Below are positions 1-50,760 of a stretch of 50,760 nt of DNA, piece by piece (positions within the stretch are counted from its first letter, which is position 1; each line of letters begins with the position of its first letter). Under the pieces are notes generated by a model, which saw only the letters and a program-made list of their open reading frames with translations, searched no databases and was not told the origin of the DNA. The position numbers and the translations under genes are program-made. Origin of the DNA: Candidatus Kapaibacterium sp. (lineage in GTDB: Bacteria > Bacteroidota > Ignavibacteria > Kapaibacteriales > UBA4661); assembly GCA_025455065.1 (NCBI GenBank), contig JALONG010000033.1, positions 1-50,760 of the forward strand, in the 5' to 3' direction.

Positions 1-324
1 TGCGAATCTTCGTTGTATCTCTACCAAGCCTGAGTTTATCGGGCTTTGGGTGTAAACCATTGAGAAAAAAATTAGTTATCTCTAAATTTTGTCTAATGAT
101 AGCATGGTTTTATTGCATCATCTTTATCAATTCCATCATCTTCAATCTGTGTCCACTATCGCTAAACCGGAGTGTCCTGCGGAAGCCCTACAATGTTGTG
201 GTTGTGAACACGTGCAATATCCGACAAATTTTTTCCGTATTCTCTACGGGAAACGCTATATTGCCTTATCAATCCATGATATAAGGGTGATTATTTTTTG
301 TCGAACTTATCCGAACAATTTCCG
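1..324. other. Upstream stretch without a supported gene
   Basis: I see no convincing gene here. A minus-strand reading frame is open from an ATG at 60 to the window edge (about 20 codons) and could be the start of a divergent gene, but it is too short to judge. An imperfect inverted repeat (AAGCC at 29-33 and GGCTT near 41-45) lacks a T-run. Short plus-strand frames between 60 and 328 show no recognisable protein features. Confidence 0.4.
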
Positions 325-1962
325 ATGAACACTCCTCAACTCAGAACAATCGCGTTGATAGTCCTGTACAGCGCTTGTATGCTTGCATTACCGGCATTTG
401 CCCAATCCTCTGCACAACAAACCAAGCCCACAAGTGTCCCCAAATCGCCACCACGTGCGGAAGGCGAAGGACCCTTCAAACGCTTGATAATTCGCGGCAT
501 AACGCTGATTAACGGTACAGGCGCACCGCCACTCGGTCCGGTAGATATTTTGGTGGAAGGAAATCGCATTGCCGCCGTCAAAACCGTTGGTTATCCGGGG
601 CTACCCGTTAAGCCGGAAAGCCGCATCAAATCTCAGCCCGGCGACAAAGAACTGAACGCCGAAGGAATGTATTTGTTACCCGGCTTTGTGGATACGCACG
701 GGCATTGCGGCGGTGTTTCGCAAGGCACGAGCGCGGAATACGTTTTCAAACTTTGGCTTGCACACGGCATTACGACTGTCCGCGACCCATCGGCTGGAAT
801 CGGCTTGGAATGGACAATGGAACACCGCGACAAAAGCGCGAAAAACGACATCACCGCACCGCGCATCAAGGTTTATCCGTACTTCGGGCAGGATTCCGAC
901 GACCCGATAGCCACGCCCGAACAAGCCCGCGCATGGGTGCGAGGCGTTGCGAAAAAAGGTGCGGACGGTATTAAGTTTTTCGGTGCTGCGCCGGATGTTT
1001 TTGCCGCAGCACTCGACGAAGCAAAAAAACAAAATCTCCGCACGGCGTGTCATCACGCGCAGTTGGACGTTGCCCGTGCAAATGCCCTTCAAACGGCGCG
1101 TTGGGGCTTGAGTTCGATGGAGCATTGGTACGGACTGCCGGAGGCGCTTTTTGAGGACAGGACGGTGCAGGATTATCCGCTTGATTACAATTACCAAAAC
1201 GAACAGCACCGTTTCGCCAATGCCGGAAAACTCTGGAAACAAGCAGCAAAGCCCTATTCCGACAAATGGAACGCTGTGATGAACGAGATGTTGAAACTGG
1301 ATTTTACACTCGACCCCACGTTCAATATCTACGCCGCCAGCCGTGATTTGATGGCGGCTGCACGCTACGAATGGCACGACGAATACACGCTGCCCTCGCT
1401 CTGGGAATTTTTCCAACCCAACCGCGCCGCACACGGCTCGTATTGGTTTAATTGGGGAACGGAGGAGGAAGTGGCGTGGAAGGAGAATTATCGGCTGTGG
1501 ATGACGTTTGTGAACGAGTACAAAAATCGCGGCGGGCGCGTAACGGTCGGCACGGACGCGGGGTTTATCTTTCAACTCTACGGATTTTCCTATCCGCGAG
1601 AACTGGAAATGCTGCGCGAGGCGGGTTTTCATCCGCTCGAAATCATTCGCTCGGCAACGCTGCATGGCGCACAGTTACTGGGCATGGACAAGGACATTGG
1701 CTCGGTGGAAGTGGGGAAACTGGCAGATTTTGTGATTGTGGAGGAAAACCCGCTCCAAAACCTGAAAGTGCTGTACGGCACAGGTGCGCTGAAGGTCAAT
1801 GACGAGAACAGGGCATTGCGCGTGGGCGGCGTGAAATACACCGTAAAAGACGGCATTATCTACGATGCAAAGAAACTCTTGGAAGATGTGCGCCAGATGG
1901 TTGCGAAGGCAAAACAAGAGCGGGGCGGGTATCAGATGGTGATGCCGGGGGTGAGGAAGTGA
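325..1962 (+). CDS. Secreted amidohydrolase (imidazolonepropionase-like)
   Basis: Metal-dependent amidohydrolase-superfamily enzyme, probably periplasmic. The first ~25 residues form a Sec signal peptide ending AFAQ. The HxH metal-ligand pair is at about residues 125 and 127 (VDTHGH). Further family marks are GIKFFG (candidate lysine region), a histidine in CHHAQ, a histidine in SMEHW, and the aspartate of GTDAGF near residue 411. The C-terminus has the usual GSVEVGKLADFVI return to the beta-sandwich domain. At about 545 residues it is somewhat longer than typical members. I chose the ATG at 325 over an upstream TTG at 298 because the signal peptide begins there. The substrate cannot be read from sequence; imidazolone- or dipeptide-type cyclic amides are typical. 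Its last ~50 bases and the spacer after it recur in diverged form at 3096-3209. Confidence 0.85.
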   Translation: MNTPQLRTIALIVLYSACMLALPAFAQSSAQQTKPTSVPKSPPRAEGEGPFKRLIIRGITLINGTGAPPLGPVDILVEGNRIAAVKTVGYPGLPVKPESRIKSQPGDKELNAEGMYLLPGFVDTHGHCGGVSQGTSAEYVFKLWLAHGITTVRDPSAGIGLEWTMEHRDKSAKNDITAPRIKVYPYFGQDSDDPIATPEQARAWVRGVAKKGADGIKFFGAAPDVFAAALDEAKKQNLRTACHHAQLDVARANALQTARWGLSSMEHWYGLPEALFEDRTVQDYPLDYNYQNEQHRFANAGKLWKQAAKPYSDKWNAVMNEMLKLDFTLDPTFNIYAASRDLMAAARYEWHDEYTLPSLWEFFQPNRAAHGSYWFNWGTEEEVAWKENYRLWMTFVNEYKNRGGRVTVGTDAGFIFQLYGFSYPRELEMLREAGFHPLEIIRSATLHGAQLLGMDKDIGSVEVGKLADFVIVEENPLQNLKVLYGTGALKVNDENRALRVGGVKYTVKDGIIYDAKKLLEDVRQMVAKAKQERGGYQMVMPGVRK

Positions 1963-2020
1963 GGCATTGGCAGTGCAGAAAGTAAGGTAGGATTTTTGTA
2001 TATTTATTGTGAGTTGGCAG
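1909..2020 (+). repeat. Direct repeat, copy A (amidohydrolase 3' tail plus spacer)
   Basis: This segment holds the last codons of the amidohydrolase and the spacer up to the HEPN-like gene. It matches 3096-3209 almost end to end with substitutions and small indels. Shared landmarks in the same order are GCAAAACAAGA, TATCAGAT, GAAGTGAG, a block like AAGTAAGGTAG, GTATATTTA and GAGTTGG. The two copies bracket the gene at 2029-3093. Confidence 0.75.
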
Positions 2021-2028
2021 TAATAAAA

Positions 2029-3093
2029 ATGAGCATCGTAATCGAATATTACCCTGATAATGCTTCAAAAGAAGACTTAACTGAATTTTTCAAGCGGGAA
2101 AATTTTCAGAAGTGCGAATATTATTTCTTAAAACCATTTCCAAAAGGGGCAATTTATCTTAGTTGGTTTGAGCATAAAGACTATAAGTCCATTGATGGGC
2201 TTGAAGCCGTAATCTATCCCGACAAAGAAAAATCCCTCAATGGCTGGAGTGTTTTTACAAGAACAAGGGTATGGGCAAGTGCTTATGATAAACAAAAACA
2301 AAATGAAGTAATAAAAAAATTAAGAAAACAGTTTGGTGGACACTTTTATAACGATTTAGAAGGTAAAAACAGGTTCATTAAAATTGACACATCTGAATTT
2401 CTGACACCATCTGAAAGTGGAATTTTTCAAGTTTATGAAAAAGTAAAATCACAACTTTCCACACTGAATAATGCAATCAATGATCACAAAGAATTAGATT
2501 ACTTAGAAAACAATAATAACGCACATAAAGACATAGTAAAACTTATAAAAGAAAGTTCACCGAGTTTAGCTCTTTATAATTCATTAGTCCCATTTTTAAT
2601 TTCTGCATTAGAACACTTTTTCAGAGAGCTTTTTGTAGTTTTAGCTGAATTTGATGTATATGGTAAGGAAGAAATAAGGAAAATCAAACTCAAGGACACA
2701 CGAGAATTTAACACAATTGAAGATATTTTTAATGTAAGAAGCGAATTGACAAAAATAGAACGTGAAATTGCCAAAGGGTTTAACTTTCAAAATCTTGACA
2801 GGATTAATGAAGTTTTCAAAAGGTTTTTAAAAATTGACATTAGAGCAATAATATCGGTTCAAAAGAAAGTTCTTGCTAAAAATGCCTTCTTAGCTACCGA
2901 GCTAGAAGAACTAATTGAAAGGCGACATCAGATAATTCATCATTTTGGTTTTAGTACTGATACTGACAAAGCAAAGTATATTTACTTTCTTAACCTTACG
3001 AATTGTATAATTGACACCGTAATTGAGTTTCTTGAACAACAAAAAGGAATGAGAATTACGAAAAACTCAATTTATTATGGAACTCAACTTTGA
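2029..3093 (+). CDS. HEPN-like domain protein of unknown function
   Basis: A 354-residue protein whose family I do not recognise. The C-terminal third is helical and contains ELIERRHQIIHHFG. The RHQIIH stretch fits the R-x4-6-H catalytic motif of HEPN ribonucleases, and the surrounding pattern is reminiscent of HEPN-like nucleases in abortive-infection loci. The N-terminal half has mixed charged and aromatic segments without a domain I can name. There is no signal peptide or membrane segment. The ATG at 2029 is preferred over a TTG at 1996 because the latter lies inside the duplicated spacer. The gene is strikingly AT-rich compared with the amidohydrolase before it, which suggests horizontal acquisition. 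It lies between the two direct repeats. A role in defence is inference from the motif. Confidence 0.65.
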   Translation: MSIVIEYYPDNASKEDLTEFFKRENFQKCEYYFLKPFPKGAIYLSWFEHKDYKSIDGLEAVIYPDKEKSLNGWSVFTRTRVWASAYDKQKQNEVIKKLRKQFGGHFYNDLEGKNRFIKIDTSEFLTPSESGIFQVYEKVKSQLSTLNNAINDHKELDYLENNNNAHKDIVKLIKESSPSLALYNSLVPFLISALEHFFRELFVVLAEFDVYGKEEIRKIKLKDTREFNTIEDIFNVRSELTKIEREIAKGFNFQNLDRINEVFKRFLKIDIRAIISVQKKVLAKNAFLATELEELIERRHQIIHHFGFSTDTDKAKYIYFLNLTNCIIDTVIEFLEQQKGMRITKNSIYYGTQL

Positions 3094-3095
3094 CA

Positions 3096-3209
3096 GCAAA
3101 ACAAGAATTACTACGGACAACATATCAGATTGCTTCCGGGGATGAAGAAGTGAGACATCGGCAATCCAAAAAGTACGGTAGAATTTTCGTATATTTAATG
3201 AGTTGGTGG
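3096..3209 (+). repeat. Direct repeat, copy B (relic of the amidohydrolase tail)
   Basis: Diverged second copy of 1909-2020, starting three bases after the stop of the HEPN-like gene. It no longer belongs to any long reading frame. Both copies carry the TATATTTA block (1999-2006 and 3190-3197) that resembles a Bacteroidota -7 element, so each may also supply a promoter for the accessory gene that follows. Confidence 0.75.
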
Positions 3210-3216
3210 TCATATT

Positions 3217-3831
3217 ATGAAATCTATCATCATGCTGCAAGGACAAGAAAAGGAAAGTTTAATTAAGACAACACAAGGCTTAATTGATAAAATTAATAAC
3301 GAGATTCTGATGTTGAAAAAATCAATTTCAGAAGTTCCGAATGCAAATTTGGCGACAGAAATTTCTTATCACTTTGCGAGTGTTCCATTGTTATTACGAC
3401 TTTCGATGCTTGACCTATGTATTCTATTTAAATTATTTCTTGAAGGCAATTCTGACACTGAACAAAATTTATTGGTTAGGCTGATATGCGGACAATTATA
3501 TGAGTTTTCGGAGGATGTACCGAAAATGTTTGGAAAAAAATATAGAGAATTATTAGCTAATTTCCCGGACTCGGATAATTTGGCTGATAACCTCAAAATT
3601 GTAATGAAGGGGTTTAACGAATGTAAAAGACGGCATACCAAATTCTTGAAGATAATTAGGCATAATGTGAGTCATCATAAAGATATTGATGCACTTTTCC
3701 AATACTATATAATTAACGAAATTGACTTTAACTATGGTACTACAGCGTATATGGACTTCATTGATTGGTATGTAAGTAGTTATTCCGACTTTGAATTAAC
3801 CCTTATCAATATTGCAATGACCAATAATTAA
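3217..3831 (+). CDS. AT-rich accessory protein with R-x4-H motif
   Basis: A 204-residue, mostly helical soluble protein with no family I can name. Near residue 150 the stretch KIIRHNVSHHKD includes RHNVSH, again fitting R-x4-H, within a helix-rich context, so it may be another divergent HEPN-type protein. The start at 3217 is 8 bases after the repeat copy; an internal ATG at 3232 is an alternative. Base composition is as AT-rich as the preceding gene and unlike the core genes downstream. It may be a partner of the protein at 2029-3093, but the genes are 123 bp apart and do not overlap as toxin-antitoxin pairs do. Function unknown. Confidence 0.6.
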   Translation: MKSIIMLQGQEKESLIKTTQGLIDKINNEILMLKKSISEVPNANLATEISYHFASVPLLLRLSMLDLCILFKLFLEGNSDTEQNLLVRLICGQLYEFSEDVPKMFGKKYRELLANFPDSDNLADNLKIVMKGFNECKRRHTKFLKIIRHNVSHHKDIDALFQYYIINEIDFNYGTTAYMDFIDWYVSSYSDFELTLINIAMTNN

Positions 3832-4005
3832 ATACGGCAGTTCATAGCTTGGCAATATGGCGGCTGGTAGCAAACTTAGACCTTTGTGCTTCTATTCAAG
3901 TTCAGTGCTTCTTGACAGTTCTACAATCCAAAATCCACGCCCGAACACAAACCCCCAAACCGTCGGCTAAAATTGCACGAAGTAACACTCAAATACAACA
4001 AGAAT

Positions 4006-4236
4006 ATGCGGACAATACAACTAAAAGTAAGTGACACCGATTTTCAAAAGTATAATTTGGGAAGCAGTGTGGAAATCAAGTTTACTGATTTGGTAGAGTT
4101 GATAAGTCGTGAATATGCACGAAAAGCACTGCTGGAGTGCAACGAAATAGCCCAACAAGTGGGACTTTCCAACATGACAATGGACGAAATAAACGCTGAA
4201 ATCAAAGCAGTGAGAGATGCAAAAACTCATTCTTGA
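4006..4236 (+). CDS. Putative antitoxin of a PIN-toxin pair
   Basis: A 76-residue protein directly upstream of a PIN-domain gene, which it overlaps by 20 bp. The sequence starts MRTIQLKVSDTDFQKYN and runs into a helical, charged C-terminal half (residues ~30-76), a layout typical of antitoxins that carry a short DNA-binding N-terminus and a toxin-wrapping tail. The ATG at 4006 is preferred over a TTG at 3973. Identification rests mainly on size and position; its family is not certain. Confidence 0.65.
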   Translation: MRTIQLKVSDTDFQKYNLGSSVEIKFTDLVELISREYARKALLECNEIAQQVGLSNMTMDEINAEIKAVRDAKTHS

Positions 4237-4639
4237 TACGAATGTCCTCGTTTCGGCACTTATTGCAAGCTCTATCCCCGCCAAGATTTTATACGAAGTA
4301 GTGCTGACAAGAAAGGTAGAAACTTGTCTTTCAGACGAAGTGTTTGCTGAATACGTGGAGGTTTTGAATAGAGATAAATTCGCTACGTTCACCAACTTCA
4401 AAATTCGGGCAGAGGTGGTGTTAAACAAACTACGTGAAATATCAACGTTTTACCAAACAGACAGAAACGTTGAAGTTTTGGCAGATACAAGCGACAACAA
4501 GTTTTTGGAATTGGCAGCGATAAGTTCGGCGGACTATCTGACGACAGGAAACACGCTTGACTTTACGATAACCGAGTTTGAATATACACGTATTTTGACA
4601 CCAAGAGAGTACTGGGACAATTACGCTCCGAAACAATAA
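4217..4639 (+). CDS. PIN-domain toxin (COG1569/TIGR00305 type)
   Basis: A 140-residue PIN-fold ribonuclease-like toxin. The N-terminal strand ILDTNVLVSAL carries the first catalytic aspartate, followed by LSDEVFAEYVEVL and then the acidic motif LADTSDNKFLELA. The segment SADYLTTGN matches the way this subfamily usually ends its active site (TGN rather than TGD). Length is normal. The overlap with the upstream small gene indicates a translationally coupled toxin-antitoxin unit. Target RNA unknown. The next module starts about 400 bp downstream, beyond a strong hairpin. Confidence 0.85.
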   Translation: MQKLILDTNVLVSALIASSIPAKILYEVVLTRKVETCLSDEVFAEYVEVLNRDKFATFTNFKIRAEVVLNKLREISTFYQTDRNVEVLADTSDNKFLELAAISSADYLTTGNTLDFTITEFEYTRILTPREYWDNYAPKQ

Positions 4640-5048
4640 CAAATTTAGCCCACATTGCATTGGCACAAAACCGTAAACCGAAATAGCAATACTTGACTTT
4701 GACAAAAATTATCCGTAAATTCTTTTGCGATGCTTTCCTAAGCATTCCACTATCAAATCATCAACAATACGCAGAACCAACGCAAATGCTCATCTCCCGC
4801 TCATACATCCTTCTTGTGATTTTTGTGGTCATCGTCATTACCTGACGGCGGTGAGTAGAGAGCTTTTGCATAGAATTTCACAAAAAAGCCTTTTCTCACC
4901 GCAAGTGGGAAGAGGCTTTTTTCTTGGCAGCCATTGGTTATTAGTCTTGCAAGTCTCTTTAATACTTGCTTGTACCGTACACCAACCAATGGCGAATAAC
5001 TAATGAACCAAGCACTAATCAACCAAGCATCAAACAACCAAACCCTGT
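4640..5048. other. Intergenic region between two toxin-antitoxin modules
   Basis: No credible gene. It contains TAAATTCTTTTG at 4716-4727, resembling a Bacteroidota -7 promoter element; a strong terminator-type hairpin at 4882-4922; and an inverted repeat CCATTGGTT (4931-4939) with AACCAATGG (4984-4992). Short open frames on both strands have no protein-like composition. Confidence 0.5.
4882..4922 (+). terminator. Strong intrinsic terminator-type hairpin
   Basis: The left arm AAAAAAGCCTTTTCTCAC pairs with the right arm GTGGGAAGAGGCTTTTTT. Counting two G-U wobbles this is an 18-bp stem around a CGCAA loop. A-rich and T-rich flanks allow termination on either strand. It lies about 240 bp after the PIN toxin, so it could insulate that module from the Doc module. 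Confidence 0.75.
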
Positions 5049-5261
5049 ATGAAAACGCTTACCGTTCATCTTAACGATACGCTTTTTGCCTCATTGGAGC
5101 AGGAAGCGGAGCAATATCAAACGTCCGTTGAGCAGATAATTGTGCAACGGTTGGAAATGCCCACCAGCAGTGCAGCACACGAGACACGTGAGCGCACGGT
5201 CGAAGCGGGAATTGAATACGTGATAGCGAAAAATCGTGAACTTTTGCAGCGTTTAGCGTGA
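5049..5261 (+). CDS. Small antitoxin-like protein upstream of Doc toxin
   Basis: A 70-residue protein beginning MKTLTVHLNDTLFASLEQEA, an arrangement like ribbon-helix-helix antitoxins (one beta strand then helices), with a helical C-terminus IEYVIAKNRELLQRL. Its stop codon overlaps the GTG start of the Doc-like gene (GTGA at 5258-5261). Its role as the neutralising partner of the Fic-fold toxin is inferred from position; it does not look like a classical Phd protein. Confidence 0.7.
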   Translation: MKTLTVHLNDTLFASLEQEAEQYQTSVEQIIVQRLEMPTSSAAHETRERTVEAGIEYVIAKNRELLQRLA

Positions 5262-5659
5262 GATTAGTAATGCAATTTCTGACGCTATCCGACATTCTGC
5301 TATTGCACCAACGTCTTATCAAAGTGACTGGCGGCGGTGAGGGAATACGAGACCTTGCAGGGCTTGAGTCCGCTATTGCACAGCCTCAAATGACCTTTGA
5401 TGAAGAGGAACTATATCCAAGCCTCGCTGAAAAAGCAAGTGCACTCATGTTCTCACTTGTTTTGAATCATCCGTTTGTTGATGGAAATAAGCGTGTCGGA
5501 TTTGCAGCAGCAGAACTTTTTCTTTGGCTCAATGGTTCCGAACTTAACATTAACATTGACGACGCGGAGCAAGTAATTCTGAGCCTTGCAGCCGGAAATC
5601 TTGAACGCGACACACTCACACAATGGCTTCAACATCATTGCACACCAAGCACAAAGTAA
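5258..5659 (+). CDS. doc: Doc/Fic-fold toxin (death-on-curing family)
   Basis: A 133-residue protein of the Doc family, which phosphorylates elongation factor Tu in the characterised P1 system. The catalytic motif HPFVDGNKRVGF sits near residue 70, matching HxFx(D/N)GNKR, and the family's N-terminal pattern (LTLSDILLLHQRLI; GGGEGIRDLAGLESAIAQP) is complete. The GTG at 5258 overlaps the antitoxin stop; an ATG at 5270 begins MQFLTLSD and is equally plausible. Length is normal, so the toxin appears intact. It ends 39 bp before ilvD on the same strand, so readthrough into ilvD is likely unless a promoter sits in that gap. Confidence 0.88.
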   Translation: MRLVMQFLTLSDILLLHQRLIKVTGGGEGIRDLAGLESAIAQPQMTFDEEELYPSLAEKASALMFSLVLNHPFVDGNKRVGFAAAELFLWLNGSELNINIDDAEQVILSLAAGNLERDTLTQWLQHHCTPSTK

Positions 5660-5698
5660 CCAAAAACCAAAAACTATCAACCAACAACTAAAAACCCC

Positions 5699-7384
5699 AT
5701 GCTCAACAAATACAGCCGCGTTCTCACGCAAGACGACACCCAACCCGCAGCACAAGCCATGCTCTACGCTATCGGCTTTTCCGACGACGATATGCAAAAA
5801 GCGCAAGTCGGCATTGTTTCCACCGGTTTCGAGGGAAATTCCTGCAATATGCACCTGAACGACCTCGCCGCGATTGTCAAAAAAGGCTTTGCCGCGCCGG
5901 AACTGAGTAAAGAAGTTCTCGGCTTGATTTTTCACACCATTGGCGTTTCCGACGGGATGTCTATGGGAACGCAAGGGATGCGGTATTCACTGCCTTCGCG
6001 GGATGTGATTGCGGACAGCATTGAGACCGTTGCTAACGCGCAGGCATATGACGGCGTTGTAACGATTGTCGGCTGCGACAAAAATATGCCGGGCGCGATG
6101 ATGGCAATGGGGCGGCTGAATCGCCCGTCAATCATGGTCTATGGCGGTACGATTGCGTCGGGGAATTACAAAGGCAAAAAATTGAACATCGTTTCGGCAT
6201 TTGAAGCGCTTGGTGAGCGCGTTGCGGGAACGATTTCGGATGAAGATTTTAAGGGCGTTGTGAAAAATGCTTGTCCGGGAGCGGGCGCGTGTGGCGGGAT
6301 GTACACCGCAAACACGATGTCCTCAGCAATTGAAGCGCTTGGCATGAGCCTTCCGCGATCATCGTCGAATCCGGCAGTATCGCCCGAAAAGCGCGATGAA
6401 TGCTTGGAAGTAGCCGCAGCAATGCACAATTTGCTCAAACTCGACCTGAAGCCACGCGATATTGTAACGAAAAAATCCCTCGAAAACGCGCTTGCAATGG
6501 TGATGGTGATGGGCGGTTCGACAAATGCCGTGTTGCACTTTCTGGCAATCGCACGGGCATTCGAGATTGATTGGACACTTTCAGACGTGCAGCGCATCAG
6601 CGACAAAACGCCGTACTTGGCAGATTTGAAGCCGTCGGGCAAGTATCTCATGGAAGATGTTCACACGGCCGGCGGCACTCCTGCCGTGATGAAATTTATG
6701 CTCGAAAACGGCTTGCTGCATGGCGATTGCAAAACCGTTACGGGCAAAACGATTGCCGAAAACCTTGTGGGTGTGCCGCTTTTGGATGAGAAACAAGACG
6801 TACTGCGCTCTTTGGGCAATCCGATTAAAGCAACGGGGCATTTGCAAATGCTCTATGGCAATCTCGCTCCCGAAGGCGCTGTGGCGAAAATTACGGGCAA
6901 AGAAGGCGAGAAATTTACCGGAAAAGCACGTGTGTTCGAGAGCGAGGACGACGCAAATGCGGGCATTATGGCAGGAAAAGTGCAAAAAGGCGAGGTGATT
7001 GTGATTCGCTTCATCGGTCCGGCGGGTGCGCCCGGAATGCCGGAAATGCTGAAACCTACGTCGCTTGTGATTGGTGCGGGCTTGGGCAATGATGTCGCGC
7101 TCATCACCGACGGACGCTTTTCGGGTGGCACACACGGTTTTGTGGTCGGACACATCACGCCCGAAGCACAGAAGGGCGGCACGATTGGCTTGCTCCGAGA
7201 CGGCGATGAAATCACGATTGATGCGGTAAATAACCGTTTGGAAGTGGCATTGTCGGATGAAGAAATAGCCAAACGCCGCGCCACACAAGTAATTCCACCG
7301 CTCAAAGCCACAAGTGGGTATTTGTACAAATACGCAAAAACGGTGTCCTCGGCGAGCGAGGGCTGTGTAACAGATAAGTTGTAA
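5699..7384 (+). CDS. ilvD: Dihydroxy-acid dehydratase
   Basis: Third enzyme of the valine/isoleucine pathway, dehydrating dihydroxy acids to 2-keto acids; a cytoplasmic Fe-S enzyme. At 561 residues it has the family's usual length. Candidate cluster cysteines are in EGNSCNMH (Cys49), GCDKNMPG (Cys126) and [16 protein letters not shown] (Cys192/Cys198). GGSTNAVLH and the C-terminal [11 protein letters not shown] are also present. The start is the ATG at 5699; no Shine-Dalgarno is visible, as usual for this genome. It is separated from ilvB, ilvN and ilvC by about 5.4 kb of accessory genes on the same strand, whereas many relatives keep these genes adjacent. The gene itself shows no damage. Confidence 0.95.
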
Positions 7385-7415
7385 TCGCAATTTCTCAAAT
7401 TTCACCCATACTACT

Positions 7416-7694
7416 ATGTCAGCAATTTCTATCACTCGCAGCCCCGCAAACATTACCATTCGGATTGACCGCAAAAGCGTTTCCGAAGAGCGTCTGGAAG
7501 AGGCGATTGCACGGTTTGAAGCGGTCTTGAACAATCATGCAGAAGAACACGACCCTTTTGCACTCGAACCCGTCAGCGACGAAGAACAAGCAGAAATTGA
7601 GGCTATGCTGCGGAGTATTCCGCCGGAAGACCGCGAAACAGCTTATACGGAATATGTTTCTTTAATAACAGGGAAAATTCTTAAAACCGCATGA
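7416..7694 (+). CDS. Small acidic protein coupled to a GNAT acetyltransferase
   Basis: A 92-residue protein I do not recognise. It begins MSAISITRSPANITIRIDRK (strand-rich) and continues as acidic helices (DEEQAEIEAMLRSI), resembling small antitoxins in size and charge. Its stop overlaps the next start as ATGA (7691-7694), implying translational coupling to the acetyltransferase. It begins 31 bp after ilvD. It could be the antitoxin of an acetyltransferase-type module, but there is no diagnostic ribbon-helix-helix pattern. Confidence 0.6.
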   Translation: MSAISITRSPANITIRIDRKSVSEERLEEAIARFEAVLNNHAEEHDPFALEPVSDEEQAEIEAMLRSIPPEDRETAYTEYVSLITGKILKTA

Positions 7695-8119
7695 ACACCT
7701 ACACCATCTCCACCGACTCGCAGAAAATGGACGTGGAAGTCATCTACGGCTATCTTTCACAATCCTATTGGGCGGAAGGGCGCACCAAAGCGACCGTTGA
7801 GAAGTCGCTGCGTCATTCGCTCAATTTCGGCGTGTTTACTGAAACAGGCGAACAGGTAGGTTTTGCGCGGGTTATCACCGATTATGCCACGTTTGCCTAT
7901 CTCGCTGATGTATTTGTGTTGGAAGAGCATCGCGGACAAAACCTGAGCAAACGCCTTATGCAAACGATTATGGAACACCCCGATTTGCAGGGCTTACGGC
8001 GGTGGTCATTGGCAACACGCGATGCACACGGATTGTACGCGCAGTTCGGTTTTACGCCGCTTCCCAAGCCGGAAATCTGGATGCAGAAATTTGATGCTGC
8101 AGCAAATCCGCTCACTTGA
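7691..8119 (+). CDS. GNAT-family N-acetyltransferase
   Basis: A 142-residue protein with the acetyl-CoA-binding core of GNAT enzymes. The central strand is FAYLADVFVLEEHRG, followed by a variant of the R/Q-x-x-G-x-G/A loop (HRGQNLSKRLMQTIM), then LATRDAHGLYAQFGFTPL, the classical end of the fold. This pattern is common in small single-domain acetyltransferases of unknown substrate. It is coupled by ATGA to the upstream 92-residue gene. Characterised TacA/AtaT toxins are also GNAT enzymes paired with small upstream antitoxins, but those partners are ribbon-helix-helix proteins, so a toxin role here is only a possibility. Confidence 0.85.
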   Translation: MNTYTISTDSQKMDVEVIYGYLSQSYWAEGRTKATVEKSLRHSLNFGVFTETGEQVGFARVITDYATFAYLADVFVLEEHRGQNLSKRLMQTIMEHPDLQGLRRWSLATRDAHGLYAQFGFTPLPKPEIWMQKFDAAANPLT

Positions 8120-8138
8120 AACAAACACTGCAACTCTT

Positions 8139-8170
8139 CCCGTCCTACGCTTTCCTAAGCGTAGAACGGG
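8139..8170. repeat. REPIN-like palindrome, unit 1
   Basis: Imperfect palindrome with arms CCCGTCCTACGCTT and AAGCGTAGAACGGG around a TCC loop, followed by TTTC. It belongs to the same family as 11365-11466 and 35387-35418. It lies exactly between the acetyltransferase stop and the nucleotidyltransferase start, at a module boundary. Confidence 0.8.
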
Positions 8171-8187
8171 TTTCACGAGCAACCATA

Positions 8188-8514
8188 ATGAAAACAATAC
8201 ACGACATCGCGCCTGCACTCACCACATTCACGAATGCCGTGAAAACGCTGTACGGAAGCCGCTTGGAGCGGATTGTCCTTTTTGGTTCATTCGCACGGGG
8301 AACGGCACACGAAGGCTCGGATGTGGATGTAGCGGTGGTGTTGAAGGGCGATGTGCAAGAGATGGCGGAAATAGAAACAATGCTGGATGCAATTACGGAT
8401 ACAATCCTTGAACACTGCATTGCTATCAGCGTTGTCCCGCTTTCAGAACAGCGATTCACGAGTAATACCGTTCCGCTTGTGCGGAATATTCGGCAGGAAG
8501 GAATTGTGTTGTGA
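8188..8514 (+). CDS. MNT-type nucleotidyltransferase (antitoxin of an MNT/HEPN pair)
   Basis: A 108-residue minimal nucleotidyltransferase. GSFARGTAHEGSDVDVAVV matches the GSxxRG...SDxDxxV catalytic signature. In characterised MntA/HepT pairs such proteins neutralise the HEPN toxin by AMPylating it. The ATG at 8188 is chosen because an in-frame TTG at 8116 would place the REPIN-like palindrome inside the coding region. The stop overlaps the GTG start of the HEPN gene (8511-8514). Confidence 0.87.
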   Translation: MKTIHDIAPALTTFTNAVKTLYGSRLERIVLFGSFARGTAHEGSDVDVAVVLKGDVQEMAEIETMLDAITDTILEHCIAISVVPLSEQRFTSNTVPLVRNIRQEGIVL

Positions 8515-8858
8515 ATAACTTTGAAGCATTGTTGGCAAGAGCCGAAAAGTACCGCAGTACCGCACGAAATCTCATAGATATGCCAGATTACGAATCAAGT
8601 GCTTCACGTTCTTACTACGCAATGTTCTACGCTACGCAAGCCGTGTTGCTGACAAAAGGCATTGAAACGGCATCACACAATGGTGCAATTACGCTCTTTA
8701 GCGAGCATTTTGTCAAAACGGAAATATTTCCACGTGAAATGAGTCGTATGCTTTCACGCGCTTTGGCGGCACGGCAAATGGGCGATTACGACATAGAACT
8801 CTCCATTTCCCGCGAAACGGCATTACAGCTTTGGGAAACAAGTACCACCTTCATCTAA
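8511..8858 (+). CDS. HEPN-domain protein (UPF0332-like) of an MNT/HEPN pair
   Basis: A 115-residue helical HEPN protein. The segment SSASRSYYAMFYATQAVLL is the typical second helix of the UPF0332/HI0074-like group, and ARQMGDYD is the typical late helix. I see no R-x4-6-H motif in the sequence, so an RNase activity like HepT is not supported; this subgroup may work as a nucleotidyltransferase partner by other means. The GTG start overlaps the MNT stop by GTGA, so the two are coupled. Confidence 0.85.
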   Translation: MNNFEALLARAEKYRSTARNLIDMPDYESSASRSYYAMFYATQAVLLTKGIETASHNGAITLFSEHFVKTEIFPREMSRMLSRALAARQMGDYDIELSISRETALQLWETSTTFI

Positions 8859-8920
8859 ACTATCGGTGATTACTTGCGTGAGCGAGGTTTTCTTGATATT
8901 TCTTCATCTACGAAACAACT

Positions 8921-9250
8921 ATGAATACACAAACACCATACCCCCACATCACCCGCAATCAACGCGGCGAACCAACGATTATCGGCACGAGAACACGTGT
9001 GCAATCCATCGTCAGCTACTACAAATTGGGCATGAGCGTCGAGGAAATTCACGCCTCGTTGCCGTATTTGTCCGATGCGGAACTTCACGCGGCATTTGGT
9101 TATTATTTCGATAACCGCGAGGAAATTGAGCGGTTGATTGACGAAGAGGATGAATTTTATCAACAAGCCAAAGCGCAGTATGGTACGGTTGAAGACCTTA
9201 TTTGGGAAAAAAGTGAGGCAAAGCAACGCGAAATGGCGGTAAAAGCATGA
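8921..9250 (+). CDS. DUF433 antitoxin-like protein
   Basis: A 109-residue member of DUF433, a small winged-helix-type family often paired with PIN-like toxins. The diagnostic opening is GEPTIIGTRTRVQSIVSYY followed by GMSVEEIHASLPYLSDAELHAAFGYYFDN. The C-terminal tail is long and charged and could mask the toxin. Its stop overlaps the downstream ATG (ATGA at 9247-9250). Confidence 0.87.
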   Translation: MNTQTPYPHITRNQRGEPTIIGTRTRVQSIVSYYKLGMSVEEIHASLPYLSDAELHAAFGYYFDNREEIERLIDEEDEFYQQAKAQYGTVEDLIWEKSEAKQREMAVKA

Positions 9251-9585
9251 ATATCAAATTTCTTCTTGATGAAGATACGCAACTCGCTTTGGCGCAAGCC
9301 TTTCGGCAGCGCGGATTTGATGCTGTTCACATTGGAGAACTTCAGCGCAAAGGATTCTCCGACCCCGAACAGTTGGAGTATGCTGTACAACATGGATATT
9401 GCTTTTTCACCTTCAACAAACGCGATTTTGTCATTCTGCACACGGAATATGTCGTCTTGAATAAAACGCACTACGGTATCATTGCCTCGCCGCACTTACC
9501 AATTTCCGACATTCTGCGCCGCATGAGCACACTTGTCAAAACCTTATCCGCCGAAGGAATGAACAATGAACTGCGGTTTTTATGA
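9247..9585 (+). CDS. DUF5615 PIN-like toxin candidate
   Basis: A 112-residue protein of the PIN-like DUF5615 family. Marks are FLLDEDTQLALAQAFRQRGF at the N-terminus, GFSDPEQLEYAVQHGYCFFT in the middle and FNKRDFVILH, where the family keeps acidic active-site residues. Length is normal and no residue is obviously lost. ATGA overlap with the DUF433 gene indicates a toxin-antitoxin pair; nuclease activity is inferred from the family. Confidence 0.87.
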   Translation: MNIKFLLDEDTQLALAQAFRQRGFDAVHIGELQRKGFSDPEQLEYAVQHGYCFFTFNKRDFVILHTEYVVLNKTHYGIIASPHLPISDILRRMSTLVKTLSAEGMNNELRFL

Positions 9586-9601
9586 TTATCAAAAAGCAAC
9601 G

Positions 9602-11356
9602 ATGAAGTTCTTATTCTTCATCGTATTTCTCACCCTCGCAGCCGCACACGCGCTTGCTTTCGCGGCACCCACACCACCGCAGAAAAAGGACAGTGCGGCG
9701 CGGCGGGTGCTGTCGTATTCGCAGTTTGTGAAGGAGATGGTGGAGTGTACGGGGGAAACGTATCGGTTGGAGAATGTTGATTTAATGTTTAATAGAGAAA
9801 CTGATACAGCTTTTTTTCCATCTACGAATGATACTAGCCCACTAAGGAATAGCGAGATTACAAATGTTCGAGCATCAGTATTATTGCTTAACGTTCACCT
9901 ACAAAAATTTTCTCCAATTATTCGCTTTAGTAATTTTCAATTCCAACGAGGAATTAGAATTACTATTGAGGATGAAAAACGTGATGATGGAGATGATTTA
10001 TGGGACTTTCGTAATTGTGTTTTTTATCCTATAACATATCAAGATGGAAGCATGGAGGCTATTCGCTTATCAGGCGGTGGCTTCAATACATGGAGATTTT
10101 ATCGCTGTCGCTTTGTGAATGGAATAGACATAAGTAGTTGTAAAATTAGCAACTTATACCTAAAAAAATGCAGATTTGAGATAGAATCAAGTTTGCCATT
10201 CGATTCTAAGGCTTTGAGCATTAGCATTGATAAAAGCACAATCGAAGGTTTAACAATTGACAGTTGCTTATTTGCTGACTATGTACTTTTGGCGGAAAAT
10301 AACTTAACAAACGTCGATATTCAAAGTAGTACCTTCAACACGCTTATACTTACGAGTACCGTACTACGAGAACTCACAATAGACAACTGTGAAATAGACA
10401 GTGCGGCAGGTTTCTACGCAGCACAATTTCCACCCAAAAGCACAGCAATTCCTTTTATCCAAATCGCAGGAAAACTTGCCATTGACAATGTTACAGCATT
10501 CTACCGCGCTCGCACAGATGCTGACTTTGCCAATGAATCCGACTACAACGATTTAATCTCCATCTACACCGACTTCCTCTCGCTCTACAAAACACGCGGC
10601 GACCAAGAGTCCTACAATGCCTGTTACGTGGAGATGAAGCAAATCCACACGCGGCGTGCGGGCTATCTCTACCGCAAAAGCCCCGCGTTGGAATCGTGGT
10701 TTGATTGGCGTTTGAACCAGCTGTTGGAAATCTTTTCGGATTACGGCACGAACTCTGCCAAAGGCTTGATTTATATTTTCTATGTGATAGTCGGCTTTGC
10801 CGCACTGTATCTCGTGTTTCCGAGCGAAGCGGACAATCTTTCCCGCGAAAAATCCTTCCGAATGTTCGATGTGGTGATTGGCTATTTTTCGACTAATGCC
10901 TCGCTTGTGAACATCAGCGAACACAAGCGCAGACGCGCTCTGGACGACTTACAGAATTTCCGCACAACGCTGGAAGTCTCCCGCAAAGACGTTCCTGCTT
11001 TTATCGCCCTGCTTGGCGCACCGCTCTACGGCTTGAACAAGGCGTATTTGGGCTTCAGTGCATGGCTTGTGGAGCGGTTTGATATTGTTCCGGGCAGGTG
11101 GAATGAGCTTTCTGCGGGACGCAAGGCGTGGACGGGTGCGGCTGTCAGCGCATATATGCTGGGCTTTCTCGTCTGGGGCGTGGTGATGCGCTTTGTGAAT
11201 GCCTTTGCTCTCAGCATCAATGCGTTTGTGACCTTGGGCTATGGCGAGATTCAGGCACGAGGCGTGGCGCGGTATTTGGCGGTATTGGAAGGTGCGGTCG
11301 GGTGGTTTTTGTTGTCTATTTTCAGTGTTACTTTGATTTCGCAGCTTTTGCAGTAA
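9602..11356 (+). CDS. Beta-helix protein with potassium-channel-like pore
   Basis: A 584-residue membrane protein. Residues 1-22 form a signal peptide (start at 9602 chosen for this; an upstream ATG at 9566 lies inside the previous gene). Residues ~45-290 contain irregular repeats of the FRNCVF / FYRCRFVN / LKKCRF / DSCLFAD type, like pentapeptide-repeat or right-handed beta-helix domains. A hydrophobic segment lies at ~385-405. The C-terminus has a membrane helix (~510-532), then FVTLGYGEI at ~542-550, matching the K+-channel selectivity filter TxGYG, then a second helix (RYLAVLEGAVGWFLLSIFSV) ending at the C-terminus. This is a two-TM pore of the Ion_trans_2 kind. The part coding for the repeats is clearly more AT-rich than the pore part. 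Transport activity is inferred, not shown. Confidence 0.75.
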   Translation: MKFLFFIVFLTLAAAHALAFAAPTPPQKKDSAARRVLSYSQFVKEMVECTGETYRLENVDLMFNRETDTAFFPSTNDTSPLRNSEITNVRASVLLLNVHLQKFSPIIRFSNFQFQRGIRITIEDEKRDDGDDLWDFRNCVFYPITYQDGSMEAIRLSGGGFNTWRFYRCRFVNGIDISSCKISNLYLKKCRFEIESSLPFDSKALSISIDKSTIEGLTIDSCLFADYVLLAENNLTNVDIQSSTFNTLILTSTVLRELTIDNCEIDSAAGFYAAQFPPKSTAIPFIQIAGKLAIDNVTAFYRARTDADFANESDYNDLISIYTDFLSLYKTRGDQESYNACYVEMKQIHTRRAGYLYRKSPALESWFDWRLNQLLEIFSDYGTNSAKGLIYIFYVIVGFAALYLVFPSEADNLSREKSFRMFDVVIGYFSTNASLVNISEHKRRRALDDLQNFRTTLEVSRKDVPAFIALLGAPLYGLNKAYLGFSAWLVERFDIVPGRWNELSAGRKAWTGAAVSAYMLGFLVWGVVMRFVNAFALSINAFVTLGYGEIQARGVARYLAVLEGAVGWFLLSIFSVTLISQLLQ

Positions 11357-11364
11357 TGCTCTTC

Positions 11365-11466
11365 CCCGTCCTACCGTTTCTGAACGGTAGAACGGGTTTC
11401 GCGGAACGTTTTTACCCGTTTCGTTGCAGGGAAACCCGTTCTACGCCTAAGAAGGCGTAGGACGGG
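11365..11466. repeat. REPIN-like doublet of inverted palindromes
   Basis: Two palindromic units in opposite orientation. Unit 11365-11396 has arms CCCGTCCTACCGTT and AACGGTAGAACGGG. Unit 11435-11466 has arms CCCGTTCTACGCCT and AGGCGTAGGACGGG. GTTTC and GAAAC face each other across a ~38-bp spacer. The inner stems differ between copies but remain complementary. The element fills the gap between the channel-like gene and the next toxin-antitoxin pair. Confidence 0.85.
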
Positions 11467-11504
11467 AAGACCTCAAATTTTTCTCACAATAATTTCCGAA
11501 CACC

Positions 11505-11717
11505 ATGAGCGCAATCACCCGCGAAGCACACGTCCACGAAGGGCGTATTTCCTTAGAGGATTTGCCGTTTGCCGAAAACACGGCGGTCACGGTAACAGTA
11601 GTAGTCAAACCGATATTTCAGCCAGACATGGATGGTTGGCGAGAAGCACGAATACTTACGGCTGGGATTACAGGTAATTGGGCGGATGATATTCAATTTG
11701 AACGTGAGGAACGATGA
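11505..11717 (+). CDS. Putative antitoxin of the second PIN pair
   Basis: A 70-residue protein. Its strand-rich N-terminus (REAHVHEGRISLEDLPF, then AVTVTVVVK) resembles the small beta-type antitoxins found next to PIN toxins (DUF104/AbrB-like layout), and its charged tail could bind the toxin. The stop overlaps the toxin start as ATGA (11714-11717). Part of its N-terminal coding sequence is repeated in degenerate form just after the toxin (12196-12232). Confidence 0.75.
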   Translation: MSAITREAHVHEGRISLEDLPFAENTAVTVTVVVKPIFQPDMDGWREARILTAGITGNWADDIQFEREER

Positions 11718-12175
11718 CTACTTTCTTTGATACCAACACCGTCTTAAAAATTTACCACATAGAATCTGGTACGGACGATATCACAGACTTTCTTTTGCGA
11801 CATCGTGGACGGCTCACCATCGTTATTTCAGAATTAACACGTGTTGAGGTGCGCTCGGCTTTGATGCGGCGTGTTCGCATGAAAGAAATGTCATCCGCCA
11901 CCGCTGAGAAACTGTATGCACTGTTCGGTCGCCATGCTGCTTCAATGGCAATTCAGCCGCTGACCACACAGATATGTACAGAGGCGATACGACTGTTGGA
12001 ACAGTACAGCGCAGTTGCCGCATTAAAGACCCTCTACAGCCTCCAAATCGCATCAGCACTGGAAGCACATCGTACAATACCCTTAGACTATGTGCTTTCG
12101 TCGGATGAAACATTTTTGAGCGTTATGAAAAATTACCTTCCGGCACTGAACCCGATAAGCGATGTTTTACCATGA
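11714..12175 (+). CDS. PIN-domain (VapC-like) toxin, possibly impaired
   Basis: A 153-residue PIN-domain protein. FFDTNTVLKIY carries the first acidic residue, ELTRVEVRSAL the conserved glutamate, and VLSSDETFL the last aspartate region. The segment normally written LDALxLA, whose aspartate is an active-site acid in VapC enzymes, reads LKTLYSLQIASAL here: tyrosine 108 stands where aspartate is expected. One base change (GAC to TAC) would explain it, so nuclease activity may be lost or altered. Length is otherwise normal. It is coupled by ATGA to the upstream antitoxin and to the short ORF that follows. Confidence 0.82.
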   Translation: MTTFFDTNTVLKIYHIESGTDDITDFLLRHRGRLTIVISELTRVEVRSALMRRVRMKEMSSATAEKLYALFGRHAASMAIQPLTTQICTEAIRLLEQYSAVAALKTLYSLQIASALEAHRTIPLDYVLSSDETFLSVMKNYLPALNPISDVLP

Positions 12176-12276
12176 TAGTACCACGGCCTTCATATACCCA
12201 CGAGGTACACGTCCACAAAGGGCGTATTTCCTCCGACAGCAATAAACGTATTCACATTTTTAGCACAACACCATGA
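12172..12276 (+). pseudogene. 34-codon antitoxin remnant bridging two genes
   Basis: A short ORF that starts in the ATGA of the PIN toxin stop (12172) and ends with a TGA that overlaps the ATG of the thioesterase gene (12273). Its middle, THEVHVHKGRIS, corresponds to TREAHVHEGRIS of the antitoxin at 11505, and the DNA matches in 33 of 37 positions. It is therefore the stump of a duplicated antitoxin gene whose remaining part was lost. It may still be translated and couple the two neighbours. Confidence 0.65.
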
Positions 12277-12653
12277 AAATTTCCCCGTTCGCACATCTTC
12301 TCGCTATTGAGACTATCGCCCAAGAGCGCGGAAAATCTCACGTGCGGGTCGTCGTCCGCGAGGAACACACGAACCACTTTGGCTTTGCGCATGGAGGTTT
12401 TATCGGTGGCGTGGCGGATTATGCGCTGGAATTGGCATCGAACAGCTACGACGACGGCACTATCGCTATGGCTCTTGCCACCAGCACCCAATATCACCGC
12501 CCCGCTCCACTTGGTGCGCTCTTGGAGGCACACGCACACGAGACGCACGTCGGCAAAACAACGGCGACGTATCACATTGCACTCAGTATTGACGGCAAAC
12601 TCGTTGCATCGTTCACAGGCACGGTGTTTCGGAAGCCCGCCAATCCTTCCTGA
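12273..12653 (+). CDS. Hotdog-fold thioesterase (PaaI-like)
   Basis: A 126-residue single hotdog-domain protein of the PaaI/acyl-CoA thioesterase type, expected to hydrolyse a small or aromatic acyl-CoA in the cytoplasm. The central helix signature HFGFAHGGFIGGVADYALEL matches HGG...ADxA, and the strands STQYHRPAPLGALLEAHAHE and KLVASFTGTVFRK follow in the usual order. Its ATG overlaps the short ORF upstream (ATGA). The true substrate and any link to branched-chain amino-acid synthesis are unknown. Confidence 0.88.
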   Translation: MKISPFAHLLAIETIAQERGKSHVRVVVREEHTNHFGFAHGGFIGGVADYALELASNSYDDGTIAMALATSTQYHRPAPLGALLEAHAHETHVGKTTATYHIALSIDGKLVASFTGTVFRKPANPS

Positions 12654-12771
12654 ACAGCGCGTTTCGCACAAATACATTCTGCACAAACAAACGCATCTTC
12701 GTAACTCACATTTCACGAAATCAACTCTTGCATTCAACGTATTATTTCTCAATTTCTTAAAGGAATGTTCT

Positions 12772-14505
12772 ATGTCCACTCAAGCCCCACAAACGGCGTA
12801 TAAAATGAAAACCCCACCCCGCACCATGACGGGCGCGGAAGCAGTCGTAGCCTGCCTTTTAGAAGAAGGCGTAGATACAATTTTCGGTTATCCGGGCGGC
12901 GCAATTATGCCCGTCTATGATGCTTTCTACGATTACCAAGACCACCTGAAGCATATTCTCGTGCGCCATGAGCAGGGCGCTGTTCACGCGGCACAAGGTT
13001 ATGCGCGGGTTTCCAACCGCGTGGGTGTGTGTATTGCCACATCCGGTCCGGGCGCGACGAACCTCATCACCGGCATTGCCGACGCGCAGATAGATTCTAC
13101 GCCGCTTGTGTGCATCACGGGACAAGTCGGCTCGCATTTGCTTGGCACGGACGCTTTCCAAGAAACCGATGTGATTGGTATTTCCATGCCTGTTACGAAG
13201 TGGAATTACCAAATCACCAAAGCCGAAGATATTCCTGCCGCGTTTGCCAAAGCCTTCTACATTGCGCGGAGCGGTCGCCCGGGACCGGTGTTGCTGGACA
13301 TTACCAAAGATGCACAGTTCAACAAACTGGATTTCAAATACGAACCCTGCACGGGTATTCGCAGTTACGCGCCTTACCCAAAGTCGCGTCCTGACGATAT
13401 TATCGCTGCCGCATCACTGCTTAATTCCGCGAAAAAGCCGTATATTTTGGTTGGGCATGGCGTGTTAATTTCCGAAGCACAAGAAGAATTTCGGGCGTTT
13501 GTTGAAAAAACGGGTATTCCCGTCGCTTCGACGCTGATGGGATTGTCGGCGTTTCCTTGTGATCACCCGCTCTACGTGGGCTATTTGGGAATGCACGGCA
13601 ATTACGGACCAAACGTCAAGACCAATCAAGCTGATGTGATTCTCGCCGTTGGAATGCGCTTCGACGACCGCGTAACGGGCAATCTCGCAAGCTACGCCAA
13701 ACAAGCAAAAGTGATTCACATCGAAATTGACCCCTCAGAAATCGGTAAAAACGTCAAGCCCGAAGTGGCTATCAATGCCGATGCGAAAGAAGCACTCTTG
13801 GCACTCATGCCGCACGTTCACGAGCGCACACACACTGCATGGATACAGGAGTTTAAGGACTGTGATGCTATTGAACACGAAAAAGTCATTAAGCGCGAGT
13901 TTACGCTGCCCGAAAACAGTATCAAAATGGCAAACGTTGTAGAGCGGATTTCCCGAAAAACCAGTGGTGAAGCCATTGTCGTAACCGACGTGGGACAGCA
14001 TCAAATGGTCGTTTCGCGGTATTATGCTTTTCGCGGGCATGAAAATAATGTCACTTCCGGTGGCTTGGGAACAATGGGATTTGCGCTCCCGGCGGCTATC
14101 GGTGCGAAGTTTGCACGTCCGAATGACGAGGTGATTGCGGTTATCGGCGACGGCGGTTTTCAGATGACGTTGCAAGAACTCGGCACGATTTTCCAAGAAG
14201 AAACAGGCGTGAAAATTGTTCTTTTGAACAACAACTTTCTCGGAATGGTGCGCCAATGGCAGCAACTCTTCTTCGACCGTCGCTATTCCTTTGTGGAGAT
14301 GAAAAATCCAAATTTCATCAAAATTGCGGAAGGCTTCGGCATCACAGCGCGAAAAATCGAGCATCCGAGCGAACTCGACGCAGCGCTGGATGAGATGCTT
14401 GCGCACAAAGGACCGTACTTTTTGGAAGTCGTTGTCGAGCGCGAGGAGAACGTGTTTCCGATGGTTCCGACGGGCGCGAGTGTTGCGGATATTCGGTTGG
14501 AATAG
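12772..14505 (+). CDS. ilvB: Acetolactate synthase large (catalytic) subunit
   Basis: Thiamine-diphosphate enzyme that condenses pyruvate with pyruvate or 2-oxobutyrate, the first committed step of valine/isoleucine synthesis. The 577-residue protein has GYPGGAIMPVYDAF, the catalytic glutamate in VRHEQGAVHAAQGYAR, the FAD-linker region, and the ThDP motif GDGGFQMTLQEL...NNNFLGMVRQWQ. The open frame extends upstream to 12307, but that part overlaps the thioesterase gene out of frame and has no homology. ATG 12772 follows AAAGGA at 12760-12765, one of the few clear Shine-Dalgarno sites in the window. ilvN follows 73 bp later. Confidence 0.95.
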   Translation: MSTQAPQTAYKMKTPPRTMTGAEAVVACLLEEGVDTIFGYPGGAIMPVYDAFYDYQDHLKHILVRHEQGAVHAAQGYARVSNRVGVCIATSGPGATNLITGIADAQIDSTPLVCITGQVGSHLLGTDAFQETDVIGISMPVTKWNYQITKAEDIPAAFAKAFYIARSGRPGPVLLDITKDAQFNKLDFKYEPCTGIRSYAPYPKSRPDDIIAAASLLNSAKKPYILVGHGVLISEAQEEFRAFVEKTGIPVASTLMGLSAFPCDHPLYVGYLGMHGNYGPNVKTNQADVILAVGMRFDDRVTGNLASYAKQAKVIHIEIDPSEIGKNVKPEVAINADAKEALLALMPHVHERTHTAWIQEFKDCDAIEHEKVIKREFTLPENSIKMANVVERISRKTSGEAIVVTDVGQHQMVVSRYYAFRGHENNVTSGGLGTMGFALPAAIGAKFARPNDEVIAVIGDGGFQMTLQELGTIFQEETGVKIVLLNNNFLGMVRQWQQLFFDRRYSFVEMKNPNFIKIAEGFGITARKIEHPSELDAALDEMLAHKGPYFLEVVVEREENVFPMVPTGASVADIRLE

Positions 14506-14578
14506 TTACAAGCCTCACTTAATCGCCGAAAGAATCTGTTTTATCACAATACTTCCATGCTCACAAATTGTTACTATT

Positions 14579-15154
14579 ATGAATCAGCCCAAAAAACTCT
14601 TCACTATCATTGCCTTCACGGAGAACCGTATCGGACTTCTGAACCGCATCACGATTATCTTCACGCGCAGGCATATCAATATCGAATCCCTCACCACCAG
14701 CGAATGTGAGGTCGAAGGTGTACACCGTTTCACTATCACGACGCGCACAACCGAAGAACGTGCCGTGAAGGTGGTGAAGCAAATCGAAAAACTCGTGGAA
14801 GTCATCAAAGCCTCGCTCCATGCGGAGGACGAGACGATTTATCAGGAATTGGCGCTTTACAAAATTGATGCACTCAAAATCGCTGCCGACGGCACATTTA
14901 CGGCGTTTTTGAACACGCTCAAAAAGTACAATGCCGGCATCCAAAGCGCGGAAAAAGAATACATTATCGTACAGAAACTCGGACGGCGCGTTGAGATTTT
15001 TATGCTCTTGGATGCGCTCAAAGAATACCACGTGCTGGAATTTGCAAAATCCGGCAGAGTAGCAATGACACGCTCCGCAAACGATTTAGACCAATATCTC
15101 CGCGAAATGGAAGCCACACGCGCTGCGGAAGAAATCGAAGCAATCGGGGTGTAG
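14579..15154 (+). CDS. ilvN: Acetolactate synthase small (regulatory) subunit
   Basis: A 191-residue regulatory subunit that stimulates the large subunit and confers valine feedback control in studied systems. The N-terminal ACT domain (FTIIAFTENRIGLLNRITIIF, then RRHINIESLT) is clear, followed by a C-terminal ALS_ss_C-like domain (YKIDALKIAADG...LGRRVEIFMLLDALKEY). It is longer than E. coli IlvN and resembles IlvH-type subunits with two domains. The open frame extends upstream of 14579 into ilvB in another frame; the ATG at 14579 is where homology begins. Confidence 0.93.
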   Translation: MNQPKKLFTIIAFTENRIGLLNRITIIFTRRHINIESLTTSECEVEGVHRFTITTRTTEERAVKVVKQIEKLVEVIKASLHAEDETIYQELALYKIDALKIAADGTFTAFLNTLKKYNAGIQSAEKEYIIVQKLGRRVEIFMLLDALKEYHVLEFAKSGRVAMTRSANDLDQYLREMEATRAAEEIEAIGV

Positions 15155-15275
15155 CAAGGGTATCAAGAATTTTTCTGTTGCACGGCACGGCTAAAATTCT
15201 ATCTTTATCAGCAATAGCAAAGTTCACGGGTAATTTACTACCATTTTTTTTATTCAATTTCAGAGAGACCATTGT

Positions 15276-16325
15276 ATGGCAAAACTTAATTTCGGCGGCG
15301 TGGAAGAAAACGTTATCACACGCGAAGAATTTCCTCTTGCAAAAGCGCAAGAAGTCTTAAAAAATGAAGTCGTCGCGGTGATTGGCTACGGCGTTCAGGG
15401 ACCGGGGCAGGCGCTCAATCAAAAAGACAACGGCATTAACGTCATTGTGGGACAGCGCCAAAACTCAAAATCGTGGGATAAAGCCGTTGCTGACGGTTTT
15501 GTACCGGGAAAAACGCTCTTCTCGCCCGAAGAAGCGGCAGAAAAAGGCACCATCATTTGCTATTTGCTCTCCGATGCAGCGCAAATTGCGATGTGGCCCA
15601 CCATCAAAAAACACCTCACCAAAGGCAAAGCGCTCTATTTCTCGCACGGCTTTGGCATTACCTACAAAGAGCAAACAGGCATCGTTCCGCCTGATGACGT
15701 AGATGTTATCTTGGTTGCGCCAAAAGGTTCGGGAACATCGCTTCGCCGCTTGTTTGTGGCAGGGCGCGGCTTAAATTCCAGCTTTGCGATTTTCCAAGAT
15801 GCCACCGGACGCGCTAAAGAACGCACGATTGCGCTTGGTATCGCCGTTGGTTCAGGATATTTATTCGAGACCGATTTCAAAAAAGAAGTCTATTCCGACC
15901 TCACGGGCGAGCGCGGAACGCTAATGGGCGCTATTCAAGGCATCTTCGAGGCACAATACAACGTGCTGCGCAAACGCGGTCATTCACCATCGGAGGCATT
16001 CAACGAAACCGTTGAAGAACTCACGCAAAGCCTTATGCCACTTGTTGCGGAAAACGGTATGGATTGGATGTATGCGAACTGCTCCACCACCGCACAGCGC
16101 GGCGCATTGGATTGGAAAAACAAATTCCGCGATGCCGTTGCGCCCGTGATGGAAGAACTCTACGAAAGTGTTGCCACAGGAAAAGAAGCAGCACGTTCTA
16201 TCGCAACCAACAGCCAGCCTGATTACCGCGAGAAGTTGGAAGCCGAACTCGCCGAATTGCGCGATTCTGAAATGTGGCGAGCCGGCGCAACGGTTCGCAG
16301 TTTGCGCCCTGAAAATAAGAAATAA
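15276..16325 (+). CDS. ilvC: Ketol-acid reductoisomerase
   Basis: Second step of the pathway: NAD(P)H-dependent isomerisation and reduction of acetohydroxy acids. At 349 residues it has the Rossmann loop VIGYGVQGPGQA near residue 35, CYLLSDAAQIAMW, FSHGFGI, VAPKGSGTSLRRLF, and the metal-binding C-terminal part (EVYSDLTGERGTLMGAIQG). The stretch GRGLNSSFAIFQDATGRAKER resembles the Bacteroidota/fungal-type enzymes rather than the short class I enzymes of many bacteria. Starts at ATG 15276. It ends the ilvB-ilvN-ilvC run and is followed by a hairpin. Confidence 0.95.
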   Translation: MAKLNFGGVEENVITREEFPLAKAQEVLKNEVVAVIGYGVQGPGQALNQKDNGINVIVGQRQNSKSWDKAVADGFVPGKTLFSPEEAAEKGTIICYLLSDAAQIAMWPTIKKHLTKGKALYFSHGFGITYKEQTGIVPPDDVDVILVAPKGSGTSLRRLFVAGRGLNSSFAIFQDATGRAKERTIALGIAVGSGYLFETDFKKEVYSDLTGERGTLMGAIQGIFEAQYNVLRKRGHSPSEAFNETVEELTQSLMPLVAENGMDWMYANCSTTAQRGALDWKNKFRDAVAPVMEELYESVATGKEAARSIATNSQPDYREKLEAELAELRDSEMWRAGATVRSLRPENKK

Positions 16326-16348
16326 CGAACATCTACCTCATACCAACT

Positions 16349-16392
16349 GCGAGAGTCTCAACTCCTACATTGTAGCAGGTTGAGGCTCTCGC
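16349..16392 (+). terminator. Hairpin after ilvC
   Basis: GCGAGAGTCTCAAC pairs with GTTGAGGCTCTCGC, a 14-bp stem that is complete if one U-G wobble in the plus-strand RNA is allowed. No clear T-run follows, so it may be a processing or stability hairpin rather than a classical terminator. A related hairpin occurs at 25857-25888. Confidence 0.55.
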
Positions 16393-16408
16393 TGTATCTA
16401 TCGCAACC

Positions 16409-17077
16409 ATGTACCTTCCTCCAAACAACACCATTACTGACGAAGCCGTCATCCACGATTTTGTGCGGCAACACGACTTTGCAACGCTCATCACGGCGGA
16501 TGCAGACGGAGTGCCGTTTGCGTCGCATATTCCGCTTACACTCCTCCAAAAGCCTGACGGTACTTGCATTTTACACGGGCATTTGGCACGAGCAAATATG
16601 CATTGGAAACTATTGGAACAAGGGCGTTCAACGCTGGCAATTTTTCACGGACCGCATACTTACGTCTCTCCACGCTGGTATAACCACGAAAACGTTCCGA
16701 CGTGGAATTATCAAGTCGTTCATGCTTACTGCAAACCCCGCATCAACACTGACCTCAAGGCACTTCAAGAAAATGTTACGCATTTGACGGAACTCTACGA
16801 ACACGAGACGGGTTATAGCGTTGGCGGGCTTTCGCCAAAACTTTTGGGTGCGGAACTGCGTGGTATTGTCGGCATAGAACTAGCAGTAGAGCGCTTTGAA
16901 GCAAAATTCAAGCTCAGCCAAAATCGTGATGCCGAAAGTCATGCAAACATAATCCATGAACTGCGTTCAAACGGAAGCGAAAACGGTGCGGCAATCGCGG
17001 CGGCAATGGAAGCACACACGCCGCATACAACCTCGTTGCAGACAACGTTGTTGCAGAAGGATATTCCCAAGATTTGA
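16409..17077 (+). CDS. PaiB-like FMN-binding split-barrel protein
   Basis: A 222-residue protein of the PaiB family, annotated in Bacillus as a negative regulator of protease and sporulation genes and structurally an FMN-binding split barrel. Family marks are MYLPPNN at the start, FATLITADADGVPFASHIPL, the characteristic FHGPHTYVSPRWY, the VPTWNYQVVHAYC motif, and KFKLSQNR near the C-terminus. Full length. It starts 17 bp after the ilvC hairpin and precedes a DUF1338 gene by 63 bp. Whether it regulates transcription or handles flavin here is unknown. Confidence 0.9.
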   Translation: MYLPPNNTITDEAVIHDFVRQHDFATLITADADGVPFASHIPLTLLQKPDGTCILHGHLARANMHWKLLEQGRSTLAIFHGPHTYVSPRWYNHENVPTWNYQVVHAYCKPRINTDLKALQENVTHLTELYEHETGYSVGGLSPKLLGAELRGIVGIELAVERFEAKFKLSQNRDAESHANIIHELRSNGSENGAAIAAAMEAHTPHTTSLQTTLLQKDIPKI

Positions 17078-17140
17078 CGTATATTCGCACTTGTTTTGTT
17101 CGATGACAACTCACATTCCCCTCATCTTTTTCAAACACCA

Positions 17141-18058
17141 ATGACTGCAACAACAACTCAACATCAAGCGCTGGACGTGGTGCTGGACGGGCTGATGCGC
17201 CGTTACAAAGAGCGTGTTCCCGACGTACAAGGCGTTATCAACGCAATGGTCAAAGAAGGCATCATCAAAAGCGGCGATGAGATTGAAAACGACCACATTG
17301 CTTTCCGCACCATGGGCGTTCCACAACTTGGCATCAAATCCTTTGAGAAAATTTTCTTGCATTTGGGCTACCAAAAACGCGACGCATATTTTTTCGCAGC
17401 GAAAAAACTGGATGCCTACTGGTATTCTCCACCGTCGCCGGAATACCCGCGTATATTCGTGAGCGAACTGCGCATCAAGGATTTATCGGAAGCGGCACAA
17501 GCAATTATCACCTCCTACACCGATGAAGTCAAAAGCGACCCCGTTGATGCCATCAACCTCGACAACGGCGCGGAAATTGATGCGTTTTTGCATCGTCCGC
17601 TTTGGCGTACACCTTCGTACGCTGATTTTGCCGAACTTGGTAAAGAAAGTGAATATGCGGCATGGGTGATTTACAATCGGTATTATCTGAATCATTTCAC
17701 CGTTACGATTCACAATCTGCCCGATGGGTACAATACCATTCACGATTTTAATGCTTTCTTGGAACGAAGCGGTTTCAAATTGAATGATTCCGGCGGCAAA
17801 GCAAAAGCCAGCCCTGACGGAAAACTTATCCAAAGTTCGACGGTGGCGGAAATGATTGAAGCAGAATTTGCCGATGGAGAAAAGCACCACATTTCCGGCT
17901 CCTACGTGGAATTTGCCGAGCGCCGCCCCTTGGACGAGTTTGCGCGTATTCCCTACACACAGCTTAAACGCGAACAGCGCCGCGAAGGGTTTGAAGCCGC
18001 CAATGCGGATAAAATCTTTGAAAGCACGTATTCGAGCCAGACAGGGAAGAGGAACTAA
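17141..18058 (+). CDS. DUF1338 / HglS-type 2-oxoadipate dioxygenase-like protein
   Basis: A 305-residue metalloenzyme-like protein of the DUF1338 family, whose characterised member HglS converts 2-oxoadipate to 2-hydroxyglutarate in lysine catabolism. Candidate metal ligands lie in NDHIAFRTMG (~residue 50), in YLNHFTVTIH and in GSYVEFAERR. The ATG at 17141 is preferred over a TTG at 17096. A TATATTCG element at 17080-17087 upstream resembles the genome's promoter motif. Substrate is inferred from the family only. Confidence 0.88.
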   Translation: MTATTTQHQALDVVLDGLMRRYKERVPDVQGVINAMVKEGIIKSGDEIENDHIAFRTMGVPQLGIKSFEKIFLHLGYQKRDAYFFAAKKLDAYWYSPPSPEYPRIFVSELRIKDLSEAAQAIITSYTDEVKSDPVDAINLDNGAEIDAFLHRPLWRTPSYADFAELGKESEYAAWVIYNRYYLNHFTVTIHNLPDGYNTIHDFNAFLERSGFKLNDSGGKAKASPDGKLIQSSTVAEMIEAEFADGEKHHISGSYVEFAERRPLDEFARIPYTQLKREQRREGFEAANADKIFESTYSSQTGKRN

Positions 18059-18086
18059 AGAAAGCAATGTTCGTGGCTCACTGAAC

Positions 18087-18132
18087 CACTCTGCACTGAA
18101 AGTGCAGAGGGTTTGATTGGGACTGAAAGTCC
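18087..18132. repeat. Pair of short palindromes with ACTGAAAGT cores
   Basis: CTCTGCACT-GAA-AGTGCAGAG and GGACT-GAA-AGTCC lie back to back and share the same GAA loop. They could fold in RNA from the plus-strand gene that ends just before. A dispersed repeat is possible but no second copy is in the window. Confidence 0.5.
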
Positions 18133-18289
18133 TTGTTGGATTTCAGTCAAAGAACAGAACGCTCTATTGCCATCTGCAAACGAGCTACATTTTTGCCTGC
18201 AACTCAATATATATGCAACCTGTGGAACATTTGTAGAAACTAAAGTCTTGGGCTAAAGCCCATAGTTTTGACTAAAGTTTGAGACCAAT

Positions 18290-18326
18290 AAAAAAGCCCC
18301 CTACTTTTTAAGTAAGGGGCTTTTTC
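18290..18326. terminator. Bidirectional terminator between DUF1338 and susD
   Basis: AAAAAGCCCCCTACTT pairs with AAGTAAGGGGCTTTTT with one mismatch, giving A- and T-tracts on both sides. It lies between converging genes and can end transcripts from both. Confidence 0.8.
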
Positions 18327-18346
18327 ATTTGATGTATTGACTAGTT

Positions 18347-18448
18347 ATACCAAATTGAGTTAATAATTGTGCATTTGAATAACTTCAACGCTAGTAAATA
18401 ATGGGCTTAAGCACCTTATTATGCACACACATCAACTTAAATTGGTAT
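18347..18448. mobile_element. Short terminal-inverted-repeat (MITE-like) element
   Basis: About 102 bp bounded by ATACCAAATTGAGTTAATAA (left) and the complement of ATACCAATTTAAGTTGATGT (right); the terminal 28 bases of each side are related. Both termini abut TTA. The left terminus recurs with 26 of 28 matches at 50665-50692. It encodes nothing and ends 10 bp after the susD stop. Confidence 0.65.
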
Positions 18449-18458
18449 TAAGCCAAAT

Positions 18459-19769
18459 TTATTGTAAGTTTTTATTGGTATTACGTTCAGGGAAGCCAAT
18501 AGGCAAAAAGCGCCAAGTATTTGGAGTTGTGATGTGCCAACGATTAAAACGACGTTGGTCTATCAAACGCATACCCGTCGCAAAAAGCTGTTTGTCGCGC
18601 TCAACATACACTATATCCAGGGTAGCTTCTGTTAGTGGACGCAAGTTATGGAAGGTGCGAACATTGTTGATATTTGTGAGCGCACTTGCTGTCTCGTTTG
18701 CACGCACAGCAGTTTCAGCAAGCATCAACTCATTTTCTTGCCATGTGATAAACGGCATTGGTGAGTCTTGATTCGGGAAACGACCTTGAATGAAGAATGT
18801 CAATCCCATGTTCGTAATAGGTCCATGTAAGAGCAAGCGACGTGATGCGAGAGAAGTGTTAAAATCGGACTCAGTGCCAGTATAGATAATAGCGGCACCT
18901 TGCGCACGAGCAGGGAATAAACGTCCTTCTAACGAATCTTGAGCAATGTATTGCGCAAAACGTGGATCGGGATATAACTGCGCACGATTGCGTCCGCCGT
19001 CGAAGAACCACTGATTGCTGATGGTGGTGCCAAGGTCATACAACGCCGTGAGCGGAGCATCTCCACGACGCAAGCCGTTTTGAGCAGCCGCACGTGCTTG
19101 CGGATAGCGCCCAGCAGCAAGTTCGACCTTAGCGATGATACTATTGGCCGTACGGCGTTGCAAATCGGTGGAGGCATTCGCAAGGGCAGTTTGGAGTCTT
19201 TGTACAGCTTGCGCATACATATCCGCTGATGGTATAAATGGTCCACCGGCAATCACACCACCGCCGCGATTAGGCTCTAATCCGAAGTAGGCTGCGTACC
19301 AAAACCGAACAATACCACCATATAAATTTGCGGTATAGAGTGCAGCAGATTTAGCAGCGGGCGAAGAAAATGTAATTTTCTCGGCACGTTCGGCAAAATT
19401 ATCTGCTGTAAAACTCATATTGCCTAAAAGTGCCCACAGACCATTAACTGAATTATTATCAAGCTGAATAATCCCGCTATTGACCTCATCGAATGTCGGA
19501 AAAGTAGCGTTTGGGACACGCGTATCGAACAAGAACTCATCTGAGAGCGCACCGGACAGCGAGGTCGCCTGAGCATAGCAAAGTGAAAACTGACGCTGTA
19601 CACCATTCGACAGAAATTGTACTTGTGATTCGTTGTTGAGTTGGTCATCCGTGATTAGGTCTATTGGTCTTGCAATGCTTTGCGCATATTCGGCACAGGA
19701 ATTAACACCAAGTATTCCGGCAGTCGCAACGCTCAGGACAAGCAGATACTTTTTCATGAACTTTTTCAT
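18459..19769 (-). CDS. SusD/RagB-family outer-membrane lipoprotein
   Basis: Surface lipoprotein that caps a SusC-type transporter and helps capture ligand. At 436 residues it begins with a signal peptide and lipid-attachment cysteine (LGVNSC, Cys25), continues with helical TPR-like repeats (ADMYAQAVQRLQTALANAS; NSIIAKVELAAGRYPQA), and ends with the family's typical sequence (INNVRTFHNL, then ELMLAETAVRAN earlier, and FLPIGFPERNTN). Slightly shorter than many SusD proteins. It lies 37 bp after the SusC gene on the same strand, so the two form an operon. The substrate is unknown: no glycosidase or peptidase is adjacent. Confidence 0.92.
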   Translation of the reverse strand: MKKFMKKYLLVLSVATAGILGVNSCAEYAQSIARPIDLITDDQLNNESQVQFLSNGVQRQFSLCYAQATSLSGALSDEFLFDTRVPNATFPTFDEVNSGIIQLDNNSVNGLWALLGNMSFTADNFAERAEKITFSSPAAKSAALYTANLYGGIVRFWYAAYFGLEPNRGGGVIAGGPFIPSADMYAQAVQRLQTALANASTDLQRRTANSIIAKVELAAGRYPQARAAAQNGLRRGDAPLTALYDLGTTISNQWFFDGGRNRAQLYPDPRFAQYIAQDSLEGRLFPARAQGAAIIYTGTESDFNTSLASRRLLLHGPITNMGLTFFIQGRFPNQDSPMPFITWQENELMLAETAVRANETASALTNINNVRTFHNLRPLTEATLDIVYVERDKQLFATGMRLIDQRRFNRWHITTPNTWRFLPIGFPERNTNKNLQ

Positions 19770-19806
19770 AATTTTTCTGAAAGAGTAGAGTGAGAAGATT
19801 CGTGGA

Positions 19807-22800
19807 TTAAAAACCGACGCTTACGATAAAATTATACACTCGGGCTTGCATAAGCGTGAAAAAATCTTGGGATGCGTTCAATTGTTGTGCGACTGTGGTT
19901 CCATTGATAGCGTTGATTTCCACCTCCGGACCACTGTAGTTTGTAAAAAGCATAAAGTTATTACTCGTTGCGGTAAAGGAGAGATTTTTGATGTTTCCGC
20001 CCGTCAGGTCATTGAATAGCCGTGTCGCGTTCCAGCGCAAACTAATCTCCCGAATACGAAGCCAGTTGGCAGGCTCGGCAAAATTATTCACACGTAAACT
20101 CGCAACCCGTGGATCAAGATTCAAGAATGCTTGTGCAGCACGGCGATACTCTTCCGTTCCCGGCGTGAGAACATCCACACCCGGAACACGACCGACAGTT
20201 AGAGCGCCTGCCTGACCGGGAAGTCCTTGCGCTCCCTGACCACGCTCTTGCGCAGCGAGAGCATTTGTTGGATGAACACCCGCACCAAAAATACCAAGTT
20301 GGGTTGCAAGCCGATTAAACGTAGGATCGTTGAAATTTGCAACGCCTGCCCCAAACTGACGAGTGCCGTTATACACATATCCACCCATAGCGTATTCTGC
20401 CAAAGCATAAATTGTGAAATCACGTAAAAAGCGGAACTCAAGCGAGAAGGAGCCAGTATAGAGTGGTACGGACGAACCAATTGAATACCCTACAACATTG
20501 CCCTGGGGAGTGCGTATAACACCTGTTGTATCAATTTCAATACCTACACGCGGTTGATTAAGCCAATCGTAATAACCATTAGGTTGCAAACGAGGCTGTA
20601 TAGGACGTAATCCCATAAACTGTCCTCGGCGTTGTCCGGGAATTAGAAAACCATAGTTGAAGCTGTCGCTCAAGAATGCTGGGCCACCTGCTTCAAAACC
20701 CAAACTTTGCACTTGATTATCGGCATAATTAAAGATAAATTTTAGATCCAGCGAGTAGTCCGCCGTTTGAATTGGGCGTGCGTAAAACATAGACTCAAAA
20801 CCCCAACCATTAATACTTGCAATGTTCGAGGGTTGATTACCAAGACCGGTTGAGGGGGGACGAGGAAGATTGATAAGTGACTGCCGAGAGTTGGAGATGT
20901 AGTAGGTCGCCTCGAAACCGTAGGCGTTATCAAATTCCATTTCCAAGCCAAGCTCCAGTTCCTGCGTGCGTTCCGGCTGAATAGCTGTATTGCCAGCAAT
21001 GCTGCGCGTAGCGCCTGCGCCATATGGTGAGGTTCCAGCTGTCCAAAGCAGAGCCTGACCATCGGCAAAACCCGGTAAACGACCATTTTCGCCGTAGGCA
21101 ACACGAACTTTTGCAAGATTAATAACTTCAGGTAGAAACCCAAGTTTATCAAGGCGTGCTGCGCCGCTTGCCGCAGGATAGAAGATACTGGGAGCGTCCA
21201 CGCCATATGATGAAGCGTAATCCTGACGAACCGCACCCGTCAGGAAAAAGGTTTGGTTGATATCGAAGTTTTGAGAAACAAACCAACCGGCATTACGGAT
21301 ATTGAACAGACCTTCCGATACGACGCGTGTAGTAGCAAGGCCCGCACCTACATCACGGATAAGTTCGGTGGGAAATTGTTGGGCTTGGGACTCGACTGAG
21401 CGAGAGAACTCATTCCATGCCTGACCGCCAACGGTTGTGGTAGCTTTAATAGATTCACCGAGATTGTACTGATAGGCAGCGTTGAGGTCAAAGTTGAGGC
21501 GCTCAGCAGAAAATGCAAAAATACCTCGCAAGCCTCGCGTAACTCCCGGATATATCCTATTTGCAGGCGCAAAGATAGTATTATTACTATTCCGTACATC
21601 ATAACCTACCACACCTGATAAACTAAACCCAGGAAGAAATGACGGAGCGTAACGAATATCTACCGAACCAGTGAATCGTTGTGTACGGAAAGAATTTTCA
21701 CGTTCTGCTATAGCTGCGCTATCAATGCCACCATACACGCTACGACCACCTAGCACAGGATCGGTAAAACCATTAGGGGTAGAAAGTGTCATCGCTCCGG
21801 CTGCACCGGCAGGAGGCGCGAATGGGGACCGTCCACGAGTGTTAAACTGCCAGCCATTGAGATTATTATCATTTTGAGGGCGGTCAATCGTGTTATCTAC
21901 AAAATTTGCACTCGCGGAAATTTTGAAATCTTTTGAAGTCACAGCTTCCAAATTCAGCCGTACGGACTGACGTGCAAGTGAATTTTGGATAACAAAACCC
22001 TGCTCGGCGCGGTTTTCATAACCAACGTAGTAATTAAAAATACCGGAATTACCTTGTAAATTGATACCATGCTGTTGTACCGGACCGCGTCGAAAAATTG
22101 CGTTTGCTTCGCGCCACGACTCTATTTCGTTCTGCGTAAAGTTGCGATGATTTTCGTTCCAACCGAAAATACCTTGATAGCCGATAGTAATTTGGTCTTG
22201 CTCACCACCTCTACCACGCTTAGTTTTGATAAGCACTATGCCATTTTGACCTTGCGGACCGTATAGCGCAGTTGCAGCAGGCCCTTTTAGAATTTCAATA
22301 TCTTGAATATCGGCGGGGTTCAAATCTGCGAGTGCGCTCACTTCTTGACCGCCTGTACCGAAGCCAGCAACGTTACCGGAAGCGACACGCACACCGTCAA
22401 TAAAAACGGTGGGACTGCCACCCAAAAGACCTGCACCGGCACGTACATTAAAGCGTAACCCGCCACCTACTTGACCTGAAGCCGGAGTAATCGTAACACC
22501 GGCAACCTTACCTTGCAAAAGCTGCCCTGCTGAGGTGTAGCCAACTTTGTCGGTAAGTTCGGAGGCATTAACGCGGGAAACGGCAACTTCGGCAACCGAT
22601 TTCTGTGTCCGGGAAGCAACACCTGTTACGACAACTTCGTCCAAACCGCGTACGTCAAGAATTAGTTGGAAGTTCAAATCAACGCTCGCCGCACCTGCAT
22701 CAACAGTGAGCGACTGTGCGGCTGTTTTGTAGCCAACGTAGCTTACCTCAACGGAATATTTGCCTGCCGGTACGTTTTTAACTTCGTACTCGCCATTTTT

Positions 22801-22983
22801 GCCGGCAATTTTTCCGTACTTTGTTGCCGGATTACTCAGTGCAGTCAATGTGACACGTGCACCTTGCAAACCGTCGCCATTTTTTTTGTCTGTAACTTTC
22901 CCTTTGACCGTCGCATTTTGCGCCATTACAACGCCAAACGAGCCAACCAGCAAAGCCAGAACCAGAAGTATCTTGTTTCTCAT
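19807..22983 (-). CDS. SusC/RagA-family TonB-linked outer-membrane transporter
   Basis: A 1058-residue TonB-dependent transporter. Residues 1-22 are a signal peptide ending VMAQ; ~25-110 form the carboxypeptidase-regulatory-like domain (TVKGKVTDKKNGDGLQGARV); DEVVVTGVASRTQKSVAEV starts the plug domain; YGPQGQNGIVLIKTKRG closes the plug; the rest is a 22-strand barrel ending VYNFIVSVGF with a terminal phenylalanine as required for BAM insertion. Energy would come from the ExbB/ExbD/TonB system at 45152-48078. It is paired with the downstream SusD. No sigma/anti-sigma genes are next to it. Confidence 0.95.
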   Translation of the reverse strand: MRNKILLVLALLVGSFGVVMAQNATVKGKVTDKKNGDGLQGARVTLTALSNPATKYGKIAGKNGEYEVKNVPAGKYSVEVSYVGYKTAAQSLTVDAGAASVDLNFQLILDVRGLDEVVVTGVASRTQKSVAEVAVSRVNASELTDKVGYTSAGQLLQGKVAGVTITPASGQVGGGLRFNVRAGAGLLGGSPTVFIDGVRVASGNVAGFGTGGQEVSALADLNPADIQDIEILKGPAATALYGPQGQNGIVLIKTKRGRGGEQDQITIGYQGIFGWNENHRNFTQNEIESWREANAIFRRGPVQQHGINLQGNSGIFNYYVGYENRAEQGFVIQNSLARQSVRLNLEAVTSKDFKISASANFVDNTIDRPQNDNNLNGWQFNTRGRSPFAPPAGAAGAMTLSTPNGFTDPVLGGRSVYGGIDSAAIAERENSFRTQRFTGSVDIRYAPSFLPGFSLSGVVGYDVRNSNNTIFAPANRIYPGVTRGLRGIFAFSAERLNFDLNAAYQYNLGESIKATTTVGGQAWNEFSRSVESQAQQFPTELIRDVGAGLATTRVVSEGLFNIRNAGWFVSQNFDINQTFFLTGAVRQDYASSYGVDAPSIFYPAASGAARLDKLGFLPEVINLAKVRVAYGENGRLPGFADGQALLWTAGTSPYGAGATRSIAGNTAIQPERTQELELGLEMEFDNAYGFEATYYISNSRQSLINLPRPPSTGLGNQPSNIASINGWGFESMFYARPIQTADYSLDLKFIFNYADNQVQSLGFEAGGPAFLSDSFNYGFLIPGQRRGQFMGLRPIQPRLQPNGYYDWLNQPRVGIEIDTTGVIRTPQGNVVGYSIGSSVPLYTGSFSLEFRFLRDFTIYALAEYAMGGYVYNGTRQFGAGVANFNDPTFNRLATQLGIFGAGVHPTNALAAQERGQGAQGLPGQAGALTVGRVPGVDVLTPGTEEYRRAAQAFLNLDPRVASLRVNNFAEPANWLRIREISLRWNATRLFNDLTGGNIKNLSFTATSNNFMLFTNYSGPEVEINAINGTTVAQQLNASQDFFTLMQARVYNFIVSVGF

Positions 22984-23546
22984 AACGCTTTGATGAAAAC
23001 AATAAGAAAAAATGAATTAGGGGATTATATGATCTTGTATCAATCTGTGTGGATTCAAGCCCTGAAATTGCGGAATCGAAGCGAACATAAAGGAGCATGG
23101 GAAAACGTGTGATGATTGGTGATTTTCCCTGTTGTTGTAACGATGCTCAAGTACCTTGTGCTGCAAAGCAGTGTGCTAAAAAATGTTCAAAATGATTTAA
23201 CAAGAATTGACAAATCATTAACATTTTTTAACACGGACAGTTAAATTACCAAGATATTGTATCAAAGTCAAATTTTTACAGCATTCTTGATGAGGAAATC
23301 AGCACCAATACAGAAAAATCCGTAGTTTCTGCACCACAAAACTCTTCACCATCTTTTTTGCTGCGATTTTTCGGACTTTTTTGTATTTTTGTTGTTCTGC
23401 GACATCAATACCATGTTGCGTATCGCTGCGCTCAATTTTCTCCCGTCCTGTCCCGCATGAACCATTCTGCTACGCCGTATAACGCAGTTCCTCTGTGCGC
23501 CTGATTTCAAGGCGTTCTTTTTGTTTCACTCATTCATTTTCGCTCT
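22984..23546. other. Divergent intergenic region, susC / porZ
   Basis: 563 bp, AT-rich, with no supported gene. It separates the divergent SusC and PorZ-like genes and should hold promoters for both. The only element I can point to is the TTTG ... TATTTTTG pair at 23357-23391. Scattered T-runs around 23220-23275 have no clear structure. Confidence 0.5.
23357..23391 (+). promoter_or_regulatory. Candidate Bacteroidota-type promoter for the PorZ-like gene
   Basis: TTTG at 23357-23360 and TATTTTTG at 23384-23391 match the -33 (TTTG) and -7 (TAnnTTTG) elements described for Bacteroidota, with a spacing of 23 bases, slightly longer than usual. The start codon is about 155 bp downstream. Confidence 0.4.
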
Positions 23547-25826
23547 ATGATGAATCAATGGCGTGGCGCTTGTCGCCTTGCGGTGATAGTTCTTGGTTTC
23601 GTGCTTGGTCTTCCCGATACTCAAGCACAGGTGCGGGTAAGTAATTGGCAAACCTATTCTTCTATGCTTAATGTCAAATCGGTGGCAAGCGACCGAACAG
23701 GGAATCTTTGGGCTGCCACATCGGGCGGCGTATTTGCCTACAATATGCAAACCCGCGCTGTTAGGGAATTTCGGAATATCAATGCGCTCTTTGGGTTGGA
23801 TATTACAGCCATTGCCGTCAATGCTACTGACGGAACAGTCTATGCAGGCGGCTTCAATGGTGCGCTGAACATCTACGACGGGCGGAATTGGTCGCTTGTG
23901 CCGGATGTACTCACCGCAACGCTGACGCGGAAACAAATCAACGATTTCCTTTTTTACAACGACTTGGTGTTTATCGCCGGAGACTTCGGTTTGACCGTCT
24001 TCGACCCGCGCCGCCGCGTTTTCACCGAGACCGTACAGCGTTTTGCGGCACTTCCGCCCGGAGGCGCGGTGCGGCAGATGCTGATTGCACAAAATCGCCT
24101 CTGGGCGGCAACGGAAAACGGCGTGGTATCTGCTCCTTTGGGCTTACGCACCTACGCCAATCCTGCCGCGTGGACGGTGCATCCTCTGGGCGCACTAAGC
24201 AACAATAACGGCAACACTGTGGCACTTGCAGAGCATCAAGGTTCGCTTTTCGTTGCGCAAGAGCGAAATCTCTGGCGTTTGCGGGGAAACAGTTTTGATT
24301 CGCTGGCACTGTCGCTTGAGGAAAATATTCGTGGGCTTGCTTCGGTGCAAAACCAACTGTTCATTGCAACGCAAAACGCTCTTTGGAACACGGCTCGGCA
24401 GACCGTTAATGCCAATCCGATGACGATTAACGCCCTCAGCACCGTAGATAGCGCCGGACAGCGCCGTTTTGTGGTGAATACCCGGCAGGGTTTCGCCCTT
24501 TGGCGCGACGCGCAAACGCCACTTGTACAGATAAATTCTCCCATTGACAACCGCTTCCGCTCGGTTGCCGTTGATACCAAAGGGCGCGTATGGTGTGTTT
24601 CCGGTTCGGGTAATGCCTCGGCAATTCCGAATGACGGTACGGCAACCGGTATTTCCATGCTCCAAGACACAACATGGCGCATATTCACCCAGCAGCGCAC
24701 AGCAGGAATGCCCACTAATGGGTACTATCAAATTGACGCGCAGCCTAACGGCACCGTTTGGGCTTCAAGCTACGGCTCAGGTACATTGCTGATTGAACCC
24801 GACATGAATTTTCGCCTGACCGTTTTGAACACCACAAACGGCATTAGCGCTTCTGCGGGAACGGAATTTTCGGTTTTGGGACAGGTACAGACCGATAGCC
24901 GTACCAATACGGTATGGTTTCCGAATTTCCAAACGGGCAACGACCAAGTTATCGTTTCCCGCACGGCACAAGGCGCAGTGCGGGGTTTCACACGCGGCAG
25001 TCTGCCGGAAAAACGCTATCATTTTATGGCGATTGACCGCTCCGGCACAAAATGGCTTGCCACGTGGCGCGGTACACAAATGCTGGCGTTTAACGAGCGC
25101 GGAACGCTGGACAATACGGGAGATGATGTTTGGTATCCCGTGCCAACAACGGTTTTGAACGAAGGGCAAAGTTGCATTGCTGCGGACGCGGACGATAGGC
25201 TGTGGATAGGCACTTCACGAGCGATGTACACGATTGTGAATCCCGGGTTTGCTTTGACGCAGCCCGCCGGGCAGAGCCTCATTATTGACAAGCCGCGAAA
25301 ACTTCTCGACCAAGCCTACAACGCTGTGGCTGTAGATGCGCTGAATTACAAGTGGTTCGGCACAAATAGCGGTGTGCTGGTCTATGATAGCAACCGCGAC
25401 ACGATTGTTGCCCGCTTCACAACCGATAATTCCCCGCTTGCAAGCAATACCGTGCTTTCGATTGCGATTGACAACAACAACGGACGCATTTACTTTGGCA
25501 CCGATAACGGCTTGTCTGTCGCGACAACGCTTGCTGTGCGCCCGAACACCGATTTTTCCACGATGCGCTGTTATCCACAGCCCTTTGTCCCAAGTCAAGA
25601 CAACGAACTGGTGATTGACGGCTTGGCAGAAGGAACGCAAGTCAAAATCACGACTGTTGATGGCTTGCTCATTCGCACCTTTCCGACGGGCAATTCGCGC
25701 ACTGTTGTTTGGGATGGTTTGACCGACAGCGGACAGCCCGTCCAAAGCGGTGTTTACTTGATCGCGGCGTATTCCGACACTGTTGGTGCAAATGCGGTGA
25801 TTAAGGCGATGGTGATTCAGCGATAA
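23547..25826 (+). CDS. porZ: PorZ-like type IX secretion system protein
   Basis: A 759-residue secreted beta-propeller protein. After a signal peptide (VLGFVLGLPDTQAQ) it opens with NWQTYSSMLNVKSVASDRTG and GNLWAATSGGVFAYN, the blades seen in PorZ N-terminal propellers and two-component-regulator propellers; INDFLFYNDLVFIAGDFGLT is also PorZ-like. More blades follow (GRVWCVSGSG, LWIGTSRAMY, YKWFGTNSGVLVYDSN). The C-terminus (VKITTVDGLLIRTFPTG...VVWDGLTDSGQPVQSGVY) is an Ig-like T9SS sorting or FlgD-type domain. PorZ is part of the cell-surface attachment complex that processes T9SS cargo. A two-codon choice (ATG 23547 or 23550) remains. Confidence 0.8.
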   Translation: MMNQWRGACRLAVIVLGFVLGLPDTQAQVRVSNWQTYSSMLNVKSVASDRTGNLWAATSGGVFAYNMQTRAVREFRNINALFGLDITAIAVNATDGTVYAGGFNGALNIYDGRNWSLVPDVLTATLTRKQINDFLFYNDLVFIAGDFGLTVFDPRRRVFTETVQRFAALPPGGAVRQMLIAQNRLWAATENGVVSAPLGLRTYANPAAWTVHPLGALSNNNGNTVALAEHQGSLFVAQERNLWRLRGNSFDSLALSLEENIRGLASVQNQLFIATQNALWNTARQTVNANPMTINALSTVDSAGQRRFVVNTRQGFALWRDAQTPLVQINSPIDNRFRSVAVDTKGRVWCVSGSGNASAIPNDGTATGISMLQDTTWRIFTQQRTAGMPTNGYYQIDAQPNGTVWASSYGSGTLLIEPDMNFRLTVLNTTNGISASAGTEFSVLGQVQTDSRTNTVWFPNFQTGNDQVIVSRTAQGAVRGFTRGSLPEKRYHFMAIDRSGTKWLATWRGTQMLAFNERGTLDNTGDDVWYPVPTTVLNEGQSCIAADADDRLWIGTSRAMYTIVNPGFALTQPAGQSLIIDKPRKLLDQAYNAVAVDALNYKWFGTNSGVLVYDSNRDTIVARFTTDNSPLASNTVLSIAIDNNNGRIYFGTDNGLSVATTLAVRPNTDFSTMRCYPQPFVPSQDNELVIDGLAEGTQVKITTVDGLLIRTFPTGNSRTVVWDGLTDSGQPVQSGVYLIAAYSDTVGANAVIKAMVIQR

Positions 25827-25856
25827 CGCATTTTTTCGTTTGAAGATACAACAAGG

Positions 25857-25888
25857 GCGAGGGTCTCACGTCTTCGTGAGGTTCTCGC
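25857..25888 (+). terminator. Hairpin after the PorZ-like gene
   Basis: GCGAGGGTCTCACG and CGTGAGGTTCTCGC form a 14-bp stem around a TCTT loop in the plus-strand RNA, with three G-U wobbles. It is related to the hairpin after ilvC (16349-16392). There is no T-run. Confidence 0.55.
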
Positions 25889-25890
25889 TC

Positions 25891-25922
25891 ATTGTTGAGC
25901 AAGTTCATTGTTGAGCAAGTTC
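25891..25922. repeat. Two tandem 16-bp repeats
   Basis: ATTGTTGAGCAAGTTC occurs twice without a gap directly after the hairpin. It looks like recent slippage and has no evident function. Confidence 0.7.
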
Positions 25923-25928
25923 ATTTTG

Positions 25929-26092
25929 GTAACTGTTTAGGTCATAAAATTTTGACGCAGATTTTCATGATTCAACAGATTTTTATGATTGTACAAGTAC
26001 AAACGACAACCCGAAAACTATCCCGAAAGCCTCTCAAAATCAGCGTAATCAGTTTAATCATGATAATCTGCGTCGAAGAGCTAAATAGTTAC
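25929..26092. mobile_element. MITE-like element with long terminal inverted repeats
   Basis: A 164-bp element. The left end GTAACTGTTTAG and the right end CTAAATAGTTAC are complementary in 11 of 12 positions. Further in, GACGCAGATT...CATGATT is matched by AATCATGA..AATCTGCGTC. The total inverted arm is about 40 bp with a small indel. No coding capacity. It occupies most of the 367-bp gap before rsmG, which otherwise holds only the tail hairpin and the tandem repeat. Confidence 0.65.
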
Positions 26093-26193
26093 GGTTTTGG
26101 ATAGGTTCACACCAAAACTATGAACGCAAAATTTAAGGCACTCCATCGTCATTTTTCCGACCTTTATTGGATTTTTTTGAAAGCACTCACAAA

Positions 26194-26856
26194 ATGGACT
26201 CTATCGAATTTTGGACAACGTGTTCGGTGAACGGCATCGTTCTCGACCGCAAACAAATGGAAAATATTGACCGTTTCCACAACGAACTGGTCATCTGGAA
26301 TCAGCGTATTAACATGATTTCACGGCAAGATATGGATAATATCTACGAGCGGCATATTCTGCACTCGCTGACGATATTGAAGTACGCGACCATTGCCCCC
26401 AAAGCACGTTGTCTGGACGTTGGTACAGGCGGTGGATTCCCCGGAATACCGCTTAAAATCGCTCTTCCCGAGATTACAATGCTCTTAACGGATTCCATTG
26501 CAAAAAAATCAAAAACCGCCGGAATGTTCGCCCAACACACGGGCTTGCGAAACATTTCCGCGAAAACCGTCCGTGCCGAAGCCCTTGCCGATATGCCCGA
26601 ATTTCGTGCCTCCTTTGATGTGATTACCGCTCGTGCCGTTGCGCCCTTGGTGCAGCTTGTTTCGTGGGTGGAAAGGCTCATAAAGCCGAACGCACAGATG
26701 CTTTTTTTGAAAGGTGGTAATCTCACGGAAGAAATCACCGAAGCACAAAAAAAATTTCCCTCGTTAAGTGTACAAGAACATTCGATTGACCTCGTTGGTT
26801 CGACGTGGTTCAAAGAGCAGGAAAAGAAGGTACTGGTGTGCCGCTTGGGAGCGTAA
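26194..26856 (+). CDS. rsmG: 16S rRNA (guanine-527-N7)-methyltransferase
   Basis: SAM-dependent methyltransferase that modifies G527 of 16S rRNA. The 220-residue protein has the conserved pre-motif WNQRINMISRQDMDNIYERH, motif I DVGTGGGFPGIPLKIALPE, motif with DSIAKKSK, and FDVITARAVAPL further on. Length is normal. The ATG at 26194 is chosen over a TTG at 26167. It stands alone here, not beside gidA or parAB as in many genomes. Confidence 0.95.
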   Translation: MDSIEFWTTCSVNGIVLDRKQMENIDRFHNELVIWNQRINMISRQDMDNIYERHILHSLTILKYATIAPKARCLDVGTGGGFPGIPLKIALPEITMLLTDSIAKKSKTAGMFAQHTGLRNISAKTVRAEALADMPEFRASFDVITARAVAPLVQLVSWVERLIKPNAQMLFLKGGNLTEEITEAQKKFPSLSVQEHSIDLVGSTWFKEQEKKVLVCRLGA

Positions 26857-27075
26857 AACCTACACTTGCCATCATGTGGGAATTTTTTTTCAGTAAATCC
26901 GCTTCATCGTTTTTGAAGATGCAAAAAATTTTGCATATTTGCAGTGCATAGATTTTGTTGATATATCAACAGTTGTGCAGTCTCGTTTATGATGAGTATT
27001 TTGTTTGACAACAGTTTAGACTGCTTCTTCACGTATATCAATTCCCCTTTCATCACCTGACTTTCCCCAAACATT

Positions 27076-28227
27076 ATGACAGCGCTGCAATTTACCGAAA
27101 CGCACGAGATGATTCGCACCACCGCCCGCGAATTTGCACAAGATGTTATCGCTCCTTCCGCCGTCGAGCGCGATATAAACGCCGAGTTCCCGCACGACAT
27201 CATCAAACAGCTTGGTGAACTTGGTTTTATGGGCATGATGGTTTCGGAAGAATGGGGCGGAAGCGGCTTAGATACTGTCAGCTACGTGATTGCGATGGAA
27301 GAAATTTCCAAAGTTGATGCCAGCGTCGGTGTCGTGATGTCGGTCAATAACTCGCTTGTTTGCTGGGCTTTGGAAACATTCGGCACGGACGAACAAAAAG
27401 AGCGCTTTTTGCGCCCATTGGCAACAGGCGAAAAAATCGGCGCATTTTGCCTCAGCGAACCCGGAGCAGGCTCCGACGCTACGCAGCAAGCCACATTTGC
27501 CGTGCAGCAAAATGGTTCTTGGGTGATTAACGGTGCGAAAAATTGGATTACCAACGGCACAACATCCAGCATTTACCTCGTTCTGGCGCAAACCGACCGT
27601 GAAAAGCGCCACAAAGGTATCACCTGCTTTATCGTTGAAGATGGCATGGAGGGCTTTGAGCGCGGCAAAAAAGAGGATAAAATGGGCATTCGCTCCAGCG
27701 ATACGTGTTCGCTGAGTTTTACCAATGTGAAAGTTCCCCACGCAACGCACGTTTTGGGCGAAGTGGGACGCGGTTTTAATATCGCAATGTCGGTCTTGAA
27801 CGGCGGGCGCATCGGTATTGCGGCTCAGGCGCTTGGCATTGCGCAAGGTGCATTTGAAGCGGCAGTGAAATATTCCAAAGAGCGCAAAGCGTTTAACCGC
27901 CCCATTGCGGATTTGCAGGCGATTCAGTTCAAACTTGCCGAAATGTCCGTGAAAATTGAAGCCGCACGGTTGCTTGTTTTGAAAGCCGCCACAATGAAAG
28001 ACAAGCACGAAAACATCATCAAAGCAGCCGCAGAAGCAAAACTTTTTGCCTCGAAAATTGCCGTCGAAGTAGCTCTGGAAGCCATTCAGGTACATGGTGG
28101 CTATGGCTATGTCCGCGAATATCTCGTGGAACGCTTTTTGCGTGATGCAAAAATTACCGAGATTTACGAAGGAACAAGCGAAATCCAGCATATTGTCATC
28201 GCCCGCGAAGTGCTGAAAGATGCGTAA
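27076..28227 (+). CDS. Short-chain acyl-CoA dehydrogenase
   Basis: A 383-residue FAD-dependent acyl-CoA dehydrogenase of the short-chain (butyryl-CoA) type, which oxidises acyl-CoA to enoyl-CoA and passes electrons to ETF. Visible marks are MGMMVSEEWGGSGLDTVSY, AFCLSEPGAGSDATQQ, GAKNWITNG, the flavin-binding helix AVKYSKERKAFNRPIADLQ, and the catalytic glutamate in ITEIYEGTSEIQ near the C-terminus. Full length. It has its own strong terminator at 28251-28285, so it is probably a single-gene unit. No ETF genes are in the window. Confidence 0.93.
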   Translation: MTALQFTETHEMIRTTAREFAQDVIAPSAVERDINAEFPHDIIKQLGELGFMGMMVSEEWGGSGLDTVSYVIAMEEISKVDASVGVVMSVNNSLVCWALETFGTDEQKERFLRPLATGEKIGAFCLSEPGAGSDATQQATFAVQQNGSWVINGAKNWITNGTTSSIYLVLAQTDREKRHKGITCFIVEDGMEGFERGKKEDKMGIRSSDTCSLSFTNVKVPHATHVLGEVGRGFNIAMSVLNGGRIGIAAQALGIAQGAFEAAVKYSKERKAFNRPIADLQAIQFKLAEMSVKIEAARLLVLKAATMKDKHENIIKAAAEAKLFASKIAVEVALEAIQVHGGYGYVREYLVERFLRDAKITEIYEGTSEIQHIVIAREVLKDA

Positions 28228-28250
28228 ACACAAGCATTGTAAAATACTGC

Positions 28251-28285
28251 AAAAGCCTCGTTCAACAATGTTGGACGAGGCTTTT
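28251..28285 (+). terminator. Intrinsic terminator of the acyl-CoA dehydrogenase gene
   Basis: AAAAGCCTCGTTCAACA pairs with TTGGACGAGGCTTTT around a short ATG loop, followed by TTTTAT. It lies 24 bp after the stop codon. Confidence 0.88.
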
Positions 28286-28469
28286 ATCTTGCCGACAATT
28301 CCGCACACAATTCACCGTTTATCTGCAACTGTTGAGAAAAACACTGTTGAGAACTCAACGAGTTTCCGTATATTGCAATTTGCAAGCACGTTTCACTCAC
28401 AAACGTCGCTTCCGCCGCGTAATTCCTGAGGAATGTGGTAGTAGTTGAGCGGTGCAATTTCTTTTCGTG

Positions 28470-28592
28470 GCACAGACATTCTTGTCTGTGCTATTAACGC
28501 CGCAAGGCGTAATTACCGAAAGCAGCGCGAGAACTAACTTCCAAGACTATTCGCTGCGCTCATTTCGGACACAGACAAAAATGTCTGTGCTA
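28470..28592. repeat. Paired palindromes (CACAGACA family)
   Basis: GCACAGACATT-CTT-GTCTGTGC at 28470-28491 and ACACAGACAAAAATGTCTGTGC at 28569-28590 flank a spacer with further inverted segments (CCGAAAGCAGCGC and GCGCTCATTTCGG), so the whole 123 bp can fold on itself. It is the main content of the gap between the terminator at 28285 and the MarR start at 28664. Also in this gap are GTTGAGAACTCAAC (28345-28358) and TATATTGC (28369-28376), a promoter-like element. Confidence 0.7.
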
Positions 28593-28663
28593 CGGTGAAG
28601 ATAGCACACTTATTTTACTTGTATTCCTCATTGTGTGATTCAATCTCTCATCATTTTTATATC

Positions 28664-29125
28664 ATGGTCGAACTCCCTATTCGCCTCAATGACAAGCCGC
28701 ACGAAGCGCTGATGAGCGTTTGGTGGACATCGCTTATGCTCAAGAAAATTTCCGCGAAAATTTTTCAGCCGGAACTCGCTTCCGAAGCGCAATTTAACAT
28801 CTTGGTCTTGCTCAAAGAAGCAAACAAACCAATGACGCAAAACGACCTTAGTCGCAAACTGCTCGTTGATAAATCCAACATCACAGGGCTGCTTGACCGT
28901 TTGGAAAAGCAGGGTTTGCTTGTGCGCACCAATGTCGAAGGCGACCGCAGAAGCTACCATATTGAGCTTACCCGCGAAGGGCGGCGCGTTGTGAATAAAC
29001 TCGACAAACGTTACACCGGCGCAGTGGAATCGGTGATGAACGAACTTTCGACGGAAGAGCATGATGTTCTAATCAATCTGACCAAAAAAGTTCGCTCCGG
29101 TATTTTGAAGCAGTTGGAAGAATAA
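28664..29125 (+). CDS. MarR-family transcriptional regulator
   Basis: A 153-residue winged-helix regulator of the MarR family; such proteins bind DNA as dimers and release it on binding small ligands. The wing-helix core is FNILVLLKEANKPMTQNDLS, then KLLVDKSNITGLLDRLEKQG and the beta-wing RTNVEGDRRSYHIELTREG. The ATG at 28664 is used although the frame is open from 28595. An ABC-2 permease gene follows 18 bp later, so the regulator probably controls its own operon with that exporter. Confidence 0.92.
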   Translation: MVELPIRLNDKPHEALMSVWWTSLMLKKISAKIFQPELASEAQFNILVLLKEANKPMTQNDLSRKLLVDKSNITGLLDRLEKQGLLVRTNVEGDRRSYHIELTREGRRVVNKLDKRYTGAVESVMNELSTEEHDVLINLTKKVRSGILKQLEE

Positions 29126-29143
29126 CGCATAAAACCACGTTCT

Positions 29144-30001
29144 ATGCAAACATCTGCTCATCATAGCGCACCAACATTGACATGGCAAGAATGGCTTCAA
29201 CCGTACAAGGGAGTGTTTCGTGCGGGATTGTCTAATGCAGTAGAATATCGAACAAATTTCCTCGTAGAAACTGTTGTCTGGCTGCTTGTATCAAGCGCGG
29301 TGAACATTTACTTATGGTATTCCGTCTATGAATCATCGGGGCAAAGCCACCTTGCGGCTATGTCGCTTCAGCAAATGATGGCGTATATTGCCTGCGCAAC
29401 GCTTTCTGCATCACTGTGCCGCAAAGGGCGCATGGAACGCGCCACAGGGGAAGAAATTCGCACCGGAGAACTGAATAAATATCTCATCAAGCCCGTTACA
29501 CACCTTTTTTACGTTACCGCCGCTTCAAGTGCCGAGCGCTTTATTGCGCTGCAATTAACCCTGACCTTTGCTGTAATTGTCGGAGCGCCGTTTGCCTATT
29601 TTGCAGGAATTTCTTTTTCCTTCGCAGGGTGTTTGCTTGCTGTACCGATGCTGCTTTGCGGGATGATGATTCACAGTTTACTTGCGCTCATGCTTTCATA
29701 TCTCGCCTTCTGGCTGGATGAAGTATGGACATTTCATGTTGTGAAAGACATCAGTCTTTGGCTCTTGTCGGGGCAGATGCTTCCGTTGAATACGTTGCCT
29801 CCCGTAGCGCTGCAAATCTCCCATTTGTTGCCCTTTCAATATATTGCTTACGTGCCTGCGTCGCTTATGGTCGGCATGATTCCGGCAAACGAAGCATTAC
29901 CGTATTTTGCAGGTGCTATCTTGTGGGTGGTGATAATGCTGGCTTCTGCGCTGTTGCTTTGGAAACGAGGAATAGCGCGGTATTCGGCGTTTGGGGGATA
30001 A
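29144..30001 (+). CDS. ABC-2 type transport permease (COG4587-like)
   Basis: A 285-residue integral membrane protein with six predicted segments. It resembles the COG4587 permease subunits of uncharacterised ABC exporters: GLSNAVEYRTNFLVETVVWLL at the N-terminus, ERATGEEIRTGELNKYLIKPV (the conserved I-R-x-G-x-L-x-x-x-L-x-x-P cytoplasmic loop), and LLPFQYIAYVPASLMVG near the end. Relatives usually sit with an ATPase and a second permease; neither is present here, and the next gene is on the other strand. It may work with subunits coded elsewhere. Confidence 0.82.
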   Translation: MQTSAHHSAPTLTWQEWLQPYKGVFRAGLSNAVEYRTNFLVETVVWLLVSSAVNIYLWYSVYESSGQSHLAAMSLQQMMAYIACATLSASLCRKGRMERATGEEIRTGELNKYLIKPVTHLFYVTAASSAERFIALQLTLTFAVIVGAPFAYFAGISFSFAGCLLAVPMLLCGMMIHSLLALMLSYLAFWLDEVWTFHVVKDISLWLLSGQMLPLNTLPPVALQISHLLPFQYIAYVPASLMVGMIPANEALPYFAGAILWVVIMLASALLLWKRGIARYSAFGG

Positions 30002-30011
30002 TGCAAAATTC

Positions 30012-30899
30012 TTAATGCCGCTCCACCCACGCCGCAAGCCTCTTCCAAAGCGGTTTACAGGCTTCTCGAAAAAATCCCGAATGGTTGATAGAGGCGATAC
30101 CATGCTCTTTGGGATTGATATGCCAATGCTCATGGCTGCTTGCTTGGGCGTAAAAGTGCATGAATGATTTCGCAGCCGCGCCGGTGGCAATAATATCATC
30201 GGTAAAACTCACGGACAGCACCGCACCCTGCATTTGGTCGAAATAGTTCGGGAAATGACCACGCTTGGGATGCAGCAAATACGCCTTGCTTCTGCTCCAA
30301 CGCGCCCATTGGAGCGCTACGCCTTTAGGATAATTTTCACCCAAACGCAAAAATCGGGAAGGGAAATACGAGAGCAAGTGCGACAAGGCGGGCATCACAA
30401 CATGAATCGCCAGAAAATATCCGCGCCGCCCCCACCAATGCCACAGCCCCCAATAACTATTCGGAACGGCAATCATCACCAGCGAGGAAATATGCGTGTT
30501 GTTGTGGGCAAAACCCGGTATTTTCCCGCCTGCACTGTGACCCACAAGCGTCAATCGCAGCTCGGGAAAACGCTCTCGAACCCACGCCAAAGCTGCTGCA
30601 CAGTCTTTTTCGCCCCATTCGCCAATGCTGGTATCGAACTTTTGAATCGGCACAAAAAGCGAATCCCCAATACCACGATAATCGTAGCAAACAACGGTAA
30701 AACCTTGCTCCGCAAAAAACAGTGCAAACTTGTGATAATATCCCCGCTTGACACCTGTACCGGAATTGAGCAATATCACCCGCCCGTTATGCTTGGAAGG
30801 TTCATAAACACTCGCGGCAAGCGTGTATCCGTCGGCAGCCTGGATGGTGGTCTGCTCGAAAGAAATATTCCCAAGAGCCTCTTTTGATACGGTGTTCAT
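30012..30899 (-). CDS. Alpha/beta-hydrolase
   Basis: A 295-residue cytoplasmic alpha/beta hydrolase, COG4757-like. LLNSGTGVKRGYYHKFALFF near the N-terminus, the DYRGIGDS strand-turn, the nucleophile elbow LVGHSAGGK (Ser ~118), and a possible late catalytic histidine region (KEHGIASINHSGFF) are visible. The enzyme's substrate cannot be told. It follows rimM on the same strand by 37 bp and may be cotranscribed with it. Confidence 0.85.
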   Translation of the reverse strand: MNTVSKEALGNISFEQTTIQAADGYTLAASVYEPSKHNGRVILLNSGTGVKRGYYHKFALFFAEQGFTVVCYDYRGIGDSLFVPIQKFDTSIGEWGEKDCAAALAWVRERFPELRLTLVGHSAGGKIPGFAHNNTHISSLVMIAVPNSYWGLWHWWGRRGYFLAIHVVMPALSHLLSYFPSRFLRLGENYPKGVALQWARWSRSKAYLLHPKRGHFPNYFDQMQGAVLSVSFTDDIIATGAAAKSFMHFYAQASSHEHWHINPKEHGIASINHSGFFREACKPLWKRLAAWVERH

Positions 30900-30936
30900 C
30901 TGTTTTGAAAAAAGGTGCGCCTCTTGAATTCAAGAG

Positions 30937-31515
30937 TTACTCGAAATGTTGTTGCTTATCATTCGTTTCGTCATCATGCTCATCATTCGGCGTATTCTCG
31001 ACCATTTCCAGCAAACCGGGCATAACATAGATGGAGACTTGCTTGCGCTTGATATTGACGTGTTTGACAATATCATCAATAACGGGAATCGGGAGTTCTT
31101 TTCCCTTGTAATCCACAACCCAGATTTCATGCGCTGATGTTTCCCAAATTTCTTTGATTACGCCTAATGTTTCACCTGTGTCCCTATTGACAACGCTTGC
31201 ACCGACAATTTCATCATCAAAATATTGGGTTTCTGTGGCGGCTCGCAGAACATCTTCCTCAAGAAAAACACCGCTCTCTTTCAATGTGGATGCGGCTTCG
31301 GGGGTATTTATTCCTTCCAGCAAAACGGCATATCGCCCCGAACCGCTTTCGGCAGAGCGTTTCACGGTGTAGGGTTTTGCAAAACCCGCAGAATAGCCGA
31401 TATGCAGGAGCATCGCAGGCGCAAAACCTCGAAAATGCGCAACACAATCACCAATGATGATGTGACCTTCCACTCCGTGTGAGCGAATAATGCGACCGGC
31501 ATACCGTAATGACAT
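30937..31515 (-). CDS. rimM: 16S rRNA processing protein RimM
   Basis: Ribosome maturation factor that binds S19 and assists 30S assembly. The 192-residue protein has the N-terminal RimM barrel (YAGRIIRSHGVEGHIII, like the family's GxIxxxHGxxGEV) and a C-terminal PRC barrel (TLGVIKEIWETSAHEIWVV, LPIPVIDDIVKHVNIKRK). The C-terminus is an acidic tail. The sequence is divergent but collinear with the family. It is divergent from a MarR gene across a 118-bp region. It is not next to trmD or rpsP, its usual partners. Confidence 0.88.
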   Translation of the reverse strand: MSLRYAGRIIRSHGVEGHIIIGDCVAHFRGFAPAMLLHIGYSAGFAKPYTVKRSAESGSGRYAVLLEGINTPEAASTLKESGVFLEEDVLRAATETQYFDDEIVGASVVNRDTGETLGVIKEIWETSAHEIWVVDYKGKELPIPVIDDIVKHVNIKRKQVSIYVMPGLLEMVENTPNDEHDDETNDKQQHFE

Positions 31516-31588
31516 AACAACGTACTCTCAGGATACTGAATGATAACGACGGAATTTTGTTGGGTATGCGCAGAAAAAAATGCAAATT

Positions 31589-31619
31589 AGATGTTGAAAC
31601 ATTAAATGGTGTAACATCT
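31589..31619. promoter_or_regulatory. Candidate operator in front of a MarR gene
   Basis: AGATGTT (31589-31595) and AACATCT (31613-31619) form a perfect 7-bp inverted repeat with 17 bp between, in the 118-bp region between divergent rimM and marR genes. It ends 14 bp before the marR start, a position fitting autoregulation, although MarR sites are often more compact. Confidence 0.4.
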
Positions 31620-31633
31620 TTTTTTCTTCAGCA

Positions 31634-32086
31634 ATGCCAACGATTGAAAAAGAAATAACGCAAAATAAATTTCGCAATGAAAGCCATAAAGCCATTATCA
31701 ACGTGATTTATACGGGGAATTGGCTAACGGCGAAACACAGCAAATTTCTCAAAAAATTTGATTTAACTGAGCAGCAATTTAACATCCTCCGCATTTTGCG
31801 GGGACAACGCCCGAAGCCCGCATCCATTGGACTTCTCCGTGACCGAATGTTAGATAAGATGAGCGATGTGTCCCGTTTGGTCGAGCGCCTCCGCAAACTC
31901 GGTTTGGTCGAGCGCGAAGTCTCTCCCACAGATAGACGTACCGTCGAAATTGTTATCACAAAACTCGGCGTTCAGCTCCTCTCCCGCATTGACCGTAAAA
32001 ATAGAGAAATTGACGCAACAGTACAGAATCTTTCGGAAGAAGAATTGCAACAGCTCAATACACTGCTGGATAAATTACGCGGGTAA
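31634..32086 (+). CDS. MarR-family transcriptional regulator
   Basis: A 150-residue MarR-family regulator. FLKKFDLTEQQFNILRILRG is the first winged-helix segment; RDRMLDKMSDVSRLVERLRK is the recognition helix region; VEREVSPTDRRTVEIVITK is the wing. It is full length and distinct from the MarR protein at 28664. The partner gene it controls is unclear: rimM is divergent and a large secreted-protein gene follows after ~180 bp. Confidence 0.92.
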   Translation: MPTIEKEITQNKFRNESHKAIINVIYTGNWLTAKHSKFLKKFDLTEQQFNILRILRGQRPKPASIGLLRDRMLDKMSDVSRLVERLRKLGLVEREVSPTDRRTVEIVITKLGVQLLSRIDRKNREIDATVQNLSEEELQQLNTLLDKLRG

Positions 32087-32263
32087 ATCAAAGTACAAGC
32101 GCGATAATCAACAAATCTACAACTTTTTCACGCAACGCAAAACCGCTTTCAAAGTATGGAGCGCCTTTGAGGAAACTTTGCAGAAACACGAAACTTGCGT
32201 AATTTGCTCTCGTACAAGTTTTGCATCAACTGTCTCTCACCACCTCTGAAATTTCCTCAATGT

Positions 32264-35200
32264 ATGCGTATCCGATTCGTGTTTTTCTTCGTGCTGCTTT
32301 TGCTTAGTGCGAGCGCCGACATCCTTGCTCAACGCCTTTCGCGGAATGACACGGCGCGTTCCAGTCGTGGACGCGATTTTTACATGGTTTTTCTGCCAAA
32401 TTTCCACGAAGAATCCAGAGACAGCGCTAATACACGCGATTCACTCTTTATTTTTGTAACCTGTGACAAACCCACGAGCGGGCGCATCACGTACCGAAAC
32501 AGGCTGGGACGCGAGTTCTCACGAGGCTTTTCCATTACCGACCCGACGCAGATTTTTACTTTTGCCATGAATTATGGCGATATTGAGCTTGAAGCCTTCA
32601 ATATCACACAGCGCCTTAATCCTGTGGCGCAAAGTGAGCAAATTGCGCAACAGTACGTGCGAATAGAAGCAAATGACGAGGTAACTGTCTATGCGCTTAA
32701 TCAAGCACGATTCACCAGCGATGCCCATTTGGTGTTACCTGTGCCGGCACTGGGACGCGACCACGTGATTATGTCCTATTTCAGCGACGGCTCCGGGCTG
32801 CCTTTTGTAAATAATCCCGGAAACGATACGCCGTCGCAGTTCGCTGTTGTTGCTGTCGAAGACAATACTGAAGTGACGATTCAACCTACTGTTCCGACCT
32901 TTCCCAGCCAATCTACCACAACCCAAACCGTCCGCCTTCAACGTGGACAATCCTATTTGCTACAAGCCGATACCCGCATCGGCAACGGACGCGGCGATTT
33001 GACGGGTTCACGTGTCAAAGCGACAAAGCCTATTGCCGTTTTCGGAAGCCATCAACGGGCGCTTTTGCCAATTCAATTCAGGTCTTTTTTGACTTCCCGC
33101 GACCATTTGGTTGAGCAAATGCCGCCTGTGGAAACATGGGGCAAAAGTGTGTTTCTTGTACCGCACGCACAACCTTCGTTCCAAGCGGATATTGGCACGG
33201 ATGTCTATCGTGTGCTTGCTGCCTACGACAATACGATTGTGCAATTAAACGGACAGCCGCTTGATACCTTGAACGCAGGTGAATTTTACGAAGCACCGCT
33301 TAACCGCGAAGGCTGGATTACGGCGAATGAGCAAGTCTTGGTAGCGCAATTCAAAAAAACCGGCACACCAAGCGGCATTCCGGGTGGTGTTGGTTCGCAA
33401 GTCGGAGACCCGTTTATGATGGTCATTCCGACGGTCGAACAGTACGACAAAGGCTACCGTTTTATCAATGCGCAGGTGCGTGATGTCGGCGCTGCGGGAA
33501 TGCAATCCTTTACCGAGCATTATGTTACGATTGTTGTTCACGCAAACGGCGTAAATTCGATGGAGTTCGACGGTCGCCCTATTCCGACAAATTCCTTTCG
33601 CCCCATTGTCAATTCCGGCTATGTGTTCGGGAATTTCCGCGTCTCCGGCGGCGTACACACGGCGCGGGGCGATTCGGCGTTTGGGATTTACGTCTATGGT
33701 TACGGTCAGGCAAATTCCTACGGTTACATTGGCGGCGGAAAATTGCGCGTCATTGCACCTGACCGCGACCCGTCTCAAATCGTGCTTCTGAGGGAATGTG
33801 CCGCCGTGAGCGGTACTGCACTCGACACGCTAATTACCGATTCCCGCCTTGGCAGTGTGGTACTTACCCCCACAACACTAGCAAATGTGCGGCTTTCCGT
33901 CGAGCAGTTTATTCCGCGAGCCGATTCATCACGATATGCCGATTCGATTCGCTTTCGGGCGGAACTTATCAATCCTTTCCAAGACGGCGGTTTTAGTGTT
34001 GTTGCGCGAGATTCTGTCGGGTTTGTAACGCGGCTGAATGTGCCGGTGTATGGCTTCACCGTTGGTTATGCAACACAAAATATCGTTGCGCTGTCCAATA
34101 CCATGCTCTCCGCGCAAGGTGGTACGGGCGCTCCGGCACAGTTGCAGTTCCAATTACCAACAGGACGATTTCGGAATTTTCCTTTTGTCATCACCAATTA
34201 CGGCGCAACGGCGCAAACTATCTCGCAAATTCGTTTCAGTTTAGGAACACGGAATTTGCAGATTGTCGGAACGACGCTGCCCATCGTTATTGCTTCCGGA
34301 GCAAGTGAAACGCTGCAAATAAGCTATTTCGCAGCACAAGACGGCATCATCAGCGACACATTGCGCGTCACCAGCACGTGCGGAAACCGCATTGTGGCAG
34401 TGCTGAACATCGAATCACGCACCGACCGCACTCCACCCGGCTCTTCGGCAACGCCGGATGCCTGTGGGCAGCGTGTGGCGCTTGATTTTACCGAACCGGA
34501 CGGCTTTGCTGCGGGAATTTTTTCGGTAACGCCGCAAATGCTGGTGAATTGTACCGTACGCACCGACAGCATCGGCGCACGTTTAACGCGAACGCTTGTA
34601 AGCGTCATCAATCCTCGTTTGGATGCCTCGTACACAATTCAAGTGCGCGATTCTTCGGGTAACGTTACAACAGTGCAAAATGTAATTCCGGGCTTTACGG
34701 TAGCTTTGGTCGGAGACCGCACAAGCGTGGGAAATTTCGGCGAAACAAGTGTTGTCGGCACAACGAACTGTATCACGGTGCAGTACCGCAATAGCGGCTC
34801 ACAGCCGTTTGTCTATGCACGTCTGGCTCCCCAAGGGAACACGACATTTTCGCTGCCCGTCTCACAACTGCCGATAACGATTGCTCCGGGGGCAATGCAG
34901 CGTATAACGCTCTGCTTCGCGCCATCGGAAGTACGGGACTTTCGTGATACCTTGATTTTGGGCGGTAATTGCTTAGGCGACACACTCGTTTTGCGTGGAA
35001 CAGGCATTGCACCAAACTTTCTGGGTGATTCACGCTGCGACGTACCGGTACGCTTGCGGATTGTTTCAACGCCCTCGCGCCTTGCCGTTGTGAATACCGC
35101 ACCGCAGCCTGCGTCGGACATTGCCAATCTGAAAATCATGGTCAGCGAAGCCGCGCAAATTCGCATTTCGATAATGAACGCACAAGGAATGATGCAAACC

Positions 35201-35341
35201 GAAAATGCCTTTGTGGGAGAGATTTCCGAAGGCGAAACCGAAATTCCGCTTTCGACGGCACATCTGCCGACAGGCGTGTATTTCTGCACTATTCAAGCAG
35301 GAACAAAACAGGTTGTGCGGCAGATAGTGGTTGTGCGGTAA
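32264..35341 (+). CDS. Large T9SS-secreted protein with IgGFc-binding-like N-terminus
   Basis: A 1025-residue secreted protein. The signal peptide ends ASADILAQ. The N-terminal half resembles the IgGFc_binding domain (GRDFYMVFLPNF; RIEANDEVTVYALN; VFGSHQRALLPIQ; DHLVEQMPPVETWG). The middle holds Ig-like or choice-of-anchor modules (NFPFVITNYGATAQTISQI; TLCFAPSEVRDFRDTLILG). The last ~80 residues (IRISIMNAQGMMQ, then LPTGVYFCTIQAGTKQVVRQ and VVVR) match the type A T9SS sorting domain. The ATG at 32264 begins the signal peptide. The protein is likely exported by the same pathway that PorZ serves. Its ligand is unknown. Confidence 0.85.
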   Translation: MRIRFVFFFVLLLLSASADILAQRLSRNDTARSSRGRDFYMVFLPNFHEESRDSANTRDSLFIFVTCDKPTSGRITYRNRLGREFSRGFSITDPTQIFTFAMNYGDIELEAFNITQRLNPVAQSEQIAQQYVRIEANDEVTVYALNQARFTSDAHLVLPVPALGRDHVIMSYFSDGSGLPFVNNPGNDTPSQFAVVAVEDNTEVTIQPTVPTFPSQSTTTQTVRLQRGQSYLLQADTRIGNGRGDLTGSRVKATKPIAVFGSHQRALLPIQFRSFLTSRDHLVEQMPPVETWGKSVFLVPHAQPSFQADIGTDVYRVLAAYDNTIVQLNGQPLDTLNAGEFYEAPLNREGWITANEQVLVAQFKKTGTPSGIPGGVGSQVGDPFMMVIPTVEQYDKGYRFINAQVRDVGAAGMQSFTEHYVTIVVHANGVNSMEFDGRPIPTNSFRPIVNSGYVFGNFRVSGGVHTARGDSAFGIYVYGYGQANSYGYIGGGKLRVIAPDRDPSQIVLLRECAAVSGTALDTLITDSRLGSVVLTPTTLANVRLSVEQFIPRADSSRYADSIRFRAELINPFQDGGFSVVARDSVGFVTRLNVPVYGFTVGYATQNIVALSNTMLSAQGGTGAPAQLQFQLPTGRFRNFPFVITNYGATAQTISQIRFSLGTRNLQIVGTTLPIVIASGASETLQISYFAAQDGIISDTLRVTSTCGNRIVAVLNIESRTDRTPPGSSATPDACGQRVALDFTEPDGFAAGIFSVTPQMLVNCTVRTDSIGARLTRTLVSVINPRLDASYTIQVRDSSGNVTTVQNVIPGFTVALVGDRTSVGNFGETSVVGTTNCITVQYRNSGSQPFVYARLAPQGNTTFSLPVSQLPITIAPGAMQRITLCFAPSEVRDFRDTLILGGNCLGDTLVLRGTGIAPNFLGDSRCDVPVRLRIVSTPSRLAVVNTAPQPASDIANLKIMVSEAAQIRISIMNAQGMMQTENAFVGEISEGETEIPLSTAHLPTGVYFCTIQAGTKQVVRQIVVVR

Positions 35342-35386
35342 GCAAGTGCTTTTTTTGAGAAAAACCTACGGCACAGTATAGATTCT

Positions 35387-35418
35387 CCCGTACTACACCT
35401 TCTTCGGCGTAGTACGGG
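35387..35418. repeat. REPIN-like palindrome, unit 3
   Basis: CCCGTACTACACCT and GGCGTAGTACGGG around TCTTC form a stem. It lies between convergent genes and can act as a bidirectional terminator. It belongs to the family at 8139 and 11365 but is the most diverged copy. Confidence 0.75.
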
Positions 35419-35447
35419 GTACTCCAAACTGAAAAGCAGGTAACGTT

Positions 35448-36236
35448 TCATCGGTAATACCACCCCGCAAGCCTCTTCGGATGTACTCCCAAACGGTATA
35501 ACACCTGCAAAACGATGTTGCCCGCAGCGCGTTTCCAATACCCTTCCTCCTCGTAACGCCGTGCCGACGTATAAACGGGCGCGTTTAATATCCGAAAGCC
35601 CTCATCACGATTGATTCTTTGCACAAATTCCATGTCTTCCATAAGCGGAAAATCCTCTCTGTAACCGCCCAAACGCTCAAATATCTCGCGTTTCACGAAA
35701 ATTCCTTGGTCTCCAAAAGGCAATTTCAAAAAACGGCATCGCTGCCGAACATACCACTCCAAATACCGATAAGCCCTTCGCTCATGAGATATGCGGAAGG
35801 TGAATGAACCCGAAGTACAGGAATTGTGCATTACGGGCTTTGGTGCTTGACTGCACGGCAAATTAGGCGGATACCCCGCATACTCTTTGGGGCGGTGAGC
35901 AATAGTGCCTAAAAGCGACAAATACGATTCTTGCGGCAAGTCAGTATCGGCGTGCAGAAAGAGCAACCATGCGCCTTTGGCAAGATTCGCCCCCACATTC
36001 ATTTGCGGAGCGCGTCCACGTGGGGCTTGTATCCATCGGCAGTTTGTGTAATCTTGTGTGAGGCGCTCCAAAAGGGCTTGTGTGCCGTCGGTGCTTCCGC
36101 CGTCAGCAAATATGCACTCTGCTTCAGGCAACAACGATAACGAAGCCGCAAGCGCTTCCACACGTGCGGCTTCGTTCAACGTCGGCACAATAACCGAAAC
36201 AGTGATACTTGCTGATGGCATAGTTGCTGATGGCAT
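35448..36236 (-). CDS. Family 2 glycosyltransferase (TIGR04283-like)
   Basis: A 262-residue GT-A glycosyltransferase. VSVIVPTLNEAARVEALAAS opens the fold, ADGGSTDGT is the nucleotide-binding turn, GRAPQMNVGANLAKG and LFLHADTDLP (DxD) are diagnostic of TIGR04283, and GDQGIFVKREIFERLGGYRE with LMEDMEFVQRI completes the core. Members are linked to arsenosugar-type or selenodomain-associated pathways, but no such genes are nearby. It has an extra ~25-residue insertion (around CSQAPKPVMHNSC) between strand blocks. It follows the DUF547 gene by 8 bp. Confidence 0.88.
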   Translation of the reverse strand: MPSATMPSASITVSVIVPTLNEAARVEALAASLSLLPEAECIFADGGSTDGTQALLERLTQDYTNCRWIQAPRGRAPQMNVGANLAKGAWLLFLHADTDLPQESYLSLLGTIAHRPKEYAGYPPNLPCSQAPKPVMHNSCTSGSFTFRISHERRAYRYLEWYVRQRCRFLKLPFGDQGIFVKREIFERLGGYREDFPLMEDMEFVQRINRDEGFRILNAPVYTSARRYEEEGYWKRAAGNIVLQVLYRLGVHPKRLAGWYYR

Positions 36237-36244
36237 GACAGTTG

Positions 36245-37024
36245 TTATTCGTTAATACTCCAATCGTATTCGGTGTAATTTACGGAAAAAGTATTGGCAT
36301 TTGCAAGCAGCATATCACCTTGCTCTTTCGGCAGAAAACGTGCGATGTATTGCAACACAGACTTGCCCGTTTTCTCGAAATCCCCTTTGAACCAGTTGAA
36401 AATGTTCGAGATATTACACGACTTTTTGCTGAAATCGAAGTTGTTCTTTTTGTTTTGCGCCAAAAAATCACGTCCTTGGTCTTCGAGCTGCTCGTTGAGT
36501 TTAGCAGGCTCATACGCCTCATTGCGAAGCGGCGGACAGCTTTTTGCCGCGCAGACCATCGCAAAATGCACACGCGGGTCGCCTTTAGGACGGATAATGT
36601 CGTTTTCAACGCCGTTAAGCGAATATTTTTTACCATGAATTTCCACAAGCGGTTTGTCCCAAATAGTGCTTTTCAATACCGTCGCAATCACTAAGCCGCC
36701 TGCACCGCCCGGACTGTTCAAATCGGTAATGCTCTTGAGCGGGTAATGGTCGCACATCACCTTGAGCGTAAAAGCGTTATAGACATTCAGCCAAAAGGCG
36801 AGTTCGTCTTTGCCGGAAAGCGTCTTGGGGTCGGTTTTGCTGAGGTGGTCGAGATAATCCGTCAAGCGTTTATCCTGCTTAATAGCTTTGTAATTCACAC
36901 GCCCATCTTTGACGTGTTCGGCTAAAAGCGCCGTGTAGCCTGAGTTATCAAGAGGTGCAGCAAACGCGGCAAAGGATGTAAGGAGGGCAAATGCGCCAAT
37001 GCAGCAAACAGATTGGAGGAGCAT
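36245..37024 (-). CDS. Secreted DUF547 protein
   Basis: A 259-residue protein with a signal peptide (LLQSVCCIGAFALLTSFAAF) and the DUF547 domain (DELAFWLNVYNAFTLKVM; KKYSLNGVENDIIRP; RVHFAMVCAAKSCPPLRNEA). DUF547 folds like a cysteine protease-type domain; the cysteine in AAKSCPPL is conserved, but activity is not established. The ATG at 37024 is selected since it begins the signal peptide; the frame remains open to 37141. It is the first gene of a two-gene unit with the glycosyltransferase. Confidence 0.87.
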   Translation of the reverse strand: MLLQSVCCIGAFALLTSFAAFAAPLDNSGYTALLAEHVKDGRVNYKAIKQDKRLTDYLDHLSKTDPKTLSGKDELAFWLNVYNAFTLKVMCDHYPLKSITDLNSPGGAGGLVIATVLKSTIWDKPLVEIHGKKYSLNGVENDIIRPKGDPRVHFAMVCAAKSCPPLRNEAYEPAKLNEQLEDQGRDFLAQNKKNNFDFSKKSCNISNIFNWFKGDFEKTGKSVLQYIARFLPKEQGDMLLANANTFSVNYTEYDWSINE

Positions 37025-37179
37025 GATTGTTTGGGAAAAATGTGAAACGAAAATGTACACCATTGTTGTTGGAATGATACCTTTTTCTGCACAATACGGA
37101 TTCACGCAAAACACGGATTGGTGTGTGGCTGTGTATGGCACGTTTCCTCGCTATTGTCCTGGTTGTGCTGTTCATGCTT

Positions 37180-37998
37180 TTACCACATTTGACGGGCAAA
37201 ACACTGATGCAAAATTACCCCTGCCGCCACTGCCACATTCAGCGATTCCGCCTCCGAAGCCGGCGCTCTGCCGATACGAAATGTTTGATGTAAGGTGCTT
37301 TGTACTTCGGGCGAGATTCCATGCGCTTCGCTGCCCATCACAATTCCATAGCTGCCGTTTTCGGGAAAAACCAGTGCCGACAAATCTGTTTCCGCTTGTA
37401 ACGACGCGCCGTAAAGCGTGTAGTGCGAAAAATCTTCGCGGAGTGTTTTTGCCAGATGCGGTGTAGATTGCACGGCACACCGAAAAGCCGCTCCCATTGT
37501 GGCACGGAGCGTTTTCGGATGAAAACGGTCTGCGCAGTTTTCCCCCAAAAGGATATTATTTATACCAAACCATTCGGCAGTACGAATAATCGTCCCTACA
37601 TTTCCCGGGTCTGCAACGGCATCCAATATAATCATAGGCTTATTCGTCTCTATGCTCAACGACAGAACATCAATCACCGCGAGTATGCCTTGAGGCGTTT
37701 GCGCGTCGGCGAGCAAATGAAATTTTCGCTCCGAAGCCTGACAAACACTTGTTCCCAGCCGCGCAAATTCTTCCGCAAGCCCGCTAATTCTTGCTGCTTG
37801 CGCTTGCGGAAGCGAACTTGCTTCTTGCACCACAACCATGTATGGCTTAGAAAGGCGCTTTTGTTTGACAAGGGCAAGATACTCACCGCACAAATGCTCA
37901 CCTTCAATAGCGCAGCGTTGTTGCGATTCGCGCTCTGAGCGTTTTTGAAGCGAGCGAATTTGTTGATGGTCGGCTTGAGAAAGTACCGGAAAAAGCAT
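37180..37998 (-). CDS. SpoU/TrmH-family RNA 2'-O-methyltransferase
   Basis: A 272-residue SPOUT-class RNA methyltransferase. The N-terminal ~90 residues are a substrate-binding domain (IRSLQKRSERESQQRCAIEG). The knot domain shows all three motifs: LDAVADPGNVGTIIRTAEWFG, GIVMGSEAHGISPEV and ESLNVAVAAGVILHQ. Such enzymes methylate the ribose of rRNA or tRNA; the exact site is unknown. The fold and length are complete. Confidence 0.92.
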   Translation of the reverse strand: MLFPVLSQADHQQIRSLQKRSERESQQRCAIEGEHLCGEYLALVKQKRLSKPYMVVVQEASSLPQAQAARISGLAEEFARLGTSVCQASERKFHLLADAQTPQGILAVIDVLSLSIETNKPMIILDAVADPGNVGTIIRTAEWFGINNILLGENCADRFHPKTLRATMGAAFRCAVQSTPHLAKTLREDFSHYTLYGASLQAETDLSALVFPENGSYGIVMGSEAHGISPEVQSTLHQTFRIGRAPASEAESLNVAVAAGVILHQCFARQMW

Positions 37999-38245
37999 AA
38001 CGATTTTGGGTTGTCAAATTGTTGCGAAACTTGTTGTCAAACAAGTACCTCAACAAAAGGTGTTTGGAAAGTACGACATGGGCTAAACTGCGCTTAGAAT
38101 CTACGCTGCGCAGACCGAAACAATCAATCAAGGTACTATTTTATTGACCTTTTTTATCACAAATTTTTTTGTAGTTTGAGCCTTCGCAAATTACGAAATC
38201 AGGTACTGAGAATAAAGTTCATCACGTCAAAACACTGAGGTTACT

Positions 38246-38686
38246 ATGTCCAGAGGATTTAACCGCGTCGTGCTTATCGGAAACGTAGGCAAAGACCCCG
38301 ACATCCGCTACACCACAAGCGGCGTTCCGGTTGCAACATTTGCACTTGCAACATCGGAAATGTGGAAAGACAAAGACGGTTCGCCGCAAGAGCGCACCGA
38401 TTGGCACAACGTTGTTGCATGGCGCAAACTTGCCGAAATTATTCAGGAGATTGTGAAAAAAGGCTCGCGGTTGCTGGTTGAAGGAAAAATTCAAACCCGC
38501 TCTTACGAGAAAAATGGCGAAAAACGGTACGTTACCGAAATCGTTGCCGATAATATTTTGCTTCTCGACGGACGCAAAAACCTCGAAGATGTGATGCAAG
38601 AGACGCACGGAACAAGTTTTGGTGCGGCTCTGGGCGGAGGAAACAGTTTTTCGGAAGCCCCACCCGATGAAGATTTACCATTCTGA
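38246..38686 (+). CDS. ssb: Single-stranded DNA-binding protein
   Basis: A 146-residue SSB. The OB-fold begins FNRVVLIGNVGKDPDIRYT and contains TDWHNVVAWRKLAEI and KKGSRLLVEGKIQTRSYE; the C-terminal acidic tip ends DEDLPF, the partner-binding tail. Full length. A terminator directly follows, so ssb is probably transcribed alone from the 247-bp upstream gap. Confidence 0.95.
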   Translation: MSRGFNRVVLIGNVGKDPDIRYTTSGVPVATFALATSEMWKDKDGSPQERTDWHNVVAWRKLAEIIQEIVKKGSRLLVEGKIQTRSYEKNGEKRYVTEIVADNILLLDGRKNLEDVMQETHGTSFGAALGGGNSFSEAPPDEDLPF

Positions 38687-38710
38687 GAATGTGAAAGATT
38701 TCCGTAAATT

Positions 38711-38757
38711 AGCGGTTTTGAATGACGATGTGTCGCTCAAAACCGCTTTTTATTTTT
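38711..38757 (+). terminator. Intrinsic terminator of ssb
   Basis: AGCGGTTTTGA (38711-38721) and TCAAAACCGCT (38737-38747) are a perfect 11-bp inverted repeat followed by TTTTATTTTT. The promoter-like TAAATTAG at 38705-38712 overlaps its left edge, so transcription of the next gene may begin inside the hairpin region. Confidence 0.85.
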
Positions 38758-38773
38758 GACTAAGACCGCAATT

Positions 38774-40129
38774 ATGAACACAACTACACCGCTTTCCGAG
38801 CAGCTACCTTCGGACGAACAAGCACCCAATACGCCCTTTTCAAACGACGCAGCACAAGCAGAAGCCCAATCGGAGCAAGGTTTTCAGCCACGCTCAGGTG
38901 ATTTTGCCATGGATTCGCCAAGTTTTTCCACAGCACAAAAGGATGCTGCAAAAAACAAATTCGGAACGCTCTTTGTCGTTTCCACACATATCGGGAACAT
39001 AGACGACATCAGCCTTCGCGCACTAAAAACCCTGAAACAAGCCGATATTGTCGTGGGTGAAGAAGGAAAAACAGTCGCCCGCTTGCTGCACGATAACCGC
39101 ATAACCAAAAAACTCGAAGAGTTGAACGAGCATAACGAAAACGACCAAACAAATCGGCTTTTGCAACTGCTCAAAAACGGCAAAATGCTTGCCCTTGTCT
39201 CTGATGCAGGAACGCCGCTTTTGGCAGACCCCGGAGCGCAACTTGTTCGCCGCTCTATTGAAGCAGGAATCACTGTGAGAGCCATTCCGGGCGTTACCAG
39301 CATTATGACTGCTTTGACAACAAGCGGTCTCTCAATGGATTCGTTCGTCTTTGCGGGATTTGTCAGCCGTGAGCCTTCGGAGCGCTTGCAAGAACTGAAG
39401 CGCCTTGCACAAGAACCGCGCACGGTTGTTCTTTTGGAAACGCCCTACCGCCTCGTGCCTTTGCTGGAAGCCGCTCGGCAAATTATGCCCCAACGCCGTG
39501 CCTACTTGGGTTGCAACCTCACAATGGACTCCGAAACACACCATTACGGCACGGTGAGCGAGTTGTACACAAAATTTGTGGTTTCCCGCTTCAAAGGTGA
39601 ATTTGTGTTTTGTTTTGAAGGCACACGCGGCGGACAAGCATTTGTGCCACAATCACGCGACGACCGCAAAGATGACCGACGCGACGACCGCAGAAACGAC
39701 CGACGTGACGGCGGTAAAGGCGCAAAAGGAGATTTTAAGCGTGAAGGCGGTTTCCAAAAACGCGAGGGCGGTTTCCAAAAACGTGAGGGTGGTTTCCAAA
39801 AACGCGATGGTGGCTTCCAAAAACGTGATGGTGATTTCAAACGTGAAGGTGGCTTCCAAAAACGTGAAGGCGATTTCAAACGTGAAGGCGGTGATAAGCG
39901 TGAAGGAGAAAAGCGCCATGATGATAAGCGTTTTGGCGATAAAAACGCAGGAGAACGGCGCGAAGACGGATTCAAAGGCAAAAGCGGCGACAGTCAGCAA
40001 GGCAGTAATGTTCGCAACAAGCCCAATTTCCCGAATAGAAAATCGCATGAGCCAAAAGGAAAACCTGATACTCAAGCAGGAAATTCCGGTAGCAATTCGC
40101 CAAATACCGCTCCTCCGGCGGGTGAATAA
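38774..40129 (+). CDS. rsmI: RsmI-like tetrapyrrole-methylase protein with charged repeat tail
   Basis: A 451-residue protein. Residues ~60-289 form a tetrapyrrole-methylase fold close to RsmI, which methylates C1402 of 16S rRNA: GTLFVVSTHIGNIDDISLRA, LALVSDAGTPLLADPGAQLV, IPGVTSIMTALTTSG, FVFAGFVSREPSER and LETPYRLVPLL. Differences from standard RsmI are THIGN for TPIGN, GEEGKT in place of EDTR, and a ~58-residue N-terminal extension. In place of the usual C-terminal helix-turn-helix there is a ~160-residue disordered tail of tandem heptads (GGFQKRE / GDFKREG) rich in Arg, Lys, Asp and Gly. Start chosen at ATG 38774. The target is inferred. Confidence 0.82.
   Translation: MNTTTPLSEQLPSDEQAPNTPFSNDAAQAEAQSEQGFQPRSGDFAMDSPSFSTAQKDAAKNKFGTLFVVSTHIGNIDDISLRALKTLKQADIVVGEEGKTVARLLHDNRITKKLEELNEHNENDQTNRLLQLLKNGKMLALVSDAGTPLLADPGAQLVRRSIEAGITVRAIPGVTSIMTALTTSGLSMDSFVFAGFVSREPSERLQELKRLAQEPRTVVLLETPYRLVPLLEAARQIMPQRRAYLGCNLTMDSETHHYGTVSELYTKFVVSRFKGEFVFCFEGTRGGQAFVPQSRDDRKDDRRDDRRNDRRDGGKGAKGDFKREGGFQKREGGFQKREGGFQKRDGGFQKRDGDFKREGGFQKREGDFKREGGDKREGEKRHDDKRFGDKNAGERREDGFKGKSGDSQQGSNVRNKPNFPNRKSHEPKGKPDTQAGNSGSNSPNTAPPAGE
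39728..39900 (+). repeat. Tandem 21-bp repeats within the rsmI-like gene
   Basis: About eight units of 18-21 bp based on GGTGGTTTCCAAAAACGTGA encode GGFQKRE/D, alternating later with GATTTCAAACGTGAAG units encoding GDFKRE. Identity between units is high, pointing to recent slippage or expansion. The 21-bp period keeps the other frames open, so long overlapping frames here are artefacts. Confidence 0.85.
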
Positions 40130-40169
40130 TAGATACAATGCCACAACCCCAGATTATTCCTTGTATGGT

Positions 40170-40961
40170 ATGAACAGTGTTTTACAACAATTCTTTCAAA
40201 GCCCAGCAACGGCTGTATGCGCTTTGTTCGTGCTTTTGCTCTGCACCTCGCAACCAAGTCTCTATGCACAATCCAGCGCCGGAGAACAAGCAGTCTCAGA
40301 ATCGCGCCTCATTGTGGATATGCCCACAGCAGGCGTGTTACAGCGCGGGCGTTTTGCTGTGGACGGCTATGCGTTTGGCAATAGCGGCGTGATGGCGGAA
40401 TTTACTATTTCTCCGTTTACCAATCTTCAAGTTGGCATCAGTTATAGCGGTTCAGGATTTTTGGGCAATGGAAATATCGTTTTTCAAGGGTTGCCGGGCT
40501 TCCACGCACGGTTTCGTGCGGTTGATGAAACACTGACCGTTCCGGCAATTACGGCAGGGTTCAGTTCTCAAGGTCGGGGAGAATTTAGCGGAGGGCGCTT
40601 CCTTACTCATTCTCCGGGTATTTTTATCACGGCAAGCAAAAATTTCTCCTTTTTAGGTTCTTTAGCTCTGCACGGCGGCATCAATTATTCCTTCGACCCT
40701 GTGCTTGCCGAGCGCTTCCCTAATGCGTTTGTGGGCATTGAAAAAACCATCGGCAGCGTCGTTACGATTGTCATTGAATACAATCCCACGCTGGATGACC
40801 CACGAGTGCGCTCCAGAGGCGGTTTGCTCAATACTGCACTGCGCGTCAGTACAGGGCGCGGCTTCACGTTTGAAGTGCAGATGCGGGATTTGTTCAGTAA
40901 TCTGCCCGGCGCAGCATTGCCGTATCGTATGGCGAGAGTTGAGTTTGTCGGGACATTTTGA
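40170..40961 (+). CDS. Predicted outer-membrane beta-barrel protein
   Basis: A 263-residue exported protein of unknown family. The signal peptide (ATAVCALFVLLLCTSQPSLY, cleaved near AQ) is followed by alternating strands rich in Gly and aromatics (GRFAVDGYAFGNSGVMAEFT; LQVGISYSGSGFLGN; FSFLGSLALHGGINYSF) and a C-terminal strand YRMARVEFVGTF with final phenylalanine, as in outer-membrane barrels. Start ATG 40170; the frame stays open far upstream only because it crosses the repeat of the rsmI-like gene. It is 40 bp after that gene. Role unknown. Confidence 0.72.
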   Translation: MNSVLQQFFQSPATAVCALFVLLLCTSQPSLYAQSSAGEQAVSESRLIVDMPTAGVLQRGRFAVDGYAFGNSGVMAEFTISPFTNLQVGISYSGSGFLGNGNIVFQGLPGFHARFRAVDETLTVPAITAGFSSQGRGEFSGGRFLTHSPGIFITASKNFSFLGSLALHGGINYSFDPVLAERFPNAFVGIEKTIGSVVTIVIEYNPTLDDPRVRSRGGLLNTALRVSTGRGFTFEVQMRDLFSNLPGAALPYRMARVEFVGTF

Positions 40962-40984
40962 TATGCACAGTTGTTGGAAAAATA

Positions 40985-41746
40985 ATGGAACTATCTGCAC
41001 AGCAAATTATCGAAAGCCTACACGTACTTGGCAGTGAGCATGACCGACAAGGAATGAAGCGCTTTGGTATCAATGTTGAACGAGCATTGGGGATTTCCGT
41101 GCGCACGTTGCGAGAGATAGCAAAGGAAATACAACGCGAAGCAAAGCAGCATCATTCCTCGTCTCCGAAGGTACTGCTTCATACGCTTGCAGAAGAACTT
41201 TGGGAAATGGGCTGGCACGAATCACGGTTGCTGGCTATTTTGATTGAACATCCTGCATCAATGAACGCCGAGCAGATTGAATCGTGGGTGCGCGATGTGG
41301 ATTCGTGGGATGTGTGCGACCAACTGTGCAGTAATCTTCTTGTAAAAAATGATTACGCCAGAGAGCGCATTATTGCTTGGTGTGCGGACGAAGAAGAATT
41401 TGTGCGGCGTGTGGGAATTGTGATGATTGCGCAAATTGCCGTCCACGACAAAGCCGCTTCCAATGCGGCTCTTGAAGAATTATTACCGCTTTTGGAGCAG
41501 TATGCGTTTGACAAACGAAACTTTGTCAAAAAAGCTGTGAATTGGTCGCTTCGGCAAATTGGCAAGCGCAATGCGTATCTTCTGGAAGCCGCAACAGCGT
41601 GTGCAGAGCGCATACAAGCACAAGGCACACCAAGTGCGCGGTGGATTGCGGCGGATGCACTCAGAGAATTTGCCAAATTGCCGGAAGATTACTTTGTGCG
41701 TAAAAAAGTCTCGCCTAAACGGTTGGTCAATATGGACAATACATGA
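40985..41746 (+). CDS. AlkD-like DNA alkylation repair protein
   Basis: A 253-residue HEAT-like-repeat protein resembling AlkD-type DNA glycosylases, which excise N3/N7-alkylpurines. Marks are KRFGINVERALGISVRTLRE, LAEELWEMGWHESRLLAILI, WVRDVDSWDVCDQLCSNLL (the tryptophan/aspartate pair expected of the family) and KAVNWSLRQIGKRN. The ATG at 40985 is used. It begins 23 bp after the barrel gene and ends at a bidirectional terminator. Confidence 0.9.
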   Translation: MELSAQQIIESLHVLGSEHDRQGMKRFGINVERALGISVRTLREIAKEIQREAKQHHSSSPKVLLHTLAEELWEMGWHESRLLAILIEHPASMNAEQIESWVRDVDSWDVCDQLCSNLLVKNDYARERIIAWCADEEEFVRRVGIVMIAQIAVHDKAASNAALEELLPLLEQYAFDKRNFVKKAVNWSLRQIGKRNAYLLEAATACAERIQAQGTPSARWIAADALREFAKLPEDYFVRKKVSPKRLVNMDNT

Positions 41747-41784
41747 AAAAGCCCTGCACACATCGTGTGTGCAGGGCTTTTTTC
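41746..41784. terminator. Bidirectional terminator between alkD-like and TPR genes
   Basis: AAAAAGCCCTGCACAC pairs with GTGTGTGCAGGGCTTTTTT across an ATC loop. A- and T-tracts serve the convergent genes on both sides. Confidence 0.9.
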
Positions 41785-41809
41785 ATTGTTTTTTGCTGGG
41801 GAAGGGGAA

Positions 41810-43660
41810 TTATTTTTTCCCTTTTTTCGCTTTTGTATCACCAGCAGCCGGAGCAGCACCACCTCCGCAACCAAGCGCTTCTAACTGCGTTTCCAAGCTG
41901 TTAATCATCTTGGTATCGGGCGTAGGCTGTGTTTTCATACGCTTAATGGTTTCTTGGTACAATTTGCAAGCGTTGGGTGTGTCTTGTAGATTTTGTGCGG
42001 CAATCGCAGAATAGAACCAGCCGTATGGGTTATCAGGATCAAGTGTCGTCCAATCCTGACCATATTTTTTCAGTTCTGCCCAGCTTTTGGAACTGTTTGC
42101 AATGCGGCACAGCGTACCGATTGCACTGACAACCTCGCGCTTTGATTTCGGGTCTGCTTTACCTGCTTCAAAGACTTTAATAAATTCTTCTTTTGCTTCT
42201 TTGTTCTTTTTCATCTCCAAATATGTGGTTGCAAGTTGGCTGCGGGCATACAGCGCCGTTGGGTCAATCTGCACCGATTTTTGGAGTGAAGGCAGCGCCG
42301 AATCCAAAAGTTTCTTGGAAAAGTACGCTGTGCCAATGTAATAGTGTGCACGGGCATTGTTAATGGTGTCAGCAGGACAGTTTGTGGTGTCGAGACGTTT
42401 GCGGAAAATTTCTATAGCGTCGTCGTATTGCCGCCACGTATAAAGCGCCGTGCCAATGGACATCATCAGTTTGCAACTTTTCGGATTTTTCGCAAAAAAG
42501 TCTTTGTATTCGCGGACGGCTGTTGCGGTGTCGCCACAGTTAATGGCAGCACGAGCGAAGAGTTCAATATCTTCCGCTTTCAAGCCTTTGTTTGCTTTTA
42601 TTTCTGCAAATTTTTCTGCGGACTTACAAAAATTACGTTTGTAAAGAAGTGTCTTCGCAATCATCAAATCTGCACGGTCGGCAACGGTGTCAATAGCTTT
42701 TTTGGTCATTTCGAGATAATCAACAAGCAGCGTGTCATATTCTTTTTTCTCTGTTTCCAAAAGGCTAAATGCTGCTTGCGCCAAGTACCAACGAGCCATT
42801 GGAGCATCGGGTTTCAATGTCAGGTATCGTTGAAGCGTTGGAACGGCTTCGGGAAATTTTTTCGCCAAAAACTGAATTTTTCCTTTGTTGAAAAAGGCTT
42901 TTGCGTTGTTGGTGTCAGCTTTGGTTACTTTGTCCCACTCTTGCAAGGAAAGATTCACAAATTTGATGTTATCTTCTTTGCTTGTACCTTGATTATTCGC
43001 AATACGAAAGTACGATTCGGCAAGTTTGCTTCGGGAATCAAGCAAATTCGGGTCGCGTTTGAGGGCTTCTTCGTAGTTATCTTTAGCAAGTTCATAGACG
43101 CGCTGCGCGAAGTAAATATCGCCGCGAGCAACATACGTTGCAGGAAGTTCTTTGTTGATGGACTGTGCTTTAATTACGGCAGCATCGGCTTTGGTCAAAG
43201 CATCTTTTGGGAAGCTGGGCGCTTCGTTACCGGCAACATACACTGCACTCAACGCCAAGAAACTCTCGGCATCTTTCGGATGAGTTTTGGTGAGTTCTTC
43301 CGCTTTTTTCAGTGCCTCAGCGTGTTTGCCGACAGCAGACAAGCCGAGCGTTACTTTGCGCATAACTTCGGGCTTCCAATAATCCACTTCCTGCGCTTTT
43401 TGGTAATATGCCAGTGCGGAATCTTGGTTGTCCAAAGCATCATAGACATCGCCCAAAAGCAGAAGTGATGCGAGGTCGCGGGGATTTTCTTTCACAGCAG
43501 CCTGCGCAAGCGGCAATGCGGCGGGATACTCTTTAGCGGCAAACTGCTCTTTTGCTTTTTGGAGGCTGCCTTGTGCAAATGCGGTCTGCACAAAAGGCAG
43601 CGCCGTAAGCAGCAAACAAGCCCCGAGCGTCAAGAGGCGTTTGAAAGACGATTGGTTCAT
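41810..43660 (-). CDS. TPR-repeat protein of the TonB operon
   Basis: A 616-residue exported protein: signal peptide (LLTLGACLLLTALPFVQTAF, cleaved after AFA), then tandem tetratricopeptide repeats through most of the length (KEYPAALPLAQAAVKENPRD; DNQDSALAYYQKAQEVDYWK; KYYIGTAYFSKKLLDSALPS-like late repeats), ending in a Gly/Ala/Lys-rich tail. The second ATG (43660) is used because the signal peptide starts there. It is last in the exb/tonB/pstS gene order, a position TPR proteins hold in other Bacteroidota. Likely a periplasmic scaffold; the partner is unknown. Confidence 0.85.
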   Translation of the reverse strand: MNQSSFKRLLTLGACLLLTALPFVQTAFAQGSLQKAKEQFAAKEYPAALPLAQAAVKENPRDLASLLLLGDVYDALDNQDSALAYYQKAQEVDYWKPEVMRKVTLGLSAVGKHAEALKKAEELTKTHPKDAESFLALSAVYVAGNEAPSFPKDALTKADAAVIKAQSINKELPATYVARGDIYFAQRVYELAKDNYEEALKRDPNLLDSRSKLAESYFRIANNQGTSKEDNIKFVNLSLQEWDKVTKADTNNAKAFFNKGKIQFLAKKFPEAVPTLQRYLTLKPDAPMARWYLAQAAFSLLETEKKEYDTLLVDYLEMTKKAIDTVADRADLMIAKTLLYKRNFCKSAEKFAEIKANKGLKAEDIELFARAAINCGDTATAVREYKDFFAKNPKSCKLMMSIGTALYTWRQYDDAIEIFRKRLDTTNCPADTINNARAHYYIGTAYFSKKLLDSALPSLQKSVQIDPTALYARSQLATTYLEMKKNKEAKEEFIKVFEAGKADPKSKREVVSAIGTLCRIANSSKSWAELKKYGQDWTTLDPDNPYGWFYSAIAAQNLQDTPNACKLYQETIKRMKTQPTPDTKMINSLETQLEALGCGGGAAPAAGDTKAKKGKK

Positions 43661-43789
43661 AGTGGGTTGAGGAAATAGTGAAAAAGAAAGAGTGTTTGTT
43701 CGTTTCATAAAGAAGTTCGGTTACGTGTTGGAAAAAGTGTGATAACGAAAGGTTTAATCGCTGTTTGCGATAAAAATTTAGTTTTTTCC

Positions 43790-44734
43790 TTAGTCTTCTT
43801 CATCTGTCGGCACAAGGTCAAATTTTGCACCTTCCGGCACAATACCGGATTTCAGGAAATACTGTTTTGCGCGAACATCATTCCGCAAAAAGGTCATAAA
43901 TCCCCAAGGAAGATTGCGGCGGTCTTCCAATATCACTCCGCGAATACTGACGGCAAGCGGGTATTTACCCATAACCAGATATGCCTGATGCACTGTTTTG
44001 GGGCGGATATATGCGCCCGTCGTATCTTGAAAACCAATTTTCAGCATTTTGAATTGCTTGTCACCCGCATTATGCCAAAGATAACCAACGCCAATTGCAT
44101 TGGGATTAGCAGCAACGACTTTCCGCGCTGTGTCGGCATTTTTGACAAGCGTCATTTTCGCCTGCGGTGCAGCATTTTTTGTCAGCATGAGCAGAATATT
44201 TCCGTATTCAGAGGAATTTGCATCGGGACAAACAAAGGTCGGTTCAGCCTTCAGTTGCGGGAACATCCCTTGCAATGTGGCTTTTTTATCAGTAAAGAGT
44301 TGTTTCAGTTGGTCAAGAGAAATCGTATCAAGCGGGAAATCGCGCTGAACATAGAAAACAAGGGCATCAGTGGCAATGATAGTCGTGGCGTGCGGGGGCA
44401 GTTTATTTGCTTTCAGCACAGAATCTTCATCCGCCAAATAAGGACGGGAGATAATGAGACCACGCGCTTTTGTCGCAAAGAGTTGCGACATTCCCTCACG
44501 TGCCGACACAGGCACAACCTCAACCTTTGCTTCAGCGTAAGAAGAATCGAAGTATGCGGCAGCAGGTTTTAGGCGCTCTGCAATACTTTCATCGCAAAGA
44601 ATAGTAGCCTTGCCTGTGGTTGCGGTTTCGACAGGTTCACCGCTTTCCTGCTTTTGTTCGCACGTGGAAGCAAGAAGCAGCCACGCAGCACAGAATGATG
44701 CAACAAGGGCAAAGGAAGGAATGATACGCTTCAT
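43790..44734 (-). CDS. PstS-like periplasmic phosphate-binding lipoprotein
   Basis: A 314-residue substrate-binding-protein-like lipoprotein. The lipobox is LLLASTC (Cys ~24). The body resembles phosphate-type binding proteins (GKATILCDESIAERLKPAAA; VEVVPVSAREGMSQLFATKA; LVFYVQRDFPLDTISLDQLK, like PstS; GVGYLWHNAGDKQFKMLKIG; YPLAVSIRGVILED). It is in the TonB operon and no Pst permease or ATPase genes are near, so it may not serve classical phosphate uptake. Gene order ExbD-TonB-PstS-TPR is known in Bacteroidota. Confidence 0.87.
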   Translation of the reverse strand: MKRIIPSFALVASFCAAWLLLASTCEQKQESGEPVETATTGKATILCDESIAERLKPAAAYFDSSYAEAKVEVVPVSAREGMSQLFATKARGLIISRPYLADEDSVLKANKLPPHATTIIATDALVFYVQRDFPLDTISLDQLKQLFTDKKATLQGMFPQLKAEPTFVCPDANSSEYGNILLMLTKNAAPQAKMTLVKNADTARKVVAANPNAIGVGYLWHNAGDKQFKMLKIGFQDTTGAYIRPKTVHQAYLVMGKYPLAVSIRGVILEDRRNLPWGFMTFLRNDVRAKQYFLKSGIVPEGAKFDLVPTDEED

Positions 44735-44799
44735 AACGGGTTTCCGAAGAAAATTGGCAAAAAAGTGATAATCACAGAAAACGAGTAATAGTGCGAATG

Positions 44800-45006
44800 C
44801 TATTCATCGTTGTAGCGTTTGTATTCTTGGTGCTGCGCCCAAAATGTTGCGAGGCGATAGACACCAAAAAGAATCACCACCACGCCGAACATTCGGACAT
44901 TTGGGTCAAAACTCACCGCAGGAATCCACCCTGCAACCCACGCCACGCCAAGCACCATAACCATAGCTCTAGCAGCGTAGTTTAGCATAACGACGTATTT
45001 GTTCAT
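44800..45006 (-). CDS. Small two-TM membrane protein
   Basis: A 68-residue protein with two predicted membrane helices (AARAMVMVLGVAWVAGWIPA and MFGVVVILFGVYRLATFWA) joined by a short loop, and a charged C-terminus (HQEYKRYNDE). Placed inside the tonB-pstS region on the same strand, 145 bp after tonB and 65 bp before the pstS-like gene. Small membrane proteins are common here in related operons; family unknown. Confidence 0.65.
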   Translation of the reverse strand: MNKYVVMLNYAARAMVMVLGVAWVAGWIPAVSFDPNVRMFGVVVILFGVYRLATFWAQHQEYKRYNDE

Positions 45007-45050
45007 AATGACAGGACAATCAATTATGAAAAGAAAGGTCTAAAAAAACA

Positions 45051-45102
45051 CGTAGAGACGGGCTTTCTGAATACTCTCGTGTGCAGAAAGCACGTCTCTA
45101 CG
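45051..45102. repeat. Intra-operon inverted repeat (CGTAGAGACG family)
   Basis: CGTAGAGACG-GG-CTTTCTG and CAGAAAG-CA-CGTCTCTACG are exactly complementary except for the GG/CA step, around a short loop. It lies between tonB and the small membrane gene. It may be a dispersed repeat or an RNA hairpin affecting downstream expression. Confidence 0.8.
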
Positions 45103-45151
45103 GGAAAAATCTCGACAGGAAAAGTTGCTCTTCCGAAACGATGATGAAGTA

Positions 45152-45907
45152 TCAACGCAAACGGAACACAATCGGAATACTTACCCAGCAGTCAATGGGT
45201 TGGTTATTCTGAATCGCCGGGGTAAAGACGGAACTCATCACTGCTTTGATAGCAGCGTCGTTCAGCAAGTCGGAATCGGTTGACTCGACCAAGTGCTTTT
45301 TCGGAACGCCGTTTTTACCGACCAATACGCGGATATTTACTTTTCCTTCGATACCGGCACGTTTTGCGAGGTCAGGATAAACCACTTTTCTCTGCAATTC
45401 TTTGATGTCAATATACGGTTCTTTTTCTACGGGAACGAAGTCGTATGCGCTTGGTTCGTCTTCACGAACTTCGGTATCAACGTCGGAAGCCAAGCCGAGA
45501 TAGCCTGTGTCATTGCCGTCGCCGCCCGTTGTGCTGGCGCGTGAGATTTCGTCCACATTCGCAAAGTCCTTGACATCCGGTGCAATAAGAGCATCCGGCA
45601 CAGGCACAGGCGTACCTGCACGTGCAGCAGGTCCGGGAGCCGTTGTTGGCGGCGGAGGCGGTGCTGCTTCTGTCTGTGTCGGCGGCGGCGGCAAATTGGT
45701 CAGTTTCATTTTGTTAATCGGCGGTCCTTTTTTGATTCCGGCTGCACTTGCAACGAGAAACAGTGAATATCCGCCAATAAGCAGAATGAGTAACAACAAT
45801 GCCGCAATAAAACCACGCTGTGTAGCGCGTGGAATATACGCCTTCAACTCTTGCGCTCCGTAATGCAATTCTTGTACGGGATCTGCCGCTACATTTGCTG
45901 TTGCCAT
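45152..45907 (-). CDS. tonB: TonB-family energy transducer
   Basis: A 251-residue TonB-like protein linking the ExbB/ExbD motor to outer-membrane receptors such as the SusC-type protein. It has an N-terminal cytoplasmic stretch (~30 residues), one membrane anchor (GFIAALLLLILLIGGYSLFL), a proline-rich linker (NLPPPPTQTEAAPPPPPTTA) and a C-terminal TonB domain (VVYPDLAKRAGIEGKVNIRV; VFTPAIQNNQPIDCWVSIPI). The ATG at 45907 is chosen, as the frame upstream to 46021 has no homology. Confidence 0.93.
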   Translation of the reverse strand: MATANVAADPVQELHYGAQELKAYIPRATQRGFIAALLLLILLIGGYSLFLVASAAGIKKGPPINKMKLTNLPPPPTQTEAAPPPPPTTAPGPAARAGTPVPVPDALIAPDVKDFANVDEISRASTTGGDGNDTGYLGLASDVDTEVREDEPSAYDFVPVEKEPYIDIKELQRKVVYPDLAKRAGIEGKVNIRVLVGKNGVPKKHLVESTDSDLLNDAAIKAVMSSVFTPAIQNNQPIDCWVSIPIVFRLR

Positions 45908-46031
45908 AGCATTACGAAAATAGTGAGTGAAATAAATAATTTTTATACCAAAAATTTGTCTGCCAACCATGTTTTGAAGCGCTGTGCAAGATGATTGTTT
46001 GTGCAAGATGATTATATCCAAGACAAACAGA

Positions 46032-46589
46032 TTACAACGGCTTCAAATCTTCTTTATCTTCATCGGTAAGCGGCGTAAGAGCGAATTTACGCTCACGCTT
46101 CATACCTTTTGCCGAGAGTCGCTGGGTAATTTCTGTTTCGGCGATATTAAGTTCGTCGAGCAGTTTGATGACCAATTCGTAAGGCACTTGGTTTGAAATG
46201 CGCAAAGAAACAATAAGTTTGTTCTCAAGGCGCATATTTTCGTTAATTGAGAGTGCTTTTACGTCTTTAAGCGCGACTTTTTCCGGCGGGTTTGTTTTTT
46301 TGTCACCAATAAACTTAAAAATCTGACCGTCATCACGGACCAGAATCGTGAGAAGTTCCGACTGCTTTACTTCGACGTTTTCGGTTTCCGGCGGCACGGA
46401 CATTTCCATTGTTTGTGGGGTTGTCAGTGTTGTCGAAAGCATGAAAAACGTTAAAAGCAGAAACGCAATATCCACAAGCGGGGTCATGTCGAGGACGAAG
46501 CCAACGCGCTTTTTCTTTTTGCGCACGGTAGCAAACGAACCACGTTTGACTTTGGGTTGGACTGATAGTCCACCACCACCACCACCCAT
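46032..46589 (-). CDS. exbD: ExbD-family biopolymer transport protein (second copy)
   Basis: A 185-residue ExbD-type protein: Gly-rich start (MGGGGGGLSVQ), a basic stretch (KKKKRV), one membrane helix with the proton-coupling aspartate (VGFVLDMTPLVDIAFLLLTF), and a C-terminal periplasmic domain that ends KEDLKPL. It is the second of two adjacent exbD genes; together with ExbB they drive TonB. The membrane segments of the two copies are nearly identical; the periplasmic parts are different. Confidence 0.93.
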   Translation of the reverse strand: MGGGGGGLSVQPKVKRGSFATVRKKKKRVGFVLDMTPLVDIAFLLLTFFMLSTTLTTPQTMEMSVPPETENVEVKQSELLTILVRDDGQIFKFIGDKKTNPPEKVALKDVKALSINENMRLENKLIVSLRISNQVPYELVIKLLDELNIAETEITQRLSAKGMKRERKFALTPLTDEDKEDLKPL

Positions 46590-46731
46590 AGCGTGTCTCC
46601 TTCTGAAAATCTGTAAAAGAAATTGTGTCTTAGTAAGTATGCCTTGAAGAAGTTTTGAAAAAGGTAAAGTGTCCGAAATAGCGCATCACTATTGATGTTT
46701 TATCCCTTATCTTCTTTGCCTCATTCCTTCT

Positions 46732-47247
46732 TTAACTCGGTCGGTCGGTAACGAAATTAAAAATCGTCGCATTACTTTTCCGCATCACGGTTGTCAAATC
46801 CTCTATCCATTTGTATTTAACGCGCTTGTCGGCATCAATAGCAAATCTCATGCGGATATTCACGGAACGTGTTTGCTTCAAAATTGCTTCCAACACATTC
46901 AAATCCGTGATCTTCAGAATAACCTTTTGACGGGCTTCGTCGGGGATTTGAACTTTATCCGAATTATAGACAATTTTACGGTCTTGCTCGTTGGAGAGCG
47001 AATAATAATACGCTGTGTCATTCGACACGGTATCAATACCGATTTTAATCATCGCCAAGTCTTTTTCCGGTACTTTCGATGTGTCCGCCGAAGCCATTGG
47101 GCGTTTGATAGTGAATTTCTGCTCGTTTTCAGTGTCCGACTTAAATTTTGCCGTAAACATAAAAAACGTCAAAAGCAAAAATGCAATATCCACAAGCGGA
47201 GTCATGTCCAGAACAAAGCCGACTCGTTTTTTCTTAATTTTACTCAT
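46732..47247 (-). CDS. exbD: ExbD-family biopolymer transport protein (first copy)
   Basis: A 171-residue ExbD-type protein with the same anchor (KKKRVGFVLDMTPLVDIAF) and conserved aspartate as its neighbour, followed by a different periplasmic domain (FTIKRPMASADTSKVPEKDL, then IRMRFAIDADKRVKYKWIED). It begins 48 bp after exbB. Having two exbD genes in tandem is usual in Bacteroidota TonB operons. Confidence 0.93.
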   Translation of the reverse strand: MSKIKKKRVGFVLDMTPLVDIAFLLLTFFMFTAKFKSDTENEQKFTIKRPMASADTSKVPEKDLAMIKIGIDTVSNDTAYYYSLSNEQDRKIVYNSDKVQIPDEARQKVILKITDLNVLEAILKQTRSVNIRMRFAIDADKRVKYKWIEDLTTVMRKSNATIFNFVTDRPS

Positions 47248-47295
47248 GCTATCTCCTTAGTAAATTGAGGCTTACAAAGCCGAAAATTGAGGAGA

Positions 47296-48078
47296 TTATT
47301 TCTTAACTTTAACGGTCAAAATTTCCGTTACGCTCAGGATTGCTTCATCAATGAGGTAGGTGAAGTTGTCCACGCGCGTTGTGAAGATATTAAAGAACAC
47401 GATACAAATAACAGCGCCGATAAGACCGCCTGCTGTGTTGTAAAGCGCTTCCGAAATTCCGATAGAAAGCGATTGAGCCGAAACCGTACCGCCTGCGCCA
47501 AGTGCCGCAAACGCACGAATCATACCCAAAGTTGTTCCCAAAAGTCCCACCATTGTTGCGATAGAAGCAATCGTCGAAAGAATAACCATGTTCTTTTCGA
47601 GAAGCGGTGTTTCGAGGTTTGTTTGTTCGTCAATAGCACGCTTCACTTCAAGCATTTTCTTTTCCGGATCAAGACGGTCACTGTCTTTTACGGCTTGATA
47701 TTTTTCCAGACCAGCACGGATAATATTTGCAAGACTGCCGCGCTGCGTGTCGCAAGCAGCCAAAGCACCGTTAATATCGCCGTCTTCAAGCAAGGTCTGA
47801 ATTTTCTTGATGAAGGTCGGCATTGCCTCTTTGCCTTGCGCTTTGCTGAGAGAAAGCGCTCGCTCAATCACAAAGGTAATGGCAATCATAATAAACGCCA
47901 ACAACAACGCTACAAGCGGACCGCCTGTGTGAATTGTACCCAAGATATTGCCCGGCAGCGGCTCATGGCGGATTGCGCCGTCTTTAAAGTTTGCCGGATT
48001 GCCCATTACGAACCACCAAATAGCGAAACCGATGATGATTTCCGCCGTCATGATGATGACGTTCATAGCATTTTTCAT
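47296..48078 (-). CDS. exbB: ExbB/MotA/TolQ-family proton channel
   Basis: A 260-residue ExbB-type protein: an N-terminal membrane segment, the LLAFIMIAITFVIERALSLS helix, a cytoplasmic helical insert (ALAACDTQRGSLANIIRAGL), and the conserved late pair of helices (TIASIATMVGLLGTTLGMIR; IGISEALYNTAGGLIGAVIC). It uses the proton gradient to energise TonB with ExbD. It follows the STAS gene by 38 bp and heads the exb/tonB genes. Confidence 0.94.
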   Translation of the reverse strand: MKNAMNVIIMTAEIIIGFAIWWFVMGNPANFKDGAIRHEPLPGNILGTIHTGGPLVALLLAFIMIAITFVIERALSLSKAQGKEAMPTFIKKIQTLLEDGDINGALAACDTQRGSLANIIRAGLEKYQAVKDSDRLDPEKKMLEVKRAIDEQTNLETPLLEKNMVILSTIASIATMVGLLGTTLGMIRAFAALGAGGTVSAQSLSIGISEALYNTAGGLIGAVICIVFFNIFTTRVDNFTYLIDEAILSVTEILTVKVKK

Positions 48079-48116
48079 GTAAAAAACTCCCGAAAATTGA
48101 GTAAAAAGGTTATGGA

Positions 48117-48464
48117 TTAAAGAGAAAATTGATTGATTGCTTCTTCAAGCGTTGGGAACATTTCAAAAACAAGATTGAGTTTGGTGATAACAAAAATGTT
48201 CTCAATGTTTTTGCTGATGTTACAAAGGGCAATACGACCACCGCGTTTGGAAAAGTTTGCGTGCGCGGAAATAAATACTCCCAATGCTGTTGAGTTCAAG
48301 TACGAAACCTCGTGTAAATCTACCGCTACAAGTGGCTTGTCGTGCTGCATGAGATTTTTGAATTCTTCGCGCAGTGCATCTGTTTCATCACCACCAATAA
48401 ACTGTCCGCGTATGTGAATTGTTGTTATTTTGTCTTGTTGCAGGACGGTAATTTGTTCGGTCAT
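48117..48464 (-). CDS. STAS-domain anti-sigma-factor antagonist-like protein
   Basis: A 115-residue single STAS domain, like SpoIIAA-type anti-anti-sigma factors. The phosphorylation helix is present in VSYLNSTALGVFISAHANF, with serine ~58 at the site phosphorylated in SpoIIAA. Typical start (ITVLQQDKITTIHIRG) and end (VFEMFPTLEEAINQF). It is the first gene of the TonB operon. No partner kinase or PP2C phosphatase is in the window, so its target is unknown; regulation of the operon or a structural role is possible. Confidence 0.9.
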   Translation of the reverse strand: MTEQITVLQQDKITTIHIRGQFIGGDETDALREEFKNLMQHDKPLVAVDLHEVSYLNSTALGVFISAHANFSKRGGRIALCNISKNIENIFVITKLNLVFEMFPTLEEAINQFSL

Positions 48465-48794
48465 AACGTCTTGGAGTTATCGAGTGCGAGAGTAAGTGCA
48501 TCGCCTACAATGATGCATTGGTTGGATATGTTTTGGAAATTATCGGCAGAACGATTGTATTAGAGCCGCTTTCCGAAGGGGAATTTGCTACGCTGTCGAA
48601 AGGCATAGCTTTTTGAAGCGTTTTTTTTGACGCTTTCTCAATCGGCGAAAATTTACATCAAAAAATCGTCCTTGTCAAAGAAATTTATGCAACCAAGCAT
48701 AGTTTTTTTCGTAGCGCACTAAATTCAGGACTTACACGGTGGAAAAGCCTCTTGATATGGTCGTTTCTTATTTCTTCGTCGGCATAGTATTTTT
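48465..48794. other. Gap before the TonB operon
   Basis: No sure gene except a possible 37-codon frame at its right edge (48685-48798, minus). It should hold the promoter for the STAS-exb operon. A hairpin GAAGCGT...ACGCTTTC lies at about 48618-48638, its loop a run of Ts. Confidence 0.45.
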
Positions 48795-48798
48795 TCAT
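48685..48798 (-). CDS. Possible 37-residue protein overlapping the caspase stop
   Basis: Reading starts MKKYYADEEIRNDHIKRLFH and ends KKLCLVA; its ATG overlaps the TGA of the caspase gene as ATGA. It is rich in charged residues and has no recognisable family. Translational coupling would be expected if it is real; it may equally be chance. Confidence 0.3.
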   Translation of the reverse strand: MKKYYADEEIRNDHIKRLFHRVSPEFSALRKKLCLVA

Positions 48799-50639
48799 TG
48801 TACGCGCTTCCGTACTTCCTGAAGCAGTGTTTTTGTCAATTCCTGCACATTTCCTGCCGCCCCTTTCACCGAAAACGTTACGCCATCTTCCTCGCCTTTC
48901 CGCAAAACCGCCGACACCGTGATTTCATCACCCTTCACGGCATACCGCCCGTTGAGCGAATACGCACCCGGGAACTCCGGCGCATCCAAATACACCAGCC
49001 ACGCCTCAAACGGGTTCACTGCCGCACGGTAGGTTACGCCGCGCAATGCTTCGTTCACGCTTTTGCCGAAATTCAGTTGGTCGAACATTTTGCGCTCGTC
49101 TTGGAAATTGCACCGCACAAACAGCGGCTTGGCATCGGCAAGCGGAATCGCCTTTGCTTCGGCATCCGTAATCAAGCCAATGTCGAAACTGCCCCCGCCA
49201 AAGGGTGAGCAAACTTGCGGCTTCTGCACACGCCCTATATCCCGCGCCAACTCCGGCACACGGTCAGCGGCAAATTCAAAAAGCTGCTTTATATCCACAA
49301 ATTGATTATCCCTGAGCGCACCGCCTTTCATGCCCATAAGCAGGCTGTACGTCAGCAAACCTTGTCCATATTTGCTGGCTTCGTAGCTGACGGCATTCGA
49401 TGCGCAGCCCGAAATCACGTGCAATCCCGCACGGTCTTTCATGCGCATCATCGCGCGAAGCTGGCTGGACGGCACATCCCGCGAGGCGAGCAGATTTTCT
49501 ACGGCTTTCCCCGATGCACACGCATCCAGCGCAAGCGTCTGTTTGCGGGCGGGAATAGCCTTCATCAAATCCGTGAGTTCGCGGCTGGAAAGGGCGACAC
49601 TCGTGCGCAAGGCGGCATCGGCAAATTTCTCGTCGTCGCCCAAGCGGGCATCTGCGGTGAGGTAATACCAATCCCCGTCCTGACCGCCCCAGTTTATGCC
49701 GTGTCCCGTCAGATAGACCAGCAAAATGTCATTCGCCGAAGCTCTTGTTTGCACATCCTTCAGTGCTGCCACGATATTTGCCTTCGTTGTGCGGGTCTTG
49801 CTTTGCGTGGAATCGGGCTTTGCGGTCAAAAGCGTGATATGCACACGGTCTGCTCCCAAAAGCCGCTCTCCGGCTATGCGCACGGCTTTGGCAATCTGCT
49901 CGGCATCACTCGCGGCAAAGGGTAAATCCAGTTCGCTGCCTTGATAATCGGACGTGCCGCCCACGACCGCGTAGAGATGTGGTGCGCTTTGCAAACGTTC
50001 TCCGGGTGCTTGAAACTCAACACGGGTTGTGCGGCTGAGTACGGCATTTTCGGCGTTGAAGGCGCGTACTTCCAGCGTGTTGGTGGTGCCGGGCAGCAGC
50101 AGGCGGTTTCCGTCAAGATTAACCGTGCAGATAAGTTCGGAAGCGGTGTTGAAAGCGCCATTGGAAGCAGACTTCGGGCGAATATCATCGCTAACTTCCT
50201 TCCCGTTCAGCCACACGGGAACGCGCCCGAAACCACCACCTTGGTTGGTGAGTTTGACGGTAAAGGTGAGTTCCGAAGCGTTGTTTGAGGGGTTAGCCGC
50301 CAAACCACGTGCCGTTGCTTTATTGGACGAAGGTTTTGGTTTTGTTTGTTGCTTACCATCAGGCGTGGCGGCTTGTTTGGTGCCGCGTTCAATATCCACA
50401 CGCGGGTAGAGCCGCACCGAATCAAAGCGCTCAATATCGCGGAGCGGCTCCTTGTTGAAGCCCATGAGTTTGGAAAGCAAGCCCGGCTCGTAATAGCGCT
50501 CTTTGAGCTGCTCCAATTCTATCGGTTCATTCCCCACCACAAAATGCAAATAGCGCAAGCCACCTTCTGAGCCGTCGAAGCGCCCGTCCGGGGTGGTTAC
50601 CGCCCAGTTGGTTGCATCAAAGTTGAACAAACTGCACAT
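48795..50639 (-). CDS. Caspase-like (C14) peptidase, 5'-truncated
   Basis: A metacaspase-type peptidase of 614 residues as read from the first ATG. The catalytic histidine is in LVYLTGHGINWGG and the cysteine in LALDACASGKA. Before them, WAVTTPDGRFDGSEGGLRYL and KERYYEPGLLSKLMGFNKEP are typical of bacterial WD40-caspase proteins, in which these follow N-terminal WD40 repeats. Here homology continues upstream of the ATG in the same frame (IIDAATGKQ, codons 50663-50640) but meets a TAA at 50673-50675 lying in a sequence that matches a mobile-element end. So the propeller part is missing and the protein is probably not made intact. Catalytic part itself undamaged. Confidence 0.8.
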   Translation of the reverse strand: MCSLFNFDATNWAVTTPDGRFDGSEGGLRYLHFVVGNEPIELEQLKERYYEPGLLSKLMGFNKEPLRDIERFDSVRLYPRVDIERGTKQAATPDGKQQTKPKPSSNKATARGLAANPSNNASELTFTVKLTNQGGGFGRVPVWLNGKEVSDDIRPKSASNGAFNTASELICTVNLDGNRLLLPGTTNTLEVRAFNAENAVLSRTTRVEFQAPGERLQSAPHLYAVVGGTSDYQGSELDLPFAASDAEQIAKAVRIAGERLLGADRVHITLLTAKPDSTQSKTRTTKANIVAALKDVQTRASANDILLVYLTGHGINWGGQDGDWYYLTADARLGDDEKFADAALRTSVALSSRELTDLMKAIPARKQTLALDACASGKAVENLLASRDVPSSQLRAMMRMKDRAGLHVISGCASNAVSYEASKYGQGLLTYSLLMGMKGGALRDNQFVDIKQLFEFAADRVPELARDIGRVQKPQVCSPFGGGSFDIGLITDAEAKAIPLADAKPLFVRCNFQDERKMFDQLNFGKSVNEALRGVTYRAAVNPFEAWLVYLDAPEFPGAYSLNGRYAVKGDEITVSAVLRKGEEDGVTFSVKGAAGNVQELTKTLLQEVRKRVQ

Positions 50640-50664
50640 CTGTTTTCCAGTAGCAGCATCAATA

Positions 50665-50692
50665 ATACCAATTTAAGTTAATAATTGTGCAT
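50665..50692. repeat. Mobile-element terminus inside the caspase gene
   Basis: 28 bases beginning ATACCAATTTAAGTTAATAA match the left terminus of the element at 18347 in 26 positions and its right terminus in 24. On the caspase strand it brings an in-frame TAA (50673-50675). The remainder of the element lies to the right. Confidence 0.7.
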
Positions 50693-50760
50693 TAACAATC
50701 TCCATAACCCAATCAGGACTAACAAGAGAGCGTATAATGTCATTGCTGATGCCCTCTACT
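50673..50760 (-). CDS. C-terminal fragment of an unknown ORF (transposase candidate)
   Basis: The minus frame is open from the window edge for 28 codons and ends at the TAA inside the element terminus. The residues IIRSLVSPDWVMEIVNAQLL do not resemble WD40 repeats or any family I recognise. A transposase running out to its own terminal repeat is a natural explanation but is not shown. Confidence 0.35.
   Translation of the reverse strand, partial: VEGISNDIIRSLVSPDWVMEIVNAQLLT

Follow-up and report, generated by a model that had tools for sequence, protein, structure and literature searches.

The stretch of DNA analysed here (the window, 50,760 nucleotides) is the whole of contig C89, which ends at 50760, from a Candidatus Kapaibacterium genome of 5.6 Mb in 131 contigs. 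Near its right end, on the reverse strand, lies an open reading frame of 614 aa counted from the first remaining ATG (48795-50639). It contains a Peptidase_C14 domain at residues 223-478 (E 3.2e-13), which scores 50.4 bits against the curated PF00656 cut-off of 21.4. The LTGHG and DACASG motifs are invariant in all three aligned sequences, and we take them to be the His and Cys of the predicted catalytic pair. By sequence, the nearest solved structure is Metacaspase-4, a weak match (E 2.5e-4), and the protein scored 63.5 bits with the NCBIfam model NF047832 for EACC1-associated caspases, below its cut-off of 140. Seven genes downstream match STAS, MotA_ExbB, ExbD (twice), TonB_C, PBP_like_2 and TPR; those at 45152-48464 (STAS, ExbB-like, two ExbD-like and TonB-like) lie on the same strand as the caspase gene. 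PADLOC matches were weak, namely "caspase" for the protein in the window (E 9.4e-8) and for its orthologue in a genome of the same genus, G006 (E 1.8e-6), and "HEAT-ARM_XIII" for the latter (E 1.2e-8). Given these weak matches and the types of the downstream genes, we do not claim a defence system.

The caspase frame stays open upstream of its first ATG. The bases at 50640-50662 (reverse strand) are native to the gene: they supply the end of an Ile codon followed by DAATGKQ, align with the G006 orthologue around residues 640-647 and correspond, by eye, to the last propeller blade of that protein. The frame continues through IGIIDAATGKQ up to a TAA at 50675-50673, and 5′ of this stop it reads VEGISNDIIRSLVSPDWVMEIVNAQLLT. 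The native bases are preceded by TTA on the gene strand (50663-50665), and the final 95 bases of the contig (50666-50760) form the right-hand end of an insertion sequence, with a terminal inverted repeat at 50666-50692. An earlier note on this DNA, made from the letters, had described the IIDAATGKQ codons ahead of the ATG at 50639 and a stop within sequence resembling the terminal repeats at 18347-18448. Both descriptions hold, the resemblance amounting to 93% over 29 bases when compared with 18347-18375. The note was mistaken in assigning the peptide that ends in VMEIVNAQLLT and a stop to another frame, since it lies in the caspase frame with one TAA between. The sequence at 50673-50759 (reverse strand) encodes the C-terminus of a transposase, its last 28 codons plus the TAA stop, with 75% identity over 28 aa to the end of an IS630-type transposase in the congener G002. 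Transposase tail, single TAA and caspase thus share one frame and are co-directional.

The missing propeller was found elsewhere in the same genome. Using the first 652 residues of the 1,261-aa G006 orthologue as a query, we obtained a single long match, on contig C3 (9772-11670; 50% identity, 676 bits), located at the left end of the element, while the other 14 matches (on C83, C38, C101, C22 and C111) scored at most 71.1 bits. The C3 open reading frame comprises 641 aa with WD40 repeats, starts with MKLPSLLAVVICISFVAPVFAQ, which is signal-peptide-like by eye, and terminates with ENASTQIIPI and a stop, the last residues being encoded by the left end of the element. TTA forms the last three bases before the element on C3 and is the partner of the TTA at 50663-50665. 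The conjecture of the earlier note that a transposon had cut the caspase gene is therefore borne out by a WD40 half that ends at the other terminal repeat, and the target duplication of TTA/TAA for which it advised looking was seen as the same TTA at both the C3 and the C89 junction. A caspase query likewise gave one strong match in this genome, C89 at the right end of the element, the next best reaching 70.6 bits. The genome also carries a second WD40-caspase gene on C38, a 1,345-aa open reading frame with 27% identity over residues 171-491.

Comparison with orthologues places the seam precisely. The G006 orthologue is uninterrupted, with an N-terminal propeller, a C-terminal caspase and a signal-peptide-like start. 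When the two halves were aligned to it separately, they covered residues 21-640 (WD40) and 637-1261 (caspase) and met at 640/641, the small overlap at 637-640 resulting from element bases included in the caspase-half query. At the seam, STQI plus IDAATG stands against SILIVDAATG of G006, which puts the insertion just before the caspase part. Frame and length of the joined halves fit G006 when the shared TTA is counted once, so that we read TTA as a 3-bp target duplication. Matches of any kind to the gene occurred in 14 of the 41 genomes searched (own genome included), and close orthologues (79%) only in G006 and G002, which belong to the same genus, represented by eight genomes including the present one. 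The caspase half aligns over its full length to both at 79-80% identity. The G002 orthologue is open across the caspase and most of the propeller, but its first part lies in another frame; the frame change near residue 115 (L062, about 3100-3125) reflects either an assembly error or a second disrupted orthologue. When named genomes were scanned, an uninterrupted 1,256-aa homologue also appeared in a Gemmataceae genome, with 46% identity in the best segment. This full-length WD40-caspase (L152) spans the whole caspase half and is close for a protein from a different phylum.

These homologues also bear on the start of the caspase half. The G006 protein starts 647 residues upstream of the position of the window's first ATG, which is occupied by Leu in G006, in G002 and, by eye, in the Gemmataceae homologue, and the ATG at 50639 is therefore not the native start. 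Homologues beginning at this ATG, which the earlier note had named as evidence against a disruption, were not seen; both the orthologue and the distant homologue run through it with a Leu. We accordingly dismissed the idea that the gene natively encodes a propeller-less caspase.

The repeat at the end of C89 belongs to a multi-copy element. Its right end was found at at least 16 contig ends (C89 included, and thus at least 15 further ones) with 98-100% identity, which argues against a chance match. The element takes up the last 91-95 bases of these contigs, or 138 in C122. A search for the opposite end, starting from a candidate on C32, placed the left end at at least 17 contig ends (query included), also with 98-100% identity. 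Since each search scored 40 out of about 100 candidates, the counts may be lower bounds. The two ends carry terminal inverted repeats, a feature tested for the IS630 family, with 23 of 27 bases in common. All 33 listed ends begin with TACCAATTT and are flanked by TAA or TTA, the left ends comprising 11 TAA and 6 TTA and the right ends 10 TAA and 6 TTA when read on the transposase strand. TWA occurs at 2.3% of positions in the window.

Contig C89 stops at 50760 because the assembly broke in this multi-copy element, whose copies are nearly identical where seen; read length presumably caused the break. An alternative would be an assembly artefact in which the assembler mistakenly attached a repeat end to intact genes. 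Repeats at contig ends, mostly 91-95 bases deep, are indeed what an assembler leaves behind. However, both halves stop at the same orthologue codon, each at a proper element end with TTA, and a random chimaera is not expected to yield such junctions on both sides, which leaves this explanation hardly credible.

The nature of the element follows from its relatives. A transposase query against the own genome gave 12 matches, 11 of which are C-terminal tails of 28-42 aa, 74-75% identical to the G002 relative, the remaining one, on C55, showing 35% identity over 72 aa; the body of the element was not found in this assembly. The partial G002 relative (224 aa from the C-terminal part) lies close to where its contig starts; it matches DDE_3 (E 1.8e-25) and scores 135.3 bits with the IS630 transposase equivalog, for which the cut-off is 100 and which scores the protein only. 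Another relative, at the start of a contig of G001, has a span of about 1.17 kb between its two ends, and its transposase is encoded by two overlapping frames connected through a run of A. The left ends in the present genome finish at ATGCGCC or within a few bases of it on either side, and resemble the start of the G001 transposase, which indicates that the transposase points from the WD40 side to the caspase side. The transposase that the earlier note had suggested looking for to the right of the window is present in relatives from congeners, where it is of IS630 type, while in this genome only the C-terminal tail was recovered.

With the IS630 family the element shares the DDE_3/IS630 equivalog transposase (from the congener relative), terminal inverted repeats and a T/A-rich target. 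It differs in its target duplication: PMC8533490 gives TA for the IS630-Tc1-mariner group, and TATA for Sailor, but the 33 listed ends all show TWA in place of a 2-bp TA duplication. Since the duplication departs from that of the group, the label IS630-type refers to the transposase only. According to PMC7386202, pogo-type elements have TAA and TAAA duplications. With TAA, TAAA and TATA known in the group beside TA, a 3-bp TWA duplication in a bacterial IS630-type element would be a modest departure. Titles and the beginnings of abstracts, in a literature coverage that was incomplete, yielded no direct report of a 3-bp duplication, and the part of PMC8944449 at hand has nothing on it.

Miniature relatives show the same pattern. 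A fuzzy search for short elements, which covered the fetched loci rather than the whole genome, identified 13 elements of 90-166 bp with such terminal repeats, 11 in the own genome and two in G006. Identical TAA or TTA on both sides was found for 10 of the 11 own-genome elements, and not for the other one or for either G006 element. The miniature elements of 100-153 bp are those at L013, L020-L022, L025-L028, L031 and L032 and a 100-bp element in the window (18348-18447), which has similar terminal repeats and TTA on both sides (18345-18347 and 18448-18450). Those of at least 123 bp hold a palindrome-like stretch resembling CACAGACATTCTTGTCTGTG. On C101 (L013, 1367-1504) the insertion sequence directly abuts a miniature element, with a TAA common to both, and by eye C125 (L095) and C39 (L016) resemble the two halves of a further miniature element that a copy has interrupted. 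Both the insertion sequence and these miniature elements thus seem to duplicate 3 bp (TWA).

Taken together, we consider it highly probable (about 0.94) that an IS630-type element split a WD40-caspase gene with duplication of TTA. What the assembly shows is two gene halves, two element ends, a TTA at each junction and ends present in many copies; a congener has the orthologue uninterrupted. According to the proposed sequence of events, an insertion sequence whose congener relative measures about 1.17 kb would have transposed into a secreted-looking WD40-caspase gene just before the caspase part, duplicating TTA and leaving two open reading frames: a 641-aa propeller that terminates within codons supplied by the left terminal repeat, and a caspase of 614 aa that lacks a leader. 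One element copy probably still connects C3 with C89, although neither its body nor a physical link was found in the assembly. The shared TTA is weak evidence for this particular pair, because every end has one of just two triplets, TTA or TAA. The two contigs might also have been separated by a rearrangement between element copies, so that the gene halves now lie apart, and at least 17 left and at least 16 right near-identical ends would offer ample substrate for recombination. However, the same TTA stands at both junctions, the halves join at a single orthologue codon and a simple insertion requires fewer events, so we regard such a rearrangement as unlikely.

The insertion most likely abolished the function of the gene, since it left a propeller fragment without a peptidase and a caspase fragment without propeller, leader or native start. 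A leaderless caspase fragment could still be made, for which the sequence features seen offer no support. It is improbable that both halves still serve as separate proteins, with the propeller secreted and the caspase, now leaderless, translated either from the ATG at 50639 or, 33 bases past the transposase stop, by reinitiation. Both open reading frames are open, and the transposase is co-directional and in the caspase frame with one TAA between; yet the orthologues have Leu instead of Met at the ATG position, and the start of G006 with its signal-peptide-like stretch, 647 residues upstream, means that the caspase half has lost its leader. Nor does the low dN/dS help this reading, as it reflects mostly the time before the insertion. 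Still more doubtful is the idea that the insertion rewired the gene into two separate proteins, with the leaderless caspase expressed behind the transposase and possibly a transposase-caspase fusion formed by readthrough over the single TAA.

Judged from the sequences of the halves and element ends, the disruption is probably recent: among the genome matches no internal stop is listed in either half, the element ends are near-identical, and dN/dS of the caspase half against G006 is low (NG86, 0.156/1.527, with synonymous sites near saturation; one pair gave no dS value). Counting against recency, both halves differ somewhat more from G006 and G002 than G006 and G002 differ from one another, with 79.6 and 79.4% identity compared with 83.9% for the caspase half and 49.9 and 51.4% compared with 62.6% for the WD40 half. 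Some relaxed constraint, before or after the insertion, may have acted on both halves.

With its Peptidase_C14 domain and WD40 repeats, the reconstructed gene resembles bacterial metacaspases and WD40 caspase homologues, from which it differs in being split in this genome. According to PMC3501461, WD40 is the domain most often combined with bacterial caspase homologues (73 sequences or 10.9%); a literature search for Kapabacteria and caspase found no reports. In itself the event is unremarkable, a gene disrupted by a jumping element of a common type. If the rewiring of the gene were true, an insertion sequence would have reshaped a gene rather than simply knocked it out. That an IS630-type element and related miniature elements duplicate 3 bp (TWA) would be a small point for transposon classification. 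Moreover, the insertion accounts for both the end of the contig and the truncated look of the caspase gene, and the 614-aa caspase should be annotated as a fragment and not as a propeller-less variant.
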